64,000 nt of DNA, from NCBI RefSeq assembly GCF_963677845.1, contig NZ_OY782498.1, positions 3,603,518 to 3,667,517 of the forward strand, given 5' to 3'. Below are positions 1 through 64,000 of the stretch, piece by piece. Each line of letters starts with the position of its first letter. Within the stretch, counting starts at the first letter, position 1. A program made the position numbers and the translations under genes. This DNA is from an uncultured Pseudodesulfovibrio sp. (GTDB lineage Bacteria; Desulfobacterota; Desulfovibrionia; Desulfovibrionales; Desulfovibrionaceae). The notes below the pieces were generated by a model. That model did not search any database, was not told where the DNA came from, and was given only the letters and a program-made list of their open reading frames with translations.

Positions 1-2437
1 TTATGACTTTCTGCGTGTGTTTTACGCGCGGCTCGGCAAATTTTATTGTCCCAAGTGTGGCAAGGCGATCGCGGCCCAAACCACAGATGAGATCGTGCAG
101 ACCATCCTCGCCATGGAGCAGGGTACCAAGTTCATGTTGCTGGCACCACTGATTGAGCATCAGAAAGGTACGCACAAGGATCTGTTTGCCAAGCTCAAAA
201 AAGAAGGCTTTGTACGAGTCCGTATCGGTGGGCAGATGTACACCCTCGATGACGTGCCGGAGCTTGAAAAGCACAAGAAGCACACCATTGATTTAGTCGT
301 GGATCGTCTCGTCATCAAAGATGGCATCAAGAAACGACTCACGGATTCCGTAGAACTTGCGCTTGAACGCGGCGATGAGCGTTTGACCGTCGCAGTCGTT
401 GGTGGCGACAATCCCCGCGACATCCTTATGTCTACTCTGTCGACCTGTCCGTCCTGCAAAATTTCCATGCCGCGTTTGACCCCGCAGCTCTTTTCCTTCA
501 ACTCGCCGCAGGGGGCGTGTCCCACTTGCAACGGCATCGGCACTGTCGAATATTTTGAGCCTGATCTCATTGCACCCAACAAGGGGCTTTCCTTGAACGA
601 AGGCGGTGTGATTCCGTGGAAATCCGCCTACCGACAGGAGCAATACGGACCGAAGCTCAAGGCGCTGTGCAAAATACACGGTATCACTTTGGACTCTCCG
701 CTATCAGATTTTTCAGCCGAAGCATGGGATGATTTGTTTTACGGCAACCCCAAGGTCAACTGGCAGGGGATCGTCCCCATTCTTGAATACGGCCAGATGC
801 AGTCCGGCGTATGGGATCATTGGACTGCCCGGTTTCAGCAGTCGCGACCATGTCCTGATTGCAAGGGTGCGCGCCTCAAGCCCGAAGCCCTTGCCGTACG
901 AGTGGCAGACAAGAATATGTACGAGTTTGCGTCCATGTCCATTCAACGTGCGCTCGACTGGTTGAATGCGCTTGATTTTTCCGGGCATGACACGCTTATT
1001 TCCGAACCATTGCTCAAGGAATTGACTCACAAGCTCGGCTTTATGGTCAACGTTGGGCTTGAATATTTATCTCTTGGTCGCAACATGGGTACTCTGTCCG
1101 GTGGTGAAGCCCAGCGTATTCGTCTTGCCTCTCAGCTCGGTTCAGGGTTGGTCGGTGTAACCTATGTTCTTGATGAGCCGTCCATCGGTTTGCACCCTCG
1201 CGACAATCAGCGGCTTCTCGACACGCTTCGTTCCCTGCAGCGTCGGGGAAACACCGTGCTCGTGGTCGAGCATGACGAGGAGACCATTCGCGAAGCGGAT
1301 CACGTCATCGAAATCGGCCCCAGTTCGGGCTGGCTTGGTGGCGAAATCGTGTATCAAGGTCCTGTGGACAAGTTGCTCACAGCGGATTCCCTGACCGGCA
1401 AATATTTGCGTGGCGACATGTTTATCGAGCCGCCCGAATCCCGTCGCAAGGCAAAGGAATTCATCACCCTCCGCAGTGTGCAGACCAACAATCTCAAGAA
1501 TCTTGATGTGGAAATTCCGCTTGGCGTCATGACCTGTGTGACCGGCGTATCCGGTTCGGGCAAGTCTTCGCTCGTCATGGACTCCATGTACAAGCATCTG
1601 CTGTTGCATCGTGGGCAGAAAGCCAACAACCCCGGCAAAATCGGCGGTATCGACGGCCTCGACAAAATCGAAAAGGTCATCTCCATCGACCAGACGCCCA
1701 TTGGTCGGACGCCGCGTTCCAATCCTGCCACCTACACCAAAATCTTCGACGAGATTCGTAAAATCTTCGCTGGTTCAAAAGAAGCGCGTACACGTGGCTA
1801 TCAGCCCGGACGATTCTCTTTCAACGTCAAGGGTGGGCGGTGTGAAGCCTGTAAGGGGGACGGCCAAATCCGCGTCGAAATGCATTTCCTACCCGACGTG
1901 TACGTCACCTGCGAAGCCTGCAAAGGTAAGCGGTACAACGCCCAGACGCTTGAAGTGGAGTACAAGGGCAAGAACATCGCCGACGTGCTCAACATGACCG
2001 TGCGTCAGGCCCGTGAATTTTTCGCCAACCATCCTTCCCTCATGCGCAAGCTCGACGTGCTCGCTCAGGTCGGTCTTGAATATCTCAAGCTTGGCCAGCC
2101 CGCTACAACGCTTTCCGGCGGTGAAGCGCAGCGCATCAAAATCTCCCGCGAGCTTGGCAAGCGCAAGCTGCCCGGTGCGCTCTACATTCTCGACGAGCCC
2201 ACCACCGGTCTACACATGCACGAAGTCGGCAAGCTCATCCGTGTCCTTCACGCGCTTGTCGACAAGAACGCCACCGTCATCGTTATCGAGCACAACACTG
2301 ACGTCATCATGGCGTCCGATCATGTCCTCGATCTCGGTCCCGGCGGAGGCGAGCACGGCGGTCAAATCGTCGCCAGCGGTACGCCCGAAGAAATTCTCGC
2401 TAACCCCGACAGCGCTACTGGTCAGTTTTTGAAGTAG
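1..2437 (+). CDS. uvrA: UvrA, excinuclease ABC subunit A (5' end outside the window)
   Basis: DNA-damage recognition ATPase of nucleotide excision repair, which loads UvrB on lesions. The frame is open to the left edge, so the N-terminus with the first Walker A lies outside; about 811 residues are present out of a usual ~940. Visible parts are the UvrB-binding region, a CxxC zinc module (CPSC then CPTC), a first signature LSGGEAQRI with Walker B YVLDEPSIGLHPRD, a second Walker A GVSGSGKSS, the C-terminal zinc finger (CEACKGDG then CEACKGKRY), and a second signature LSGGEAQRI with LYILDEPTTGLH. It ends just before a cluster of palindromes and a strong terminator, and looks intact. Confidence 0.97.
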   Translation, partial: YDFLRVFYARLGKFYCPKCGKAIAAQTTDEIVQTILAMEQGTKFMLLAPLIEHQKGTHKDLFAKLKKEGFVRVRIGGQMYTLDDVPELEKHKKHTIDLVVDRLVIKDGIKKRLTDSVELALERGDERLTVAVVGGDNPRDILMSTLSTCPSCKISMPRLTPQLFSFNSPQGACPTCNGIGTVEYFEPDLIAPNKGLSLNEGGVIPWKSAYRQEQYGPKLKALCKIHGITLDSPLSDFSAEAWDDLFYGNPKVNWQGIVPILEYGQMQSGVWDHWTARFQQSRPCPDCKGARLKPEALAVRVADKNMYEFASMSIQRALDWLNALDFSGHDTLISEPLLKELTHKLGFMVNVGLEYLSLGRNMGTLSGGEAQRIRLASQLGSGLVGVTYVLDEPSIGLHPRDNQRLLDTLRSLQRRGNTVLVVEHDEETIREADHVIEIGPSSGWLGGEIVYQGPVDKLLTADSLTGKYLRGDMFIEPPESRRKAKEFITLRSVQTNNLKNLDVEIPLGVMTCVTGVSGSGKSSLVMDSMYKHLLLHRGQKANNPGKIGGIDGLDKIEKVISIDQTPIGRTPRSNPATYTKIFDEIRKIFAGSKEARTRGYQPGRFSFNVKGGRCEACKGDGQIRVEMHFLPDVYVTCEACKGKRYNAQTLEVEYKGKNIADVLNMTVRQAREFFANHPSLMRKLDVLAQVGLEYLKLGQPATTLSGGEAQRIKISRELGKRKLPGALYILDEPTTGLHMHEVGKLIRVLHALVDKNATVIVIEHNTDVIMASDHVLDLGPGGGEHGGQIVASGTPEEILANPDSATGQFLK

Positions 2438-2447
2438 CGGGGAAGGG

Positions 2448-2553
2448 CCTCCGGCGGCCTCGCTGGGGCGCTCCTTCGGAGAGACCAGGGCGCCGCCCTG
2501 GACCCGCCTAAGGCCGAGGGCCTTAGGAATCCCATTGCCCGCCTTTCGGCGGG
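2448..2553. repeat. GC-rich intergenic palindromic element after uvrA
   Basis: Noncoding DNA with several short inverted repeats: CCTCCGGCGG at the left end, a GGGCG/CGCCC pair, CCTAAGGC with GCCTTAGG, and CCCGCC/GGCGGG at 2538-2553. The CCTCCGGCGGC end also appears, inverted, at the edge of the elements near 10595 and 32470. It is probably one member of a dispersed intergenic repeat family of this genome. No open frame of interest lies inside. Confidence 0.5.
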
Positions 2554-2558
2554 TGCTT

Positions 2559-2614
2559 CATGAATCGAAAAAGACCTCTCAGCTTATTGGCTGAGAGGTC
2601 TTTTTCGATTCATG
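2559..2614. terminator. Strong bidirectional terminator after uvrA
   Basis: Perfect 25-bp inverted repeat (2559-2583 and 2590-2614) with a 6-nt loop TTATTG. The stem holds an A5 run on the left and a T5 run on the right, so it can end transcription in either direction. It closes the uvrA unit. Confidence 0.9.
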
Positions 2615-2709
2615 GAGTGGGATTATGGACAGTGCTTTTTGTTTCGTATAAACTTTTAAAATGTATTGTTATTGTGCCATGTTAAACATTTAATATACAG
2701 GTTGATTAA

Positions 2710-3264
2710 ATGAATTTGAATAGCCTGCTTTCTTCTGTTTGTGGTGGTCTTTTTGTATTATTTGGTGTTTTTTTAACTGATTATTTTAACAATAAAAAAG
2801 AGCATAACCACGAAAAAAAAAGGATTAATAATTTTAGAAGTGCGTTGTTGGTAGAAATAAAAACTTATTATAGTTTGTATTTTGAGAATATAAGAGAGGC
2901 TCTTTTGCAAAAAGAAAAAGGAGCACCATTTTTATTTTATTACCCCATAACTCAAGATAATTATTTTTCTGTCTATGAACAAAATGTGGATATGTTGGGT
3001 TTGTTGTCAGATCAAAATGAACGTGAATTGATAGTAGAAGTTTATGCGCGCATCAAAGCTATTATCGACACATATCGATTTAACAATTCCTTGATTGAAA
3101 AATATGAACTAATAAGTTGTAATAGTGAGTTGGTAGAAAGAGATAAAAACAAGAAATCGCTAGTTGATGCGATGGTGGTATATGCAGATCTGATCGTTGA
3201 ATCTGATAAAAAGTTAGTTAATTGTGTAAACAGGCTTATTGAGATGATGGATAAAAAAATGTAA
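2710..3264 (+). CDS. Orphan AT-rich membrane-anchored protein of unknown function
   Basis: 184 residues, family not recognised. One hydrophobic segment near residues 8-24 (LLSSVCGGLFVLFGVFL) is followed by a charged K/N/E-rich stretch and a mostly helical soluble region, giving a cytoplasmic domain on a single N-terminal anchor. Base composition is plainly AT-richer than the flanking genes, and lysine and asparagine codons are mostly AAA and AAT, so recent acquisition is likely. It stands alone between the uvrA terminator and repeat-like DNA, with only a weak ribosome-binding site (CAGG). It could be an effector of an accessory locus, but no partner gene is next to it. Confidence 0.7.
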   Translation: MNLNSLLSSVCGGLFVLFGVFLTDYFNNKKEHNHEKKRINNFRSALLVEIKTYYSLYFENIREALLQKEKGAPFLFYYPITQDNYFSVYEQNVDMLGLLSDQNERELIVEVYARIKAIIDTYRFNNSLIEKYELISCNSELVERDKNKKSLVDAMVVYADLIVESDKKLVNCVNRLIEMMDKKM

Positions 3265-3599
3265 AAATAGGTACATAATTCCAGTCATTAAAGACAATTG
3301 TATTTAATATGTTTTTAACGGAGGCTTCTAAAGCCCTTGATCGAGAGGCCTAGAAGCTGACAGCGCGCATCAGCAGCGTTTTTATTCGGAATTGCACTGG
3401 AGCGGAGCAGAAGAACGCGATTCCGAAAGCTGCGCGCGGTGATCAGATTCTCGCCGCCGATCACCGGGCGGCCAAGTTCGCGCAAGCGCCTTTTCTTTAG
3501 TCTGTTTCTTTTGGCGCAGCAAAAGAAATGGACTCCGCCGGAAGGGCGCGCTTGAGCGCAATCTTAATCTTTCTCTTCTTCCCTCTTTCCCCCACAAAA
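3265..3599. other. Intergenic region with dispersed-repeat sequence, no gene
   Basis: Holds a segment at about 3333-3362 (AGCCCTTGAT then GGCCTAGAAGCTGAC) that recurs inverted near 26107-26135. Next comes an imperfect palindrome around 3489-3545, where CTTTTCTTT and TTTCTTTT face AAAAGAAA across GGCGCAGC. Both look like repeat debris and not genes. A 71-codon minus-strand frame here is low-complexity and has no family match I recognise. Confidence 0.55.
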
Positions 3600-3634
3600 A
3601 AAGCCCCGCTTGAATTTACTTCGAGCGGGGCTTT
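3600..3634. terminator. Bidirectional terminator before the AhpD-like gene
   Basis: Stem AAAGCCCCGCT (3600-3610) with AGCGGGGCTTT (3624-3634) and a 13-nt loop. On the minus strand it is followed by a T-run, so it serves the carboxymuconolactone-decarboxylase-family gene ending at 3669. Confidence 0.85.
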
Positions 3635-3668
3635 CTCTTAATCTTGCTTCGCAAGAGGCAGACAAACT

Positions 3669-3998
3669 TTAATCAAAAAGTTTCTCTGCTTCTTCATATA
3701 CATACCGCATGTACATCATCTTGGGAGAACCACCCATTGCAACGGCCAAGAGGCCTGCATCGATGATTTCGTCCTTGGTTGCGCCGTGCGTGGCCGCATT
3801 CTGTACGTGCAGGGAAATACACATGTCACATTGGGACAGGATGGAGCAGGCAATCAAAATAAGGGACTGATATTTGTCCTCAATCGCACTGCCTTTCTTG
3901 ATGGTTGCGGTGAACCCCTGGTAGGCCTTGAAGACATCCCGGCGGTTCTTGTTCATCTGTCGGAAGAGATCGGTAGCTTTTTCAGCAGGTTCTTTCAT
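3669..3998 (-). CDS. Carboxymuconolactone decarboxylase / AhpD-family protein
   Basis: 109 residues from the ATG at 3998, which has AAGGAG six bases upstream; a longer in-frame start has no such site. The family is small, all-helical and often hexameric, with peroxidase-linked or decarboxylase activities. The key motif CDMCISLH gives the CxxC-x3-H arrangement of AhpD-like thiol-disulfide active sites, followed by the usual HGATKDEI and AGLLAVAMGG segments. The length fits the single-domain family. It stands alone between two terminators, so its substrate is not indicated. A redox or peroxide-defence role is an inference from the CxxC. Confidence 0.85.
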   Translation of the reverse strand: MKEPAEKATDLFRQMNKNRRDVFKAYQGFTATIKKGSAIEDKYQSLILIACSILSQCDMCISLHVQNAATHGATKDEIIDAGLLAVAMGGSPKMMYMRYVYEEAEKLFD

Positions 3999-4102
3999 AC
4001 CATACTCCTTTAATAATACAGCGCCGGTCCAAGAGAACATCTCTTGGGCCGGGCGCTATGAGAGGGAGAGAGTCCCGATTGGGTTAGACGTTGGGTACAT
4101 CC

Positions 4103-4142
4103 AAAAAAAACGTCTGTAAAGCGGAAAAATGACGTTTTTTTT
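4103..4142. terminator. Terminator between divergently placed units
   Basis: AAAAAAAACGTC (4103-4114) pairs with GACGTTTTTTTT (4131-4142) around a 16-nt loop. With U-runs on both strands it would end the minus-strand unit finishing at 4243 and shield the gene at 3669-3998. Confidence 0.7.
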
Positions 4143-4242
4143 GTCGTTTTGGCGAACTTTTTTGCGTGTTTTATCAAAAAAGCAACCGATACCACGTTCT
4201 TGGGCCTCAAAAGTGGTTTTCGGTTTCGTTTTTGAAAGAAGA

Positions 4243-4671
4243 TCATGCGGGTGGTGCTTCGTTTTGCCTGAGTTCATGCCATTTATGTATACCCCGAATG
4301 GAGTTGATAAATGCGAGAATAAAGAAAATAGCGAAAAACCCACTGATGAGAGCTTGAATTGGTATAGAGGTCATTTTCAGGATAAATACGGAAAGGTACA
4401 GAATAAGCCCGGCAATGGCGGCAATTTTGTATTTTTTATGAATGCCTATCCCGATCAGGGCGAACAGGGCGACATCCACAAGGGGCAGCAGGTCTACTGA
4501 CTGCCCCGGATAATCGAGGATGAACATCACTGTGTTCAGTATTGTGAAACCACAGATGATACCGCAGGCCCAGACGCCTTGTGATGCTGCGTAGTGGGCA
4601 ATCTCGGAATCGGTTATTTTGGGCCAGAACTTGTTGAAGTCCTTTCGTGGTTGTGTGTTCTTTTCAGACAT
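4243..4671 (-). CDS. Small integral membrane protein, unknown function
   Basis: 142 residues. After a hydrophilic N-terminus of about 28 residues come four hydrophobic segments (roughly 33-52, 60-76, 82-98 and 104-124) and a short polar tail. No family recognised. It follows the ABC exporter gene by 17 bases on the same strand and is probably co-transcribed with it, so it may be an accessory membrane component of that exporter. That link rests on position only. Confidence 0.7.
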   Translation of the reverse strand: MSEKNTQPRKDFNKFWPKITDSEIAHYAASQGVWACGIICGFTILNTVMFILDYPGQSVDLLPLVDVALFALIGIGIHKKYKIAAIAGLILYLSVFILKMTSIPIQALISGFFAIFFILAFINSIRGIHKWHELRQNEAPPA

Positions 4672-4688
4672 TCTGAATCACCGTAGGT

Positions 4689-7220
4689 CTAATCCTCGTT
4701 GCCATGAATGAGCGTGTAAAGTGCGCCCTTTTGTTCGAGCAACTCTTCATATCCGCCCTGTTCGACAATACGGCCCGCTTTGAGAACCACGACCTTGTCA
4801 TAGTATGGGAGCATATCCAGCCGGTGAATGACGGCCAAAACAGTGGATTTGCCTTTCCAGTTGTTGGTCAGGATGTTTTGCACACGACCTTGTGATTTGT
4901 TGTCCAGCGCGGCGGTGGCTTCGTCCAGAATGAGGACCGGCGGGACTTTGAGGAATGTCCGTGCAAGAGCGACCTTCTGTCGTTGACCACCGGACAGTCT
5001 GTCGCCCATGGAACCGACTTCGAAGTTCAATCCCATTTCGGCCACAGGCTCCAGTGCGCCCTGCATGATAAGGGCCTGCATGATGCGATGGTTGATCTCG
5101 TCTTCAGCACCTTGAGCGTCGGCGCGAACACGGCCAAACAGGATGTTGTCCTGAATGTTCAAGGAGTCGATGTATTTGTCTTGAGCGAAGAATTTGAATG
5201 AGTCAGGGTGCTCCTGCATTACTTTGTCCATGAAATCCTGACGGGAGCGGACCACGCGGTTGACGAATCCCTTGTCCAGTTCAATCTGGCCATAAATGCC
5301 GGGAATGTAGGCCAAGGCAAGTTTGAAAATCAGGCTTCGTTCTTGCTCGGAAAGAGGTTCGCCTGAATCCAACCGGTTGGCGACTTTTTGATATTCACCG
5401 TATTGGGCTTCCGGGATCGGGCACCCAGAGAAGGCTTCATGATCAGGTTCCGGTCCCAATTCGTCGGTGACCATTCGTGCCAGAGTTTCTCCAAGAACGG
5501 TCAGGTGAGCGACAAGGCCATGTTCTTCAAGGAATTCGAGGAATTGGTCGTGTTCATGTAAATGTTCTTGATCAAATTTTTCGTCGACAGCCGCGCCGAA
5601 TGCGATGTTTTCAGCCACTGTCATGTATCGGCTGTAGTTGTCTATATCGAAAAATTCGATGTGCTCGGCCACGTCTGCATACATACCGGCTTCGCCTTCT
5701 TGAAACTCCTGTCGTGAAGCGAGGATTGCTTCCTTGAGAGACTCGTCCGGGTTTTTTGTGTCCAATTTTGAGCGCAGTGCAAAGGAGAGGATGTCCGTGA
5801 ACAGGCCGACTTGTTGTGTGATTTTGATCAAGTCGTCACGGGTAGGTTCTTCACCTGATTGGGTACAACTGCCCCCTTGCATGGCCAGAGATTGGCAGGA
5901 ATAGAGCAGATTCTCTTTGACGGTACCGTCGAAAATGAATGGATGCTGGGCCACCATTCCGAGATTGTAGGAAATATCCTGTTTGGTCAGCTCGGAAACC
6001 TCGCGACCGCCCACAAGTATACTTCCACCAGAATACTTATAGAGTTGAGCCACGCAGAGAGCCAGGGTCGATTTGCCGGAACCCGAGAACCCGACCAGAG
6101 CCACGTGTTCGCCGCCTTTGACTTTCACGGAGACGTTGTCGAGCAAACGAATATTACCGCCGACAACGAATGAAAGATTGCGGACTTCGATATCGTTATC
6201 CAATGCATAAGGCTCGCGACCTTCAGTAACTTGCCGGAATTCTGGAGCATGGTCGAAGGCGCGCATGATCTGGCCGTAACGGACAGAACTGTCCTGATAT
6301 ACCTGCCAGAATTCCATCAGCTCTTTCCAAGGGTCGTAAAGCTTTTCATACGCGGACAGGAAGGCCACGATGGCACCCACGTCAAAGTGTCCCTGAATGG
6401 CATAGTAACCACCGATGAGAAAGAGGACGAACGGCCCGAGGCTCATGAAGAAATTATTGACGAACTTGATGCCGAATTTGATGCTGTTCTGTGTCACTGT
6501 TGCTTTGTAAAGCTTGTCAATGACAGCGGAGAAGCGCGCTTTTTCCAACGGAATTGATGCGTTGGAATGGACTTCGTGCACACCGGAGACGGCTTCGCCT
6601 ACCAAACCGGATAATTTTTGGGTGTGCTCAATGCGTTGACGATTGGCTCGCCGGAAGTACTTCTGAATGCGGGGCAGGATGAGCAGTTCTATCGGATAAA
6701 TGGCAATTGAAATGAGGCCGATAGTTGGATTCAGGTGAATCATATATCCGGCCATTGCCAGAAAAGTCAGTACGTTGACCGCAGGCACGGCCACGGCTTG
6801 GCCGATAAACGTGGCCACAGGGATGAATTCGGTGATAAGGTAGGAAATGACATTGCCCGGAGAAGTACGGCGATAGAACTGGACCGGTAGGGAAAGCAGG
6901 TGCTCATAAAGTCGTTCACGAACAACCTTGAGTGTTTTTTCACCGATATACACCTGCATCAGGTTGATACAGTATTTGAGTATGCCCGCCAGGGTCACGG
7001 CACCGATGTATAAAGCGCAATATCGCCATAAGGCCGGGAGATCTTTCAGACCGATGGCTTCGTTGATGATCCTCTTTTGCATCTCAAGTGGCAGGACACG
7101 CATGGCAACGGTGACCACGATGATGCCCACAACGGCGAGTTGAAGAGGAATATTTTTATAAAGAACCCACGAATACAGTGCTGTTTTCGTGATGCGTTTA
7201 TTATCGTTGGGATGCGGCAT
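4689..7220 (-). CDS. ABC exporter (fused permease-ATPase) with enlarged nucleotide-binding domain
   Basis: Half-transporter type exporter. Residue numbers below count from an upstream TTG at 7286. An ATG at 7232 and one at 7220 are better starts; 7220 is preceded by GGACGG. The membrane domain spans about residues 40-330 with the usual helices. The ATPase domain has Walker A GFSGSGKS (399-406), Q-loop Q447, signature LSGGQ (764-768), Walker B VLILDEA (784-790) and H-loop H821. About 360 residues separate Walker A and the signature, where roughly 100-110 is normal, so some 250 residues are inserted. The insert is acidic and repeats the post-Q-loop motif: TVKENLLY, TVAENIAFG, NIQDNILFG. All catalytic motifs are intact. 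The substrate is unknown. Confidence 0.9.
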   Translation of the reverse strand: MPHPNDNKRITKTALYSWVLYKNIPLQLAVVGIIVVTVAMRVLPLEMQKRIINEAIGLKDLPALWRYCALYIGAVTLAGILKYCINLMQVYIGEKTLKVVRERLYEHLLSLPVQFYRRTSPGNVISYLITEFIPVATFIGQAVAVPAVNVLTFLAMAGYMIHLNPTIGLISIAIYPIELLILPRIQKYFRRANRQRIEHTQKLSGLVGEAVSGVHEVHSNASIPLEKARFSAVIDKLYKATVTQNSIKFGIKFVNNFFMSLGPFVLFLIGGYYAIQGHFDVGAIVAFLSAYEKLYDPWKELMEFWQVYQDSSVRYGQIMRAFDHAPEFRQVTEGREPYALDNDIEVRNLSFVVGGNIRLLDNVSVKVKGGEHVALVGFSGSGKSTLALCVAQLYKYSGGSILVGGREVSELTKQDISYNLGMVAQHPFIFDGTVKENLLYSCQSLAMQGGSCTQSGEEPTRDDLIKITQQVGLFTDILSFALRSKLDTKNPDESLKEAILASRQEFQEGEAGMYADVAEHIEFFDIDNYSRYMTVAENIAFGAAVDEKFDQEHLHEHDQFLEFLEEHGLVAHLTVLGETLARMVTDELGPEPDHEAFSGCPIPEAQYGEYQKVANRLDSGEPLSEQERSLIFKLALAYIPGIYGQIELDKGFVNRVVRSRQDFMDKVMQEHPDSFKFFAQDKYIDSLNIQDNILFGRVRADAQGAEDEINHRIMQALIMQGALEPVAEMGLNFEVGSMGDRLSGGQRQKVALARTFLKVPPVLILDEATAALDNKSQGRVQNILTNNWKGKSTVLAVIHRLDMLPYYDKVVVLKAGRIVEQGGYEELLEQKGALYTLIHGNED

Positions 7221-7389
7221 GTGACCGTCCATTGTGCTGATTGTGAAGATTTTGCTTTGTATAAACGGAATAGGATGTTTTTCCAAGTATTATATAAGGG
7301 AAAAGCGGTTTCGCGGTGGACAATTGGCCCTGTTGTATGGTCAAACTGCGAGTGGTGAACAAAAGGACGGCCTCATTGGGGAATAAGGT

Positions 7390-9978
7390 ATGAAATTTTC
7401 CATCCGTATTAAAATATTCGTTGTACTTTTGGCGTTCAGTCTGGGGCCACTTTTCCTTTCGCGTGGGCTTATGGGCAAAGCTTCCTCCGAGGCTGTACGA
7501 GATATGGCCGAAGAGTTGCGTAAGGAACTGCTCTTTATTGTTGCCTCAGAACTTGAATATAACGCTACGTCATTGTTGACCCTTCTTGAGCGCGGTGGGG
7601 AGACTATGAAATTAGCAGTGCGCGCCCTTGCCATTGATACTGGACGGGTTTTTGATCACAAAAAGCCTGCTGCTGAATCAAAAATTTATTATTCCATTGA
7701 TTTTGCCGATCCCGACGAAGCTCCACCGGATGCAATGCCGCATATCGGCTATGTGCGAAAGACCATGTCCGGGCGGGAGCGGCCCATCAAAGTCAGTTTT
7801 GAGTATCCAGCAGTTCATTTATCCCATCGTGTGCGGGGAAAAGATGTAAAAAAGGATCTGCAACTGTTGCAGCAGTTGACCCCGACATTGCGTGGCCTCA
7901 TTCAAGACATGACCGATGCTCCATTCTGGATCAATGTCGGTCTTGAATCTGGTGTATTTCTGACCTATCCGGGGCATGGTGGACTCCCTTCCATGTACGA
8001 CCACAGGGATCAGGATTGGTATCAAGAGTCCAAGGAATCAAATACATGGAAGTTTTATCTGACTGTTGATCCTGTCACACGGGCGACTGTGTCTACGATA
8101 GCTTTTCCCATTCGATCAAATGACGGAACATTTCTCGGCTGCGCATCTTTGGATCTGCCTGCTTTTGCCATAATGGGTGAGGAGGAGTTGAAAGAACGGT
8201 GGGATGGAGAAATCCTTTCTTTCATGGTCACCCGGGATTCTTCCGGAGATGCTCAGAACAAAGGACTACCGATTCTTGCACAGAAAGACCCTCGTGCTGG
8301 CGGCCATCGTCATTGGATGTCCGGCGTTGAACAGGAGTGGTTAACCTTTGATGATCCCATTGGTACGGAAGTCCTGTTGCACGCCATGGACATGCAAAAG
8401 TCCGGCACGGTGCCGCTTTCCTATAAAGGGGAAGATTCTTTGTGCGCCTTTGCTTCCAATAGTTTTTATTCTTTTATTATCATCGCCCCTAAAAAGGTGG
8501 TTTCCAAATTACCAAATGCTGTGGCCGGTTCATTGGATATCCTGTTTGATGAAATGCGTTCTATTTCCTTTATAATTTCCGGTATAATGTTGATTTTTAC
8601 CGGGGTAATCGCCTGGTTTGGTTCACGGGCAATCACCCGGCCTCTTCTCGCCATGACCGATGTGGCCCGGCGATTGGCTGGCGGTGATTTTTCGGCTCGC
8701 ATGACGCAGAAAACCGGTGATGAGCGCGATGATCTTATAGAGTCCTTTAATGAAATGGGACCACAGCTTAAGGAATTGATGCGTCTCAACAAAGACATGG
8801 AACTCGCACAGGAAGTGCAGCGCTTGCTGCTGCCACATTCCGAGCCATGTCTGGATGGATTCGATATTTCCGGTGGTATTTCCTATTGTGATCAGACCGG
8901 TGGTGATTATTACGATTTCCTGAATGTTAAATGTCAGGATGGAGAAGCATTGGGAGTGGTCGTCGGTGATGTGTCTGGTCATGGCCTTCCGTCTGCCATG
9001 GTCATGGCCGCTGCCAGAGGACAGTTTCACACCCTGTCTAAAGTCACCATGGGGCCGCACGAACGGATGCAATCCATCAATGAAGTGTTGAGTCGTGATT
9101 TGGATGGGACAGGTCGATTCCTGACGATGTTTTATCTGCGACTCAAGAAGAATGATGCTTCGGTTAAATGGGTACGCGCAGGACATGATCCGGCCATTCG
9201 ATACAATCCGGACACCGATAGTTTCGGCGAGTTGCTCGGTGCAGGACTTCCGCTTGGGGTTTTAGAAGAGTATGAGTACGAATCCCATGAGACCCAGTTG
9301 GAAAACGGCGAGATTCTGGTGTTGGCCACGGACGGAGTCTGGGAGGCCCGGAATGATGAAGGCATAATGTTTGGCAAGAAGAGAATGCTTGCCATCATCA
9401 GAGAGAGTGCGCATAAAAACGCAGAGGGAATCCGTTTGGCGTTGATGGACGCCGTGGATCGCTATCAGGTCAATGGGCAGGAAGATGATATTGCAGTCGT
9501 TGTTATCAAAAAAACCAGCGGAAAGTGCATGCCTGGAGATACCGTCTCATTTCGTATGACCAATAAGGAAAACTGCTTTCGGTGTTTTCAGCCGAAAGTA
9601 GAGGCCTTTGGTGAGGCCAACGGTTTGTCGGGGAAAATAATTTTTCACCTGACATTGGTACTTGATGAATTGGTTACGAATATCATTGATTATGGGTACG
9701 CCGATTTCGACGAACATCCTATCGACGTTTCTTTGTCCATGGACGGAGATGTTTTGACTATCAAAGTGGAAGATGATGCCGAGCCTTTCAATATTTTGAA
9801 GGCCCCTGAACCTGAGTTGGATGTGCCATTGGAAGACCGTGATCGCCCCATCGGCGGCATGGGTATTCATCTGATCAAGAACATGGTGCATGGTATTGAA
9901 TACGTGCGTGAAGGCGGCAAGAACGTCCTTACATTGAGAAAAGATACAAGCAAGTCCTGCACTTCTGCGAAGGGGTAG
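7390..9978 (+). CDS. Membrane sensor PP2C phosphatase fused to an anti-sigma-type kinase domain
   Basis: 862 residues. TM1 is near 7-24; a large periplasmic sensor of Cache type (about 28-388) includes DQDWYQE and a second lobe; TM2 is near 391-410; HAMP 412-464. A SpoIIE/RsbU phosphatase follows (about 485-706) with metal-binding acids in GGDYYD (D506), GDVSGHG (D527), TDGVWE (D648) and EDD (699-700). A C-terminal HATPase domain (730-850) has N-box LDELVTNIIDYG, G1 VEDDAEPF and G2 GGMGIHLIK. Phosphatase and RsbW-like kinase activities toward the same STAS protein are thus in one chain. The STAS gene follows 17 bases downstream. By family logic an outside signal sets the phosphorylation state of that protein. 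Confidence 0.93.
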   Translation: MKFSIRIKIFVVLLAFSLGPLFLSRGLMGKASSEAVRDMAEELRKELLFIVASELEYNATSLLTLLERGGETMKLAVRALAIDTGRVFDHKKPAAESKIYYSIDFADPDEAPPDAMPHIGYVRKTMSGRERPIKVSFEYPAVHLSHRVRGKDVKKDLQLLQQLTPTLRGLIQDMTDAPFWINVGLESGVFLTYPGHGGLPSMYDHRDQDWYQESKESNTWKFYLTVDPVTRATVSTIAFPIRSNDGTFLGCASLDLPAFAIMGEEELKERWDGEILSFMVTRDSSGDAQNKGLPILAQKDPRAGGHRHWMSGVEQEWLTFDDPIGTEVLLHAMDMQKSGTVPLSYKGEDSLCAFASNSFYSFIIIAPKKVVSKLPNAVAGSLDILFDEMRSISFIISGIMLIFTGVIAWFGSRAITRPLLAMTDVARRLAGGDFSARMTQKTGDERDDLIESFNEMGPQLKELMRLNKDMELAQEVQRLLLPHSEPCLDGFDISGGISYCDQTGGDYYDFLNVKCQDGEALGVVVGDVSGHGLPSAMVMAAARGQFHTLSKVTMGPHERMQSINEVLSRDLDGTGRFLTMFYLRLKKNDASVKWVRAGHDPAIRYNPDTDSFGELLGAGLPLGVLEEYEYESHETQLENGEILVLATDGVWEARNDEGIMFGKKRMLAIIRESAHKNAEGIRLALMDAVDRYQVNGQEDDIAVVVIKKTSGKCMPGDTVSFRMTNKENCFRCFQPKVEAFGEANGLSGKIIFHLTLVLDELVTNIIDYGYADFDEHPIDVSLSMDGDVLTIKVEDDAEPFNILKAPEPELDVPLEDRDRPIGGMGIHLIKNMVHGIEYVREGGKNVLTLRKDTSKSCTSAKG

Positions 9979-9995
9979 GCATACGGAGGCATACA

Positions 9996-10328
9996 ATGGC
10001 AATGAATCAGGAAAATGAGAATGGTGTCATCATTCTTGCGGTAGACGGTAATCTTGATGCCGAGGGTACTCAGGCCATGGAAGAGAAAGTCCTTGCCTTG
10101 CTTGAGAGTGGTGAAACTAAATTGCTTTTTGACTTCACGGGGTTGGACTATATCAATAGCTCGGGCTTGCGTGTGCTCGTGCTCGCTTATCAGCGACTCA
10201 AAAAAGCCTCTGGCACTGTCGCTATCTGTGGCGTCAAGGATTACATTCAGGAAGTTTTCGAAGTATCCGGTTACGACAAGATTTTTCCGCTGTATACCGT
10301 ACGGGCTGATGCCTTGGCGGGAATGTAG
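9996..10328 (+). CDS. STAS-domain anti-sigma factor antagonist (RsbV/SpoIIAA-like)
   Basis: 110 residues, the full length of a single STAS domain. The conserved phosphorylation site is in DYINSSGLRVL (Ser55/Ser56), after the usual beta-strand LLFDFTGLDY. The ribosome-binding site ACGGAGG lies upstream of the ATG at 9996. It is co-transcribed with the phosphatase/kinase fusion and is almost surely its substrate. The downstream target (a sigma factor, or a diguanylate cyclase or other output) is not encoded nearby. Confidence 0.92.
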   Translation: MAMNQENENGVIILAVDGNLDAEGTQAMEEKVLALLESGETKLLFDFTGLDYINSSGLRVLVLAYQRLKKASGTVAICGVKDYIQEVFEVSGYDKIFPLYTVRADALAGM

Positions 10329-10343
10329 ATTCGATTCGTGATA

Positions 10344-10438
10344 AGGTCATCTGCGTCGCTGTAGGGTGTAATTTAATCGCTCTAATGGAGCGAGGTACGC
10401 CAGCGGTTAAATTACACACGCCATCGACACATCTGATT
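10344..10438. repeat. Dispersed two-armed palindromic element, copy 1
   Basis: Inner arms GTGTAATTTAA (10366-10376) and TTAAATTACAC (10407-10417) flank a centre with GCTC/GAGC and GGTACGCC. Outer flanks carry CATCTG near both ends (TCATCTGCGTCG and CGACACATCTGA). The same layout recurs at 55037-55158 after topA. It lies between the STAS gene and its terminator. Confidence 0.6.
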
Positions 10439-10450
10439 TCTTTTTAAAAG

Positions 10451-10560
10451 TCTGCCCCGTGTTGGGCAGAGCATCTTGTTGCTGCCTCATGTGAATATGA
10501 AAATATAAGAAGGTCTCATCTTTTTTCGTGAATACGGAAAAAGTGAGACCTGTTTTTTTT
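10451..10560 (+). terminator. Terminator pair after the STAS gene
   Basis: A small hairpin TCTGCCC/GGGCAGA (10451-10470) is followed by the main terminator: AGGTCTCA (10511-10518) pairs with TGAGACCT (10544-10551), the stem is extended by T6/A5 runs, and T8 follows at 10553-10560. It ends the phosphatase-STAS transcript. Confidence 0.85.
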
Positions 10561-10593
10561 ATCATGCAACTCACGAAAAGACGCCGAAGGCAC

Positions 10594-10655
10594 ATTAAAA
10601 AGTTTTGGAGATTCTCAAGAACTTTTTGAAAAAGGTTTTTGAGCCTTTGGAGGCC
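10594..10655. repeat. Dispersed intergenic element, copy 1 (overlaps a gene end)
   Basis: The sequence TAAAAAGTTTTGGAGATTCTC, an imperfect hairpin (CTCAAGAACTTTTT with AAAAAGGTTTTTGAG), then CCTTTGGAGGC. The same order occurs at 32470-32531 with a perfect hairpin. It supplies the last dozen codons and stop of the EamA transporter gene. Confidence 0.7.
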
Positions 10656-11559
10656 TTCTCCTGAATTTGAGTCGTCCGTCAATAAGAATGGCCGCGGCTG
10701 AGACAATGAGCATGCCGATTATGAGGCGCATGGTGAACGGTTCCCCGAGGAAGGAGATGCCGAGTGTTGATGCGCTGAATGGGATGAGCAGGGTCACAAG
10801 GCTGATGTTGGTTGCTCCGGCTGACGTGAGTATGCGGAAGAAAATGAGAGAAGCAATCGTCGAACAGAGTAACCCCAGTCCTGTGATGGCGGCGAGGGTT
10901 TCGAGTCCTGGCATGGGTAATTCCCATGGTCTGGTCATAATGAGGACAACGGGGGCCATGACCAATGAGGCAGCAGAGAGCTGAAGACATCCCATGACTG
11001 TGGGGGGCATGCCGGTCAGCCGTCTGGCGTAGGTTGCCGCACAGGCGTAGGACAGGGCTGCTCCCATGATGGCTATTTGTCCGAAAACGTGGTCGCCGAA
11101 ACCTATGAGCGCGTCAGTGCCGATGAGAGTCGCCACGCCGCCTAGACCGAGGGCCGCGCCGGAGAGTTTGCGCATGGAGAACCGTTCGTCCGCCGTGAAA
11201 AAGTGGGCCACTAATATGGTGAAGGCTGGGGTCGTGGCATTGATGACCGCGGCCAGGCCGCTTTCGATGTACTGCTGTCCCCAGACAATGAGGAAGAATG
11301 GAAGTGCCGTATTAAATGTACCGAGAACAGCAAGCTGTCGCCATCGGTGTAGATGAACACGGGCCTTTTGTCGGGTAATGAAAACCACGGCTATCAGGCC
11401 GAGGCTCCCAATTGAGATACGCCCGAACACGACCAGCATCGGCGGCAGTTCCCGCAGGGCTATTTCGTTGAAGAAGAATCCGCCACCCCAGATGATGGAA
11501 AGGGTGATGAGCATCAACCATTCAATGAGGGTCATATTTTGTATGCCGCGTGCTTTCAT
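10615..11559 (-). CDS. EamA/DMT-superfamily transporter
   Basis: Inner-membrane permease with ten hydrophobic segments arranged as two EamA repeats, the class of metabolite exporters such as RhaT/YddG relatives. Typical features are IIWGGGFFFNEIALREL near the N-terminus and the second repeat beginning near AIMGAALSYACAATY. About 314 residues from the ATG at 11559 (AAAGG nearby); an ATG at 11535 (MTLIEWL) is equally plausible. The C-terminal tail RRPPKAQKPFSKSS is read from a dispersed intergenic repeat, so the natural end may have been altered by that insertion. Substrate unknown. Confidence 0.88.
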   Translation of the reverse strand: MKARGIQNMTLIEWLMLITLSIIWGGGFFFNEIALRELPPMLVVFGRISIGSLGLIAVVFITRQKARVHLHRWRQLAVLGTFNTALPFFLIVWGQQYIESGLAAVINATTPAFTILVAHFFTADERFSMRKLSGAALGLGGVATLIGTDALIGFGDHVFGQIAIMGAALSYACAATYARRLTGMPPTVMGCLQLSAASLVMAPVVLIMTRPWELPMPGLETLAAITGLGLLCSTIASLIFFRILTSAGATNISLVTLLIPFSASTLGISFLGEPFTMRLIIGMLIVSAAAILIDGRLKFRRRPPKAQKPFSKSS

Positions 11560-11643
11560 GGTGCCTTTGTGCCTGTGAATTGGTGCTTGTTCAAGCGGAT
11601 ATCGGCGTTGGCTTTTACGAAAGCTATATGCCTGAAAATAAAA

Positions 11644-11673
11644 ATCCGCCTGTCCGGATAAGGACAGGCGGAT
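11644..11673 (-). terminator. Terminator of the LysM lipoprotein gene
   Basis: ATCCGCCTGTCC (11644-11655) and GGACAGGCGGAT (11662-11673) form a perfect 12-bp stem with loop GGATAA. On the minus strand TTTTTATTTTC follows. Confidence 0.88.
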
Positions 11674-11696
11674 ATGTATGTCTGGTGAGGCTAGCC

Positions 11697-12167
11697 TTAG
11701 AAGCTATAACCGAGAGCCGCGCGCATCTCTGCGGGGATCATGGCATCCTGTCCAGGCTCAAGAGCCTTCCAGGGAGCACCGGCTTCCTTGCGGGATGCCT
11801 TGACTTCTTCGAGGTCGAAGCCGTAGCGGGGCACGTCAAACTGCTGACCGGGGTAGATCATGTCAGGATTGTTGATCTTGTCACGGTTAGCCTTGAAAAT
11901 CAGGGGCCACATGAAGGGATCGTTGTACACGTGCTTGTACTCGGAAATCCACCACAGGCATTCGCCCTTGGTCACAGTGTGTGTCACCGGCAGAGAATCG
12001 TATTCAGCCTTGTAGACCTGCATGGGGTCGACAATAACGACTTCTTCTTCAACGATGACTTCTTTTTCCTCAACGACAACCACTTCTGGCTCGGTTTGGA
12101 CTTTTTTGGCGCAGCCCCAGGCAAAGACAAGGCACAGGGCGATTGCGAGTAAAATCAGCTTCTTCAT
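11697..12167 (-). CDS. LysM-domain lipoprotein
   Basis: 156 residues from the ATG at 12167, which has GAGGAGG seven bases upstream. A lipoprotein signal (MKKLILLAIALCLVFAWGC, lipobox AWGC) is followed by an unusual Val/Glu stretch of alternating VVVEEKE/VIVEEE and then a LysM domain (about 60-115: HTVTKGECLWWIS, NDPFMWPLIFKANRDKI, PGQQFDVP). LysM binds peptidoglycan or chitin-like glycans, so the protein probably sits in the envelope facing the wall. It has its own terminator. The conserved tail after the LysM domain has no assigned role. Confidence 0.88.
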   Translation of the reverse strand: MKKLILLAIALCLVFAWGCAKKVQTEPEVVVVEEKEVIVEEEVVIVDPMQVYKAEYDSLPVTHTVTKGECLWWISEYKHVYNDPFMWPLIFKANRDKINNPDMIYPGQQFDVPRYGFDLEEVKASRKEAGAPWKALEPGQDAMIPAEMRAALGYSF

Positions 12168-12220
12168 TGTGGGCCTCCTCAAAAAGATCGCATTTTGCAG
12201 ATTCCAGTGTGAAAACTGGG

Positions 12221-12991
12221 TCAAGTATTTATTCTAGTTGCCCAATTATCAATAATTTTCTTTTCTTGCAACACTATTTTGCTGGTTGGGTTCTCGGCGA
12301 AGGCTTTCTCTATTGCCTGACTCGCCTCTTTCATCCATCCTCCCATACGAAGACTCTCACTGGCAAGGACGAACATGCGTTCCGGTTCATTTTCATAAAT
12401 GGCGGAAATAAGGTGGTCGTATTCAGTGCCGAAAACAGCCTTAACCAATTCGTTTTGTGAGAAAATATACCGTGCTAGTAACACATTCTCACTGTATCTA
12501 TGAAGGTAAAATGGAAGAAGTTGTCGGCACTTGTCGATAATGAACCGGATACGGTCAATTTCGCGACGCATGGATTCTTCGGTTTGATTAAGAATTTGAA
12601 AAAGTTGATCCGTGATATCTTTTTCCGACTCGCTCAAATCTCCTTCGTGGAGTTTGTGAAACCATGGCGCGTAGTTTTGTTTTTGATAAGCGTCTTCCTT
12701 GAGCTTAGTGGCTTCATGGAAGATGTAGCCGAGCGCCCAGTCGAGAAATTTTCCGCCCAATTGAGAATGAGGGTCGTTGCGGAAGACGTGGTGAGCTGTG
12801 TCTTTCATGCGCCAGAGCAAGCCCTTGTTCATTTCAAGACCGACGAGGTCTTTGATTACTTCAAATTCCACAGTCCCGTTTTCGTCGAACCCGATGAATT
12901 GAAGTTCAAGTTGTTCACAGGCCTGGCAGAAGAATTTGAACAAGTCCCGCACGAATTCGGGATGCTTTGTTTGTATCCATGCTTTTGACAT
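12221..12991 (-). CDS. Unknown soluble protein in the pgi-sensor kinase operon
   Basis: 256 residues, no family recognised and no signal peptide or membrane segment. It is rich in aromatic and charged residues (GLLWRMKDTAHHVFRND, EDAYQKQNYAPWFHKLHEGD) and predicted mostly helical. It begins 9 bases after the histidine kinase stop, so it is co-transcribed with pgi and the kinase. With no response regulator next to the kinase, this protein could be a partner or output of that signalling path, but only position suggests it. Confidence 0.75.
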   Translation of the reverse strand: MSKAWIQTKHPEFVRDLFKFFCQACEQLELQFIGFDENGTVEFEVIKDLVGLEMNKGLLWRMKDTAHHVFRNDPHSQLGGKFLDWALGYIFHEATKLKEDAYQKQNYAPWFHKLHEGDLSESEKDITDQLFQILNQTEESMRREIDRIRFIIDKCRQLLPFYLHRYSENVLLARYIFSQNELVKAVFGTEYDHLISAIYENEPERMFVLASESLRMGGWMKEASQAIEKAFAENPTSKIVLQEKKIIDNWATRINT

Positions 12992-13000
12992 GTCTATTCC

Positions 13001-14422
13001 TTATGCAGGGAAGATGACATCTATGCGTGCGCCGCCGTTTTCGCCGTTGCTCAGATGCATCTCGATGCCGTGGCTTTCGAAGATGGTGGAAACCAGTGCC
13101 AGACCGAGGCCTGTGCCGGAATCCTTGGTTGTGAAGAAGGGGTCGCGGACTTGATCCAGATGATCGGGTGAAAATCCAGGTCCTGTATCGAGAAGGATGA
13201 TGTGGAGGCGTCCGTGCCCTCGCGCCGCGTTGATGGACAATTCTCCAGCACCGTTCATGGCCTGGAGTGCGTTGGCCACGAGGTTGTAAAAAGCGCGGTA
13301 TAGAAGATCCTTGTCGCCTTTAACTGACATGTCATCGCAGTATTTCCGTTCAATGGTCACACCGAGTTTTTCGCATTCCGGTTCCATGAAGACGGAGACC
13401 TGTTCAAGGATGGAGTCCATTTTGACAGGTAACATGGATGGTTTCTTGGGACGGGCGTAATCAAGAAATTCTGTTACGGTTCGTGAGAGTCGTTTGGCTT
13501 CTTCGTGAAGGGCTTCCAGAATACGGGTAGAGGAACTGCCTTCCTTTTTTGCCCGTTTCAAAATGAGTTCGGAGCTGGAGCAGATGATACCGAGCGGATT
13601 GCGAATTTCGTGCGCAACTCCTGCGACCATGCGACCCATACCTGCCAGTTTTTCCTGCTGTTGTAATTCGAAGATGAGTTTTTCCTTTTCCTTGAGCTGT
13701 TTGTTGCTTAACCGCTCTGCGCGTCGCAGCACTGTGAGGACGAGGAAAAAGAGCACCAATGAGGTGATGAGGGAAAAGGCGATGACGAGTCGTTCAAAGT
13801 TGAGCATGGACAAATAGTCATCCGTGATATCCTGTTCAAATTCCAGAATGCCCATGATTGGGTTTCGGTCGATGTTGGTCAGACTTCGTTCGGCGCGGAG
13901 TGGATTATATGCTCTGAGGGTCATGCTGCCGGGCTTGAGGTCTACCATGAACAGGGCTGCGACTTTGGAGACGCGGGCCAGGATCTCGGCACTGAAATCT
14001 TCAGATTCCCAAGTTTCCGTAACCTTGTATATGGCGTTGCCCGGTTTACCGATTTCATCCTTCGCCATGGAATAGATGACAGTCCCTTTGGCGTCATAGA
14101 TTCGCAAGGTCGAGACATGAAAGCTGTGGACCGTTGACCTGATCACTTTGTCCATGGCTTTGTACTGGTCATCGTTTCGCAGTTGGATGTGACCGAATTT
14201 GACTACCGTGGGGATCACGAATCGGGAAAAGAGCTGATGGCTGACATTTTCGGCCAAGAGCAGAGCAAAGGCTTCCTGTTTTTCAAGCAGGGTCTGCTCG
14301 GCATATTTCGATATGAACAGTGACAGCAGCAGGCTGAAGCTCAAGATGATGACCAGTAGCGTCCAGGATATGACCTTGACGAACTGGAGTGGTTTGCCGC
14401 CGTCGGCGTCGGATATCTGCAA
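13001..14422 (-). CDS. Membrane-bound sensor histidine kinase
   Basis: 473 residues. TM1 about 15-37, periplasmic sensor about 38-209, TM2 about 211-232, a short coiled linker, then HisKA with phospho-acceptor His271 in VAGVAHEIRNPLG and the ATPase domain (N-box YNLVANALQAM, G1 DTGPGF, F-box DPFFTTK, G2 GTGLGL). No PAS or HAMP domain is evident. It starts 4 bases after the pgi stop codon, so the two are translationally linked. No response regulator is adjacent. The H-box style is that of NtrB/ZraS-type kinases, which often pair with sigma-54 activators. Confidence 0.93.
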   Translation of the reverse strand: MQISDADGGKPLQFVKVISWTLLVIILSFSLLLSLFISKYAEQTLLEKQEAFALLLAENVSHQLFSRFVIPTVVKFGHIQLRNDDQYKAMDKVIRSTVHSFHVSTLRIYDAKGTVIYSMAKDEIGKPGNAIYKVTETWESEDFSAEILARVSKVAALFMVDLKPGSMTLRAYNPLRAERSLTNIDRNPIMGILEFEQDITDDYLSMLNFERLVIAFSLITSLVLFFLVLTVLRRAERLSNKQLKEKEKLIFELQQQEKLAGMGRMVAGVAHEIRNPLGIICSSSELILKRAKKEGSSSTRILEALHEEAKRLSRTVTEFLDYARPKKPSMLPVKMDSILEQVSVFMEPECEKLGVTIERKYCDDMSVKGDKDLLYRAFYNLVANALQAMNGAGELSINAARGHGRLHIILLDTGPGFSPDHLDQVRDPFFTTKDSGTGLGLALVSTIFESHGIEMHLSNGENGGARIDVIFPA

Positions 14423-14426
14423 CGGA

Positions 14427-15767
14427 TTAAAACTCCCGTAAATCTCTATCTGCAGTGAGGAAAGCGTTTAAATCCGCTTTTTCACCTTCAAGGCCATCCG
14501 CGTTCATACGCGCCTTGGCCAGTCGTTTTCCAAGTTCCACTGCGGGCTGGTCCAGCGGGTTGATACCCATGAGCCAGCCGGTCAGAATAGTGGCCGCGCC
14601 GAGCAGGGTTATCAATTTGCCAGCTTGTCTCGGGCTGTCCGCGCCCATGCGCAGTTCCACCAGCGGTACACCGTTGGCAGACAACGCCATGCGCGTGCCG
14701 AGGCCCTCCGCCTGAATCAATTCACCGAAATCCTTGTCCCGAACATAACTGAATTGGTCTGGGAGGTCTGCCGGGAATTTCGGTCCGGTAGGCAGATTCG
14801 GACAGGTCAGGAACAGGCACGCCTTGTTGCGTACACCATCCATAAACATCTGGTTTACGGAGTGCTGGTCCGTTACGCCAATAGCGGGGACAGGCTGACT
14901 CCCTTTCCCTTCCTTGCCAAGCGATTCGGCCCAGAGCTGAGCAAACCAATCTCCAAAACTGGCCCACAAGGGGATATAGGCGAAAAAGATCATCTCATCA
15001 AACCCCTTGTCCATGAGGGCCGCACCCCACGCCGCTAACTGGAATGATCCGTGTTCGGTCAGGGTCTCACCAGTGAGGTTCGGGGCGGTCAATTGATTGG
15101 CGACCTCTTGAGCCCCGGCCATGAGCGAATCGACATCCATGCCCAGAAAGAGGGCTGGGACCATGCCCACGGCAGACAGAACAGAATATCTTCCACCAAG
15201 ATTGTCGGGGACCGGCAGGGCCGTGATGCCGTAGGTTTCCACTTCGCCGCGTAGGAATCCGTGTTTTTCATCGGTGACGAGCAGCATGTTTTCATGCCAC
15301 GCGTCTCCCAGATGGCGTTGCATCCATTTTTTGAGAATAAAATACTGGCCCACTGTTTCGATAGTGCCGCCGGATTTGGAAACTGTCACGACCACGGTCT
15401 TTTCGGGCGGGAGTTTGGCAAGATACGCTTCAAGGGCATAAGCATCCACGTTGTCAGCAATCCAGAGGCTCGGTCCGGAGTGTCCCGGTTGATCCTGCTG
15501 GGGGAAGAAAGCTTGTTGTAACGCACGAGCGCCTAAGGCAGAACCACCTATACCAAGCAGGAGCATGTGATCAAATTTCTTGAGAAAAGGTTTGAGTTCT
15601 TCCAGTTGTTTTTTGAGGGCTGAGGCATAAGGCATGGTAAGGAAAGGAAGCTTGCCTGCGCCAGTTTCCTCACGAAGGCGTTCCGCCATTTCTTCGGCCC
15701 GAGCTTCGAAGCTCGCCATGTCTAGGTTTTCCAAACTTGAATTGGTCCAATCAAGAATATCAGCCAT
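14427..15767 (-). CDS. pgi: Glucose-6-phosphate isomerase
   Basis: Interconverts glucose 6-phosphate and fructose 6-phosphate. 446 residues from the ATG at 15767, preceded by GGGAGG; a longer frame upstream lacks a site. The short bacterial type. Family marks seen: the SIS-fold sugar-phosphate loop LLGIGGSALGARAL, VTVSKSGGTIET, the PGI signature GGRYSVLSAVGM and the histidine segment GVTDQHSVNQ. It is the first gene of a unit with a sensor kinase and an unknown protein, an unusual setting for this enzyme. Confidence 0.96.
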   Translation of the reverse strand: MADILDWTNSSLENLDMASFEARAEEMAERLREETGAGKLPFLTMPYASALKKQLEELKPFLKKFDHMLLLGIGGSALGARALQQAFFPQQDQPGHSGPSLWIADNVDAYALEAYLAKLPPEKTVVVTVSKSGGTIETVGQYFILKKWMQRHLGDAWHENMLLVTDEKHGFLRGEVETYGITALPVPDNLGGRYSVLSAVGMVPALFLGMDVDSLMAGAQEVANQLTAPNLTGETLTEHGSFQLAAWGAALMDKGFDEMIFFAYIPLWASFGDWFAQLWAESLGKEGKGSQPVPAIGVTDQHSVNQMFMDGVRNKACLFLTCPNLPTGPKFPADLPDQFSYVRDKDFGELIQAEGLGTRMALSANGVPLVELRMGADSPRQAGKLITLLGAATILTGWLMGINPLDQPAVELGKRLAKARMNADGLEGEKADLNAFLTADRDLREF

Positions 15768-15909
15768 GATGTCCTCCCGGTAAGTGTCGTCAATGTGCCG
15801 AGCACCTTTTTGGCATCGTCTGTGCCGTACAGAAAATATCATTTCCCTGTCATGTACAGAGATTCGTAGAATACCATGATTTCCAGAAAAGGAAAGTCAT
15901 GGCCTGTCA

Positions 15910-17232
15910 TCAATTCCGCTTGCCGAACAGGACGCGTTGCAGGTCGGCCAGTGTTGCAGCGGTGCCGGAATGGCAGACAGGGTCATGCCCCAGACGGTCA
16001 GCCTGTTTGAGTCTGACATCATGGGCGGCCACAGGGCGTACTTGTCCGTTGAGATCTATCTCGCCCCAGAAGACTGCGGATTCCGGCAGAGGTTGATCAT
16101 AAAATGACGACATGATTGCCGCCACCACGGCCAGATCAAGGCCGGGGTCTTTGGAGGCCAGCCCTCCTGTGATCTTGGCATAAATGTCATGACCACTGAG
16201 ATTCAGGCGTAATCTTTTTTCGAGCACGGCCAACAATAGGTTGAGTCGGTTTGTATCAAAGCCGAGTGCTGTACGCCGGGGAATGGTCAGGAATGACTTG
16301 GAAACCAAAGCCTGTACTTCCACGGCAAAAGGTCGCTGGCCGTCTACAGCCAAGGCCATGGCCGTGCCGGAAAGGGATGGGTCCCGTGCGCCGAGGAAAA
16401 ATGTGGCCGGGTCTGCGACGACTTCAAGCCCTTTCTCCTTCATAGTGAAGACCACCAATTCATCACTGGGGCCGAATCTGTTCTTGAGTACGCGCAGGAT
16501 GCGGGAAAAATGTTTGCGATCACCTTCCAGATACAGGACCGTGTCCACCATGTGTTCCAACAGTTTTGGTCCGGCAATCTGGCCGTCCTTGGTTACATGG
16601 CCCACGAGTATAAGGGTCGTGCCTGTTTTTTTGGTTTTTTCTACCAATTCGCCGGATACGGCGCGTACCTGACTAACTGAGCCGGGAATGCCGTCGGCCA
16701 GAGGGGACGCCAAGGTCTGTACTGAATCAACAATGAGCAGTTCCGGCGGATTGGGGCCGTCCAGTACGGCCAGAGCATCTTCCACTTTGTTGGATGCCAT
16801 GGCGAGCAGTCCCGGCCCGAGCAGGCCGAGGCGTTCCGCACGTCCACGGAGTTGCGGCAGGGATTCTTCGCCTGAAAGATAGACTGCGGTGTGGCCTAGT
16901 CTGGCCTGACTCCCGGCCAGTTGTAGAAGCAGGGTGGATTTGCCGATACCCGGTTCGCCGCCGAGGAGGATGGCTGCTCCCGGTACCAGCCCGGAGCCGA
17001 GCAGTTCATCCAGAGAGTCCATGCCTGAAGTGCGGGTGGTATATTGTTCACTGTGCAAATCTTCAAGTGGTTGCGGCCTGTCCTGAGCTGCCGCCCTCAC
17101 GGATGAGGCACGCTTATTGTTAACAGTGATGGATTCCAGCGTGTTCCATTCCTTGCACGAAGGGCATTGCCCTTGCCACCGGGGAGATTGTGCGCCACAG
17201 GCCGCGCATCGAAAGACGTCTTTGGTTTTCAT
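15910..17232 (-). CDS. radA: DNA repair protein RadA
   Basis: Branch-migration ATPase of recombination. 440 residues from the ATG at 17232, chosen because the next residues MKTKDVFRCAACG are the usual RadA N-terminus; the upstream extension of the frame is not family-like. Order: C4 zinc finger (CAAC at 9-12, CPSC at 23-26), Walker A GEPGIGKST, Walker B LLIVDSV, the RadA-specific KNRFG motif, then a Lon-protease-like domain lacking a catalytic role. The ribosome-binding site is weak. Confidence 0.96.
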   Translation of the reverse strand: MKTKDVFRCAACGAQSPRWQGQCPSCKEWNTLESITVNNKRASSVRAAAQDRPQPLEDLHSEQYTTRTSGMDSLDELLGSGLVPGAAILLGGEPGIGKSTLLLQLAGSQARLGHTAVYLSGEESLPQLRGRAERLGLLGPGLLAMASNKVEDALAVLDGPNPPELLIVDSVQTLASPLADGIPGSVSQVRAVSGELVEKTKKTGTTLILVGHVTKDGQIAGPKLLEHMVDTVLYLEGDRKHFSRILRVLKNRFGPSDELVVFTMKEKGLEVVADPATFFLGARDPSLSGTAMALAVDGQRPFAVEVQALVSKSFLTIPRRTALGFDTNRLNLLLAVLEKRLRLNLSGHDIYAKITGGLASKDPGLDLAVVAAIMSSFYDQPLPESAVFWGEIDLNGQVRPVAAHDVRLKQADRLGHDPVCHSGTAATLADLQRVLFGKRN

Positions 17233-17349
17233 GCGTGTGAGTATCCCGCTTTTTACCGGAAAAAGTCCAGCCCGGAAAATGTGTGACACACAATAAAAAT
17301 GTTGACGATATGTATGGGCCGTCAGTACCCATGCTGTACGGAAAAAAGT

Positions 17350-18045
17350 ATGACAGATAGAAAATCGACATTTCTTCAAGGCGCTCGTGACATCAGCCCT
17401 ATACTGGCGGGTGTGATGCCGTTTGGCCTTATTTGCGGTGCCGTGGGAGTCTCTGAGGGGATGCCTGAATGGGCTTCCTCCATGATGTCTGTCATCGTCT
17501 TTGCCGGAGCCTCTCAGTTGGCGGCCATTCAGCTCATGAGTGAAAATGCATCTGTTGCCGTGGTTATTCTTACCGGGCTGATAATCAATGCGCGTTTTTT
17601 CATGTACTCTGCATCCATCGGTCCGCACCTCAAGGGCGTTCCACCGTTGCAGAAGGCTGGATTGGCTTATTTGCTGACGGATGGAGGATACGCCGTGTCC
17701 GTGGCCCATTATCTTCGAAACGAGATCAGCAGCGTCAACAAGGTCTGGTATTATTTGGGAACCAATGTTGTCATATGGGTGGGGTATATTTCTTCAACCA
17801 TCATTGGTGCGTATGTTGGCGCGGTCATCCCCCCTGAGTGGCGACTTGATTTTGCTGTCCCGTTGACTTTTACGGCTGTGGTTATGCCCGCCATTGTCGA
17901 CAGGCCCATGGTTCTGGCTGCGCTTGTTTCTGGTGGCATGGCTGTTGCCGCATCTTCTCTTCCATATAACCTTGGGCTGATGGTCGGTGCCGTCAGCGGC
18001 ATGGTGGTCGGTTATCTCGCAGAGAGGAGGCTTGCCAATGCTTGA
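17350..18045 (+). CDS. azlC: AzlC-family branched-chain amino acid exporter subunit
   Basis: 231 residues from the ATG at 17350 (MTDRKSTFLQGA), a typical AzlC N-terminus. Large subunit of the two-component LIV-E exporters. Family marks are DISPILAGVMPFGLICG, the FAGASQLAAIQL segment, NARFFMYSASIGPHL, and several membrane helices. The final codons overlap the AzlD start by 8 bases, giving translational coupling. Branched-chain amino acid export is known for the family; the exact substrate here is inferred. Confidence 0.92.
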   Translation: MTDRKSTFLQGARDISPILAGVMPFGLICGAVGVSEGMPEWASSMMSVIVFAGASQLAAIQLMSENASVAVVILTGLIINARFFMYSASIGPHLKGVPPLQKAGLAYLLTDGGYAVSVAHYLRNEISSVNKVWYYLGTNVVIWVGYISSTIIGAYVGAVIPPEWRLDFAVPLTFTAVVMPAIVDRPMVLAALVSGGMAVAASSLPYNLGLMVGAVSGMVVGYLAERRLANA

Positions 18046-18367
18046 TATGTCCATTTACTGGCCGGTTGTATTGGGGATTGGTATAGGGGTCTTTTTGATC
18101 CGGTATTCGTTCATCCTGATTATCGACAAAGTGACGTTGCCGGAGATGGTGCAACGGATGCTTCGTTACATTCCCGCCTCAGTGCTTCCCGCGTTGATTG
18201 TCCCGGCGGTGCTTCTGCATAAGGAAGGCGGCGTGACAACGTTTGCCGGCTGGGATCAACTGACTGCTGCGCTCGTCGCTGTTTTGGTTGCATGGAAGAC
18301 ACGGAATATGCTGGCGACCATTGCTTCCGGTATGGTCGTCTTGTGGGGCATTCAGTTCTTTTTGTAA
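18038..18367 (+). CDS. azlD: AzlD-family small subunit of the branched-chain amino acid exporter
   Basis: 109 residues with four hydrophobic segments. The ATG at 18038 has AGAGGAGG upstream inside azlC and overlaps its stop. Typical AzlD features are the IRYSFILI segment, a central RMLRYIPASVLPAL loop and VAWKTRNMLATIASGM. It works with AzlC as a membrane complex. Confidence 0.92.
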   Translation: MLDMSIYWPVVLGIGIGVFLIRYSFILIIDKVTLPEMVQRMLRYIPASVLPALIVPAVLLHKEGGVTTFAGWDQLTAALVAVLVAWKTRNMLATIASGMVVLWGIQFFL

Positions 18368-18465
18368 GTGGTGTTTCCAACCCCGTCTTTGATTTGACTG
18401 TCGTTTCTTTTTTCGTGCTGCCTGCATGTCCATTTCTCTTCAATTCCATGTGAAAATATTAACGC

Positions 18466-18492
18466 TTGACTCTTGGCGAACAGAGGTATTTA
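18466..18492 (+). promoter_or_regulatory. Possible sigma-70 promoter of the SulP gene
   Basis: TTGACT (18466-18471) and TATTTA (18487-18492) with a 15-bp spacer, shorter than the ideal 17. It lies in the 225-bp gap between azlD and the SulP gene, about 100 bases before the start codon. Confidence 0.35.
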
Positions 18493-18592
18493 GTCTGCCC
18501 CTTTCGCGTGATTCTCCAGCCCCTGGCCTCCTCCCATAGGTTCGACCACTGACTGTGACCACGAAGAACCACCAAACCAAGGAGGTCTTTCA

Positions 18593-20305
18593 ATGGCTTT
18601 TTCATTGCGTGCGCAGTTTGAAGCGTTCGCTCCCAAAAGTTTTACCTATTTGAAATCCTACTCGCTGACTGCGTTGCAGCGGGATTTGGGTGCAGGTGTT
18701 ACGGTCGGTATCGTCGCGCTGCCGTTGGCTATGGCATTTGCTATCGCGTCGGGGGCCAGCCCTCAAACCGGACTGTTTACCGCGATTGTTGCTGGTTTTG
18801 TCATATCGGCATTTGGAGGCACTCGATTTCAGATCGGTGGACCGACCGGTGCATTCGTCGTTATCATCTCTGGTGTAATTGCCCGGAATGGCTTTGAAGG
18901 CTTGATGCTCGCCACGATTCTGGCCGGTCTGCTTCTCGTCGTCATGGGGCTTCTTCGACTCGGACGGTTATTGCAGTATATTCCTTATCCGGTAACAGCC
19001 GGGTTCACTTCCGGCATAGGTCTCTTAATTTTTACATCCCAGCTGAAAGACTTCCTGGGATTGCAGATCAGCACTATGCCGTCTGCTTTTGCTGAGCAGA
19101 TAATGGCATGTGCGCACGCCTTGCCAACGGCACTGCCTGCAACTCTTGGTATCGGCGCATTGACATTGGCAATCATGCTGATTGTCCGCCGTTACATTCC
19201 GCGTATCCCGGCTCCTTTTGCCGGAATAGTTGTCGGTTCGATCGCGGCGTGGTCTTTGGGGCTACAGATCGAGACTATCGGAAGCAAGTTCGGCGGTATT
19301 CCTTCGACCATGCCTGATTTTGTCCCTTTGACCGGGATCAGTCTGGCAACGATTCGAAATATCCTTCCCGATGCTTTGACCATTGCAGTGTTGGCGGGCA
19401 TGGAGTCTCTGTTGAGTGCCACTGTGGCCGATGGCATGAGCGGTGACAGACATAATTCTTCTACGGAACTGGTTGCGCAGGGGCTGGCGAATATTGCTTC
19501 TCCGTTGTTCGGAGGCCTGCCCGCCACAGGAGCCATTGCCCGTACTGCCACCAATATCCGAGCTGGAGCATTCACACCTATGGCCGGTATTTTTCATGTC
19601 CTGACATTGGTGGTTTTTATTAAATTCATGGCACCGGTAGCGTCTCTTATCCCTCTATCCAGTCTCGCCGCTGTCTTGATGGTCGTGGCTTGGGACATGA
19701 GTGAACCCCATCGACTAAAGCGGCTTTTTTTGGCACCGAAATCCGACTCCATGGTCATGCTGAGCACGTTTTTGCTGACGGTATTCGTTGGTCTGACTGT
19801 GGCAGTAGAGATTGGTGTTGTGCTGGCCGCCGTTCTGTTCATGAAACGCATGAGTGAACTGGTGGACATTCATAGCCTCGATACGGGCTTGCCGGAGGAT
19901 GCGATCATCAGCCGTCGAACTGGAAACCCCAGAGTGGTTGTGTACGAGATCGCAGGCCCGCTCTTTTTCGGCATGACGCAACGGTTTATCGACATCATGC
20001 GATTCACTCGCAAGAAACCAGAGATTCTCGTGCTCTGCATGCGGCTTGTTCCCATCATTGATGCAACAGGTCTTGAAGGACTTGAGACGGTTATCCGCAA
20101 GGGGCAAGCCCGTGGTATCCGCGTCATTCTTTCAGGGGTTAACCCGAGAATCATGAAGATCATGACACGGCTTGGTACGGACAAAGTCGTTGGTAGTGAG
20201 AATATCTTTCAGGATTTCTCAACGGCCGTTGCCGCAACATTGCCTTATTTTGAAGAAGAAGCAGAAGCGGACGAAGTTGTGGGTAAGGTCCCGCACTGCG
20301 CGTAG
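18593..20305 (+). CDS. SulP-family anion transporter with STAS domain
   Basis: 570 residues; inner-membrane anion permease of the SulP (SLC26) family. An N-terminal membrane core of about 14 hydrophobic segments begins with DLGAGVTVGIVALPLAMAFAIASG and includes GGPTGAFVVI; a C-terminal STAS domain covers about 435-550 with VPIIDATGLEGLE. Ribosome-binding site AAGGAGG precedes the ATG. Substrates in the family include sulfate, bicarbonate and dicarboxylates. In a likely sulfate reducer sulfate is attractive, but the sequence does not decide it. Single gene with its own terminator. Confidence 0.93.
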   Translation: MAFSLRAQFEAFAPKSFTYLKSYSLTALQRDLGAGVTVGIVALPLAMAFAIASGASPQTGLFTAIVAGFVISAFGGTRFQIGGPTGAFVVIISGVIARNGFEGLMLATILAGLLLVVMGLLRLGRLLQYIPYPVTAGFTSGIGLLIFTSQLKDFLGLQISTMPSAFAEQIMACAHALPTALPATLGIGALTLAIMLIVRRYIPRIPAPFAGIVVGSIAAWSLGLQIETIGSKFGGIPSTMPDFVPLTGISLATIRNILPDALTIAVLAGMESLLSATVADGMSGDRHNSSTELVAQGLANIASPLFGGLPATGAIARTATNIRAGAFTPMAGIFHVLTLVVFIKFMAPVASLIPLSSLAAVLMVVAWDMSEPHRLKRLFLAPKSDSMVMLSTFLLTVFVGLTVAVEIGVVLAAVLFMKRMSELVDIHSLDTGLPEDAIISRRTGNPRVVVYEIAGPLFFGMTQRFIDIMRFTRKKPEILVLCMRLVPIIDATGLEGLETVIRKGQARGIRVILSGVNPRIMKIMTRLGTDKVVGSENIFQDFSTAVAATLPYFEEEAEADEVVGKVPHCA

Positions 20306-20330
20306 ACAGAGTGCTGTTATAAAGCAGATG

Positions 20331-20358
20331 AGGGTCGCCTGAGGGCGGCCCTTTTTTT
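20331..20358. terminator. Terminator shared by the SulP gene and the sigma-54 activator gene
   Basis: AGGGTCGCC (20331-20339), loop TGAG, GGCGGCCCT (20344-20352) with one G-U pair, then T7. It lies between the convergent SulP and regulator genes and overlaps the last bases of the latter. Confidence 0.85.
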
Positions 20359-21781
20359 AGACGTCTACACCCTGTTTTTTGTATTCGTTGAGCTTGTTGC
20401 GAAGGGTGCGGACCGAGATGCCGAGAAGTTCGGCGGCGCGAGTGCGGTTGCCGGTGGTCTCTTCAAGACTTTTGAGAATGAGCCGCTTTTCCATTTCGTG
20501 AATGGGCATGACAGACAAGGCTTCGTCCGGGGTGGACGGAGGTGCGGCTTCGGATGCAGCCTGCTGGTCGGCGTCAATGGATGACAGATCATCAGGTGTC
20601 CATTGTTCGTCGCCCATGAGAAAGTGTTTTGTCTGGATGGGCCCTTGTCCGGCGAGAAGCACGGCGCGCTCCATGAGATTCTGGAGTTCACGAACATTGC
20701 CCGGCCAATCATAAGCCATGAGCCATTTCTTGGCGTCTTCTGCAAAAGCAAGTGGATCAAGGCCGTAGGTGGCTGTAAATTTGTTGGTGAAATACTTTGC
20801 GAGCAAAATAACGTCGTCGCCTCGTTCCTTGAGAGCTGGCAGGGCGAGCGGGATGACGTTCAAGCGATAGAACAGGTCTTGACGGAATTTGCCTTCCTTG
20901 ACCGTGGTTTCGATATCGCGGTTGGTGGTCGCGAGTACGCGTACATCAATATTGACTGTTTCCACTCCACCGACACGATCAAATTCCGATTCCTGCAAGA
21001 CACGTAATAGCTTGGCCTGAAGGCCGAGGTCCATTTCCGTGATTTCGTCGAGCAGAATGGTGCCGCCGTCAGCCAGTTCAAACTTGCCAAGTTTGCGGTT
21101 GATGGCCCCGGTGAACGCACCTTTTTCATGGCCGAAAAGTTCGGATTCAAGGAGATGCTCAGGCAGGGCCGCGCAGTTGATTGCCACGAACGGCTTGTCC
21201 GTGCGGGTCGAATTGTGATGCAGATACCGTGCGAACATCTCTTTACCCGTGCCGGATTCTCCGGAGATGAGCACGGTGGCCTTGGAGCCTGCTACCTGTC
21301 GGGCAAGGGCAAGAACACGCAAAACTGCATTGTGGCGGCCTATGATCTGAAATTTGCTGGGTGCGGAAGGTGCTGCGGCTGCGGGTTTGGGTGTTGCGAC
21401 TGGTGCAGGTTCAGGGTCCTGTTCTGGCTCAGGTTTCGGGAGAACCAATTCGATTTTTTCCCAGACCAGTGGCTCGATCCAGTAATCGCGTGCGCCGAGT
21501 TCAAGGTATTCGGTGGCCTGTTCAGCAGAACCGGATGCGGAGAAAATGACTACGGGCGGGAATCCCTCAACGGATTGCGCCTGTGTCAGAAAGCCTTTTG
21601 CATCAAATCCTTGAAGCTCTGGTCGGCAGAACACGAGACACGGACTGGACTTTTTGATGAAGCCGAGTGCGCCGGTGAGATTGTCGGCCAACCCGGCCTG
21701 CAACCCCGCCTTCTGCAAAGTGGGGAAGATGCCTGTGACGGACTGCGGTTCCGCGATGAAAAGTACTGTTCTAGCCGACAT
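20357..21781 (-). CDS. Sigma-54-dependent activator with degenerate receiver domain
   Basis: 474 residues. An N-terminal receiver-like fold (1-112) is followed by a Pro/Ala/Glu linker (113-142), the AAA+ domain (Walker A GESGTGKE 174-181, GAFTGA 221-226 for sigma-54 contact, Walker B TILLDE 241-246) and a Fis-type helix-turn-helix (TGNRTRAAELLGISVRTLRNKL). In the receiver the phospho-acceptor aspartate position reads CRPEL and the usual C-terminal lysine of the KP motif is Glu (WIEP), so phosphorylation control looks lost. Such pseudo-receivers occur in flagellar regulators of the FleQ/FlrA kind, and a flagellar cluster lies 24 kb away, but target genes are unknown. Confidence 0.92.
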   Translation of the reverse strand: MSARTVLFIAEPQSVTGIFPTLQKAGLQAGLADNLTGALGFIKKSSPCLVFCRPELQGFDAKGFLTQAQSVEGFPPVVIFSASGSAEQATEYLELGARDYWIEPLVWEKIELVLPKPEPEQDPEPAPVATPKPAAAAPSAPSKFQIIGRHNAVLRVLALARQVAGSKATVLISGESGTGKEMFARYLHHNSTRTDKPFVAINCAALPEHLLESELFGHEKGAFTGAINRKLGKFELADGGTILLDEITEMDLGLQAKLLRVLQESEFDRVGGVETVNIDVRVLATTNRDIETTVKEGKFRQDLFYRLNVIPLALPALKERGDDVILLAKYFTNKFTATYGLDPLAFAEDAKKWLMAYDWPGNVRELQNLMERAVLLAGQGPIQTKHFLMGDEQWTPDDLSSIDADQQAASEAAPPSTPDEALSVMPIHEMEKRLILKSLEETTGNRTRAAELLGISVRTLRNKLNEYKKQGVDV

Positions 21782-22136
21782 GATCCCTTCTATTAGCCGT
21801 AAGTGGGACAGTTTACAAGAGGTTCACTCTTTTCAAGGGTTGAACGGTGTTTTCGGGAACCTGTCAAGTTGATAATTTATACCTTTTTGACGTTTTTACT
21901 CGGCATTCACCGGCACTTCGACGTTTGGTCGAAAACCCGTGTGAGGCTTTTCGCAAAATTCGTAAAGTCGTTTTATGCCGAAAAATATCCCCCAACGAGA
22001 GTTCGATCCCAAAGCACAGAATTAAGAAGAGCCGTTCGCCATTGGTGGACGGCTTCAACTAAGGCTTTTCCCCTTTCCTTGCCCTGTTCTGACCCATCTG
22101 GTACTTCTCGGTTGCTTAACCGCAAACGAGAAAATA
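21782..22136. other. Intergenic region between divergent genes
   Basis: 355 bases that should hold the promoters of the sigma-54 activator (minus) and the deacetylase-glycosyltransferase (plus). Seen are a hairpin GCCGT/ACGGC near 22033-22055 and AT-rich patches around 21870-21900. No clear -24/-12 element was found by eye, and no gene. Confidence 0.5.
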
Positions 22137-24239
22137 ATGATAAGAACATCCATACCTGTCCTTTGCTATCATAATGTCAGTGACATCGACGGCCATACGC
22201 CGGAGTTATTTCGCGAACATCTGGACGCCATTGCCGACGCTGGCTGGCACACCATTTCCTCCCGCGACCTGCTGGCCGTGACGCGGGGACAGATGAAAGC
22301 CCCGAAGAAGTCCGTGGTCCTGACCTTTGACGATGGTCATTTGTCCAACTGGTTGACCGTGGTTCCTGAATTGGAAAAGCGGAATATGACCGGCACATTT
22401 TTCGCTCTGAAAGATTTTACCGTGGACGGTCCTGCACGCACATTTGAAACCGCTCCCGACATGATGACCATGCCGGAGACCTTCAAAGCCGCACACCTCA
22501 CTGGCGATTTCTCTCAATTTATTAATAAAAATGAATTCAAGGCCATGCTCGATAAGGGGATGGAAGTCTTTTCACACGGTTGTCGTCATCAGGGCGCATT
22601 TCTTAACCTCAAGCCGCTTGAACTCATGGGACAGAACGCTCACTGGGGGGCTTGGTCTATCTATCCCGGTTACAATGCGGATTGGCCTACCTTCAAGGTC
22701 GTTAGCGCTTATGTATACGGAGGTTTTCAACCCATATTTGATGGTTCTGGAGAACCCCGTTTTGTCCATCGGTCTGTCGCAGATCGTCGAGATTTTTGTC
22801 GCAAGGAATTTCGTAAGAGCATTGATTGGATTCGCGATTTGAATGGCTATGACGAACAGCTTTTTTGCTGGCCATGGGGGCAATTCTGTGATGATGCGCA
22901 GGAGGAGTTGAAAAAGGTCGGGTTCGTCGGTGCGTTTACTTTGGAGCGGTGGGTCAATGCCAAGGGTACGAATTCGTTTAGGTTGAACCGCATCGGCGTG
23001 GGCAGGAAAAAGACTGGCAAATGGATTCAGTCCCGCTTGCGTATGTATGGTTCTGACCCTACAGCACGATTCTTTTTCAAGCTGCACACCAAGCGGCCCG
23101 AGGTGCAGAGTGTCTTGTATGCCACGGATTCTGCGAAGCTGTCCGGTGGTAGTCGGCAGATGGTCAACAACATCAAAGCCATGTCAGACATGGGGGTCAA
23201 AGCCTATGCCGTGATCACGAGCGATACTCCCATCAACGACGCGCTCAAAGGGCTGGACGTTGAAGTTTTTTACTTCGATGAATTCAAGAAATACAAGAAG
23301 GCCGGTCAATTCCTGAAAAAGTTGGTGCGGGATAATGCTATCGACGTGGTGCATACTTTTCACAATCGGGCGTACAAAATGGGCGTGTTGGCACGACTCA
23401 TGGGTGCCAAGTGTAAGTTGTTCATTAACAGGGGTGTTATTTCCAAACCCAATTCGATATTTTTTCTGTGGACCGCATTGGCTGACGGCGTGATCGCAAA
23501 TTCTCGGCAGTGCGCTGAAGTCATGCGTAAGTATCATGTGCTGAAAAAACGGCTAAATGTGGTTTACAATGCGTATGTTGGACCAGATTTTGGCGACCCC
23601 AAGCCACGCAAGAAGCGGGGAATCCGTTTTATCTACATTGGGAATACTGTCGACATCAAAGGGTATGATGTGTTTCTTGATGCAGCATCCATCCTTTGTG
23701 AGAATGGTGGATGTCGAGATATGGAATTCGTGGCTGTAGGGGTTCCCGAGGATCGGCGGGAGTGGTTTGCGGATCACATGACCCCGGCTGTCAGAGAACG
23801 TCTCCATCTACCGGGTGTCATTCCTCATGAGCAGGTGCTTGAAGAGTTGGCCTTTTCAGATGTGCAGGTGATGACTTCTCGTAAGGAAAGCTTGCCGAAT
23901 GCGTTGCTTGAAGGGTTTGATCTCGGTGTGCCGGCCATTTGTACCCGTGTGGGTGGAGTGCCGGAGATTGTCCGTGATGGTGTCAACGGGTTTTTATGCG
24001 AGAGCGAAGACGTTGCGTGTCTGGCTGAAAAAATGCGGTTTATGGCTGACAACCCTGCAGCACGGTTTTCTATGGGGTGTGCCGGACGGGCTTTGATTCG
24101 TACTATGCTGACCCCGGAAGCCAAGGGGCGGAATCTCATGCGTGTATATATGGGAGAAACCCTGTGCGAGCCATTGGATATGGACAGCCTGCCCAAGGCG
24201 CAGAGCGAGGAGCAGATTTATGGCAAGAGCGATCACTGA
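22137..24239 (+). CDS. Polysaccharide deacetylase-glycosyltransferase fusion
   Basis: 700 residues with two enzymatic parts. The N-terminal NodB-type deacetylase (about 1-290) has LTFDDG (metal Asp65/Asp66) and FSHGCRH (His147, His151), followed by CWPWGQF. The C-terminal GT-B glycosyltransferase of GT4 type (about 340-685) begins with LYATDSAKLSGGSRQMVNNIKAM and has the family E-x7-E pattern in RKESLPNALLEGFDLGVP and a GGVPEIV loop. The likely job is to deacetylate and transfer sugars during surface glycan or flagellin glycan building. It overlaps the following GT2 gene by 20 bases, so the two act together. No signal peptide. Confidence 0.9.
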   Translation: MIRTSIPVLCYHNVSDIDGHTPELFREHLDAIADAGWHTISSRDLLAVTRGQMKAPKKSVVLTFDDGHLSNWLTVVPELEKRNMTGTFFALKDFTVDGPARTFETAPDMMTMPETFKAAHLTGDFSQFINKNEFKAMLDKGMEVFSHGCRHQGAFLNLKPLELMGQNAHWGAWSIYPGYNADWPTFKVVSAYVYGGFQPIFDGSGEPRFVHRSVADRRDFCRKEFRKSIDWIRDLNGYDEQLFCWPWGQFCDDAQEELKKVGFVGAFTLERWVNAKGTNSFRLNRIGVGRKKTGKWIQSRLRMYGSDPTARFFFKLHTKRPEVQSVLYATDSAKLSGGSRQMVNNIKAMSDMGVKAYAVITSDTPINDALKGLDVEVFYFDEFKKYKKAGQFLKKLVRDNAIDVVHTFHNRAYKMGVLARLMGAKCKLFINRGVISKPNSIFFLWTALADGVIANSRQCAEVMRKYHVLKKRLNVVYNAYVGPDFGDPKPRKKRGIRFIYIGNTVDIKGYDVFLDAASILCENGGCRDMEFVAVGVPEDRREWFADHMTPAVRERLHLPGVIPHEQVLEELAFSDVQVMTSRKESLPNALLEGFDLGVPAICTRVGGVPEIVRDGVNGFLCESEDVACLAEKMRFMADNPAARFSMGCAGRALIRTMLTPEAKGRNLMRVYMGETLCEPLDMDSLPKAQSEEQIYGKSDH

Positions 24240-25794
24240 TGGATTGATCGAATTCTGGCAGTCGTTGCCCGAAGAACTTAAGGTTAAATTGCGCCTCGGG
24301 TTTACCGGGAAAAAGCATTTGCTGGATATTGCCGGATGGTGTTTGCGTTCTGGTAATCCGGCTGTGATACCCATTGCCGTCGATGCCCTTGAAACTGTTG
24401 TTCGCGAAAATTCACTCGACGGACGCATGGCTGCCGAGTTGCTTGCGTTGAATCCGATTAAAGATATTTTGTCATCGGAAGTCGTGGAAAAGCTGACTGT
24501 GGTGGCAAATCATTATCAGGCACCCGGCCCCTCTGATCCTTTTATGAAGCTTCGAGCGAGCCGAGATTTTTCGGTACTCAAAGACTTTATCCGTACTCAG
24601 GTTGCTAAGGATCCGAATAATTTATATTGGCGAGAACAGGCGCTGACTGTTGGTGTTTTTGATTTCGACACTGATTTTTGTGTCGATGTATTAAGTTTTG
24701 ACATTGATTCAGGTGTCGAGGTGGTAATTAAAGACGCATTGTCTCGCGTCCAAGCGTTGTCGTCTCTTGAAAAAACAATTGATACAGATCAACTTTTGAA
24801 TGATTTGGCGAATGCCCCATGGAATATGGGGTTGGCTTTGCGTGGATATGATGTGTTGGCCGGAGTGGCTGAAATGAGGGTGGCTCTGCCGGGTTCTGTC
24901 GCCCTGTTGTTGTATTCGTGGAACAAGGCGGATGAGCTGGATGCAACGTTGGCGTCTCTTTTTGATTCTGATCTGGCTGGTGCATCGCTTTTCGTCTTGG
25001 ATAATGGTTCAACGGATCGAACCGCTGAGGTTCTTGCAGAGTGGGAATCTCGTTTTGTGGCCGAATTTGGTGCTGATCGGTTTACGGTGATTTCGTTGCC
25101 GGTGAATGTGGGAGCTGCGTCGGCGCGGAATTGGTTGCTGCATATGGATGCGGTACAGCAGCATGAATTTGTTTGTTATCTCGACGATGATGTAGAGTTG
25201 TCCAAGGATTGGTTGTCTCGGCTTGGAGCAGCGGTAAAGGTGTACCCGGAGGCAGGTGTTTGGGGATGTAAGGTCGTGGATCATGCCAATGAGTTGCTTA
25301 TCCAAAGTGCGGACAGTCATTTGTTGGCCGAGCCGGATACGGTTGTTGATCTTTCGAGGCTTGCGCCGAATCCGTTTAAACTTTCAGATTTACATATCCA
25401 GACAGTCGATTCCGGTGATTTTGATTTCATGCGCCCTTGTGCGTCTGTGACCGGTTGCTGTCACCTTTTCCGAACCAAAATTCTGCTTGAGTCAGGGGAT
25501 TTTGCGATTCAGCTTTCTCCGTCGCAATATGATGACATGGAGCATGATATCCGTTTGTGCGAGGCTGGATTGTTTCCGGTTTATCAAGGACATCTGGCTG
25601 TGCGGCATAAGAAACGTACGGGGATTGCGTCTCATACCTCAATGCAGGAAGAAGGAAATGCTTTGGGGAATAAATATAAGATGCAAACCATGCACGGGGT
25701 TGAGGAGGTGTGTGCTGCCGCACGGGCTGAACAGGCTGTTTTGGAAGCTGATATTTTGGTGAAATTGAAATTTCTTGAAGAGCATATGAAATAA
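24220..25794 (+). CDS. GT2-family glycosyltransferase with N-terminal extension
   Basis: 524 residues from the ATG at 24220, with GAGGAG upstream inside the previous gene. A helical N-terminal region (about 1-220), not recognised, precedes a GT-A domain: SVALLLYSWNKADELDATLASL, the nucleotide-sugar loop LDNGSTDRTAEVL and the DxD-type metal site YLDDDVELS, then an acceptor segment SPSQYDDMEHDIRLCEAGLFPVY. It works with the fusion enzyme just upstream. A terminator follows within 6 bases. Acceptor and sugar unknown. Confidence 0.9.
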   Translation: MARAITDGLIEFWQSLPEELKVKLRLGFTGKKHLLDIAGWCLRSGNPAVIPIAVDALETVVRENSLDGRMAAELLALNPIKDILSSEVVEKLTVVANHYQAPGPSDPFMKLRASRDFSVLKDFIRTQVAKDPNNLYWREQALTVGVFDFDTDFCVDVLSFDIDSGVEVVIKDALSRVQALSSLEKTIDTDQLLNDLANAPWNMGLALRGYDVLAGVAEMRVALPGSVALLLYSWNKADELDATLASLFDSDLAGASLFVLDNGSTDRTAEVLAEWESRFVAEFGADRFTVISLPVNVGAASARNWLLHMDAVQQHEFVCYLDDDVELSKDWLSRLGAAVKVYPEAGVWGCKVVDHANELLIQSADSHLLAEPDTVVDLSRLAPNPFKLSDLHIQTVDSGDFDFMRPCASVTGCCHLFRTKILLESGDFAIQLSPSQYDDMEHDIRLCEAGLFPVYQGHLAVRHKKRTGIASHTSMQEEGNALGNKYKMQTMHGVEEVCAAARAEQAVLEADILVKLKFLEEHMK

Positions 25795-25799
25795 GGAAG

Positions 25800-25823
25800 G
25801 GCCGCTTTGGAAGCGGCCTTTTT
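25800..25823 (+). terminator. Terminator of the glycosyltransferase operon
   Basis: GGCCGCTT (25800-25807), loop TGG, AAGCGGCC (25811-25818), then T5. Confidence 0.88.
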
Positions 25824-26242
25824 GTTGGGAAGATGTGCCTTTGGCGAGAGTCACTGTTGGGTGCTGAAGCACCCAAGGCTTTCCATGCCCTGCGCGGGCG
25901 GCGGATCTTTTTGGCTGAGCCGCCCCAAAAAGAACCAAAAAAATCGGCTCACTAGTTTGGCCGCCCCCATGATTTGCGGCAAGAATCTGATCCAATCGAG
26001 TCGGCTTCACCCGATTAAAAGCATAAGCCCTTCCTCTCCCTTTCTCCCTCAGTTTAAGATAAATCATCTGACTCCTCTATAAGAGCCGCCTCCTTCGATT
26101 GGTCAGCTTCTAAGCCTCCAATCAAGGGCTGAGTTCGGTCTTCGTCTGGTTGGATAGAAGAAGGAAGAAATCGTCTTCGGAGGGAGAGCGGTGTTGGGGT
26201 GCTGGAGCACCCCAAGGCCCTCTGTGGATAACGAAGAGCCTT
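25824..26242. other. Gene-free repeat-rich region before the tandem array
   Basis: Contains two related hairpins, TTGGGTGC/GCACCCAA near 25858-25878 and TTGGGGTGC/GCACCCCAA near 26193-26214, both followed by AAGG. It also has a copy of a dispersed sequence near 26107-26135 (inverse of 3333-3362) and a C/T-rich stretch around 26022-26052. No coding frame convinces. Confidence 0.5.
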
Positions 26243-27352
26243 AAATCAGAATGGACACCTACACCGAGAAACTCCTTACAACGACGGGCAATTGATAACG
26301 GGCCTTAGAGCCTGTCTCGCGTGGCGAATCGTAGCCCGACCGAGTCTGTGTCACAGACAATCCTGTCGGGCAGTGGGGCCGCGTACAGGCTCTTGGGTCC
26401 GCTATCAGGCTCACACCGAAAAGGCGTTTTTTGCCTCCTTTTTTTCGCCTCAAAAAAAGCAGGTCGCCGTAAAGGCGAAACCTTTTTAATAAAGACTGTT
26501 TGCACCCTCACTGCGAAGCACGCAACGCCCACCAAAAAAAAGAAACTCCTCTTTTCTTTCTTTCTTTCTTTCCCGTTTTTCCCGTCTGGTTGGAAAACAG
26601 ATATTGAAGTTTTAACACTCCAAAGTCATTTGCGTTTATCGAAGAATCCCAAATCAAAAACGAGTGGCTACACCGAGAAACCCCTTACAACGACGAACAA
26701 TTGATAACGGGCCTTAGAGCCTGTCCCGCGCGGCGAAGCGTAGCCCGACCGAGTTTGTGCCACAGACAATCCTGTCGGGCAGTGGAGCCGCGTACAGGCT
26801 CTTAGGACCGCTATCAGGCTCACAACGAGAAGGCGTTTTTTGCCTCCTTTTTTTCGCCTCAAAAAAAGCAGGTCGCCGTAAAGGCGAAACCTTTTTAATA
26901 AAGACTGTTTGCACCTTCACTGCGAAGCACACAACGCCCACCAAAAAAAAGAAACTCCTCTTTTCTTTCTTTCCCGTTTTTTTCGTCTGGTTGGAAAACA
27001 GATGTTGAAGTTTTAACACTCCAAAGTCATTTGCGTTTATTGAAAAATCCCAAATCAAAAACGAGTGGCTACACCGAGAATCCCTCTTACAACGACGGGC
27101 AATTGATAACGGGCCTTAGAGCCTGTCTCGCGTGGCGAATCGTAGCCCGACCGAGTTTGTGCCACAGACAATCCTGTCGGGCAGTGGAGCCGCGTACAGG
27201 CTCTTGGGTCCGCTATCAGGCTCACACCGAAAAGGCGTTTTTTGCCTCCTTTTTTTCGCCTCAAAAAAAGCAGGTCGCCGTAAAGGCGAAACCTTTTTAA
27301 TAAAGACCATTTGCACCTTCACTGCGAAGCACACAACGCCCACCAAAAAAAG
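26243..27352. repeat. Tandem array of three ~400-bp structured repeats
   Basis: Copies at 26243-26650 (about 408 bp), 26651-27051 (401 bp) and 27052-27352 (partial, lacking the last ~100 bp); the first two differ in length mainly by two CTTT units of a microsatellite. Each holds nested inverted repeats: in copy 1 AGAGCCTGT (26307-26315) with ACAGGCTCT (26385-26393), inside it GCCCGAC (26334-26340) with GTCGGGC (26365-26371), and inside that GTCTGTG/CACAGAC (26344-26358). Two plus-strand terminator-like hairpins follow: AGGC/GCCT with T7 (26422-26445) and TCGCC/GGCGA with T5 (26464-26487). Substitutions between copies are scattered and change amino acids in all frames, so the array is unlikely to code for protein. 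Confidence 0.9.
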
Positions 27353-27374
27353 TACCCCTTTTTCCCTTTATCTT

Positions 27375-27410
27375 CATTGCGGTCGCCCGCAACGCCTACC
27401 AAGAAAGTAC
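27375..27410. repeat. Decayed fragment of the same repeat
   Basis: CATTGCGGTCGCCCGCAACG followed by CCTACCAAGAAAGTAC resembles the end of copy 3 (CACTGCGAAGCACACAACGCCCACC with A-run and AGTAC). It suggests a further broken unit between the array and fetB. Confidence 0.4.
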
Positions 27411-27433
27411 ACACTCAAAAAAAGAACTTTACA

Positions 27434-28216
27434 CTATCGAAGAAGAAGTCTCTGCGCAGCAGAAAAGCACCGTCGGCGGACCAACCCCGAGACGATGAGC
27501 GTCCCCAATGAAGTCGACGCAACTAACATCAACATGACCACGATTTGATAACGAATGGCTATGAGTGGATCAGTCCCGGATAAAATCTGACCGGTCATCA
27601 TTCCCGGCAGAGACACGAGCCCTACGGCCATAAGCGAATTGATGGATGGGATCATTCCCGCCTTGATCGCGTTGCGCAGGATGTCCTGCGAGGCTTCGCG
27701 ATAATCCGCGCCAAGTGCGAGTTTCATTTCCACCTCTTCCCGTCGAGCTTTGAGGTCCGAGAAGAGCCGATCCAGACAAATGGAAATTGCGGTCATGGAA
27801 TTCCCGACAATCATACCTGCCAGCGGGATGAAATATTGGGGCGTCCACCATGGTTTGGCCCCGACAATCACGCCGGTAACGAGCATGGTGACGAGTGAAT
27901 AGGTAACGATCATGGAGAGAAATGTCGGGATGACAAAGGGGATGGTTTTTTCAGACACACGGCCACGTATGATATGCACAGCCGCAGTGACCATGCCTGT
28001 AAACATGAGCAGCACGAGCCAGCTTATATTTGCACCGAAAACGAATTTGAGGACGTAGCCCATGAGAAAAAGCTGAGCAAATGTTCGGATGGTGCCGATG
28101 AAGAGATCACGCCCAAGGCCGAGATTATATTTGAAGGACGTGACGCCTGCCAACAGCACGAATCCGAGACAGAGGGAGAGTTGAAGCGGACCTATTTCAA
28201 TGATGGATTGGGTCAT
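27434..28216 (-). CDS. fetB: FetB-like ABC permease (UPF0014)
   Basis: 260 residues with about seven hydrophobic segments. The UPF0014/FetB core is clear: KYNLGLGRDLFIGTIRTFAQL, MIVGNSMTAISICLDRL and the coupling region EVEMKLALGADYREA. In E. coli FetAB exports iron and protects from peroxide; the same role is inferred. The start overlaps the end of the ATPase gene by 4 bases. The gene ends right beside the tandem-repeat region and no clear terminator lies downstream. Confidence 0.9.
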   Translation of the reverse strand: MTQSIIEIGPLQLSLCLGFVLLAGVTSFKYNLGLGRDLFIGTIRTFAQLFLMGYVLKFVFGANISWLVLLMFTGMVTAAVHIIRGRVSEKTIPFVIPTFLSMIVTYSLVTMLVTGVIVGAKPWWTPQYFIPLAGMIVGNSMTAISICLDRLFSDLKARREEVEMKLALGADYREASQDILRNAIKAGMIPSINSLMAVGLVSLPGMMTGQILSGTDPLIAIRYQIVVMLMLVASTSLGTLIVSGLVRRRCFSAAQRLLLR

Positions 28217-28866
28217 TGCGCCACCAGCCCTTTGTCGAGAATAGAGACGATTTGATTAACGCCTTCCGGTGTTTTTTCAGAGTGGGAAATCATGATGACC
28301 GTGATTCCCTGACGACTGAGTTCCATTGTTTTTTTGAGCACGACTTCTGCGCTTTCCGGGTCAAGCGAAGCAGTGGGTTCGTCCAGCAAAATGACTTCAG
28401 GGTGGAGTAACAGGCTGCGAATGAGACATATTCGTTGTGATTGCCCCACGGACAACCTGTCCGCTTCGCTGTCCAACGTTAGCCCTGTGAGCAGAAATGA
28501 ATCCAAGTACCCGGTTAGTTCCAGATCCGCAGGAGGGGTGACGTCTTTATTGGCATGGAAGGAAAAGGGAAGCAGTAGGTTGTCTCGTACGGTTCCGGGA
28601 AGCAGGGTGGGCATTTGTTGAACGTATGCCACGCACCGTCGCAGGGATGCCGGAGCAATGTCAGTGATGTCACATTCCTTATAGTGAATGCTGCCGGACT
28701 GGATTTCTTCCAACCGGCAGAGCAGGCGGAGCAGCGTGGACTTCCCTGAACCGGATGGCCCTCGTACGAGATAATACGCCCCTTGCTCGAAAGTCAGATT
28801 GGCATCGTGCAAAATGGCTGGGCCATTCGGGTATGAAAAGGATACGGATTCAAGAGTTAAACACAT
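28213..28866 (-). CDS. fetA: FetA-like ABC ATPase
   Basis: 217 residues, one nucleotide-binding domain: Walker A GPSGSGKST, Q-loop YVQQMPTLLPGTVRDNLLLP, signature LSVGQSQRI, Walker B VILLDEPTASLD, H-loop ISHSE. The signature has V in place of the second G of LSGGQ, a variation seen in FetA-type proteins. It energises the FetB permease encoded next. It begins 3 bases after the TPR gene stop, so the three genes are one unit. Confidence 0.9.
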   Translation of the reverse strand: MCLTLESVSFSYPNGPAILHDANLTFEQGAYYLVRGPSGSGKSTLLRLLCRLEEIQSGSIHYKECDITDIAPASLRRCVAYVQQMPTLLPGTVRDNLLLPFSFHANKDVTPPADLELTGYLDSFLLTGLTLDSEADRLSVGQSQRICLIRSLLLHPEVILLDEPTASLDPESAEVVLKKTMELSRQGITVIMISHSEKTPEGVNQIVSILDKGLVAQ

Positions 28867-28869
28867 GCG

Positions 28870-29673
28870 TTATTCTTCTTTATTGATATATGCCAAAAAT
28901 TTGTTGGCTTCTTCGAAAGAAGGATTCAGTTCAAGAGCCTTGGTCAGGTTCGCTTGGCATTCGTCCTTTTCACCTTGTTCAAAATAGGCGCGGGCGATGT
29001 TGTAGTAGAGGTTTTCGTCGTTTTCAGTGATTTCAAGAGCGCGGGAGTAATATTCAACGGCCTGATCAAGCAGCTTGGATTTGCGTAGGTTGATGCCGAA
29101 TTCGTTAAACAGGTGCTTGTGCTCGGGGGCAAATGCTGCGTCCAGACCGACTACCCGTTCGAAGATATCTCCCGCTTTTTCCGTCTCCCCTCGCTCCATA
29201 TAGGTCAGGCCGAGGCCGAAATTAGCGCGGACGTTTTGCTCGTCGAAGTTGAGCGTGGCTTCATACTCAAATTGAGCTGAGTAGAGTGCCCCTTGTTCGC
29301 GTTGATTTTCAGCGCGTTTCAAGGTGGAGTCCATTTCCTGCATTCTCGGATAGACTTCTGCCTGATAGTACTCCAATTCCGGATTGAATTTTTCCAGAAA
29401 ATCGGGCAGCGCAAAGGCTTCTTTGGGGCCGGATGGGATGTTGTTATTGTTCAGAGGTTGGACCATGACCACCCGCCCATTCTCGTCTGGGTCAGCTTCT
29501 TCGGCAAACCAGTATGACTTCTGGATAGCCTTACGGGAGGTGGTGCCGGTGCCGACCCGGTTGACAGATTGAGAAGAAAATACTCCGAAGATTTTTTCGA
29601 GTTCCACATCTTCGGGAATAGTGACGGTCTCCATGGGTTCATCCGGGGCGACCTTGTTTTTATCTTGACTCAC
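28870..29673 (-). CDS. TPR-repeat protein upstream of fetAB
   Basis: 267 residues, soluble. The N-terminal ~100 residues are unassigned (FGVFSSQSVNRVGTGTTSRKAIQKSYWF is a distinctive segment). The C-terminal half has about four tetratricopeptide repeats (GALYSAQFEYEATLNFDEQN, GETEKAGDIFERVVGLD, LLDQAVEYYSRALEITEND, GEKDECQANLTKALELNPS), the usual protein-interaction scaffold. It is the first gene of the fetAB unit, but nothing in it points to iron. Confidence 0.88.
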   Translation of the reverse strand: MSQDKNKVAPDEPMETVTIPEDVELEKIFGVFSSQSVNRVGTGTTSRKAIQKSYWFAEEADPDENGRVVMVQPLNNNNIPSGPKEAFALPDFLEKFNPELEYYQAEVYPRMQEMDSTLKRAENQREQGALYSAQFEYEATLNFDEQNVRANFGLGLTYMERGETEKAGDIFERVVGLDAAFAPEHKHLFNEFGINLRKSKLLDQAVEYYSRALEITENDENLYYNIARAYFEQGEKDECQANLTKALELNPSFEEANKFLAYINKEE

Positions 29674-30071
29674 GACATGTCCTTGATTGGTTTCAATTCA
29701 TTATGTGTGAACAAAAATTACACGGCAGTGCCATGAATGGCAACTGGCAGGGGTGTCGATTGAACGACAAAATAACACGTTCACAGGATGCGTGCATCAG
29801 AGCAATGGCCGTGTGTATTGATGCAAAAGTTTAAGCCTTTATTCGATGCGGAGGACATACGTTTCCGACGAACATTCGTTTGATTGGATACGAGAAAAAA
29901 AGATGTATCCAATGTAAAAAGATGACCATTTTCTCCCACCCCCTCCAAGGTGACAATCCGGTTTGTTTCGGGTAAACGCAAAGACGGCGAATTACTGTCT
30001 TCTGGATCGAATGATTCCAGAAGATTTTATATAATGTAGATAATTGTTGATGTTTCAAGGAGACTCCACTG
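29674..30071. other. Intergenic region between the TPR gene and the first XRE-cupin gene
   Basis: 398 bases without a convincing gene; two minus-strand frames of 66 and 85 codons overlap here but lack family features. The right end carries a candidate promoter/operator described separately. The left end should carry the promoter of the TPR-fetAB unit. Confidence 0.5.
29998..30035 (+). promoter_or_regulatory. Candidate promoter with overlapping operator for the XRE-cupin gene
   Basis: TATAAT at 30030-30035 is 37 bases before the start codon. A perfect 9-bp inverted repeat TCTTCTGGA (29998-30006) / TCCAGAAGA (30016-30024) with a 9-nt centre sits where the -35 box would be. Such a position suits autoregulation by the helix-turn-helix protein encoded downstream. 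Confidence 0.45.
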
Positions 30072-30632
30072 ATGGACAATGTCGGCAAAAGGATTCAGTC
30101 CTACCGAGAAAAACAGAATCTGACCATTGAGGATTTGGCCAATCGAACCACTTTGAGCGAAGATTTCATTCGCGCCGTTGAAGAAGAGGACATGTACCCT
30201 TCACTACAGCCGCTTGTGAAATTGGCACGTGCACTGGGTGTGCGGCTTGGTACTTTTATGGATGATCATGTGTCCCGCGATCCGTTGATCACTCGCCTTG
30301 GGGAACGTACGGAAGAACTGGTTATGCATCCCGCCGGGAAGGAACCAGGATTGAAGTTCCATTCCCTTGGCAAGGGAAAGACTGACCGTCATATGGAACC
30401 ATTTTTTATTGAATTGATGCCCGAATCCGCCAAGGACGATCATCTTTCTTCGCATGAGGGAGAAGAATTCATCATCGTTCAATCCGGTAAGGTGCGCATC
30501 AAATATGGCCAGGAAGAAACCATCCTTGAAAAAGGGGACTCTACTTATTTCAATTCCGTAGTACCGCACAATGTGGCGTGTGCCGGTGACGAAATGGCCG
30601 AAATCTATGCTGTCCTTTACTTCCCCGAATAG
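30072..30632 (+). CDS. XRE-family regulator with cupin sensor domain, copy 1
   Basis: 186 residues. N-terminal HTH_3 domain (about 8-62: IQSYREKQNLTIEDLANRT and SLQPLVKLARALGVRLG) and C-terminal cupin_2 domain (about 110-180: HEGEEFIIVQSGKVRIKYG, EKGDSTYFNSVVPHNV). Metal-type cupin ligands (H, E, H) are present. Ribosome-binding site AAGGAG at 10 bases. Its stop codon is followed by GGGAGG of the acyl-CoA ligase gene, so the two are co-transcribed. It probably senses a small carboxylate or acyl compound and controls the ligase; the ligand is not known. Confidence 0.92.
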   Translation: MDNVGKRIQSYREKQNLTIEDLANRTTLSEDFIRAVEEEDMYPSLQPLVKLARALGVRLGTFMDDHVSRDPLITRLGERTEELVMHPAGKEPGLKFHSLGKGKTDRHMEPFFIELMPESAKDDHLSSHEGEEFIIVQSGKVRIKYGQEETILEKGDSTYFNSVVPHNVACAGDEMAEIYAVLYFPE

Positions 30633-30642
30633 GGAGGCCGTC

Positions 30643-32283
30643 ATGACAGCACTTCGCGAAATAACCCTCGGACAACTTTTGGACGAGGCGGTTGAAAAGT
30701 GGCCTGATCAGGATGCCGTGGTCTATGTGGACCGTGATTTTCATCTGACGTATGCGGAATTCGGCGACTTGGTAGACACCATTGCCAAAGGCCTCATGGG
30801 GTTGGGTGTACAAAAGGGTGAAAAGGTCGCTATCTGGGCGAACAACGTACCCTATTGGGTCGCCCTGCAGTTTGCCACGGCCAAGATCGGAGCAATTCTG
30901 CTTACGGTAAACACCCATTATCGTTCACACGAGCTTAAATATCTGCTTGAACACTCCGAGGCAGAAAACCTGTTCATCATCGGTGAATATCGGGGGCATG
31001 ATTATCTCGCCTCGGTGTATGAGCAGGTGCCGGAACTGAAATCGCAGGAGCGTGGGCAGCTTCATACCAATACGTTCCCTCATCTTAAGCGTGTGTTCTA
31101 TCTTGGGCACGAGAAGCATCGCGGCATGTATTCCATTCCTGAATTGCAGGCCATGTCCGCCATGGTTTCCGATCAGGATTACAAGGCCCGTCAGGCTGAG
31201 CTTGATGCCCATGATGTCGTTAATATGCAGTACACCTCCGGGACCACGGGGTTCCCCAAGGGAGTGCAGCTGTCTCATTACAACATTGCCAACAACGGCT
31301 ACTGGATCGGAAAGAATCAGAACTTCCAGCCGGGTGATCGGCTTGCTCTGACCGTGCCGCTCTTTCACTGTTTTGGCTGTGTGCTTGGTGTCCTTGCCTG
31401 CGTTAACCATGGTGTGGCCATGATCATTCTTGAGGACTTCGTGCCTACAGATGTCATGCTCGCTATTGATCAGGAAAAATGTACTGCGGTATACGGTGTG
31501 CCCACCATGTTTATCGCCATGCTCGATCATGCCATGTTTGATCGTTTCGATTATTCCTCCCTGCGTACCGGCATTATGGCTGGTTCGCCGTGTCCGGTGG
31601 AAGTCATGAAGCGGGTCATGGACAAGATGAACATGAAGGAAATTACCATCTGTTATGGCCTTACCGAGGCCAGTCCGGTCATGAGTCAGACCACCATCGG
31701 CGACACCATTGAGCATATGACAGAGACCGTTGGTCCGGCCATGCCTGAAGTGGAGATTCGCATTACTGACCCCGAAACGGGTGAAAAATGTGCTTCCGGT
31801 GTTCAGGGTGAGGTTTGCTGTCGTGGCTACAATGTCATGAAGGGCTACTATAATAACGAGAAAGCCACGGTTGCCGCTATTGATACAGACGGTTGGCTGC
31901 ACTCCGGCGATCTCGGTGTTATGGATGACGACGGCTACCTGTCTATTACGGGCCGTCTTAAGGACATGATTATTCGTGGTGGCGAGAATATCTATCCCCG
32001 TGAAATCGAGGAGTTCCTTTATACCATGGAAGGCATTCTCGATGTGCAGGTGGCTGGTGTTCCCAGCGAAAAATTTGGTGAGCAGGTCGGAGCTTTCGTT
32101 ATTCTCAAGGAAAACGTTGAGCTCGAACCTGAAGATGTTATCGACTATTGTCGTGGCAAGATCGCTCGCTACAAGATTCCGAAATACGTTACATTCATGA
32201 CTGAATATCCCATGACTGCATCCGGGAAAATTCAGAAATATAAATTGCGCGATCACGCAGCCACCCTGTGGCCAGACGCGTAG
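30643..32283 (+). CDS. AMP-forming acyl-CoA ligase, FadD/COG0318-like
   Basis: 546 residues from the ATG at 30643 with GGGAGG upstream. Adenylate-forming enzyme that makes an acyl-AMP and then an acyl-CoA. Motifs: P-loop YTSGTTGFPKG, YGLTEASPVM (A5), hinge/A8 TGRLKDMIIRGGENIYP and catalytic lysine region TASGKIQKYKL (A10). Organisation is that of medium- to long-chain fatty acyl-CoA synthetases. Paired with the XRE-cupin regulator just upstream, and followed 270 bases on by a second, different pair. The acid used cannot be read from sequence. Confidence 0.93.
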   Translation: MTALREITLGQLLDEAVEKWPDQDAVVYVDRDFHLTYAEFGDLVDTIAKGLMGLGVQKGEKVAIWANNVPYWVALQFATAKIGAILLTVNTHYRSHELKYLLEHSEAENLFIIGEYRGHDYLASVYEQVPELKSQERGQLHTNTFPHLKRVFYLGHEKHRGMYSIPELQAMSAMVSDQDYKARQAELDAHDVVNMQYTSGTTGFPKGVQLSHYNIANNGYWIGKNQNFQPGDRLALTVPLFHCFGCVLGVLACVNHGVAMIILEDFVPTDVMLAIDQEKCTAVYGVPTMFIAMLDHAMFDRFDYSSLRTGIMAGSPCPVEVMKRVMDKMNMKEITICYGLTEASPVMSQTTIGDTIEHMTETVGPAMPEVEIRITDPETGEKCASGVQGEVCCRGYNVMKGYYNNEKATVAAIDTDGWLHSGDLGVMDDDGYLSITGRLKDMIIRGGENIYPREIEEFLYTMEGILDVQVAGVPSEKFGEQVGAFVILKENVELEPEDVIDYCRGKIARYKIPKYVTFMTEYPMTASGKIQKYKLRDHAATLWPDA

Positions 32284-32298
32284 AATAAAGATGAAGAC

Positions 32299-32330
32299 TG
32301 GGGGAAACCTTTTGAAAGAGGTTTCCCCCA
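32299..32330 (+). terminator. Hairpin after the first acyl-CoA ligase
   Basis: TGGGGGAAACC (32299-32309) with GGTTTCCCCCA (32320-32330). No good T-run follows, so it may be part of the repeat element next to it and not a true terminator. Confidence 0.45.
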
Positions 32331-32469
32331 AACCCTCATCAAGAACTTTCAGACGCGCCGTCAGAAAGCTTAATGGGGGATATAAAGACACGTTGGCGGC
32401 GTGTCGGTGGCAAGCAAAGGGGAAAATGTTGCTTGTCAGGAAGAATCCTCCACCCCGTCGGGGTGGCGA

Positions 32470-32531
32470 TAAAAAGTTTTGGAGGATTCTCAAGGAACCT
32501 TTTTTAAAAGGTTCCTTGAGCCGCCGGAGGC
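32470..32531. repeat. Dispersed intergenic element, copy 2
   Basis: ATAAAAAGTTTTGGAGGATTC, then a perfect 13-bp hairpin CAAGGAACCTTTT (32491-32503) / AAAAGGTTCCTTG (32506-32518), then AGCCGCCGGAGGC. Same order as 10594-10655. A hairpin CACCCCG/CGGGGTG lies just upstream. It separates the two XRE-cupin/ligase pairs. Confidence 0.75.
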
Positions 32532-32551
32532 ACTTCTTACAGGAGGTATAT

Positions 32552-33100
32552 ATGGAACAGTACAAGGAAATTGCGCCCCGTTTAGTGGGATTGCGAGAAG
32601 GAATCGGCTGGACCGTTGCTGAGATGGCAGATCTTTTGGGGCTGCCGGAAGACAAAGTTGCCGGATATGAATCCGGGACAGTCGAGATTCCGGTGGGGTA
32701 TATGTTGGATGTTTCCCGACTGTGTCGAGTCGATCTGACCACGCTCATTTCCGGGCGGGAACCCCATCTGAAATCGTATTCCGTCGTCCGTAAAGATGAA
32801 GGGTACGCTGTGGATCGTCGCAAGGATTATGATTATAAATCCTTGGGGTACAAGTTCGCCGGACGCGAAATGGAACCATTTTTGATCACAGTACCGCCCA
32901 AGCCCGAAGAAGAAATGGTCGAAACTGCACACCGTGGACAGGAATTTATGTACGTCCTTGAAGGGCGTCTTGAGGTCCGTCTTGGTGGTGAGGCAATTGT
33001 TGTTGAGCCGGGTGATTCTCTGTATTTCAGCTCCGAAACTCCCCATGCCTTGCGTGGTATGGATGGTAAAGAAGTAAAATTCCTTGATGTGATTCTGTAG
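32552..33100 (+). CDS. XRE-family regulator with cupin sensor domain, copy 2
   Basis: 182 residues from the ATG at 32552 (AGGAGG five bases upstream); a longer frame would run through a dispersed repeat and is rejected. HTH domain about 6-62 (LVGLREGIGWTVAEMADLLG, PVGYMLDVSRLCRVDLTTL), cupin about 105-180 (HRGQEFMYVLEGRLEVRLGG, EPGDSLYFSSETPHAL). Paralogous to the protein at 30072 in architecture and in the segment before the cupin (GREMEPF compared with DRHMEPF). It lies upstream of another acyl-CoA ligase. Confidence 0.92.
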   Translation: MEQYKEIAPRLVGLREGIGWTVAEMADLLGLPEDKVAGYESGTVEIPVGYMLDVSRLCRVDLTTLISGREPHLKSYSVVRKDEGYAVDRRKDYDYKSLGYKFAGREMEPFLITVPPKPEEEMVETAHRGQEFMYVLEGRLEVRLGGEAIVVEPGDSLYFSSETPHALRGMDGKEVKFLDVIL

Positions 33101-33195
33101 GGTTGGCCGATTTATCGGTCCGCCCGGAACAAGGTATGTAATTTTTTATGTGCGAAAAAACGCAAAATTGATTCAGAATCACGGAGTTATTTATC

Positions 33196-34830
33196 ATGTT
33201 TACTAAGGAAGAATACGCCGATTACGCAGACTTGTGCGCCAGATATAAACCGGAATGCCCTGAGAATTTCAACTTTTCTTATGATGTTCTGGACGCAATG
33301 GAGCCGGGAAAAACCGCGCTTATTCATGTTGACGACAATGGTGTCCGTCGCGAATACGATTTCAAATTCTTTCAGGAAACGTCGAGCAGACTCGCCAATG
33401 CCCTTGTGAAACAGGGCGTCAAGAAAGGCGATCGTGTCATGCTCGTCCTGTATCGCCGTATGGAATATTGGACGGTTATGCTCGCACTGCATCGCATCGG
33501 TGCACTGCCTATCCCGTCTCCTTCTCTGTTGACGAAAAAAGACATCTCTCAGCGTGTCAATTACGCCAAGATTTCAGCTATCATTTGTGAAGATTCCATT
33601 TGTGCTCGAGTGGATGAAGCCAAAGGGGATTGCCCCGGCCTTAAACATTTCGTGCAGATTGACGGCGAAACTAAAGACGGTTGGCACGACTATGAAGAAC
33701 TCATGGCAACCGGCGATGCAAGCTTTCCGCGGACTGCTGATTCCCCGGGCGGCGATGATCCCATGGTTATCTTTTTCTCCTCCGGTACAACCGGTCTGCC
33801 AAAGATGGTGCTGCACAATTCCTCCTATCCGGCGAGCCATTTCACAACAGCCGCGATGTGGCATGACCTCGAAGAGGGCGACATCCATCTGACTCTGTCC
33901 GAGACCGGGTGGGCCAAGTCGGTGTGGGGCAAGTTTTATGGTCAGTGGATGGCAGGTGCTGTTGTTTTTGTCTGGGATTTCCGGGGCAAGTTCGAGCCTG
34001 CTCATCTCTTGCAAATCATGGAAGAGAACAAGATTACGACCTTTTGTGCACCTCCGACGGTCTACCGTTTTCTCGTACGCGAGGATTTGTCCAAGTACAC
34101 ACTGTCTCTTCGTCACTGCACCACGGCTGGCGAATTGTTGAATGAGTCGGTGTTCCATGCATGGGAAAAGGCGTTCAACATGCCTCTTTATGAAGGATAT
34201 GGTCAGACCGAAACCACACTTCAGGTGGCGACGTTCAAATGCATGAAGCCGAAACCCGGTTCCATTGGTCGTCCTGTTCCCGGTTGGGACATTGCGCTTA
34301 TGGACGATGAGGGCAAGAAAGTTCCTCAGGGTGAGGAAGGCGAAATTTGTATCCGTATCGACAAGCCAGTGCTCGGGTTGTTCGATTCCTATATGGATGA
34401 GCCGGAAAAGACCGAGTCCGTCAAGTTCGACGGCTGGTATCACACCGGTGACAAGGCATGGGCGGATGAAGACGGATACCTTTGGTTTATGGGGCGTACC
34501 GACGACCTGATCAAAAGCTCCGGCTATCGTATAGGACCCTTTGAGGTCGAGTCTGCTTTGGTGGCTCATGATGCTGTCATCGAGGCTGCTGTCACCGGCT
34601 TGCCTGATGATGTGCGTGGGCAACTGGTCAAGGCAACCGTCGTTCTCGCTCCCGGGTATGAGCCGTCCGAAGAGCTGACCAAGGCCCTTCAGACGTATGT
34701 CCGCGAATTGACCGCACCGTATAAATACCCCCGCGTCATCGAATATGTGGACGATCTGCCCAAGACCATTTCCGGCAAGATCAAGCGCAAGGAGATTCGG
34801 GAAGCGGATCTGAAGAAGTTCAATAAATAA
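33196..34830 (+). CDS. AMP-forming acyl-CoA ligase, medium-chain/acetyl-CoA-synthetase-like
   Basis: 544 residues. Motifs: P-loop FSSGTTGLPKM, TLSETGWAKSVWGKFYG (typical of the medium-chain ACSM and related enzymes), YGQTETT, DDLIKSSGYRIGP and TISGKIKRKEIR with the catalytic lysine. The P-loop ends with M where the usual residue is G. Starts 95 bases after the second regulator gene; the ACGGAG site precedes the ATG. Clearly a different subfamily from the ligase at 30643, so the two pairs are not a simple recent duplication. Confidence 0.93.
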   Translation: MFTKEEYADYADLCARYKPECPENFNFSYDVLDAMEPGKTALIHVDDNGVRREYDFKFFQETSSRLANALVKQGVKKGDRVMLVLYRRMEYWTVMLALHRIGALPIPSPSLLTKKDISQRVNYAKISAIICEDSICARVDEAKGDCPGLKHFVQIDGETKDGWHDYEELMATGDASFPRTADSPGGDDPMVIFFSSGTTGLPKMVLHNSSYPASHFTTAAMWHDLEEGDIHLTLSETGWAKSVWGKFYGQWMAGAVVFVWDFRGKFEPAHLLQIMEENKITTFCAPPTVYRFLVREDLSKYTLSLRHCTTAGELLNESVFHAWEKAFNMPLYEGYGQTETTLQVATFKCMKPKPGSIGRPVPGWDIALMDDEGKKVPQGEEGEICIRIDKPVLGLFDSYMDEPEKTESVKFDGWYHTGDKAWADEDGYLWFMGRTDDLIKSSGYRIGPFEVESALVAHDAVIEAAVTGLPDDVRGQLVKATVVLAPGYEPSEELTKALQTYVRELTAPYKYPRVIEYVDDLPKTISGKIKRKEIREADLKKFNK

Positions 34831-34850
34831 GAAAACTGACGATTAAATAC

Positions 34851-34882
34851 AAAAAAAGCCGACCATGTGGTCGGCTTTTTTT
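34851..34882. terminator. Bidirectional terminator
   Basis: GCCGACCA (34858-34865) and TGGTCGGC (34868-34875) flanked by A7 and T7. It serves the acyl-CoA ligase on the plus strand and the small gene ending at 34904 on the minus strand. Confidence 0.9.
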
Positions 34883-34903
34883 GTGGCTATTGATGATGGA
34901 AAA

Positions 34904-35167
34904 CTATTGTGGGTTGTTTGGATCGGCTTCGTTTTCTTCATTTGCTTCAGCCTCAGCAACGCCGTCTTCCGTGAGAAGAGAGGCATATGCGTCTTTGAAA
35001 ATGAGTTTTGTAGCGAGTTCGTCGGCTTTTTCCCCGAGTTCCATGAGGTGCTCCAGGAAGTCGAGAATAAGCAGTCTACGTTCTTCTTCTCCGTTTTCAA
35101 ATTCGAATTTGCAGTCGCCGGATTCGAAATACTTGGCCACGCGTTCCAGATAATCGATGTCGAGCAT
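34904..35167 (-). CDS. Small acidic protein of unknown function
   Basis: 87 residues, strongly acidic, helical (LERVAKYFESGDCKFEF, LILDFLEHLMELGEKADELATKLIF) with a low-complexity Ala/Glu/Asn tail. Family not recognised. It starts 14 bases after the rlmH stop codon on the same strand and is probably the last gene of the phosphoesterase-rlmH unit. Confidence 0.7.
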   Translation of the reverse strand: MLDIDYLERVAKYFESGDCKFEFENGEEERRLLILDFLEHLMELGEKADELATKLIFKDAYASLLTEDGVAEAEANEENEADPNNPQ

Positions 35168-35181
35168 ACGTAAAATCTCCG

Positions 35182-35652
35182 TTAGTCGTGATGGTAGGGC
35201 ATGTTTTTATGGATGGTTCCGACGCGATATAATTGCTCAAGCAGGAGCAAACGTGCCAGCTCATGCGGCAGTGTCATGTCACTAAGCCGGATGGAATGAC
35301 GGGCCGCTTTTTTGACGTCTTCGGACAATCCAAAGGGGCCGCCGATGACAAATACAGGCCGTTGGTTTGGTGCATCTGTCCATTTTTGAACCCGTTTGGC
35401 GAGTTCTCGTGAGGTCAATCGGTCGCCATATTCATCAAGAATGATGAGTACGTCACCCTTTTTGACCTTGGAAAGAATGCCTTCACCTTCCTTTTTGTTC
35501 TTGTCCTGAACTGGAAGTTTGCCGGGGGCGTCTTTGATTATAGACTCTTCCAGTTTGAAAAAACGTGAAAGTTTTTTCCAGTAATGGGCGCACCCATCCT
35601 TGGAAAATGGCTCTTTGAGTTTTCCAACCCAGATGAATCCGATCTTGCTCAT
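35182..35652 (-). CDS. rlmH: 23S rRNA (pseudouridine-1915-N3)-methyltransferase
   Basis: 156 residues, the usual length. SPOUT-class methyltransferase acting on the ribosome A-site helix 69 of 23S rRNA. Family marks: LDEYGDRLTSRELA, the knot region FVIGGPFGLSEDV, LSDMTLPHELARLLLLEQLYR, and the C-terminal HKNMPYHH. The start overlaps the phosphoesterase stop by 4 bases. Confidence 0.96.
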   Translation of the reverse strand: MSKIGFIWVGKLKEPFSKDGCAHYWKKLSRFFKLEESIIKDAPGKLPVQDKNKKEGEGILSKVKKGDVLIILDEYGDRLTSRELAKRVQKWTDAPNQRPVFVIGGPFGLSEDVKKAARHSIRLSDMTLPHELARLLLLEQLYRVGTIHKNMPYHHD

Positions 35653-36308
35653 GATACGCTCATAAGTTGTGCAGTGACGGTTGTGCCGTCAAAGTCAATG
35701 CGAATATAGCCGCCGCCTGCCAGCATACCGGGATTGATAACCGGGGTTTTTCCGATTATGTCCACTGCTTTTGATTCGTGAATATGACCAGTAAGGACCA
35801 GTGCTGGTTGAACTCGCTCAATGAATGTACGGACGCCGGGGCTGCCGACATGCTGTCCATTGCCGAGTTGGTCCACCTTGGAGCCGTGGGGCGGTTCGTG
35901 AATAACCGCAATAAGCTGGTCAAATCCTTCTGCCTGCGCGTGGGTTTCATCCAACCATTGGGCAATAGTTTCTTCAGGGACTTCACTGGGGGTGCCAAAC
36001 GGTGTTGGCGTGGACATGCCTACCCCCATGAGGCCAAGGCCGGAAGTCAGCTCTCGGACACGCAGATGGATGTCCATGTCCTGTTCTTTGAGGTAGGCTT
36101 GTACCGTATCAGTATCCATATTTCCCGGCTGGGCCAGGATGCGAGGATTGATAGTGGCTACAACGTCAATTACGTTGCTGACAGCTTCGCGACTGCCGCG
36201 ATTGGTGATGTCACCGGTAATGATGACAGCCTCTGCGCCGGACAGGTCGGGAATGGCCTCAATGAGACCGGTGGATTCGTGTATATCGCCAAATGCTATC
36301 CAATACAT
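35649..36308 (-). CDS. Calcineurin-like metallophosphoesterase (YfcE-type)
   Basis: 219 residues from the ATG at 36308 with GGAG upstream. Metallophosphoesterase motifs: GDIHES, ITGDITNRG, the QPGNMD segment in place of the common GNCD/GNHE, VIHEPPHGS, and TGHIHESKAV. Two metal ions are expected at these D/H/N residues. Substrate unknown; relatives hydrolyse phosphodiesters. Translationally coupled to rlmH. Confidence 0.9.
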   Translation of the reverse strand: MYWIAFGDIHESTGLIEAIPDLSGAEAVIITGDITNRGSREAVSNVIDVVATINPRILAQPGNMDTDTVQAYLKEQDMDIHLRVRELTSGLGLMGVGMSTPTPFGTPSEVPEETIAQWLDETHAQAEGFDQLIAVIHEPPHGSKVDQLGNGQHVGSPGVRTFIERVQPALVLTGHIHESKAVDIIGKTPVINPGMLAGGGYIRIDFDGTTVTAQLMSVS

Positions 36309-36394
36309 GATTATGTTCTCCTGAAAAAACTGGCATGACCCTATCGTTGAGTCATGCCGTTCGTCAACGGACTGTGGAGGGAGGACATAAAAGA

Positions 36395-36423
36395 GCGGGT
36401 GCCCCTGTATATGGAGCACCCGC
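36395..36423 (-). terminator. Terminator of the LonB-like protease gene
   Basis: GCGGGTGC (36395-36402) and GCACCCGC (36416-36423) form an 8-bp stem, followed on the minus strand by TCTTTTATG. A second hairpin GGCATGAC/GTCATGCC lies near 36332-36357. Confidence 0.7.
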
Positions 36424-36433
36424 GAAGCGTGTC

Positions 36434-38845
36434 TTATTCGTTTTTATCACCCGGCACAGCGAGCTTGGCGAGTTCGGCCAGTCTGTCGTCTACCATACGG
36501 TAGAGTGTGCCTGTGGGGTATTTCCCTTTTCTGTCGGGCTTGCCGCATCGTATGCCGGTGAGAATGTACATGGCTTCCTCAATGGTCTTGACCGGGAAGA
36601 TATGGAACATGCCGTCTTCCACGGCTTGAACCACCTCGTCCTTGAGCATCAGGTTGACCACGTTGTCCGCTGGCAGGATAACGCCTTGCTTGCCTGTCAG
36701 CTTGCGACGCCGACAGACTTCGAAGAAGCCTTCGATCTTGCGGTTGACGCCGCCCACGGCCATGACTGCGCCATTTTGGGATACGGCACCAGTGAAGGCG
36801 TAGGATAAGTTGATTGGTGCACCGGATAGGGCAGAGAGTAGGGAAGCCAGTTCTGCGCCCGAAGCCGAATCGCCTTCAATACCCGCGTAGGACTGTTCGA
36901 AACAAAGCGAACCGGTCATGACGATCGGTTTATCCTGTGCAAACAGCCGGACCAGATAGGACTTGATGATCATCATGCCCTTGGTGTGGATAGGGCCACC
37001 CATCTGGGCTTCGCGTTCCAAATCGAGAATACCGCCGTGACCAACGCCTGCGGTGCAGGATATCTGGTGCGGCAGACCGAATTCGTAATCACCGAAGAGC
37101 GTGACAGACAATCCATTGGCTCGACCTGCGGCCTGTCCATCGGTGGCGACCTTGATAACCTGTCGGTCATAGTCGGTCATGAATTCTTCTTCATAGAGAT
37201 TGACGCGGTAATCCTTGGCAGCAACCGCCTCGTTCAGGGCTTCAAGATCGACGGTATCCTTTCCGGCCATGCGTGCAAAAGCGGACGCTTCGATCATGCG
37301 TTCGCGCACGAGCGGGATGTAGAGGGAAAGCCGTTTCTGGTCTTCCACCAATCGGGATGAAAAATCGACCAACCCGGCGATGGCTTCTCTGGTCAACGGC
37401 AGAACTTTGGTCTCGCGTGCAGTCTGGCCGATGATGGATATGTAGTTTTTAATGTTAGCCGCATTCCGCGCCGCTGCGTGTTGCAAGTGCGCCTTGAGTT
37501 TGAAGTATTTGGCGAACCGGTCATCATTATAGAGCAGTATTTCGTAGTGCTCGTCAGAGCCGATAAGAACGATTTTGATGTCCAGATCAATCGGTTCAGG
37601 CTGGATGGTCCGAGCGCGAACTTGTTCCTGATCCACGGGATCTTCGATTCGCGATTGGCCGGACCTGAGAGCGCGGAGCAATCCTTCCCACGAGACATGG
37701 TTGGAAAGCAGGTCCTCCATATTCAACAGAAGGAAACCGCCGTTGGCCTGATGCAGTGAACCGGCCTTGATAAGGGTGAAGTCCGTATACAGTGCGCCCA
37801 TTTCGGCTTCGCGTTCGATGGAGCCGAGCAGGTTGAAGGCCGTGGGGTGATCTTCCACCACCACTGGTGCACCCTTGGTCTTGCCGTTGTCCACAAACAG
37901 GTTGACCTCGAACCGTGTGAAAAAGTCTTCACCAGACGGCATCCCTTCGGGCAGTAATCCGGCCAAGGAAGTGTCGCGAGGCATGAATTGATCGACGTTT
38001 TCCACGACTTCGTTGACCAGTGCTTCGAAGTATTCAGACAAGCCTTTGATGGATTTGAATTTGTCAGAAACCTGTGAAAAACAATCCTGCATGACAGCCT
38101 TGGCTGTTTCTCGGTGCAGATCATTTTCGGACTCGCGCATCTCCATTTCGTTCTGATTGATCAAGCGAAGAATGGAGCTGACTCCGGCGAGGAGTTCTTC
38201 GCCTTTGGCCTTGAGTTTTTTGCGCTGGCCGGGTTTGATCTTGTCGAAGTCCTTGTCCGATATGACTTCGCCGTCAACGATGGGCGAAAGGGTGAGTACC
38301 CCTTCATCATCGAGACTGAGGGAAAAGTTTTCCTTTTCAGCGGTGGCGTCCATCTCGTTGAACAATTTTTCGCGTTTAGCGTTGAATTTTTTGACAATCC
38401 GTTCATGTTTCTTCTGGAAAGTATCCTTTTCGAATCGAGCCGGAATTTCCTGACGGATATGGGTCATAGCCTTGTGCTGAGCCACTTTGAACTTTCGGCC
38501 CTTGCCCGCAGGTATGGACACGGCAATAGGTCTGTCGTTGTCTTCGAAATTGTAGAGATACACCCAGTCACACGGTGGTGCGGCCTTAGCGGCTGTGGGT
38601 TTCAAAAAGGATTTGACGAAATATGTCCGGCCCATATTCGGCTCACCGGAAACGTAGAGATTATGTTCGTTGCCTCTGATCTCAAGGGCTAGCGACAGGG
38701 CTTGAATGGCTCTGGGCTGGAGCTTGGGGTAGACATTTTTGTCCGGGATATCGGCACTGGTTTCATAGGGGATCTTGGTCGGGTCCAGCGTGGCCCGGAG
38801 CTTGGAGCCGGGAAGCCCTTTGAGGGCGGGAGTAGTCTTCTTCAT
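36434..38845 (-). CDS. LonB-like ATP-dependent protease (AAA_32/Lon_C type)
   Basis: 803 residues from the ATG at 38845; the frame extends further but through a terminator. N-terminal AAA region with an atypical Walker A GEPNMGRT (67-74), Arg replacing the usual Lys; long coiled-coil middle (about 150-280, K/E-rich); Walker B region GGFLLLNMEDLL; C-terminal Lon protease with Ser660 in GDSASG and Lys703 in VGGVNRKIEGF. The 43-residue Ser-Lys spacing equals that of E. coli Lon (679/722). This matches the PF13654-type soluble Lon relatives. Probable cytosolic protein quality control; targets unknown. Single gene. Confidence 0.93.
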   Translation of the reverse strand: MKKTTPALKGLPGSKLRATLDPTKIPYETSADIPDKNVYPKLQPRAIQALSLALEIRGNEHNLYVSGEPNMGRTYFVKSFLKPTAAKAAPPCDWVYLYNFEDNDRPIAVSIPAGKGRKFKVAQHKAMTHIRQEIPARFEKDTFQKKHERIVKKFNAKREKLFNEMDATAEKENFSLSLDDEGVLTLSPIVDGEVISDKDFDKIKPGQRKKLKAKGEELLAGVSSILRLINQNEMEMRESENDLHRETAKAVMQDCFSQVSDKFKSIKGLSEYFEALVNEVVENVDQFMPRDTSLAGLLPEGMPSGEDFFTRFEVNLFVDNGKTKGAPVVVEDHPTAFNLLGSIEREAEMGALYTDFTLIKAGSLHQANGGFLLLNMEDLLSNHVSWEGLLRALRSGQSRIEDPVDQEQVRARTIQPEPIDLDIKIVLIGSDEHYEILLYNDDRFAKYFKLKAHLQHAAARNAANIKNYISIIGQTARETKVLPLTREAIAGLVDFSSRLVEDQKRLSLYIPLVRERMIEASAFARMAGKDTVDLEALNEAVAAKDYRVNLYEEEFMTDYDRQVIKVATDGQAAGRANGLSVTLFGDYEFGLPHQISCTAGVGHGGILDLEREAQMGGPIHTKGMMIIKSYLVRLFAQDKPIVMTGSLCFEQSYAGIEGDSASGAELASLLSALSGAPINLSYAFTGAVSQNGAVMAVGGVNRKIEGFFEVCRRRKLTGKQGVILPADNVVNLMLKDEVVQAVEDGMFHIFPVKTIEEAMYILTGIRCGKPDRKGKYPTGTLYRMVDDRLAELAKLAVPGDKNE

Positions 38846-38945
38846 TGAATGCTCATGCTGTATTATTCGTGCACGACATTGGCACTTTATGAATCTAAGG
38901 TGTTTTTCCTCGGTTGTCACCATCCATTGTGTCAGGCTGCCCATG

Positions 38946-38974
38946 AAAAAAGGCGACCTTGAAAGGTCGCCTTA
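38946..38974 (-). terminator. Terminator of the distal peptidoglycan-binding gene
   Basis: AAGGCGACCTT (38951-38961), loop GA, AAGGTCGCCTT (38964-38974); on the minus strand TTTTTTCATG follows. Confidence 0.88.
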
Positions 38975-38995
38975 TCTGTTTCAAGCGCAATGTGC

Positions 38996-40222
38996 CTACA
39001 ATCCGGTCCCCTTGAAAAGAGCTTTTTGTAGTCCAAGGCTCCATTGCCCTTTGGGGAATCCGTATTTCACTGCGAAATTATCTAAAGCCTGTTTGGTCAT
39101 TGGTCCCCAGTTTTGGTCGATTGTACCTTTGTAGTAGCCAAGGTCGCGCAAACGGACCTGCATGGCTTTTACGTCTTCTGGAAAGAGAGGGTTCAGGAAA
39201 GCCGTGCCACGCCCATACGGGCCTTCGCCGGACCTTGTTTGAGGTGTTGGCGTTGGGGCGTATGCATTGACAGGTACTTTTTGTTGATGAGGAACCGGGC
39301 GATATGTCTGTTGAGGCTGATTTGTGCTCACGGCAGGAGGGGCGGTTGCAGTCTGCATAGGAGCAGACGGCCCGGAGGCGGACGGTTTGGAGTTGTATCG
39401 GGCAACATGATTTCTTTCGCGTAAATCTTGGTTGATCCCACTTCCCGGTGTGTAATAGTAATTGTTGTAAAATCGGTCACGGAGGCTGGACGGGTTGAAT
39501 TTTGCTGCGAACATGTGCACTCGCCAGCCATCATAGTCGAGATATGACTCCTGCTTTTTTGCCAGATTGTCCCGTTGCCATTGTGCTTTTTTCCGATCAC
39601 TCATGATGACTTCAAATTTGGCATCCGCAGGGAGACGGTTTTTGACGAAGGTCATAACCAGATATTTATCGATTTTAGTTTGGTCTCGTTGAGGATTGAA
39701 ACCGTATGTTTTGGCTGCATGGTAGACCGCTCCCCAATCCCCACGGGATTCAATCGGGACAGCTTGAAGAAATGTCGCATACGGGATCATATAGACTTCT
39801 AGGGTCAGTTTTGATGGAGAAGATGTTGCGGCCAAACATTGTGTGATGCTGATCTTGTCCTTTTGAACAGTGTATTGAGCCAAATATTGCAGGGTTGCGA
39901 TGCGTTCATTCGGATCGAAAAGATGGATGACACCGGCCACATCAGCTGCATAGTTGTCGCCGATACCGTAGTTTTGGCCTATGACCGGGATCGCCCCGCC
40001 ATGTTTGAAAGTGTAGAAGTACCCGTTGTTGAGGCCTTCCATATATGCATCTGCCCCGGGAATAAATGAGACAGAGCTCGGTCCTTGTTGGTTGGTGAGT
40101 TTGGCGGCTACGGCATAAGATACGGCAAGGGCATCCGGCGGCCACTCCACATCCTGTCCCATGACGGGGGAGACTGTTGTCAGGCATATCAGAAGGCTGA
40201 GAGCGAGAATGCGCTTTTTCAT
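38996..40222 (-). CDS. Exported peptidoglycan-binding protein, second copy
   Basis: 408 residues from the ATG at 40222 (GGGGGAC upstream). Signal peptide MKKRILALSLLICLTTVSPVMG. A long unassigned domain (about 30-255) is followed by a Ser/Pro/Gln/Thr-rich linker (about 270-330) and a C-terminal PG_binding_1 domain (VKAMQVRLRDLGYYKGTIDQ, GPMTKQALDNFAVKYGF). It is a full-length paralog of the lipoprotein at 41027: compare KYLVMTFVKNRL with KYFIMTFCKDRL, and the almost identical last 68 residues. Unlike that one it has no lipobox, so it should be soluble in the periplasm. Partner of the small secreted protein encoded just upstream. Confidence 0.88.
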   Translation of the reverse strand: MKKRILALSLLICLTTVSPVMGQDVEWPPDALAVSYAVAAKLTNQQGPSSVSFIPGADAYMEGLNNGYFYTFKHGGAIPVIGQNYGIGDNYAADVAGVIHLFDPNERIATLQYLAQYTVQKDKISITQCLAATSSPSKLTLEVYMIPYATFLQAVPIESRGDWGAVYHAAKTYGFNPQRDQTKIDKYLVMTFVKNRLPADAKFEVIMSDRKKAQWQRDNLAKKQESYLDYDGWRVHMFAAKFNPSSLRDRFYNNYYYTPGSGINQDLRERNHVARYNSKPSASGPSAPMQTATAPPAVSTNQPQQTYRPVPHQQKVPVNAYAPTPTPQTRSGEGPYGRGTAFLNPLFPEDVKAMQVRLRDLGYYKGTIDQNWGPMTKQALDNFAVKYGFPKGQWSLGLQKALFKGTGL

Positions 40223-40233
40223 GGTGTCCCCCA

Positions 40234-40884
40234 TTACCAAAGTTGTGTGTCTTCTTGAGTCGCCTGCGGACCAGGCATGCCATATCCGAAGCCTGAATAG
40301 TCAGGGCTCATGTTTCCTGGGGCGTCAGCCGTGCCATCGTGTCCTGTTTGGACACCTCGTGAATTGCGCATACCCATGGCCGATTTCCCGTAGGCTTTTT
40401 TTTCTTTTTCGAGTCTACGAAGGACTTCTACGGAAAGATCTACGCCTTTCTTAATACCCTCAATGGCTTTGATGGCTGTGATGATTTCCGGGTTGGATGC
40501 AAAGACGAATCCCATAATCATGTCCTGAAAGCGGCTTTGTGCTTCATTCTTTGTGTAATCAATGATGGCAACCGCGGCTTTCTCAGCGGTTGTTAGCTCG
40601 CGATGAGTGATCGGTTTTGGAGGGGTGTCTGTCCATGGACTTTGCCAGCCGTGTTCCGGGTCCATAACGGGGACGCCTTCTATTCCTATGGTGGGCTCCA
40701 TGGCCGGGCCTTTTCTTCCTGATGGTCCTCTCAGAGCAGAACCGTCGCTTCCGCCACCGTTTCCACTCCCTCCACTATCGCATCCGCTTGCCAAGAGAGG
40801 TGTGGGGGCAGTCATGAAGAAAATAAACATGATGGCACCTGCGAACCAACAGGAGAGTGCTGTAAATTGTTGGGAGAAAGACAT
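40234..40884 (-). CDS. Small exported protein of unknown function, second pair
   Basis: 216 residues. N-terminal hydrophobic signal or anchor (about 10-33), then a Gly/Ser-rich stretch (GCDSGGSGNGGGSDGS), a Pro-rich region and a helical segment about 95-160 (TTAEKAAVAIIDYTKNEAQ, IKAIEGIKKGVDLSVEVLRR). Ends Gly/Pro-rich (SPDYSGFGYGMPGPQ). No family recognised. AAGGAG precedes the ATG. Lies 11 bases upstream of the peptidoglycan-binding gene and mirrors the arrangement at 42392/41027. Confidence 0.75.
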   Translation of the reverse strand: MSFSQQFTALSCWFAGAIMFIFFMTAPTPLLASGCDSGGSGNGGGSDGSALRGPSGRKGPAMEPTIGIEGVPVMDPEHGWQSPWTDTPPKPITHRELTTAEKAAVAIIDYTKNEAQSRFQDMIMGFVFASNPEIITAIKAIEGIKKGVDLSVEVLRRLEKEKKAYGKSAMGMRNSRGVQTGHDGTADAPGNMSPDYSGFGYGMPGPQATQEDTQLW

Positions 40885-40984
40885 TTAAAGACTCCTTGTT
40901 GAAAAAAAGCTGCACCGCCAAAAATTGATATTTATAGTTGTTTTTAAGTTTATGTTTGTTGTTTTGTCTTTGAAGGAAAATAAA

Positions 40985-41016
40985 CAAAGGCGGTCCTATT
41001 ATCGGGACCGCCTTTG
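40985..41016 (-). terminator. Terminator between the two secreted-protein pairs
   Basis: CAAAGGCGGTCC (40985-40996) and GGACCGCCTTTG (41005-41016), a perfect 12-bp stem; TTTATTTTCC follows on the minus strand. The AT-rich 100 bases beyond it probably hold a promoter for the second pair. Confidence 0.88.
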
Positions 41017-41026
41017 TAGGGAGTGA

Positions 41027-42352
41027 TTACAGTCCGGTTCCTTTGAACAGGGCCTTTTGAACCCCGAGGCTCCATTGCCCTTTGGGAAAGCCGTATTTGA
41101 CGGCGAAGTTGTCCAGAGCCTGTTTGGTCAGAGGACCAAAGTTCTGGTCGATTTTGCCTTTATAGTAGCCAAGCTCTTTCAGGCGGACCTGCATGACCTT
41201 GACGTCTTCCGGGAAGACCGGGTTCAGGAACGCGCGCCCAGCACCAAGTGGTCCATCGGTAGAAGGTGCCTGCATTGCTGGGGCAGGAGCCGCTGGCATA
41301 GCGGGAGCAGGTGCGGCTGACATAGCGGGAGCTGGTGCCGCAGGCATAGCGGGAGCTGGTGCGGCTGGCATCGCAGGAGCTGGAGCCGAAGTTGCTGTGG
41401 CTGCGGCAGGTTGTGCGGCAACAGGAGCAGGAGGGGCTTCAGTGCGATCTTTTTTCACGTTGGCGAACTCACCAACCACCACGGCTGGAAGATAACCTGT
41501 CGGGTCTTGTTTGTAGGTGACGCCCACGTAGAATCTACTTCTGCTTGAGCCGGGAGTGAACTCGCCACCCGCTATCAGAATACGCCAGCCAGAGTCGTTG
41601 ATGGAAATTGCTTCGGCCAATTTTGTGCCTGCGCCATATGCGCGGCTTGTTACTTTCATGGCCAGCGAGGATTCCTGGAACAACCGATCTTTACAGAAGG
41701 TCATGATGAAGTATTTGGATTTGATGCCGGTTTTGGAACCATCTTCGCCATAGGTCATGGGTTCGGCGTTTTCAATGGCGAACAGGTAGTAGTCCATGTA
41801 ACTGGTGAGTGTGGAAGCGACAGCCTTGAATGTCTTTTCTTTGACGAAGAATGTTTCCACTCTTGGAAAGTCCGGCGGGATGCCAACTACAACGGATTTG
41901 GTGATATTGACGGATCTTTTTGTCACCACGTACTGGGCTGCGTAATAGACGCCCGCACGACGGTTGATGACATCTTTGAACAGGAATACGCCTTCAAGCA
42001 TGACCAGAACTTCACCTTGATTGAGCACGGTGGTTTCGTACCCGGTCACGGCCACGTTTTGGACGTCGAATCCCTCGTAATCAAATTCTTTTTCGCCAAC
42101 GGCATGACGGCCAGCAGGATCGAAGGTGACATTTTCCACCGCGATTTTCCCACCGCGAAGGCGTTCGAGTAAAGCCGAAGTTACCAGCTTGATGTCATCG
42201 GGAGCCTGTTCCTGTTTGACGGGAATGACCTCGGGCGTCTGCACCTTTTTAGGTGGAGGCGGTGGAGGAGTTGAACCCAGACCATCCATTTTGCAGGCGG
42301 TCAGGGCAAGGCTGAACAATACCAGAATCGTGAGAATGGTATATTTGCGCAT
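41027..42352 (-). CDS. Peptidoglycan-binding lipoprotein with Ala-Pro repeats, first copy
   Basis: 441 residues from the ATG at 42352. Lipoprotein signal with lipobox LTAC (Cys20), a Pro6 run, an unassigned domain (about 50-300), five exact-register 8-residue repeats of APAPAMPA type (323-362), and a C-terminal PG_binding_1 domain (about 378-441: VKVMQVRLKELGYYKGKIDQ, GPLTKQALDNFAVKYGF). The repeats form a flexible spacer that would let a lipid-anchored domain reach the wall. Paralogous over its length to the protein at 38996. Co-transcribed with the secreted protein encoded upstream. Confidence 0.9.
   Translation of the reverse strand: MRKYTILTILVLFSLALTACKMDGLGSTPPPPPPKKVQTPEVIPVKQEQAPDDIKLVTSALLERLRGGKIAVENVTFDPAGRHAVGEKEFDYEGFDVQNVAVTGYETTVLNQGEVLVMLEGVFLFKDVINRRAGVYYAAQYVVTKRSVNITKSVVVGIPPDFPRVETFFVKEKTFKAVASTLTSYMDYYLFAIENAEPMTYGEDGSKTGIKSKYFIMTFCKDRLFQESSLAMKVTSRAYGAGTKLAEAISINDSGWRILIAGGEFTPGSSRSRFYVGVTYKQDPTGYLPAVVVGEFANVKKDRTEAPPAPVAAQPAAATATSAPAPAMPAAPAPAMPAAPAPAMSAAPAPAMPAAPAPAMQAPSTDGPLGAGRAFLNPVFPEDVKVMQVRLKELGYYKGKIDQNFGPLTKQALDNFAVKYGFPKGQWSLGVQKALFKGTGL
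41267..41386. repeat. Five 24-bp tandem repeats inside the lipoprotein gene
   Basis: Each unit encodes APAPAMPA or a one-residue variant (S or Q at position 7). In-frame unit number could change by slippage and alter the spacer length. Confidence 0.85.
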
Positions 42353-42391
42353 ATGAATTATTACCTTGTTTTTGGACTCGCGGTGCAAGCG

Positions 42392-43228
42392 TTAAATCTG
42401 AGGTGTGCCGCCGGCAATAGGACTGGCCGGAGCGGAAGACATGGGGTCAAACGTCGGATCAGGCGAGTAGTCAGGGACCGAGGCGCGGTTCTCGGCACCC
42501 AGTATGTTGGCTGCCTGCTCCATGGCTTTGCCGATGCCCTTTTCTGCTCCGTAGTCCACACCTTTTTTAGCACCGTATCTGGCTATTGCCTTGACTGCGA
42601 CAACTGTTGCGCGTTTACGGACTTTTTTTGTGATTGCGTTACGGGCCAGATTGATTCCAGCACGGGCCGTAGAGAATGCTTTGTCTGCGTTCATTGGCGA
42701 GAATTTACCAACGAGACCGGATGCGCCTCCGCCGATAACGATGCCTTTGACGATGTCACCGGGAGCTTTGCCGTCACGGTATGCGTTGGCACCACCTCGA
42801 GCTGCACCAAGCGCGGCCGCTGTAACCCAGCCTACACCAGGAACAAAGGAGAGACCTTCCTGCGAGTACTCGCCAAGTTTGTCCAGGATTTCAAGCGTCT
42901 TGACGCAGGCATCCAACATGGCCGCTTCATTGTTGGCGGCGTTTGAGTTTTGCTCCAGAAAGACTTGGCGGATAGTGAGCAAGTCACGTTTTGTGATAGT
43001 CGAGCCAGTGAAAGCCGTTATCAAGGTGTCTTGCTGCGACGGATTGAGGTTCCCGAAGATGTCCACCAACTCACTGGGTTTCCACGGATCGATTTTTAAA
43101 TCTTTTGGTGGGCCTCCTACATCGCCGCCGCCTCCGCCGTAGGCAGAAGCCTCGGTCGGTGCAAGGAGCAGAGTGAGTGCGAGCAGGAACGCCACGACCC
43201 CATGCATACCTCTTGTCGTTTTTGACAT
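42392..43228 (-). CDS. Exported Gly-rich protein of unknown function, first pair
   Basis: 278 residues; GGGAG lies upstream of the ATG. Signal peptide about 1-29 (VVAFLLALTLLLAPTEASA), then GGGGGDVGG, a helical domain (about 45-125), a glycine-rich amphipathic/hydrophobic stretch (about 126-175: VPGVGWVTAAALGAARGGANAY and IVKGIVIGGGASGLVGKF) reminiscent of glycine-zipper membrane-inserting segments, a basic helical part and a Pro-rich tail. No family recognised. Placed between the propeller gene and the peptidoglycan-binding lipoprotein gene. A membrane-active or toxin-like role is conceivable but unproven. Confidence 0.75.
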   Translation of the reverse strand: MSKTTRGMHGVVAFLLALTLLLAPTEASAYGGGGGDVGGPPKDLKIDPWKPSELVDIFGNLNPSQQDTLITAFTGSTITKRDLLTIRQVFLEQNSNAANNEAAMLDACVKTLEILDKLGEYSQEGLSFVPGVGWVTAAALGAARGGANAYRDGKAPGDIVKGIVIGGGASGLVGKFSPMNADKAFSTARAGINLARNAITKKVRKRATVVAVKAIARYGAKKGVDYGAEKGIGKAMEQAANILGAENRASVPDYSPDPTFDPMSSAPASPIAGGTPQI

Positions 43229-43252
43229 GGTTATCTCCCGATTTGTTATAAG

Positions 43253-44896
43253 TTATCTGCCGTCTATAGCCATGGAATTTCCCTTTGCCCCCTCTGGGTC
43301 GGCAAGCTCCATAGTCTTTTGAACTACACTGTTGTCCGGCACGAATTCCGGGACCATGGCCGCCAGCTCCGGGTGGCTGAATCTGAACAGGCGTATGGCT
43401 GGGCTGGACTCTCCATTGTCATTGATGTGTGTGAGATAAATTTCAGTATATGGAGAATTGTCTTTTGAGGAAAAGGCGAGCCAACGAGAATTTGGCGACC
43501 AACTGTGCCAGGAATTCATGAGGTTCGTATTGGCTTTGAGTACGCGAGGAGAGCCTCCCTTGGCAGGAATAATGACCAATCGGCTGTCTGGCTGGAGCAC
43601 CAATCCGGTTTTGCATTGAGTGAATACAAGCCATTTCCCGTCCGGTGAATAGCGGGGGAAGAAATTGCTCATATGATTGTGGGATGCACCCTGAATAGGT
43701 GTGGCAGTGCCACCTTTGCCATTGTTGAAAGGGATAGAATAGAGATCGAATTGCATGGGGTATTTATCATTGGCATCAAGAATGGTTTGCGAGGGGTCTT
43801 CGTTACGAAGTTTGCCGTTTTTGATGTCTTTTACAAGGTTGGGTTTGACTGCAGCTCTGGCAAAAGCCATCTGTTGGCCGTCCGCTGTAAAGGCTGGATT
43901 GGTTTGGACCATTGAAAGATCATTTGCGCCATTTAAAGGCAGGACTTGTTCTGTTGTGCGGTCGTAAAAGGCGATTATACCGGTTGCAGGATAAAACATT
44001 TGTGAGAAATGGAGGTCGTCGAGCATGATGAATGCCGATGATTCTCCGACCGTGGAGGCGGCATAACGACCATTTGGAGAGAATGTGGTGAAGAGGCCCA
44101 TGCTATATTGGGAAGGGCCGGGCGCCTTATAGTCGTTCCAAGAAATAATGTCGTCATCGGTGATTGAAATCGTTTTTGATATGTCCACCAAGACATACCC
44201 ACCTTTATCTCCCTTGTAATCCATGTCCATGCCATATGTTTTCCCGTTTGCGGAATAAGCGTGGCAGTTGAAACAGATAGGTTGATCCTGCAGGATTATC
44301 CTTGGCCTGCCGAAGGATGAAAGGTCTCCTATGGCTATCTGACTGTCGTGAGGATTATCTTTGGCTTTTTTGAATGGCAGGCGTTTTCTCAAAAATCCGA
44401 TATGTGAACCGACTTGGTCATTGGATATGGCAAAGGATGTTTTTCCTATGGAATCGAGTGTGCCTGAAGTGCTGATGCCATAAATACTCACTTGGATAGA
44501 GGCGTTTCCGGCTGTGGATTTGATCTGTTTCCAGAGAATTTGGTTCGGAATCCAGTATGGAGTGTCGATAATGCCACGACAAAGGGGGGTGTCGTTTGCT
44601 GACAAGGCAATAAGCCATGTCGTGTGCAAGGCATCATTCCATCGGATAATGAGCGATGCTGCATCAGCCGGGACCAAGGCTCCGGGGAGGGGCTCCAGTA
44701 CGGGGATTGTGGAGGGCGATTCGTCGAGCGAAAATGAGCCTATCCACTCTTTGAGAGTCTGTTTTTGAGGAAGTTGGACATCAATTGATCTGAAGAGGGG
44801 ATATGCAAATATTGGTTGAGCGAAGAAGACAGTTGCCATTATGCAAGCAGTGAGCAGAAAGAAAGAATACCGGGAGAGGCGCAGGCGTTTCGTCAT
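43253..44896 (-). CDS. Exported TolB-like beta-propeller with CxxCH motif
   Basis: 547 residues. Signal peptide about 1-31. An N-terminal beta domain (about 60-160) precedes PD40/WD40-like blades (FTTFSPNGRYAAS, PAFTADGQQMAFARA, FPRYSPDGKWLVFTQ, WSPNSRWLAFSSK). CFNCH at 208-212 (QPICFNCHAYSANGKT) is a c-type haem attachment motif at the start of the propeller, with GKTYGMDMD after it; similar CHS/CHAYS-x-DGKT segments exist in other PD40 proteins. First gene of the exported cluster, 24 bases before the next. Haem binding is predicted, not shown. Function unknown, possibly an envelope sensor or scaffold. Confidence 0.85.
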   Translation of the reverse strand: MTKRLRLSRYSFFLLTACIMATVFFAQPIFAYPLFRSIDVQLPQKQTLKEWIGSFSLDESPSTIPVLEPLPGALVPADAASLIIRWNDALHTTWLIALSANDTPLCRGIIDTPYWIPNQILWKQIKSTAGNASIQVSIYGISTSGTLDSIGKTSFAISNDQVGSHIGFLRKRLPFKKAKDNPHDSQIAIGDLSSFGRPRIILQDQPICFNCHAYSANGKTYGMDMDYKGDKGGYVLVDISKTISITDDDIISWNDYKAPGPSQYSMGLFTTFSPNGRYAASTVGESSAFIMLDDLHFSQMFYPATGIIAFYDRTTEQVLPLNGANDLSMVQTNPAFTADGQQMAFARAAVKPNLVKDIKNGKLRNEDPSQTILDANDKYPMQFDLYSIPFNNGKGGTATPIQGASHNHMSNFFPRYSPDGKWLVFTQCKTGLVLQPDSRLVIIPAKGGSPRVLKANTNLMNSWHSWSPNSRWLAFSSKDNSPYTEIYLTHINDNGESSPAIRLFRFSHPELAAMVPEFVPDNSVVQKTMELADPEGAKGNSMAIDGR

Positions 44897-45032
44897 AGTA
44901 TCACCGAGTAAAAAATCTATATTGAGATTTACACAGTAACCCGGTGTGGAAAATATGGCAAGTTTTCCCTCTTTTTGCTCGACGTTTGGTCAAGAAAAAG
45001 AAGCATGGGGAGAACGCTGAAAAAACGGAATA

Positions 45033-45302
45033 TTATTTGATGTAGTTGGGCAGATTCAGAAAAAGATTCGTTGTATAGGATACCATTTTATCCATGATCC
45101 ATGGGAATGCTATGAGGAGGGCGAGAAATATTGCGACAATTTTCGGGACCATGGTCAGGGTCATTTCCTGAATTTGGGTGGCAGCCTGAATGATGGAAAT
45201 GATAATACCAACGACCATGCCGATACCGAGCATGGGGAGGGAAATGATCAAAGTCATCTCAATGGCTTGTCGGGCAAAGCCGACCACAAATTCCGGAGTC
45301 AT
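45033..45302 (-). CDS. fliQ: Flagellar export gate protein FliQ
   Basis: 89 residues from the ATG at 45302, the usual FliQ length; a GTG nine bases upstream is possible but too close to GGGAG. Two membrane helices with VGIIISIIQAATQIQEMTLTMVPKI, the family hallmark. Part of the FliPQR export gate of the flagellar type III system. The expected fliR and flhB do not follow; the next genes belong to an unrelated exported cluster. Confidence 0.95.
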   Translation of the reverse strand: MTPEFVVGFARQAIEMTLIISLPMLGIGMVVGIIISIIQAATQIQEMTLTMVPKIVAIFLALLIAFPWIMDKMVSYTTNLFLNLPNYIK

Positions 45303-45339
45303 ACGACGCACTACTCCCAGGGAAGGCTTTTGTGTCCCG

Positions 45340-46107
45340 TCACTGGAACGTGTTGACCAAAGAACCTACGAGCAGGTTCCAGCCGTCGATAAGAATAAAC
45401 AACAAGATTTTAAATGGCAGTGAGATCATGACCGGTGGCAACATCATCATACCCATGGCGAGTAGGATTGAGGCAACGACCATGTCCAGAATCAGGAACG
45501 GGATGTAGATTAAAAAGCCGATGGTGAAACCGGTTTTGAGTTCTGAAATGGTGTAGGCGGCAATCAGCATCAGGGTGTTTACGTCCTCTTTTGTCTGGGG
45601 ACGGTCTTCCTTGGTGATTGAGTAGAATATGGACAGGTCTTTTTCGCGGGTATGCTTGAACATGAATTCGCGGATGGGGACCTGCGCTCTGTTCAAGGCT
45701 TCTTCAAAATTGATTTGTTCATTCATGTAAGGCTGGAGAGCTGTGTCATTTACAGCTTTTCCCACGGGCATCATGATGACCAGCGTCATAAATATGGCCA
45801 GTCCTGCCAACACCTGATTGGGCGGCATCTGCTGCGTTCCCATAGCCTGACGAATGAAGTGAAAAACGATGATGATGCGAGTGAAGGAGGTCATGGTCAG
45901 CATGATTGCTGGGGCCATGGACAGGACTGTGAGCAGGAATAAAATTTCGAGTAGGGTGGATATTTCAGCAGGGTCGGCCTGTCCTGCGGCCAGTTCCATG
46001 GTCAATTTTGGAATGGTTGGAGCTTGTCCGAAAGCCAGAGCAGGGAGGAGGACGCCAGCAAGAGCGATCAGGATGAATGCCGTTATCCGGCCCCTGTTAC
46101 TCTTCAT
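45340..46107 (-). CDS. fliP: Flagellar export gate protein FliP
   Basis: 255 residues with a cleavable N-terminal signal (about 1-27) and four membrane helices. FliP signatures are seen: TSFTRIIIVFHFIRQAMGTQQMPPNQVL, and the C-terminal FLILDMVVASILLAMGMMMLPP and DGWNLLVGSLV. Core of the export gate. It overlaps fliO by 11 bases. Confidence 0.96.
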   Translation of the reverse strand: MKSNRGRITAFILIALAGVLLPALAFGQAPTIPKLTMELAAGQADPAEISTLLEILFLLTVLSMAPAIMLTMTSFTRIIIVFHFIRQAMGTQQMPPNQVLAGLAIFMTLVIMMPVGKAVNDTALQPYMNEQINFEEALNRAQVPIREFMFKHTREKDLSIFYSITKEDRPQTKEDVNTLMLIAAYTISELKTGFTIGFLIYIPFLILDMVVASILLAMGMMMLPPVMISLPFKILLFILIDGWNLLVGSLVNTFQ

Positions 46108-46486
46108 TGTCGGTGCTCCTCTTCAGAAGTGATGCAAAACTCTTTACTGGTGTGACAGGTCCGTGTTGCGAACTGTCCGCTTCTTCTTCGTTGATCAGGG
46201 AAATACTGTTGTCAGTCACGCCGAGCAGTAAATCCTTGTCTCGATACCTGACCACGGCCACGGATTGACGATTGCCGAGCATGAGTCGGCTGATCAGGCG
46301 TGGTCCATTTTGACCGGACGAGAATGCCGCAGGGACACCGAAGCGTTTAAGCAGGTAGTAGGCCAGAAAAATGACGCCGAGCAGAAGAAACAGATAGCCG
46401 GCAGTGGTCAGGATGGTTGTTCCTGAGTCCACGGCTGGCAACTGCATGGGGGTTGCCACTGTTTCTACGACGGTCGTGTTAGCCAA
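46097..46486 (-). CDS. fliO: Flagellar biosynthesis protein FliO
   Basis: 129 residues. One membrane segment (about 28-47, AGYLFLLLGVIFLAYYLLKRF) and a cytoplasmic domain with the FliO core RLISRLMLGNRQSVAVVRYRDKDLLLGVTDNSISL. Assists FliP assembly. It overlaps fliN by 8 bases and fliP by 11, so translation is coupled. Confidence 0.92.
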   Translation of the reverse strand: MANTTVVETVATPMQLPAVDSGTTILTTAGYLFLLLGVIFLAYYLLKRFGVPAAFSSGQNGPRLISRLMLGNRQSVAVVRYRDKDLLLGVTDNSISLINEEEADSSQHGPVTPVKSFASLLKRSTDNEE

Positions 46487-47048
46487 GTTGTTTCACTCGT
46501 TCGATGGGGCTGATAATATCTGTCAGCCGGATACCAAACTTTTCGTTGATGACAACGGCTTCGCCACGGGCGACCAATTTGCCGTTGACGTAAATTTCAA
46601 GAGGCTCACCAGCCAGCTTGTTCAATTCCACGACTGAACCCTGACCCAATTGGAGCAGTTCGTTGATGAGCAGTTTTGTGCGTCCGAGTTCGGCGGAAAC
46701 TTCCAGAGGGATATCCAGAATGAAGTCCAGATCGCGTTTGCCCGAAGAGCTGCCGGCCTTGGCGTCTGCGCCCATATCGGGAAGCTCGTAGTCGTGGGTC
46801 TGCGTTGAAAGGAAAGCCTGTTCCTTTTCGTGTTTGACCTCTTCCTGTTCGGTGTCGGCCAGAGCAGCAGCCCATTCGTCTGCAAGGGCTTCGTCATCCT
46901 GTCCAACGTCGGCACTGCCTGCGTCTGAGGGATCGGTGATGTTTTCCAATCCACCAAGCGGATCGTCGGAGTCGACGGATGCATCTCCATCGCCATCCAG
47001 CAGGGCGTCGGCCCATTCCTGTGCAAGTTTATCTTGATCTTCAGCCAT
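46479..47048 (-). CDS. fliN: Flagellar motor switch protein FliN
   Basis: 189 residues from the ATG at 47048 with GAGG upstream. The C-terminal SpoA/FliN domain (about 110-187) has DIPLEVSAELGRTKLLINELLQLGQGSVVEL and IYVNGKLVARGEAVVINEKFGIRLTDIIS. The N-terminal ~100 residues are acidic and contain a duplicated helix motif (KLAQEWADALLDGD and ALADEWAAALADTE), longer than in E. coli FliN (about 137). Part of the C-ring. Confidence 0.95.
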   Translation of the reverse strand: MAEDQDKLAQEWADALLDGDGDASVDSDDPLGGLENITDPSDAGSADVGQDDEALADEWAAALADTEQEEVKHEKEQAFLSTQTHDYELPDMGADAKAGSSSGKRDLDFILDIPLEVSAELGRTKLLINELLQLGQGSVVELNKLAGEPLEIYVNGKLVARGEAVVINEKFGIRLTDIISPIERVKQLG

Positions 47049-47133
47049 ATCTCTTACCTCGCGAAAAAAGGTGTTCACCAGTAGTGGCCGTCAAAAAAAG
47101 CGACGGTCCGAAACGGGATTTGCAAGAAGCGTG

Positions 47134-47628
47134 CTACTGGATAACCATTTCCGTTATATAGACCCTGAGCACACTGCCATTTCCGAGTATCTGGTTCAGC
47201 CTGTCAGCGATTTCCTGTTTGAGTTCAACTTTGGCTTTCATGGTGGAGAGGCCATCATATGTCTTGCTTGAAAGCAGCAGGAGCAAGGTATCTTTAACCT
47301 TGGCTTCATATTTTGCCAGAGCAGCCTGCGCGTCAGCATCGCGAACTTCAACTTCAACACCGAGTTTGAGGTATCTGCGGCCAAGCGGGTCGGCGAGGTT
47401 TACCAGAAAGACCGGCAGTGGCACGAGTTGCCCTTCCAAGTCTTCCAGCGGGGCCTGTGCATCGGTTGTTTCTTCACTGGTGGCTTCGTCATCTGGCGCG
47501 GCAAAAAACATGGTATATCCGAAGTATCCGCCAACACCCAGAGCAATCAGCACCACAAGGATGATGATCCACTTGAGCATTCCGCCTTTTTTCTTCCCTT
47601 CTTCCTGCGTCAGTTCTTCATCAGCCAT
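47134..47628 (-). CDS. fliL: Flagellar basal body-associated protein FliL
   Basis: 164 residues from the ATG at 47628; a GTG three codons earlier is possible. Single membrane anchor (about 18-39) and a periplasmic FliL domain (PLPVFLVNLADPLGRRYLKLGVEVEV, LLLLLSSKTYDGL). FliL sits around the stator and raises torque. It lies between the stator genes and fliN. Confidence 0.93.
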   Translation of the reverse strand: MADEELTQEEGKKKGGMLKWIIILVVLIALGVGGYFGYTMFFAAPDDEATSEETTDAQAPLEDLEGQLVPLPVFLVNLADPLGRRYLKLGVEVEVRDADAQAALAKYEAKVKDTLLLLLSSKTYDGLSTMKAKVELKQEIADRLNQILGNGSVLRVYITEMVIQ

Positions 47629-47702
47629 ATCGGCCACCTTTCTTTTCTTGTTGTGTGGTTTCTATATCGCCAAATGGGGCATTTTTCCAGACAAACTTTA
47701 GA

Positions 47703-48428
47703 CTACTGGTAGCCACCAATTGGCCGTGCGGTTTTCAGAAGTATCTCTACACGGCGGTTTTTGGGAGACTCCACGGGAAAGCCTCGCTCATTTACCACCG
47801 GGAAATTGCCTCCATAGGCTGAGATCGAAAATCGTTTATTCGGGACGCCGAGGTCCACGAGATATGCGAGCACTGCCAGAGCGCGGTCTCCTGAAAGTTG
47901 CAGTGGAGTTTCCGCGTTGTCGCTCGTGTCAGTATATCCGGCAACGTTAATAGGGGCTACGGTGTGGGTCATCATGGGAACAAGCCGTGAAATAAGGAAT
48001 TGTCCTTTGTCGGACAGCTCACTGGTGCCGGGGGAGAACAGGATGCCGTCGGTAAAGACTAGAGCGACCCCGTCGGGTTTGGCAAGGACATCGAGATTTG
48101 TGTCGAGGTCGGATTTGTCGATTTCTTCGGGCAGGGTGTCATCCGGGAATAGCAGGTCCTTGATGCGATCCTTTTTATCCAGCACTTCCCATGGTTTTTC
48201 CATGAGGTCGATAACCATTCGATCCTTGACTGAAATTCGACCAGAGCCTCGCTTGTCTAGCAGGCCGAGGTCGGCGGTTGTCAGGGTCACAGTGGTCAAA
48301 ATAGCGTTGTCCATTGAGGCCATCGTTAGCAGCAGCACGAAAAAAGTGAGCAAGAGGGTCATCAGGTCCGAGAACGTGACGAGCCAAAGCGCCAAAGGCG
48401 GGCATATCTCTTTTTTCTTTTTACCCAT
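47703..48428 (-). CDS. MotB-like stator protein, second copy
   Basis: 241 residues. N-terminal helix with the proton/sodium-binding Asp in TFSDLMTLLLTFFVLLL, then a periplasmic OmpA/MotB domain (about 115-235: GILFSPGTSELSDKGQFL, VAGYTDTSDNAETPLQLSGDRALAVLAYLVDLGV, NRRVEILL). It starts 2 bases after the other MotB-like gene. Divergent from it in the linker, so the two may form mixed or alternative stator units. Confidence 0.93.
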   Translation of the reverse strand: MGKKKKEICPPLALWLVTFSDLMTLLLTFFVLLLTMASMDNAILTTVTLTTADLGLLDKRGSGRISVKDRMVIDLMEKPWEVLDKKDRIKDLLFPDDTLPEEIDKSDLDTNLDVLAKPDGVALVFTDGILFSPGTSELSDKGQFLISRLVPMMTHTVAPINVAGYTDTSDNAETPLQLSGDRALAVLAYLVDLGVPNKRFSISAYGGNFPVVNERGFPVESPKNRRVEILLKTARPIGGYQ

Positions 48429-48430
48429 AC

Positions 48431-49252
48431 CTACTCCAACTCTTTCGGGGTGGAGACATCGAATTCGAAGCCGTCCACCTTCAGGGTGTCGGTCCGTTTC
48501 TCTTCAACGGGAGCGGCTTGGATGATTTGTTCGCCCAACTGGTTGGAGCGTTTATCGAGGACAATGTCCACGCGTCTGTTGCGGCTGCGATTTTCTGCTG
48601 TATTTTGTGGATAATGGGGTCTGAATTTACCAAAGGCTTCAACCCTGAGCATGTCAGGACTCAATCCGTTGTCCAACAGATATTGATAGATGGCAAGAGA
48701 GCGATTCAAGGAAAGTTTCCATGAAAGGTCGGGATTTTGTTGAGCGTCATCAGGTTGATAATCGAGACCGAATTCATCCCGAAGTGTTGAGGTGTGCCCG
48801 GCAAGAAGTAGCGGATAGCGCACTTGTTGCAGCATGGGCAGAAAGCCGTTCAAGGTTTCAATGCCTTCCGGGGAAAGGGTGAAACCGTCCGGGCCGAACA
48901 GGAGTCTGGCGTTGATACTCAGGATTTGAACGAACCGGTTCGAGCGGAAGTTTATATCGTCATCAATATTTTCCCACTTGAGTTCCTTGAGCGGCTCAAG
49001 GTCCCCTGAATCCATGGGGCCGGGTTCAACTGTTTTTTTGTTGTCTTTTTTGGAAAAAACTTCATAGCTGGCTTCGTTGAAGCCGAATGTGCCGATGATG
49101 GAACCAAGGGCGACAAGTTTGCGTCGTTGGTCCACGGTGGACATGGAGACCAGCAGGATGAAGAATGTCAGCATCAGCGTCATGACGTCCGCGAATGTAA
49201 CCATCCACGGGGGAATCTCTTCGCAAACGAGCTTTTTTTCTTTTTTGGCCAT
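48431..49252 (-). CDS. motB: MotB-like stator protein, first copy
   Basis: 273 residues. The ion-binding Asp is in TFADVMTLMLTFFILLVSMS. A longer linker is followed by an OmpA/MotB domain (about 105-245: LLFGPDGFTLSPEGIETL, LAGHTSTLRDEFGLDYQP, SLNRSLAIYQYLLDNGLSPD, NRSRNRRVDIVL). It directly follows motA and is the more likely classical MotB partner. The symbol is given by position; the next gene is an equally good homolog. Confidence 0.93.
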   Translation of the reverse strand: MAKKEKKLVCEEIPPWMVTFADVMTLMLTFFILLVSMSTVDQRRKLVALGSIIGTFGFNEASYEVFSKKDNKKTVEPGPMDSGDLEPLKELKWENIDDDINFRSNRFVQILSINARLLFGPDGFTLSPEGIETLNGFLPMLQQVRYPLLLAGHTSTLRDEFGLDYQPDDAQQNPDLSWKLSLNRSLAIYQYLLDNGLSPDMLRVEAFGKFRPHYPQNTAENRSRNRRVDIVLDKRSNQLGEQIIQAAPVEEKRTDTLKVDGFEFDVSTPKELE

Positions 49253-49285
49253 GACGTGGTCCTCGGGCCTTGCGGCAACGTGTCT

Positions 49286-50047
49286 CTATTCCGAAACAAT
49301 CCTGTCCTTGGGAGGCAGGTAACTGTTCAGTTTTTCTTCAATGATGCGCGGGTTTTCGCCCTTGGAAATGGACAAGATTCCTTCCATGATCATTTCCCGG
49401 AGCAGGATTTCTTCCTTGCTGCGGGCTTTGAGTTTGCCTGCCATGGGGTTGAGGATGAGGTTGGCTATGATCGCACCGTACAAGGTGGTCAGCAAGGCAA
49501 CAGCCATGGCCGGACCGATGGAAGATGGGTCCGACATTGTTTGAAGCATCTGTACCAGACCGATGACAGTTCCGATCATGCCCATGGCCGGAGCCAAGGT
49601 GCCGAGAGCCGCCACAACATCCGCACCTGTGGCGTGTCGTTCTCCAAGGTATGAAATTTCGGTTTCCAGAATTTCCTGAATGGTTTGTGGTTCCAGGCCA
49701 TCAACGGTGAGCTGCAATCCTTTGCGCATGTAGTCGTCGTCGATTTCTTTGATAAGCGGTTCCAGAGAGAGAATACCTTCGCGGCGGGCGCGGTTGGCGT
49801 AATCCTTGAAGCGTTCAATGACCTCGGACGGAGCATCCAGACTGGAAAAGAACGTGTTTTTGATAACCCCGATGACGCCAATGATGTAGTTCATGGGATA
49901 GTTGACCAGACCGGCACCGATAGTACCGCCTACAACAATAAGCAGCGACGGCACGGAAACGAAAATGATCAGGCTGGAGCCTGTCATGATAGCCGACAGC
50001 ACCAGTCCGAATGAGAGAACAATGCCAATTATGGTTCCGAGATCCAT
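49286..50047 (-). CDS. motA: Stator protein MotA
   Basis: 253 residues, short (PomA-like) form. Four membrane helices; MotA signatures SLLIVVGGTIGAGLVNYP, GLEPQTIQEILETEISYLGERH and LGTLAPAMGMIGTVIGLVQMLQTM. Conducts ions with MotB to drive the motor. Whether it uses H+ or Na+ cannot be told safely. It starts 22 bases after yggS on the same strand. Confidence 0.95.
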   Translation of the reverse strand: MDLGTIIGIVLSFGLVLSAIMTGSSLIIFVSVPSLLIVVGGTIGAGLVNYPMNYIIGVIGVIKNTFFSSLDAPSEVIERFKDYANRARREGILSLEPLIKEIDDDYMRKGLQLTVDGLEPQTIQEILETEISYLGERHATGADVVAALGTLAPAMGMIGTVIGLVQMLQTMSDPSSIGPAMAVALLTTLYGAIIANLILNPMAGKLKARSKEEILLREMIMEGILSISKGENPRIIEEKLNSYLPPKDRIVSE

Positions 50048-50069
50048 GCCGTATCCTCTGCCTTGTTTC

Positions 50070-50777
50070 TTATACCTTCGGAGGCCGTGCCCCGAAAATT
50101 CGTGTTCCTATTCGTACAAGTGTCGCGCCTTCCTGCACTGCCGGAATGAAATCTCCGGTCATGCCCATGGACAGATGCGGCAATCGTTTTCCCAGTTGGC
50201 TTTCCAGCGCATCCCGCAACTCTCGCAAACGGGAAAAAACAGGTCGAGCTCGCTCTGGATCATTGAAAAAAGGCGGCATTGTCATTAAACCGACAAGGCG
50301 TACATTTTTCATTTCCATGACTTCGTCAGCCAATTCAGGCAATGAATCTACCGTAATTCCAGACTTTTGTGTTTCTCCTGCGATATTAACCTGCAAGAGT
50401 ATGTCTTGAACTACATCGAGGCTCGAAGCCTTTTTATGCAATGCTTGGGCCAGCTTACGTGAATCTACGCTGTGCACCAGTGCAAAATTCCCGGCAACGA
50501 ATTTGGCTTTGTTGGATTGCAACCCACCGATAAAGTGCCAATTGACACTCAGATCGGCCAGCTCTTCCTGTTTGTTCAGGACTTCCTGAACATAGTTTTC
50601 GCCAAAGTCCACCTGACCACTTTCAACCAACGCCCGGATATCCGAGGCCGGGTGCAGTTTTGACACTGCCACCAATGAAATGTCTTCGGGCTTACGGCCT
50701 GCGGCCTTTGCGGCCTCGGCCAGGTCCTCTTTCACTTGGGCCGTTTTGTCGGCCAATTCAGTCTTTCTTGTGCTCAT
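50070..50777 (-). CDS. YggS/PROSC-family PLP homeostasis protein
   Basis: 235 residues, a TIM-barrel PLP-binding protein without known enzyme activity. The PLP-binding lysine is in VAVSKLHP, followed by FGENYVQEV, WHFIGGLQSNKAKF, SVDSRKLA, GETQKSG and the phosphate loop SMGMTGDFIPAVQEGATLVRIGTRIFG. First gene of the transcription unit that runs on into motA and the flagellar genes; proximity, not function, links them. Confidence 0.94.
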   Translation of the reverse strand: MSTRKTELADKTAQVKEDLAEAAKAAGRKPEDISLVAVSKLHPASDIRALVESGQVDFGENYVQEVLNKQEELADLSVNWHFIGGLQSNKAKFVAGNFALVHSVDSRKLAQALHKKASSLDVVQDILLQVNIAGETQKSGITVDSLPELADEVMEMKNVRLVGLMTMPPFFNDPERARPVFSRLRELRDALESQLGKRLPHLSMGMTGDFIPAVQEGATLVRIGTRIFGARPPKV

Positions 50778-51047
50778 AACTTATCTATGAATTCCGGGCC
50801 TTATGCTTCATTTTACTTTATCGGCCCAATCAATATTTAGTTTAACGAATTAATGATATTATTTTCAATCCCTAGCCACAAACAAAGATATAGCACAGCT
50901 TTTCATGCTGTAACCACCCGAAATTTCGTTGAAATTGTGTGAAGATGGAAAAGTGTAATTTTATCAGAATTTTATGTCTAGATTTAGTCTATAAACGATT
51001 GATTGCGGCATGGCTTTTGTGGAGGCAGAAAACTGGGGTGGAATAAA
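50778..51047. other. AT-rich intergenic region
   Basis: Visibly AT-rich between yggS and the Tat-HD gene, both reading leftward. It should hold the promoter for yggS and the flagellar unit, but no clear -35/-10 pair with good spacing was found by eye. A small inverted repeat CACAGC TTTTCATGCTGT near 50896-50912 is visible. No gene. Confidence 0.45.
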
Positions 51048-51072
51048 GAAAGGCCGGATATTCCGGCCTTTC
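51048..51072 (-). terminator. Terminator of the Tat-HD gene
   Basis: GAAAGGCCGGA (51048-51058) and TCCGGCCTTTC (51062-51072), 11-bp stem with 3-nt loop; TTTATTCC follows on the minus strand. Confidence 0.85.
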
Positions 51073-51093
51073 AGTCTGTTTTATGAATATCCG

Positions 51094-52224
51094 TTACGCT
51101 GGGGTAACGATTGAATGTACGGTGCGTACCAGTTCGGCTTCGCCCTGTGCTGCATAGGTTTCGTAGAGAGACATGATGGTGGTCTGAGAGAAAACGTAAT
51201 TGCGGAATTGGTTGAAAGGTTTCTTTTCAAGATCGTTTTCACTCATTTTGTAGTCGCGAATAGCCACTTTTTTCATGATTGGGATAATCCATTGAGCCGC
51301 AGGGACGGTCAGTACCCAATCGTGGTCGCCGAGGTGGGTGACGAATCCTTCCTGTCGGCGGGGCAGAGGCAAGGTCCTGCCGCCTTTATCTAGCAGACCG
51401 CGTTTGACCGGATCAACACCTGCGATGAGAGAAGCGGCTCGAATCCAACCCACGACTTTGGCTTCATCTTTCGGGGTGCGCGGATGGTTATGTGCACAGG
51501 CCTGAGCGACGCAGACTTCGGCAGGCAGGCCGCGCACAATGGATTCGGCAACGCCCAACGGGTGATGCTCACCTGTCCCACCAAGTTTCAATTCGGTTCG
51601 AGATTTGCCATTCTCATCCCATTGGAAGACCCACGGTTTATGCAGATCGTGAAGAATTTGCGCTGCGATAACCACATCGCGATCGAGCAGGTAGTCGTAT
51701 ACGTCACGATATCCATCGTAGAGGGCCATGGAGACTCGGACGTTGAGGTCTGTGTGCGTCGCAAGACCACCAGGGTAGGAGTGGTGACTTTGATAGCCGC
51801 TGCCCGGTGCAGAGTAGAATGGTTGGGATGATTGGGAGCTGTTGGCCACTGGCGGGAGGAAGTCGGTTTCCTTTACCTCTTTGAGTAAACCCTTTGCGGT
51901 CAATTCTTTGTAAATGGTTTTTTTGTCGGAACGCCCCATTCCTTTGGTCAGAGTTGGAGCGGGGTTGTCAAGAATTGCTTCCACTTGGTGGCGGATGGCC
52001 GGATTGCGGATTTCTGCGGCAGCATGATGAATGGATCGCCAAGATGCGGAAACAGGGGCCGAGGCTTCGGCCATGGCAACAGGACTCATTTCCATACATT
52101 CGTCCATTGTTTTGCAGGATGGTGCTGCAAAAGTTGGAGTGGTTATGGCGGTGGCAGCAACGGTTGCACTGGCCACGACTCCGAATTTCAGGAAATCACG
52201 ACGGTTCAAGCGTTCGGTAGGCAT
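51094..52224 (-). CDS. Tat-exported HD-domain phosphohydrolase-like protein
   Basis: 376 residues from the ATG at 52224 with AGGAG upstream. Twin-arginine signal NRRDFLKFGVVASATVAATA with an AFA-like cut site (about residue 33). The mature part has an HD-type metal site: HHSYPGGLATH, ILHDLHKPW (the HD pair), GEHHPLGV and ACAHNHPRTP. HD proteins are mostly cytoplasmic phosphohydrolases; Tat export suggests folding with metal before passage and a periplasmic substrate. Single gene with its own terminator. The N-terminal CKTMDECMEM might be a further metal or disulfide site. Confidence 0.88.
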   Translation of the reverse strand: MPTERLNRRDFLKFGVVASATVAATAITTPTFAAPSCKTMDECMEMSPVAMAEASAPVSASWRSIHHAAAEIRNPAIRHQVEAILDNPAPTLTKGMGRSDKKTIYKELTAKGLLKEVKETDFLPPVANSSQSSQPFYSAPGSGYQSHHSYPGGLATHTDLNVRVSMALYDGYRDVYDYLLDRDVVIAAQILHDLHKPWVFQWDENGKSRTELKLGGTGEHHPLGVAESIVRGLPAEVCVAQACAHNHPRTPKDEAKVVGWIRAASLIAGVDPVKRGLLDKGGRTLPLPRRQEGFVTHLGDHDWVLTVPAAQWIIPIMKKVAIRDYKMSENDLEKKPFNQFRNYVFSQTTIMSLYETYAAQGEAELVRTVHSIVTPA

Positions 52225-52617
52225 GGTATTTCTCCTAGAATACAAGTGTTTTATTGAGACCTCCTACATACTTTTTCTCTGCGATGATTGTGTGGCGTCG
52301 TCGTGACTGTGTGTGCCTATGTTGTGAATATTCCGTGAAATATGCGGCGGTTGTTTTGTGTTTATGGAAGAGGAAAAGGTATAAATCATCCATTATCTAT
52401 ATTAGAAGGGTTGACGAATTGCCTTATTAACGTGCATACACCGCAATCTGACCACCCGGAATGTGATTCGGATTGCCTGATGACCATTATAGACGGATGG
52501 AAAACCGGAAATTATCTAACAGTCTGTTCAAGAATGCGCGAGTGCCAGGCAGCGATATCGTTGTGAAGAAGGATGCAATCGTGAGTTTTTGAAGAGCCTG
52601 ATATGAGAGAACCGAAC
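52225..52617. other. Intergenic region before topA
   Basis: Contains a possible small gene (52342-52566) and, inside it, TTGACG (52411-52416) with TGCATA (52433-52438) at 16-bp spacing, a candidate promoter for topA. The two readings compete. Confidence 0.4.
52342..52566 (+). CDS. Possible small cysteine-rich protein
   Basis: 74 codons, ATG to TGA, no strong ribosome-binding site. The C-terminal half is Cys-rich and looks protein-like (HPECDSDCLMTIIDGWKTG, NYLTVCSRMRECQAAI), six cysteines in all, which could bind metal. Family not recognised. The frame may be chance; the promoter-like sequence inside argues against it. Confidence 0.3.
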   Translation: MRRLFCVYGRGKGINHPLSILEGLTNCLINVHTPQSDHPECDSDCLMTIIDGWKTGNYLTVCSRMRECQAAISL

Positions 52618-55032
52618 ATGCCGAAAGATCTTATTATCGTTGAGTCCCCTGCCAAGGTGAAGACCATTTCCAAATTTCTGGGCAAGAATTTTATTGTCGA
52701 TGCCTCAGTAGGCCACGTTCGTGATTTGCCTACCCGAGATCTCGGTGTCGACGAAGAAAACGACTTTGCTCCCCGCTATGAAGTTATCCAAGGCAAGGAA
52801 GATGTGGTCAAACGTCTTCAAGCCGCAGCAAAGAAGGCTGATACAGTCTTCCTGGCACCTGACCCCGACCGCGAGGGTGAGGCCATTGCTTGGCACGTTG
52901 CCGAGCTTTTAAAGCCGGTCAACGACAAAATCCGGCGTATTCAGTTTAACGAAATTACATCTCGCGCCGTAAAAGAGGCTTTGGAAAATGCACAGGAACT
53001 CAACGAGGACCTGTTTGACTCCCAGCAGGCCAGACGTATTCTGGATAGGTTGGTGGGGTATAAAATTTCTCCCATCCTGTGGAAGAACGTAAAACGCGGA
53101 ATTTCCGCAGGACGCGTCCAGTCCGTGGCGCTTAAGATTGTGGTGGAACGGGAAAAGGAACGCCGAGCTTTTCGGGCTGATGAATATTGGCCTTTCAAGG
53201 TATTGCTTGAAGGTGGCAATCCTCCGCCATTTTGGCTGGACCTGCACAAATTGTCAGGCAAGGCCGTCAAACCCGGTGTCAATCACGTTGGCAATCAGGA
53301 TGAGGCTGAAAAACTTCAGAATGCCTTGGAAAACGGTGAGTTCAAGGTTGATTCCGTGCAGGAGAAGCAGCGCAAACGCAATCCTTTGCCTCCCTACATC
53401 ACCTCGACGCTTCAGCAGGACGCCAACAGGCGTATGGGCTATTCCGCCAAGCGGACCATGTCCATTGCCCAGCGTCTCTACGAAGGTGTGGAACTTGGCA
53501 AGCGTGGTACCACGGCTCTTATTACCTATATGCGTACTGACTCCGTTCGTATTGCCAAGGATGCACAGGATGCGGCCAAAGAATTGATCCTTGATCGTTT
53601 CGGTGCAGACTACTATCCGCCAAAGACTCGACATTTCAAGACCAAGGGCGGCGCTCAGGACGCGCATGAAGCCATACGCCCGGTTGATGTGAGCATTACG
53701 CCCGATGACGTGAAGTCCTTTCTCCCTGCGGAGCAACACAAGTTGTATCGGCTTATCTGGCAGCGTTTCGTCGCTTCACAGATGGCTGTTGCCACGTTCT
53801 GGGATACCACAGTCCTCGTGGGAGCCCCGGAAACCATTTGGCGCGCCAAGGGCGAGCGTTTGCTTTTCGCTGGTTTTCTGGCTGCGATGGACAAGGCCGG
53901 TAACGATGACGATACCGAATTGCCCAAGCTTCACGAAGGTGACGTGCTCACCCTTAATGAATTGAAAAAAGAGCAGAAATTCACCCAGCCACCGCCGCGT
54001 TTTTCGGAAGCCTCGTTGGTCAAAACTCTGGAAGAACTCGGTATTGGTCGTCCTTCCACTTATGCAGCGATTATTTCTACACTGCTCGATCGTGAGTATG
54101 CCCGGCAGGAAGAGAAGCGGTTTGTTCCTACTGAACTCGGTTTCACTGTTTCGGACCAACTTGGCGAACATTTTCAAGCCCTCATGGATGTGGGCTTTAC
54201 CGCCCAGATGGAAGGCATGCTTGATGCCGTGGCCGAGGGCAAGAAGGATTGGAAAGATTTGCTGAAGCATTTTGGTGATGATTTCTATCCGACTCTCGAA
54301 AAGGCCCGTACTGAAATGGCTCGGAGCCAGCAGGTTACGGACATCAAGTGCGAGAACTGCGGCAAACCCATGGCCATCAAGTTTGGTAAGACCGGCGAAT
54401 TTTTAGGCTGCACCGGTTTTCCCGGTTGTCGTACCATCAAGAACTTCACCCGCGATGAGCATGGCGCCATTCAGGTCGTTGAGCGCGAAAAGCCCGAAGA
54501 GACTGGCGTACTGTGCGAAAAGTGCGGTCGCCCCATGGCTATCAAACAGTCTCGTCGAGGCGAATTCCTTGGGTGCACCGGCTATCCTGATTGTAAATCC
54601 ATCGTTAACTTCAAGCGTGACGAAAACGGCAAGATTCAGGTTGTTGAATCTGAAAAGCCCGAAGTTGTCGGAACCTGTCCTGACTGCGGCGGTGAATTGC
54701 TGCTCAAGAAGGCCCGCACCGGCTCCCGGTTTATTGCCTGTTCCAATTACCCGGATTGTACTTACGCGGCACCGTTTTCCACTGGCGTTCCTTGCCCGAA
54801 AGAAGGGTGTGAGGGCGAATTGGTGGAAAAATCGTCACGTCGAGGCAAACTCTTTTATTCCTGCTCAACCTATCCCAAGTGCGACTACGCGGTATGGAAC
54901 TGGCCCATCAACGAGCCATGTCCCAAGTGCGATCATCCGATCCTGACCCGCAAGACCACCAAGGATAAAGGTGAACACATTGCATGCCCCAAGAAGGGCT
55001 GCGGGTACACTCGTCCGATCGAGGACGAATAG
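52618..55032 (+). CDS. topA: DNA topoisomerase I
   Basis: Type IA topoisomerase that relaxes negative supercoils. 804 residues from the ATG at 52618 (MPKDLIIVESPAKVKTI, the normal start); an ATG 15 bases earlier is also possible. TOPRIM domain with IVESPAKVKTI and APDPDREGEAIAWH; active-site Tyr in ITYMRTDSVRI; KTKGGAQDAHEAIRP; GRPSTYAAIISTL. The C-terminus has five zinc-ribbon units (CENCGKP, CEKCGRP, CPDCGGE, CPKEGCEG, CPKCDHP), all with their cysteine partners, more than the three of E. coli TopA. Confidence 0.97.
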   Translation: MPKDLIIVESPAKVKTISKFLGKNFIVDASVGHVRDLPTRDLGVDEENDFAPRYEVIQGKEDVVKRLQAAAKKADTVFLAPDPDREGEAIAWHVAELLKPVNDKIRRIQFNEITSRAVKEALENAQELNEDLFDSQQARRILDRLVGYKISPILWKNVKRGISAGRVQSVALKIVVEREKERRAFRADEYWPFKVLLEGGNPPPFWLDLHKLSGKAVKPGVNHVGNQDEAEKLQNALENGEFKVDSVQEKQRKRNPLPPYITSTLQQDANRRMGYSAKRTMSIAQRLYEGVELGKRGTTALITYMRTDSVRIAKDAQDAAKELILDRFGADYYPPKTRHFKTKGGAQDAHEAIRPVDVSITPDDVKSFLPAEQHKLYRLIWQRFVASQMAVATFWDTTVLVGAPETIWRAKGERLLFAGFLAAMDKAGNDDDTELPKLHEGDVLTLNELKKEQKFTQPPPRFSEASLVKTLEELGIGRPSTYAAIISTLLDREYARQEEKRFVPTELGFTVSDQLGEHFQALMDVGFTAQMEGMLDAVAEGKKDWKDLLKHFGDDFYPTLEKARTEMARSQQVTDIKCENCGKPMAIKFGKTGEFLGCTGFPGCRTIKNFTRDEHGAIQVVEREKPEETGVLCEKCGRPMAIKQSRRGEFLGCTGYPDCKSIVNFKRDENGKIQVVESEKPEVVGTCPDCGGELLLKKARTGSRFIACSNYPDCTYAAPFSTGVPCPKEGCEGELVEKSSRRGKLFYSCSTYPKCDYAVWNWPINEPCPKCDHPILTRKTTKDKGEHIACPKKGCGYTRPIEDE

Positions 55033-55036
55033 TCCG

Positions 55037-55158
55037 GTTTCCGAGAGCGGACCATCTGCACCTCTTTCGGGCACAGTTTAATCCTCAACGTAGCTAGGCT
55101 ACGCCTCCGGTTAAACTGCGCCCGAGAAAATGCACATCTGTCCCACTCTCGAAAGCCT
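55037..55158. repeat. Dispersed two-armed palindromic element, copy 2
   Basis: Long imperfect palindrome: TTTCCGAGAGCGGACCATCTGC at the left faces GCACATCTGTCCCACTCTCG at the right; inside, TTTCGGGCACAGTTTAA (55065-55081) faces TTAAACTGCGCCCGAGA (55111-55127) around GTAGCTAGGCTACGCC. Same plan as 10344-10438. It sits directly after topA and could also end its transcript. Confidence 0.6.
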
Positions 55159-55252
55159 CACGTCGTTGTCTGGCGGGGGTACGAAGGGCGCTGTGCTGCT
55201 TCGCTTTGTCGGAGTCGGAATGTTTGGAGTGGGTAATTTATAGGGATAATTC

Positions 55253-55930
55253 ATGGCGAACGTATCTCCTTCATATGATGATGTTTTAGCTGCTGCGGAA
55301 CGGTTGGGGCGTCCCGTTGACCCGGGGCAGGCCGAGCTGTTGGCGGTGTATCTTGGGCAGCTTATCAAGTGGAATAAGAAAATGAATCTGGTCGGTAAGT
55401 CTGACTGGCGGACCGTTTTCGATACACTTGTGGTGGATTCCCTGTTTTTGGCTGATTTTTTGAAAGGATTAGCTCTTGGAGACAGGCCATTGTGTCTCGA
55501 TTTTGGGGCTGGAGCAGGGTTGCCGGGGATTCCTTTACGTGCGTTGTGGCAGGAAGGGGATTACTGGCTTGTCGAATTGCGTGAGAAGCGGGCACTGTTT
55601 ATGACATCCGTACTCAGCAAGCTCAAATTGCCCGGCACCAATGTGTTTCGCGGCAGGGCCGAAGATGCTTTGGAGCGCTTGGAAAAGGGCGGAGCCGAGG
55701 CCACTGCTGATCTCATTCTCAGCCGAGCGTTTATGCCGTGGCCTCAGTTGCTTGATTTTGTTTATCCCATGTTGCGCAAGGATGCAGAGAGGGCCGGCAT
55801 TGCGGTCATATTGTCCAATGACCCGCCGCCCGCTGAAGCAGAATTGCCTGACGGGTGGATGCTCGGTGATGTTGCGAGTTATCCTGCGGCTCGGGGAGAA
55901 CGTTTTTTTTGGTCGCTGAAGGTGCGATAG
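55253..55930 (+). CDS. rsmG: 16S rRNA (guanine-527-N7)-methyltransferase
   Basis: 225 residues. RsmG/GidB family: LAVYLGQLIKWNKKMNLVG at the N-terminus, the DTLVVDSL segment, the SAM motif LDFGAGAGLPGIPL, ELREKRALFM and SRAFMPWPQLL. Methylates G527 of 16S rRNA. Monocistronic between the palindrome after topA and a terminator. Confidence 0.93.
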   Translation: MANVSPSYDDVLAAAERLGRPVDPGQAELLAVYLGQLIKWNKKMNLVGKSDWRTVFDTLVVDSLFLADFLKGLALGDRPLCLDFGAGAGLPGIPLRALWQEGDYWLVELREKRALFMTSVLSKLKLPGTNVFRGRAEDALERLEKGGAEATADLILSRAFMPWPQLLDFVYPMLRKDAERAGIAVILSNDPPPAEAELPDGWMLGDVASYPAARGERFFWSLKVR

Positions 55931-55967
55931 AAGATGCCTTCGGCGAGTATGTTAATATTAAAAAAAG

Positions 55968-55999
55968 AAAGCTCCGGCAGCGTGTGTTGTCGGAGCTTT
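55968..55999. terminator. Bidirectional terminator between rsmG and the methyltransferase gene
   Basis: AAAGCTCCG (55968-55976) and CGGAGCTTT (55991-55999) with A- and T-runs outside. It serves both convergent genes. Confidence 0.8.
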
Positions 56000-56004
56000 T
56001 GATT

Positions 56005-56814
56005 TTACAGAGTTTTTTGTGCAACGACAATGAGTCTGCTGCTCAAGGCGATGACTTCAGGGTGTGTCGCGTAATCGCGTTCGAGTTTTTCAAGGGCTTG
56101 AGTCGTGGCTGCGTTTTTCATTGCGGCATTGGTCTTTGCGCTGGGTGGGAATGTCAGCATGGGGGTAAGTCCTGCAAGGGTCTGTATCGTCATGCCGAAG
56201 GATTCGAAGGTCCCTGTGAATTCTGTGGGGCCGAACAAGTGCAAATCCATGTTTCCTTTGGATGAAAATTCACCGGTTTCAAGCGTGTGCATAAAATCGG
56301 CTGATGGTTTGTCGCGGAACAAATCAAAAGCGTGGCGGTATTTGTTTCCAGCATCGCACAGGACGTACCCGCCGGGACGGACGACACGGCAATACTCGCT
56401 TATCGCCTTTCTGGGGTCTGAGCATAAGGAAATGGGTTCTCCCGTTGAGATAACCATGTCAAAACAGGCGTCATCAAAGGGATGCAAGTCGCAGACATCC
56501 AACACCTCAAATCTGATGTTTTCGCTTAATCCTTTGTTCTCCGCATCTTCTTGTGCCTTGGCGATCATGCCCGGTGAAAAATCCGAACACGTGAGAGCAA
56601 ACCCCATGGGGACCAGATGTTCGGCCCATCGTCCGGTCCCGCACCCAGCTTCAAGTACTTTTCCGTCGGGGAATTTTGACAATAGCGGTTCTATGTGCCG
56701 CCACCAACTCTCATGATAGAATTGGCCTGAATGGTTATCTGATTTGCACAATTTTCTCGCCGCATGCTGTTCAGCTCTTTCGTCCCAGATTTTTCGCAGT
56801 TCGTTATTATTCAT
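56005..56814 (-). CDS. Class I SAM-dependent methyltransferase
   Basis: 269 residues. Rossmann methyltransferase: motif I VLEAGCGTGRWAEHL (about 53-67), CSDFSPGMIAKAQEDA, FEVLDVCDLHPFDDACFDMVIS and motif after VVRPGGYVLCDA. AAGGAG precedes the ATG. Substrate not recognisable; small-molecule or ubiquinone/quinone-type enzymes share this layout. Divergent from a MarR-type regulator gene with about 170 bases between, a common arrangement for a regulated target. Confidence 0.88.
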   Translation of the reverse strand: MNNNELRKIWDERAEQHAARKLCKSDNHSGQFYHESWWRHIEPLLSKFPDGKVLEAGCGTGRWAEHLVPMGFALTCSDFSPGMIAKAQEDAENKGLSENIRFEVLDVCDLHPFDDACFDMVISTGEPISLCSDPRKAISEYCRVVRPGGYVLCDAGNKYRHAFDLFRDKPSADFMHTLETGEFSSKGNMDLHLFGPTEFTGTFESFGMTIQTLAGLTPMLTFPPSAKTNAAMKNAATTQALEKLERDYATHPEVIALSSRLIVVAQKTL

Positions 56815-56985
56815 GATGTCTCCTTGGTGGTCTGGAAGAATGATAGATGTAAATAAAATATTTTGTAAAGCTTCTAAACAAAATAAAGTTGATTAGTGAA
56901 CAATCAATTGTCGAGAAATCAAGCTATTGAAGCGAGAGCTAGTACAAGTGTTGTGCAAAATGTGTATTTACTTTACATTTTCAGC
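56815..56985. promoter_or_regulatory. Divergent promoter region of methyltransferase and MarR genes
   Basis: AT-rich region with repeated TGTAAA-type words: TGTAAATAAAATATTTTGTAAA near 56849-56870 and TATTTACTTTACA near 56964-56976. The centre AAAATATTTT is palindromic. These are possible MarR-family operator halves, by inference only. Confidence 0.4.
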
Positions 56986-57465
56986 ATGACGACAAAAGAA
57001 GAAACCATTGTACATATTTCTGGCAGGTTGAAGCGGATTATTCGTCAACATATGCGTATTGAGAAGTTACCAATTCATATTGGTGAGTCGTGTGTGCTGC
57101 GGCCGGGAGAAGTGCATTTCGTGCAGGCCATTGGCCGAAATCCCGGGATAAATATACATGAACTCGGCGGGGTGATGGGGGTGACGCGGAGTGCTTCATC
57201 ACAAATGGTTGGCAAGTTGGTGAAGAAAGGTTTTGCAGAAAAGCGTTCTACACCTGAGAATCGCAAGGAAGCTCGGGTTTATTTAACTTCTGCAGGAGAA
57301 GAGGCATTTAGTGTTCATGAAGATATTCATGAGCGGCATTTTAAAGAGTTGTTGCACAGACTCGATGAGTTTTCTGATACTCAGATAGCGACGGCAGCAG
57401 CAGTCCTTTCTGTGTTCGAAGGCATTATGGACGAACGCATGGAAGAACTCTTCGGCAAAGAATAG
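56986..57465 (+). CDS. MarR-family transcriptional regulator
   Basis: 159 residues from the ATG at 56986, chosen because it starts just before the conserved first helix; an upstream in-frame ATG at 56896 would add 30 unlike residues. Winged helix: IHELGGVMGVTRSASSQMVGKLVKKGFAEK then the wing PENRKEARVYLTSAG. Dimerisation helices flank it. Probably controls itself and the divergent methyltransferase. Confidence 0.9.
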   Translation: MTTKEETIVHISGRLKRIIRQHMRIEKLPIHIGESCVLRPGEVHFVQAIGRNPGINIHELGGVMGVTRSASSQMVGKLVKKGFAEKRSTPENRKEARVYLTSAGEEAFSVHEDIHERHFKELLHRLDEFSDTQIATAAAVLSVFEGIMDERMEELFGKE

Positions 57466-57469
57466 AAAA

Positions 57470-57503
57470 GAAGTCTCGGTAGCATTAATGCTACCGAGAC
57501 TTC
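57470..57503. terminator. Terminator of the MarR gene
   Basis: Perfect 15-bp stem GAAGTCTCGGTAGCA (57470-57484), loop TTAA, TGCTACCGAGACTTC (57489-57503), then ATGTCTTTTT. Confidence 0.9.
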
Positions 57504-57603
57504 ATGTCTTTTTATAAACCCATTCGTCGAAGGTGACATGGGATGCTTAAGGCCTTCGTCCTTAAGCCGTCGGAGACGAAATCACTCGACAATTCAACTT
57601 GAT

Positions 57604-59061
57604 TTACTGCACGTCCCAAGTAGCGCCCTGCGGCGTGTCTTTAACCTCGACGTTCATTTCAGCCAGTTCATCACGAATGGCATCGGACTTCTCGAAATCC
57701 TTGTCTTTACGTGCCTGCTGACGGGCGTCTAAAAGCCCCTGAACCTTGATTGGATCAATCCCGGCGCGGGCGGCTCGGTTATCTCTCAACTCGGTAAGGA
57801 ATTCGACAGGCTCGCGTTCGAAGATGCCGAGCACTTTACCCCAGTTTGCTACATCTTGTTTGATGCGAGTGAAGAGATCGCGTCCACCTTCGGATTTGCG
57901 GAGGTTCTTGTCCTCTGCAACACGTCCAGCCAGACGGATGGCAGAGAAGACATGACCCAACGCGCCAGCGGTGTTCATATCGTCTTCCATGGCTTCATCG
58001 AAATGTTTTTCGATCTCGTCCAGTTCAGTGATCAATTCTTCAGGGAACGGGGACTTTTTCCATTTTGATTTCGCCAGTTCAACGTCCATCTGGGCCAAGG
58101 CGGAGTAGATGCGCTTGATGCCTTTTTCCGCTTCTTCAAGGGCCTCGAAAGAAAAGTCGAGCGGGCTGCGATAGTGCATGGTCAGCAGGAAATAGCGCAG
58201 TGTTTCGGCAAGAAATTTGTCCAGAATATCTCGGATAGTAAAGAAGTTACCCAAAGATTTGGACATCTTTTCGGAGTTGATCTGTACGAATCCGTTGTGG
58301 ACCCAGTAGTTGGCGAACGGCTTGCCCGTATCAGCCTCGGACTGTGCCACTTCATTTTCATGGTGCGGGAAGGAGAGGTCCTGTCCTCCACCGTGAATAT
58401 CGAGCGGTAGGGAAGAATACTTTTCGGACATTGCCGAGCACTCAAGATGCCAGCCAGGCCGTCCTTGACCCCATGGGGATTCCCAGGAAGGTTCGCCGGG
58501 TTTGGCTCCTTTCCACAGCGCAAAATCGAGCGGGTCTTGTTTCTCTTCGCCAGGATCGATGCGTGCACCGGATTCCAATTCGTCGATATTGCGACCTGAA
58601 AGTTTGCCATATCCTTCAAAGGAGCGAACCTTGAAATAAACATCACCGGACGGTGTAGAGTAGGCATGCCCTTTGTTGATGAGACGTTCAGTCAGAGCGA
58701 TCATCTCGGGAATGTGTTCGGTGCATTTCGGTTCCACGTCAGGGCGAAGCACGGACAGTTTGTCCATATCCACATAGAATTCACCGATAAATTTTTCGGC
58801 GATTTCGCCAGCTTCCTTGCCGACTTCATTGGCGCGCTTGATGATCTTGTCATCAATGTCAGTGAAGTTGCGGATAAAGTTGACGTTGTATCCTTTGCGC
58901 TGGAGATATCGGTACAAGACGTCGAAAACCACGCTGGAGCGGGCATGGCCGATGTGACAGAGGTCGTATGCCGTGATGCCGCAGACGTACATGTTGACGT
59001 CATTGCCGTTCGCCGGGGTGAATTCTTCTTTCTGTCGTTTGAGCGTGTTGTAAAGTCTCAT
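57604..59061 (-). CDS. cysS: Cysteinyl-tRNA synthetase
   Basis: 485 residues, class I aminoacyl-tRNA synthetase charging tRNA-Cys. HIGH motif in CHIGHARSSVVFDVL, zinc ligands including YVCGITAYD, WHLECSAM and the HHENE segment, and KMSKS in KMSKSLGNFFT. C-terminal DALR-type helical domain ends with DTPQGATW. Third gene of the ispDF unit. Confidence 0.97.
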   Translation of the reverse strand: MRLYNTLKRQKEEFTPANGNDVNMYVCGITAYDLCHIGHARSSVVFDVLYRYLQRKGYNVNFIRNFTDIDDKIIKRANEVGKEAGEIAEKFIGEFYVDMDKLSVLRPDVEPKCTEHIPEMIALTERLINKGHAYSTPSGDVYFKVRSFEGYGKLSGRNIDELESGARIDPGEEKQDPLDFALWKGAKPGEPSWESPWGQGRPGWHLECSAMSEKYSSLPLDIHGGGQDLSFPHHENEVAQSEADTGKPFANYWVHNGFVQINSEKMSKSLGNFFTIRDILDKFLAETLRYFLLTMHYRSPLDFSFEALEEAEKGIKRIYSALAQMDVELAKSKWKKSPFPEELITELDEIEKHFDEAMEDDMNTAGALGHVFSAIRLAGRVAEDKNLRKSEGGRDLFTRIKQDVANWGKVLGIFEREPVEFLTELRDNRAARAGIDPIKVQGLLDARQQARKDKDFEKSDAIRDELAEMNVEVKDTPQGATWDVQ

Positions 59062-59104
59062 TGAATTACTCCATTTTTATTCATTTGAAATAATTGGTAT
59101 TTAA

Positions 59105-59986
59105 TTAAATTCCATCGCTGGAAGTAGTGACGATTTTCATGTTCAAAAGCTGCATGGTTTCAAAGATATCTCGGCCCATGAAAAAGTACAGCACAGGAAA
59201 TGGTTCTTTGGGCGCGAATGACACTGTCATGGTGGCAGGGTCTCCCATGAAACGTCTTAGACCGAGCATGACATCTTCGGCTATCGCGTTTTCCTTGCTG
59301 GCAGCGTGTTCAGCCAGACCGGCCAACTCATGTTGAATGGTTGCCACGGTCAAGGTTTCGGACATACTCATGGCTGCTGACCAGTTGCGAACGACTGTTT
59401 TTGTCAATGATCGATCCGTGAAACGCAAAGTGGCATTGTCAAGGCGCAGGCCGACCAATTGCTCCAGACGCATGTCATTGAGATCAATGCCATCCACTGC
59501 ACAGGTCAGCATTGCATGTCCCAATTTTGGGTCATCCATGGAAAGTGTTTCCAGCGTCAGGACACCGTTGGTCGCATCGTACGTATAGTCAAGCTCAATG
59601 TTGCCGGCGATGGAATCAATGCCGGATTTCAGCATGATCTCAGTCCATTCCCCGAAGTTTTCTTGCGTGACCAGACAGGAAAGTCTGGACGCTGTAGCAT
59701 GTGCATGATGGGGAATCGGGTTGCGTTGGTCGAAGTCATTGATGCGCAGGGCGTCGGCCGTGAAGTGCTGGCCTGAAGGGAGGGTTGCGCTGACGTTTTC
59801 CAGCGTGACCATGTGATCGTAAATATTTACGGATAGATCGTCATAGGTCAGGGTCAAACCGGGCGTTTGTGCGATTGTTCGGTCCAGTTCCTTGCGGACT
59901 TCCGAGTGAACAAACCAGTTTAGAGCCACCGCGCAGATGACTACAAACACACCGAATGAGATGAGAAATTTGGCAATTTTATTCAT
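59105..59986 (-). CDS. Membrane-anchored periplasmic protein, unknown (AsmA/DUF748-like)
   Basis: 293 residues. One N-terminal membrane helix (about 7-27, LISFGVFVVICAVALNWFV) then a periplasmic beta-rich region (LTYDDLSVNIYDHMVTLENVSATLP). The alternating strand pattern and N-terminal anchor recall AsmA/DUF748 proteins, but the match is loose. It starts 3 bases after the ispDF stop and is followed by cysS 43 bases on, so it is co-transcribed. Confidence 0.75.
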   Translation of the reverse strand: MNKIAKFLISFGVFVVICAVALNWFVHSEVRKELDRTIAQTPGLTLTYDDLSVNIYDHMVTLENVSATLPSGQHFTADALRINDFDQRNPIPHHAHATASRLSCLVTQENFGEWTEIMLKSGIDSIAGNIELDYTYDATNGVLTLETLSMDDPKLGHAMLTCAVDGIDLNDMRLEQLVGLRLDNATLRFTDRSLTKTVVRNWSAAMSMSETLTVATIQHELAGLAEHAASKENAIAEDVMLGLRRFMGDPATMTVSFAPKEPFPVLYFFMGRDIFETMQLLNMKIVTTSSDGI

Positions 59987-59989
59987 GGC

Positions 59990-61186
59990 TTACAAATCCC
60001 GGAGGCCGGTGACGGAAGCCACAGCCTTGATACCTTTTTTTGCGCCGGTAAAGCCGAGTTTTTCTTCAGTGGTTGCCTTGAAGTTGACCTGATGCGCATC
60101 CAGTCCGAGCAAGCGGCAAATATTCTTTGCGATTTGATTCGCATGCGGGGAAAGCTTCGGAGCTTGCGTGATAACGGTCAGGTCGGCATGGACAATACGT
60201 GTGTCCGCCTCTTCGGCCATGGTCAGGACTTCTCGCAAAAGGATAGAGCTGTCCACTCCCTTGAATTTCGGGTCTGTGTCCGGGAAGTGTTTGCCAATGT
60301 CTCCGCCACCGAAAGTGCCCAGAATGGCATCTGTCAGAGCGTGCAGGAGTACATCTCCATCTGAATGAGCGATGATGGTCGGGCCACCGGCAATGGGGAC
60401 GCCGCCAAGCACCAGAGGACGATCGTTTTCGCCGCCGAAGCGGTGAACGTCATACCCCCAACCCACACACGGGACAGTCGTCTTGGTTTCTTCCAGACGT
60501 TTCAGGTCTTCGGGGACAGTTATTTTGATGTTACGTGTCTCACCGGGAACAACGGCCACCTCAGCTAATTTTTCAACCATGCTGGCGTCATCGGTGACTT
60601 CCCATCCTTCTGCATCAGCCTGGTCATGAGCTTCTTTGAGTATGGACGTTTCAAAACCTTGCGGTGTTTGTACCGCGGCCAGCTCAGCCCTGTTCAGAGT
60701 GTCGATAACTGTATCGTCAGCCACGCGTTTGACCGTGTCCGTCACCTGTATGGCAGGGATCACGCCATGCGCTCCATTATCAAGGGCTTCGATGAGATCG
60801 GTGATAATTCGAGGGGATACGAACGGGCGGGCCGAGTCATGCACCAAGATGCCGTCACACTCTTTGGGCAGTCCTGTCAGTCCATTCCTGACGGAATCCT
60901 GACGTCGCTCACCACCGGAGATGACTTTCCACTTCAGGCCGAGGTCTTCCGATTTGAAATATTGGCGGAGTTTTTTCTCCATGACCGGAGCATCTTCGGG
61001 CGGGAAGACGAATACCAGCCCCTTGACGCGCGCTACACGTGAGAATGTTCGGGCGCAATGCCAGAATAGTGGTGCGGATTTGTATTCGAGGTACTGCTTG
61101 CGTTCGCCGTTGACGGCTTCAGCCAGTCGGGTACCGGAGCCTGCGGCAAGGATTATGCCCCAGATATTTTTGAGTGGACGCGTCAT
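59990..61186 (-). CDS. ispDF: Bifunctional IspD/IspF of the MEP isoprenoid pathway
   Basis: 398 residues from the ATG at 61186 (MTRPLKNIWGIILAAGSGTRL); a longer frame would run through rnpB. IspD part (about 1-235): nucleotide loop AAGSGTRL, GGERRQDSVRNGL, VHDSARPFVS, AAVQTPQGF. IspF part (about 240-398): GYDVHRF, HSDGDVLLHALTDAILG, GDIGKHFPDTDP, KATTEEKLGFTG. The fusion makes CDP-methylerythritol and the cyclic diphosphate; IspE is not in the window. IspDF fusions are known in several proteobacteria. Confidence 0.96.
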   Translation of the reverse strand: MTRPLKNIWGIILAAGSGTRLAEAVNGERKQYLEYKSAPLFWHCARTFSRVARVKGLVFVFPPEDAPVMEKKLRQYFKSEDLGLKWKVISGGERRQDSVRNGLTGLPKECDGILVHDSARPFVSPRIITDLIEALDNGAHGVIPAIQVTDTVKRVADDTVIDTLNRAELAAVQTPQGFETSILKEAHDQADAEGWEVTDDASMVEKLAEVAVVPGETRNIKITVPEDLKRLEETKTTVPCVGWGYDVHRFGGENDRPLVLGGVPIAGGPTIIAHSDGDVLLHALTDAILGTFGGGDIGKHFPDTDPKFKGVDSSILLREVLTMAEEADTRIVHADLTVITQAPKLSPHANQIAKNICRLLGLDAHQVNFKATTEEKLGFTGAKKGIKAVASVTGLRDL

Positions 61187-61218
61187 GCGAAACCCTGTGC
61201 CGTTGAATGAAAAGTGGT

Positions 61219-61252
61219 CGCGCGAGAAAAGGTATGCGCCTTTTCTCGCGCG
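61219..61252 (-). terminator. Terminator of rnpB
   Basis: CGCGCGAGAAAAGG (61219-61232) and CCTTTTCTCGCGCG (61239-61252), perfect 14-bp stem with 6-nt loop. On the minus strand a short ACCACTTTTC follows. It lies just past the 3' end of RNase P RNA and before the ispDF start. Confidence 0.75.
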
Positions 61253-61260
61253 GTATATCA

Positions 61261-61620
61261 AGTTGGAGCCGGTCATAAGCCGGGTTTTGTGGCCCCTTTC
61301 GGGGTGGTCATCATTCATCTAGACCGACTGTTACCAGCCGGTTCGAGCAACCTACCCGACAGCTCGATCGGGCCGATCTACAGCGCTGTCCTATTTGGTC
61401 TTGCTTCGGACGGAGTTCACCTGGCCTGCCGTGTCACCACGACAGCCGGTAGGCTCTTACCCCACCGTTTCACCCTTACCGCCGGTAAAAACCGGAGGCG
61501 GTATACTTTCTGTTGCACGTGACGGGGATCGCTCCCCCTGGGAGTTACCCAGCGTCCTGCCCTGAGAAGCCCGGACTTTCCTCCCCGATCAAAGATCGCG
61601 GCGATGACCTGTCCGACTCC
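61261..61620 (-). ncRNA. rnpB: RNase P RNA (class A)
   Basis: Read on the minus strand, the conserved core appears in order: GGGGAGGAAAGTCCGGGC near the 5' side, GGGCAGGACGCTGGGTAAC, CAACAGAAAGTATACCGCC, GGTAAGGGTGAAACGGTGGG with GTAAGAGCCTACCGG, then GTCGGGTAGGTTGCTCGAA and AGATGAATGATGACC, ending ACAAAACCCGGCTTATGACC. A -10-like TATAAC lies at 61629-61634. Exact ends are estimated from pairing of GGAGTCGG and CCGGCTCC. Catalytic RNA for tRNA 5' maturation. Confidence 0.95.
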
Positions 61621-61667
61621 AAACTTGTGTTATATCCAACGAGGCCGTCAGGCCCCGAATTCAATCT

Positions 61668-62399
61668 CTAATCCTGAGATTCAGGCTCAATGTGCGCTTT
61701 CCAGTAAATGAGGCGCTGGCAGTTGGGGCAGCTCAATATCTGCTGGCCTTTCTGCAAATCGTTGTACGCCTGCGGCGGAATCATGATGTTACAGCCAGAA
61801 CAGATACCCTTGGAAACAGGGACGATAACTGGATTCTTCAAGCGTTCACGAATGAACTCGTAACGGCCCAAGATCGGCGGCGGAACAGCCTTGCAGGACT
61901 TTTTACGCTTGCGGCCTAAGGAGTCGAGTTTCTTCTGAGCCTTGGCCAGACGTTCGTCCAGTGTTGTCTTGAGTGCATCGTACTGTTCTTTGACGCCGCT
62001 CATTTCTTCAGTCAGTGACTCGGTGGCCTCGTCCTGACGGATAAGTTCTTCACGGACAGCTTCCTGCTCGTCATCACGCATGCGGTTGAGTTTTTCCAGA
62101 GAATCCATTTCGCGCATCATGGCGTGGTATTCCTTGGTGTTGCCAACCAGCATCAGCTTGTTTTTGGACTTCTTGATTTTACCGGCATCCTCATCGATTT
62201 CAAAGGTCAGCTTTTTCTGCTGTTCCTTGAGGATATCAGTTTTTTCGTCGATCTGGTTGCGGCGTTCATTGAATTCGCTCATCTGTGACTCAAGGTCGGA
62301 CAGCTCTTGAGGAGCTTGTTCGATTACATCCTTGAGGGTGAGGATCTCGTCGTCAACCTGCTGCAGAACGATCAACTGTTCGATTTGTTTCTGATACAT
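61668..62399 (-). CDS. Coiled-coil C4 zinc-ribbon protein
   Basis: 243 residues. A long antiparallel coiled coil (about 1-175; K/E/Q/L-rich) with NKLMLVGNTKEYHAMMREMDSLEK is followed by a zinc ribbon (CSGCNIMIPPQAYNDL, CPNCQRLIYW). This is the CT398/zf-RING_7 family, proposed as chaperone or adaptor proteins; in other genera relatives bind RpoN or secretion components. Last protein gene before rnpB in the Nif3-like unit. Confidence 0.92.
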   Translation of the reverse strand: MYQKQIEQLIVLQQVDDEILTLKDVIEQAPQELSDLESQMSEFNERRNQIDEKTDILKEQQKKLTFEIDEDAGKIKKSKNKLMLVGNTKEYHAMMREMDSLEKLNRMRDDEQEAVREELIRQDEATESLTEEMSGVKEQYDALKTTLDERLAKAQKKLDSLGRKRKKSCKAVPPPILGRYEFIRERLKNPVIVPVSKGICSGCNIMIPPQAYNDLQKGQQILSCPNCQRLIYWKAHIEPESQD

Positions 62400-62455
62400 T
62401 GTTAACCTCTCTATCTATTTGAAATTTTGCCCAATCGTTCAATCGGCTTGTTTCG

Positions 62456-63454
62456 CTATTTTTTGACGTGTACCCGGAACGGGTCTTCGCCTTCGAAAAA
62501 TTGTACGTCCACATCAGCCATCTCGCCTGCAAGCTCTTTGGCAAATCGACGCATCATTTCCTCTTCCAATGAAAAATGTCCGGCATCCACCACGCAAATA
62601 GGTGTCTCCACCGCTGCATGATATTTTATGTCGCCGGTAATAAATACGTCAGCTCCGGCGTTTGCCGCCTTGTCGATAAGCGACGATCCAGAACCTCCGC
62701 AATAAGCCACTGTGGTAACCGTTTCAGGTTGTGGGCCTGAAATCATGAGTGCGTCACGCTGGATAAGGGTATCCAATTTCGCGATGAACGCATCCCATGG
62801 CAAGGATTCTGGCAACTTACCGACTTCGCCAAAACCAACTTCACGTCGGGGTGCGGTCAGTGAGCGAATATAGAACAGAGGGCGTTTGCCCATGGAAAAT
62901 TCAATCTTGTTGGCCACATCAGCCCAGTGCGACTCGTCGCAGACTAAACGGACTTCGCCGGTACGACTTTGTGATACGGAATGAATACCGTCGTGATTGG
63001 CCCAGATGTCGGCGGCTTCTCGGGATATTGGTTCTTCTGTGTAGAAGGAAGCCTCAATGGGGGCGTAGCCTGTTTCGATTTCAAGGAGTTTTCTGCCTTC
63101 CAATGCAAGATCATATCCTAACCAGAAAGCCGGACCACCGGGGCGGGTGTCCAAAGAGGTATGTGCGCTGTACAACCATGTGCCGCTTTTAACGACGCGA
63201 CGCAGCACATCCATATACATGGATTCCGCGTTCGGCATTTTGGGCTTCATGTACAAGGGATGATGTGTAATCACGGCCCCGGCACCCCAGTTTAGACACT
63301 TCTCAAGGGTTGCTGGTGTCGGCTCCAAGGCCGCGGCCACCTTGTCAGTCTCTGTTATTTCACCAGCAATCTGGACGCCGCTATTGTCCCAGGAACTTTG
63401 ATTTGCTTCCGGGGCGGAAATGCGGAAAATCGATAAAATATCCTTAATTTTCAT
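62456..63454 (-). CDS. Nif3-like dinuclear metal protein
   Basis: 332 residues from the ATG at 63454 (AGGTGG upstream). NIF3/YbgI family with a metal centre built from His and Asp/Glu: AVITHHPLYMKP, SAHTSLDTRPGG, and near the end VFITGDIKYHAAVE and DAGHFSLEEEMMRRF. The middle insert (about 125-215) is the longer form found in many bacteria. Sometimes annotated as GTP cyclohydrolase type 2, but activity is uncertain. It starts the unit leading to the zinc-ribbon gene. Confidence 0.92.
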   Translation of the reverse strand: MKIKDILSIFRISAPEANQSSWDNSGVQIAGEITETDKVAAALEPTPATLEKCLNWGAGAVITHHPLYMKPKMPNAESMYMDVLRRVVKSGTWLYSAHTSLDTRPGGPAFWLGYDLALEGRKLLEIETGYAPIEASFYTEEPISREAADIWANHDGIHSVSQSRTGEVRLVCDESHWADVANKIEFSMGKRPLFYIRSLTAPRREVGFGEVGKLPESLPWDAFIAKLDTLIQRDALMISGPQPETVTTVAYCGGSGSSLIDKAANAGADVFITGDIKYHAAVETPICVVDAGHFSLEEEMMRRFAKELAGEMADVDVQFFEGEDPFRVHVKK

Positions 63455-63482
63455 ATGCTTACGACCACCTATCGTAAAGAAG

Positions 63483-63514
63483 ATGCTCCCGTAGGGTTTC
63501 CCCCTCGGGAGCAT
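63483..63514 (-). terminator. Hairpin downstream of tRNA-Met
   Basis: ATGCTCCCG (63483-63491) and CGGGAGCAT (63506-63514); minus-strand tail ATCTTCTTTA. It may end the tRNA transcript before the Nif3-like gene. Confidence 0.55.
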
Positions 63515-63630
63515 TAATTTCCTCTTCAATAACCCAGCCATTGGCCTTCGCGGGATACTTCAAGATATATGCGTTGAACTGGTTTCCAGTATCAAACTTC
63601 TTCAATCACGTCTCCCGTTTGGAGGGTCGT

Positions 63631-63706
63631 TGGTGGGCCAGCCAGGATTCGAACCTGGGACCGACCGGTTATGAGCCGGTGGCTCTGCCAACTGAGCTAC
63701 TGGCCC
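63631..63706 (-). tRNA. tRNA-Met (CAT anticodon)
   Basis: 76 nt with encoded CCA. Minus strand: acceptor GGGCCAG pairs with CTGGCCC; D arm GCTCAGTTGGCAGAGC; anticodon arm CCGGCTCATAACCGG with CAT; T arm CCAGGTTCGAATCCTGG. It is not an initiator type (first base pair is matched, no GGG/CCC anticodon-stem triplet). The CAT anticodon could in principle be an isoleucine tRNA with lysidine; overall sequence looks elongator Met. Confidence 0.93.
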
Positions 63707-63721
63707 GTTGTCGAGTCCGGG

Positions 63722-63750
63722 AAGATAGACGTACCAAGAACGATTGTCAA
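63722..63750 (-). promoter_or_regulatory. Sigma-70 promoter of tRNA-Met
   Basis: Minus strand TTGACA (63745-63750) and TATCTT (63722-63727) with a 17-bp spacer, placing the start a few bases before the mature tRNA 5' end at 63706. Confidence 0.8.
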
Positions 63751-63853
63751 GCCGGTCTGTTTTTAACATCGGCAAATTGTTCAGCTGTGAATTTTTGATT
63801 TTTATGAAAGCCCTCGTATCTCATGAAGCAACCTGAAGCGTTGAAGATTTTTT

Positions 63854-64000
63854 CTATTGTGTCTTTTCGACCTGTCGGATCACTTTCATTGCGTACCATG
63901 ATGCGATGGCGGCGGATATCCAGACGATGGCAAGGATGGAAAGCCAGAGCGAGATTGTGCCGTAGCCGAGGACAGAGGTGAACAGGGTGAAGAGCGCAAC
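63854..64000 (-). CDS. C-terminus of a membrane protein (5' part outside the window)
   Basis: Forty-eight codons and a TAG stop on the minus strand, open to the right edge. Reads VALFTLFTSVLGYGTISLWL, then a hydrophobic helix ILAIVWISAAIASWYAM and a short basic tail VIRQVEKTQ. Two membrane segments seem present. Too short for assignment. Confidence 0.6.
   Translation of the reverse strand, partial: VALFTLFTSVLGYGTISLWLSILAIVWISAAIASWYAMKVIRQVEKTQ

What the first reader, a model, noticed from the sequence alone, without database searches (positions are those of the whole stretch)
38996..44896. Exported cluster with two successive [secreted unknown + peptidoglycan-binding protein] pairs
Five adjacent minus-strand genes all carry export signals. 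After a propeller protein with CxxCH come a Gly-rich secreted protein plus a peptidoglycan-binding lipoprotein, a terminator, then a second secreted protein plus a second peptidoglycan-binding protein. The two binders are full-length paralogs with nearly identical C-termini; one is lipid-anchored, the other is not. The small partners both start with a Gly-rich stretch after the signal and end with PDYS-type Pro-rich tails but are otherwise unlike. I know no named system of this shape. It could be an envelope-remodelling or contact-dependent device.
Basis: partly seen in the sequence, partly recalled or inferred. Interest (0 to 1): 0.75.

Follow-up and report, generated by a model that had tools for sequence, protein, structure and literature searches.

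The report
Repeating secreted-protein and wall-anchor gene pairs
A sulfate-reducing bacterium carries repeated two-gene units, each pairing a very variable glycine-rich exported protein with its own partner protein that usually binds the cell wall; the units recur in related bacteria, match no family searched here, and what they do is still unknown.

Summary
Five minus-strand genes (38996-44896) carry export signals: a CxxCH PD40 propeller, then two [Gly-rich secreted protein + peptidoglycan-binding partner] pairs split by a terminator. The binder bodies form one homologous family (33 of 33 link). The small proteins' cores fall into 9 clusters without detectable similarity, yet all 33 have a signal peptide plus Gly-rich leader, mostly starting A-YGGG. 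Small-protein type follows the binder tree (9 changes, minimum 8, shuffled mean 19.3): pairs diversified as units. Searching the same genome for the A-YGGGG leader found a third, unlinked pair, whose binder is a remote relative with the wall-binding-type segment in the middle. It occurs in the same 7 of 60 genomes as small protein 2. Pairs reach other groups of the phylum. The cluster sits between fliQ and lonB, which lie side by side in 8 of 22 relatives examined. No toxin, immunity or secretion family was recognised; a TolB-box resemblance failed a shuffle test. Most likely role: envelope anchoring or assembly by dedicated cargo-adaptor pairs (confidence about 0.4). The unit's reality is near certain; the mechanism is inferred.

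The parts
43253..44896 (-). Exported TolB-like PD40 beta-propeller with one CxxCH motif (547 aa); first gene of the cluster
   Evidence: CxxCH in 11 of 11 aligned relatives and in 84 of 84 propeller ORFs of the capped 80-locus scan
44261..44275 (-). CFNCH haem-binding-type motif of the propeller (residues 208-212)
42392..43228 (-). Small secreted protein 1 (278 aa): signal peptide, A-YGGGGG leader, variable core, PDYSPDP tail
   Evidence: no family over a cut-off
43112..43141 (-). YGGGGGDVGG leader at the presumed mature N-terminus of small protein 1
41027..42352 (-). Binder 1 (441 aa): lipobox LTAC20, body with NTF2-like and Ig-like halves (model), Pro/Ala linker, PG_binding_1 C-terminus
41030..41224 (-). 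PG_binding_1 module of binder 1
40984..41017 (-). Intrinsic terminator-like stem between pair 1 and pair 2
40234..40884 (-). Small secreted protein 2 (216 aa): signal peptide, Gly-rich leader, variable core, tail ending ...EDTQLW
   Evidence: no family over a cut-off
40732..40785 (-). Gly-rich leader of small protein 2 (residues 34-51)
38996..40222 (-). Binder 2 (408 aa): exported, no lipobox, same body family, PG_binding_1 C-terminus
38999..39193 (-). PG_binding_1 module of binder 2, 88% identical to that of binder 1
38950..38973 (-). Terminator-like stem after binder 2

Best explanation
This is a modular cell-envelope system built from a repeated two-gene unit. Each unit makes (i) an exported small protein with a flexible Tyr/Gly-rich leader at its presumed mature N-terminus, a core that differs between units and a short tail, and (ii) its own partner: a two-part body (NTF2-like and Ig-like in the model) that in most families carries a peptidoglycan-binding domain and a lipid anchor. 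The partner most likely sits on the wall and membrane and captures its cognate small protein, fixing or assembling it at the envelope; the CxxCH propeller next door is a shared but optional periplasmic helper. Shown here: the conserved unit, its order, its co-diversification, export-signal patterns, the wall-binding domain, a third unit in the same genome. Inferred: physical binding of the partners, which segment is bound, the propeller's part, and the anchoring role.
For: Adjacency small-then-binder in all 12 regions and in 11 of 17 more distant regions. Binder bodies one family, small cores 9 clusters, in 33 pairs. Small type needs 9 changes on the binder tree, minimum 8, shuffled mean 19.3, none of 200 shuffles as low; Mantel 0.55, 0 of 2000 permutations. 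YGG leader in 10 of 105 signal-peptide-like ORFs of the fetched regions, all 10 pair members. The leader motif alone found a third pair in the same genome. Its binder is a remote homolog (hhalign 94.9%, E 4.3e-8; cross-hits of its profile) with the wall-binding-type segment between the two body halves, so the segment is kept while its position changes. The third pair occurs in the same 7 of 60 genomes as small2, with a Gly-rich small protein directly upstream in 7 of 7. Lipobox in 19 of 33 binders by pattern, two more by eye; PG_binding-type C-terminus in 22 of 33 by pattern. Purifying selection on all five genes. In the capped 80-locus scan, 12 of 15 complete propeller ORFs under 620 residues lie beside a pair member, and none of the 67 longer ones was seen to.
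Confidence: 0.4

Rival explanations
1. A bacteriocin- or effector-like weapon: the small proteins are secreted membrane-active effectors with a Gly-rich translocation leader, and the wall-bound partner is the producer's immunity protein or carrier.
For: Dissimilar cores behind a common leader, each with a cognate partner, is the layout of polymorphic effectors (recalled); several cores carry a hydrophobic Gly/Ala-rich stretch, seen by eye (sequences). Unit number varies from one to three per locus.
Against: No toxin family over a cut-off in the 40 small proteins scanned with Pfam, only weak PHROGs matches (best 7e-4), and nothing in PADLOC for the five window proteins. Small1 is 95% and 90% identical to its two nearest compared orthologs with dN/dS about 0.045, so there is little diversification at short range.
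Confidence: 0.2
2. A Tol-Pal-like device: the TolB-like propeller binds the disordered Gly-rich leader in its central canyon, in competition with the wall-binding lipoprotein, as TolB binds both Pal and the disordered translocation segment of group A colicins.
For: The trio propeller / Gly-rich exported segment / wall-binding lipoprotein resembles TolB / TolB box / Pal (PMC2821528, abstract and passages seen). TolB is among the propeller's weak relatives.
Against: The TolB equivalog score is far below cut-off (27.4 against 343.15 bits), and the genome has a separate TolB-like gene. TolB-box-like DG[STG]x[WLMFY] segments are not enriched in 46 leaders (4 found; 332 of 2000 shuffles reach that). 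Pairs occur without a propeller.
Confidence: 0.15
3. Structural outer-membrane-to-wall tethers: binders staple the membrane to peptidoglycan and the small proteins are minor stabilisers or surface material, without a specific cargo-adaptor relation.
For: Lipobox plus PG_binding_1 is a minimal tether architecture.
Against: Co-diversification of small type with binder clade and retention of the pair where the binder shows no wall-binding domain by pattern (L041, L042, L076-L078, L082, L083).
Confidence: 0.15
4. Redox or metal handling: the CxxCH propeller is a periplasmic cytochrome and the pairs form its docking scaffold.
For: CxxCH in 84 of 84 propeller ORFs of the capped scan.
Against: Pairs occur without the propeller; no other CxxCH protein among the five genes of the cluster; haem attachment not shown.
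Confidence: 0.08

Closest known systems
[quoted passage not shown]
   Same: Exported PD40 propeller, a wall-binding lipoprotein and a Gly-rich exported segment in one setting (architecture only).
   Different: Propeller fails the TolB model and carries CxxCH; the binder has PG_binding_1 and an unknown body, not the OmpA-like domain of Pal (recalled); no TolQRA-type motor genes among the five genes; the leaders show no enrichment of a TolB-box-like pattern.
PD40 propeller with CxxCH and C-terminal TPR repeats (Planctomycetota, Verrucomicrobiota, Bacteroidota and others)
   Same: Propeller body with CxxCH; 67 ORFs of 620 residues or more in the capped scan; TPR in 4 of the 4 long ones scanned by Pfam.
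   Different: The window's version has no TPR match and lies with the pairs; no pair member was detected beside the long versions.
Peptidoglycan-binding lipoproteins (PF01471)
   Same: PG_binding_1 above the curated cut-off, lipobox in binder 1.
   Different: Body of about 250 residues without a family match in Pfam or NCBIfam; in most regions examined it lies beside a variable small-protein gene.
Polymorphic effector / immunity pairs (recalled layout)
   Same: Common leader, dissimilar cores, cognate neighbour, copy-number variation.
   Different: No toxin domain recognised; purifying selection between close relatives.

Membership tests
PG_binding_1 (PF01471) | Whole-protein score above the curated cut-off (23 bits) | tested here: met
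   30.9 bits (binder 2) and 31.4 bits (binder 1)
Bacterial lipoprotein (binder 1) | Signal peptide followed by a lipobox with Cys | tested here: met
   LTAC20, (pattern only; lipidation not tested)
PD40 beta-propeller (PF07676) | Score above the curated cut-off (20.9 bits) | tested here: met
   58.9 bits
TolB of Tol-Pal (TIGR02800) | Score above the equivalog cut-off (343.15 bits) | tested here: not met
   27.4 bits; own-genome search gives 265.3 bits for a separate gene, also under the cut-off, and 23.2 for this one
Pal | OmpA-like wall-binding domain (recalled definition) | tested here: not met
   Pfam scan of both binders up to E = 1 shows only PG_binding_1 and PG_binding_2
Group A colicin-type TolB binding | TolB box DG(S/T)GW in the disordered leader (PMC2821528, passages) | tested here: not met
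   Looser pattern in 4 of 46 leaders, not above shuffles; neither window leader reads DG(S/T)GW
c-type cytochrome (propeller) | CxxCH motif | tested here: met
c-type cytochrome (propeller) | Covalently bound haem | not testable with these tools
   Needs protein
Polymorphic toxin / bacteriocin | Recognisable toxin domain | tested here: inconclusive
   Of 40 candidates one ORF (L081, not a pair member on later view) matched an outer-membrane barrel (5.6e-14); the best other Pfam match is 0.0042 (MSP1_C); one weak Pesticin match (0.026). PHROGs best 7e-4. PADLOC: none for the five window proteins
NTF2-like fold (binder residues 48-159) | Clear structural match | tested here: inconclusive
Ig-like fold (binder residues 160-300) | Clear structural match | tested here: inconclusive

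The most novel reading that the evidence does not exclude
A previously undescribed protein-localisation system of Desulfobacterota: a YGGG-type leader at the mature N-terminus is a common address tag carried by many dissimilar exported cargos, each delivered to or held at the cell wall by its own co-evolved adaptor protein (NTF2-like and Ig-like body, usually lipidated), with the CxxCH propeller as an optional shared hub.
Probability: 0.28. Interest if true: 0.78.

Novelty: categorically new. Interest (0 to 1): 0.57.

Why it matters
If the reading is right, these bacteria use a tag-plus-adaptor logic for placing exported proteins at the envelope that is not among the sorting signals I can recall. 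The leader has already predicted an unseen pair in the same genome, so with signal-peptide context it can serve as a search handle. Even if the role turns out structural, the work marks out two protein groups without an entry in the libraries searched (the binder body and the YGGG-leader small proteins) and a group of CxxCH propellers tied to them, and it gives a clear set of experiments.

Tried and rejected
Considered and rejected or set aside: (1) TolB-box-like motif in the leaders: 4 of 46, not above shuffles. (2) Remote common ancestry of the small-protein cores: hhalign between clusters gave 93.1% for S1 against G051 (already joined by phmmer) and 51.1% for S1 against S5; the S2-S5 hit (91.9%) rests on 14 columns and on a wrongly started row; reversed-sequence controls reached 86.6% and 74.0% in 110 comparisons, so ancestry is not shown. 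(3) TrbC/VirB2 pilin similarity: E 0.056 for P0004, best 0.0095 among 3 of 40, under the cut-off for P0004. (4) Leader DNA pattern as a general finder: in 199 genomes of the order it hits 65, and the backwards control shows counts of similar size (I did not sum them). Of the 30 loci returned, which are only part of the hits, one (L174, already known as G051) is a real signal-peptide leader. The own-genome success (2 hits, both real, backwards control 1) does not carry over without signal-peptide context. (5) AlphaFold2 of small protein 1: mean pLDDT 36.9, not used. (6) Foldseek hits for the binder that were listed are Ig-type domains with query TM 0.14-0.17; no clear whole-body relative appeared, which does not exclude one. 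(7) Mobile origin: no tblastn match of binder 1 among 72,556 plasmid or 50,697 phage records. (8) Papers: text searches for the parts and their combinations listed 0-2 papers each, seen as listings only and off-topic by title; two more looked for the TolB-colicin comparison. One paper was opened (PMC2821528: abstract and passages). Subscription journals are mostly not held, so absence in print is not shown.

Rows left out of counts: searches use 33 pairs. Left out: G035 (near copy of G025), the truncated second binders of G002 and G028, the second binders of L085, L088, L089 and both of L086, the third-locus pairs, L092, L094-L096, L098, L099, L104, L107, and the solo binders L073, L074, L075, L080, L081. 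The enlarged set of 47 adds five third-locus small proteins, G419, G446, G020, L092, L094-L096, L098 and L107; the third-locus copies of G025 and G035 are not in it. One search also left out G006_b1. The lipobox pattern missed G051 (LCAGC) and G067 (ICGC), lipobox-like by eye. The G153 small protein was read from a start that is too early (320 instead of about 255 aa).
Full report
What is there. The window lies in a 3.70-Mb, single-contig genome; the nearest named relative with the same cluster in the scan is Pseudodesulfovibrio sp. OB3 (L090). On the minus strand, 38996-44896 holds a propeller, small protein 1, binder 1, a terminator, small protein 2 and binder 2. A fliQ-like gene lies upstream and a Lon-type protease gene (called lonB here; gene names recalled) downstream. 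All five proteins start with export-signal patterns. Both binders carry PG_binding_1 above its curated cut-off and the propeller carries PD40 repeats; the small proteins match no family over a cut-off. The binder ends are 83% identical while the bodies are far apart. All five genes evolve under purifying selection (dN/dS 0.037-0.157 where computable; small2 against G026 is saturated), less strictly than lonB and fliP (0.020-0.035).

The pair is a conserved unit. In 60 relatives, small1 is found in 11, small2 in 7 and the propeller in 15, one of these weakly. Twelve regions fetched around hits all contain at least one adjacent small-then-binder pair. The number of pairs per locus varies: one (G007, G010, G036), two (G000, G018, G025, G026, G033), three (G006), or one plus a truncated second binder without a small protein (G002, G028). 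Two further pairs lie at other loci without a propeller, with binders that lack the wall-binding domain (L041, L042). A binder-body profile hits 26 of 297 genomes of the order. Of 17 further regions, 11 show an adjacent small protein; 5 binders do not (L073, L074, L075, L080, L081), and one region (L086) begins inside its first binder, its second binder having no Gly-rich neighbour. In a phylum-wide sample 5 of 395 genomes hit, the window's genome included. Of the four others, two of one genus, related only at phylum level, show the pair (L252, L253); one shows none (L254) and one is cut by a contig end (L251).

One binder family, many small proteins. With the first 30 residues removed and Gly-rich runs masked, 33 small proteins fall into 9 clusters at E below 1e-3, while the 33 binder bodies form a single cluster. 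On a maximum-likelihood tree of binder bodies the small-protein type needs 9 changes (minimum 8; shuffled mean 19.3; 0 of 200 shuffles as low); some rows have long branches. Binder and small-protein similarity correlate (Mantel 0.55, 0 of 2000 permutations). So pairs have diversified as units, and the two pairs of the window come from an old split: clade S1 (lipobox) and clade S2 (9 of 9 without lipobox). Species relatedness contributes to these statistics, but both clades coexist in the same genomes, so it cannot explain all of the matching.

A shared leader. All 33 small proteins, and by eye all 47 of the enlarged set, have a Gly-rich stretch after the signal peptide; in 35 of 47 it begins [AGS]YG[GND], and one more (G018_c) reads TYGGGG. 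As a control, 105 signal-peptide-like ORFs of the fetched regions were tested: 10 carry a YGG leader and all 10 are pair members. A DNA pattern for A-Y-G-G-G-G hit the window's genome twice (backwards control: once): small protein 1 and a new place 2.6 Mb away along the contig. There a 165-residue YGGGGGG protein is followed by a 343-residue lipoprotein. That lipoprotein is a remote member of the binder family (hhalign 94.9%, E 4.3e-8; the profile of its group also hits L078, L085, L093, L099 and L103), with the wall-binding-type segment between the two body halves instead of at the C-terminus (seen by eye). In 60 relatives this third binder occurs in 7 genomes, exactly the 7 that hold small2; in 7 of 7 a Gly-rich small protein lies directly upstream on the same strand. 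G025 and G035 are near copies and the 7 may be related, so the match is suggestive, not independent proof. The pattern is not specific across the order without signal-peptide context. S2 small proteins and those of L252 and L253 also share tails of the type [QFG]L[WMQ] (11 of 47).

The propeller. A scan of one genome each of 84,980 species found 334 relatives and kept the best 80 loci, with 84 propeller ORFs; 84 of 84 have CxxCH. Of these, 67 are 620 residues or longer, and 4 of the 4 long ones scanned by Pfam have C-terminal TPR repeats. Of 17 shorter ORFs two run off their contigs (L100, L161). Of the other 15, 12 lie beside at least one pair member (L090-L096, L098, L099, L103, L104, L107) and three do not (Desulfoluna L123 and L148; Bacteroidota L151). 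No binder or small-protein hit was detected beside the long ORFs, though some loci are cut by contig ends. The propeller is not obligatory: several pairs lack it, and G022 keeps it alone beside lonB.

Where it sits. Of 22 same-genus fliQ loci examined, lonB lies within 1.5 kb in 8 (in one, G019, inverted), the propeller or small1 in 7, and neither in 7; one of the latter, G006, has the cluster further off. The cluster is thus an optional occupant of a fixed place; gain and loss cannot be told apart here. No plasmid or phage match was found.

Domain exchange between the paralogs. The wall-binding modules of binder 1 and binder 2 in the window are 88% identical (DNA 80%), closer than binder 2 to its counterparts in G018 (59%), G006 (67%) or G033 (73%), while the bodies group the other way. 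A conversion or swap of the C-terminal module in the ancestor of G000, G025 and G026 would explain this.

How it may work. The established parts are export-signal patterns, a wall-binding domain and lipobox in most binders, and one-to-one pairing. The simplest mechanism is that each binder holds its own small protein at the envelope, reading the flexible leader or the tail. The Tol-Pal and colicin comparison (PMC2821528: abstract and passages seen) is attractive because a propeller there binds a disordered segment in competition with a wall-binding lipoprotein, but the motif test failed and the TolB model is not met. A weapon reading is not excluded; beyond the layout nothing positive supports it.

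Novelty. No family over a cut-off covers the binder body or the pair members' small proteins, and the text searches listed no paper on such a pair. I therefore rate the module as a kind not described in what I could search, while stressing that its function is unproven.

Noticed in passing
L239:6484-8026 (own genome, C1 about 996483-998025); also L170: A third, unlinked pair in the same genome: 165-aa YGGGGGG protein plus 343-aa lipoprotein with an internal wall-binding-type segment.
   Followed up: yes
window:38999-39193 and 41030-41224: C-terminal wall-binding modules of the two binders are more alike within the genome than binder 2's is to its counterparts in G006, G018 and G033, as after gene conversion.
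   Followed up: partly
L244:8405-10066: A relative (G022) keeps the propeller alone beside lonB, with no pair between them.
   Followed up: partly
L097-L169: A wide family of CxxCH PD40 propellers, several shown to have C-terminal TPR repeats, in Planctomycetota, Verrucomicrobiota, Bacteroidota and others; CxxCH in 84 of 84 ORFs of the capped scan.
   Followed up: partly
L098:7150-7866: Small protein with a core containing C, H and D residues in an order reminiscent of cysteine peptidases (recalled, by eye); no Pfam hit.
   Followed up: no
L088:8583-10362 and L089:8795-10585: Loci with one small protein plus two binder-type proteins, the first without and the second with a lipobox (by eye).
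   Followed up: no
L249 (own genome, C1:1510312-1511544): Separate TolB-like gene scoring 265 bits against a curated cut-off of 343.
   Followed up: no
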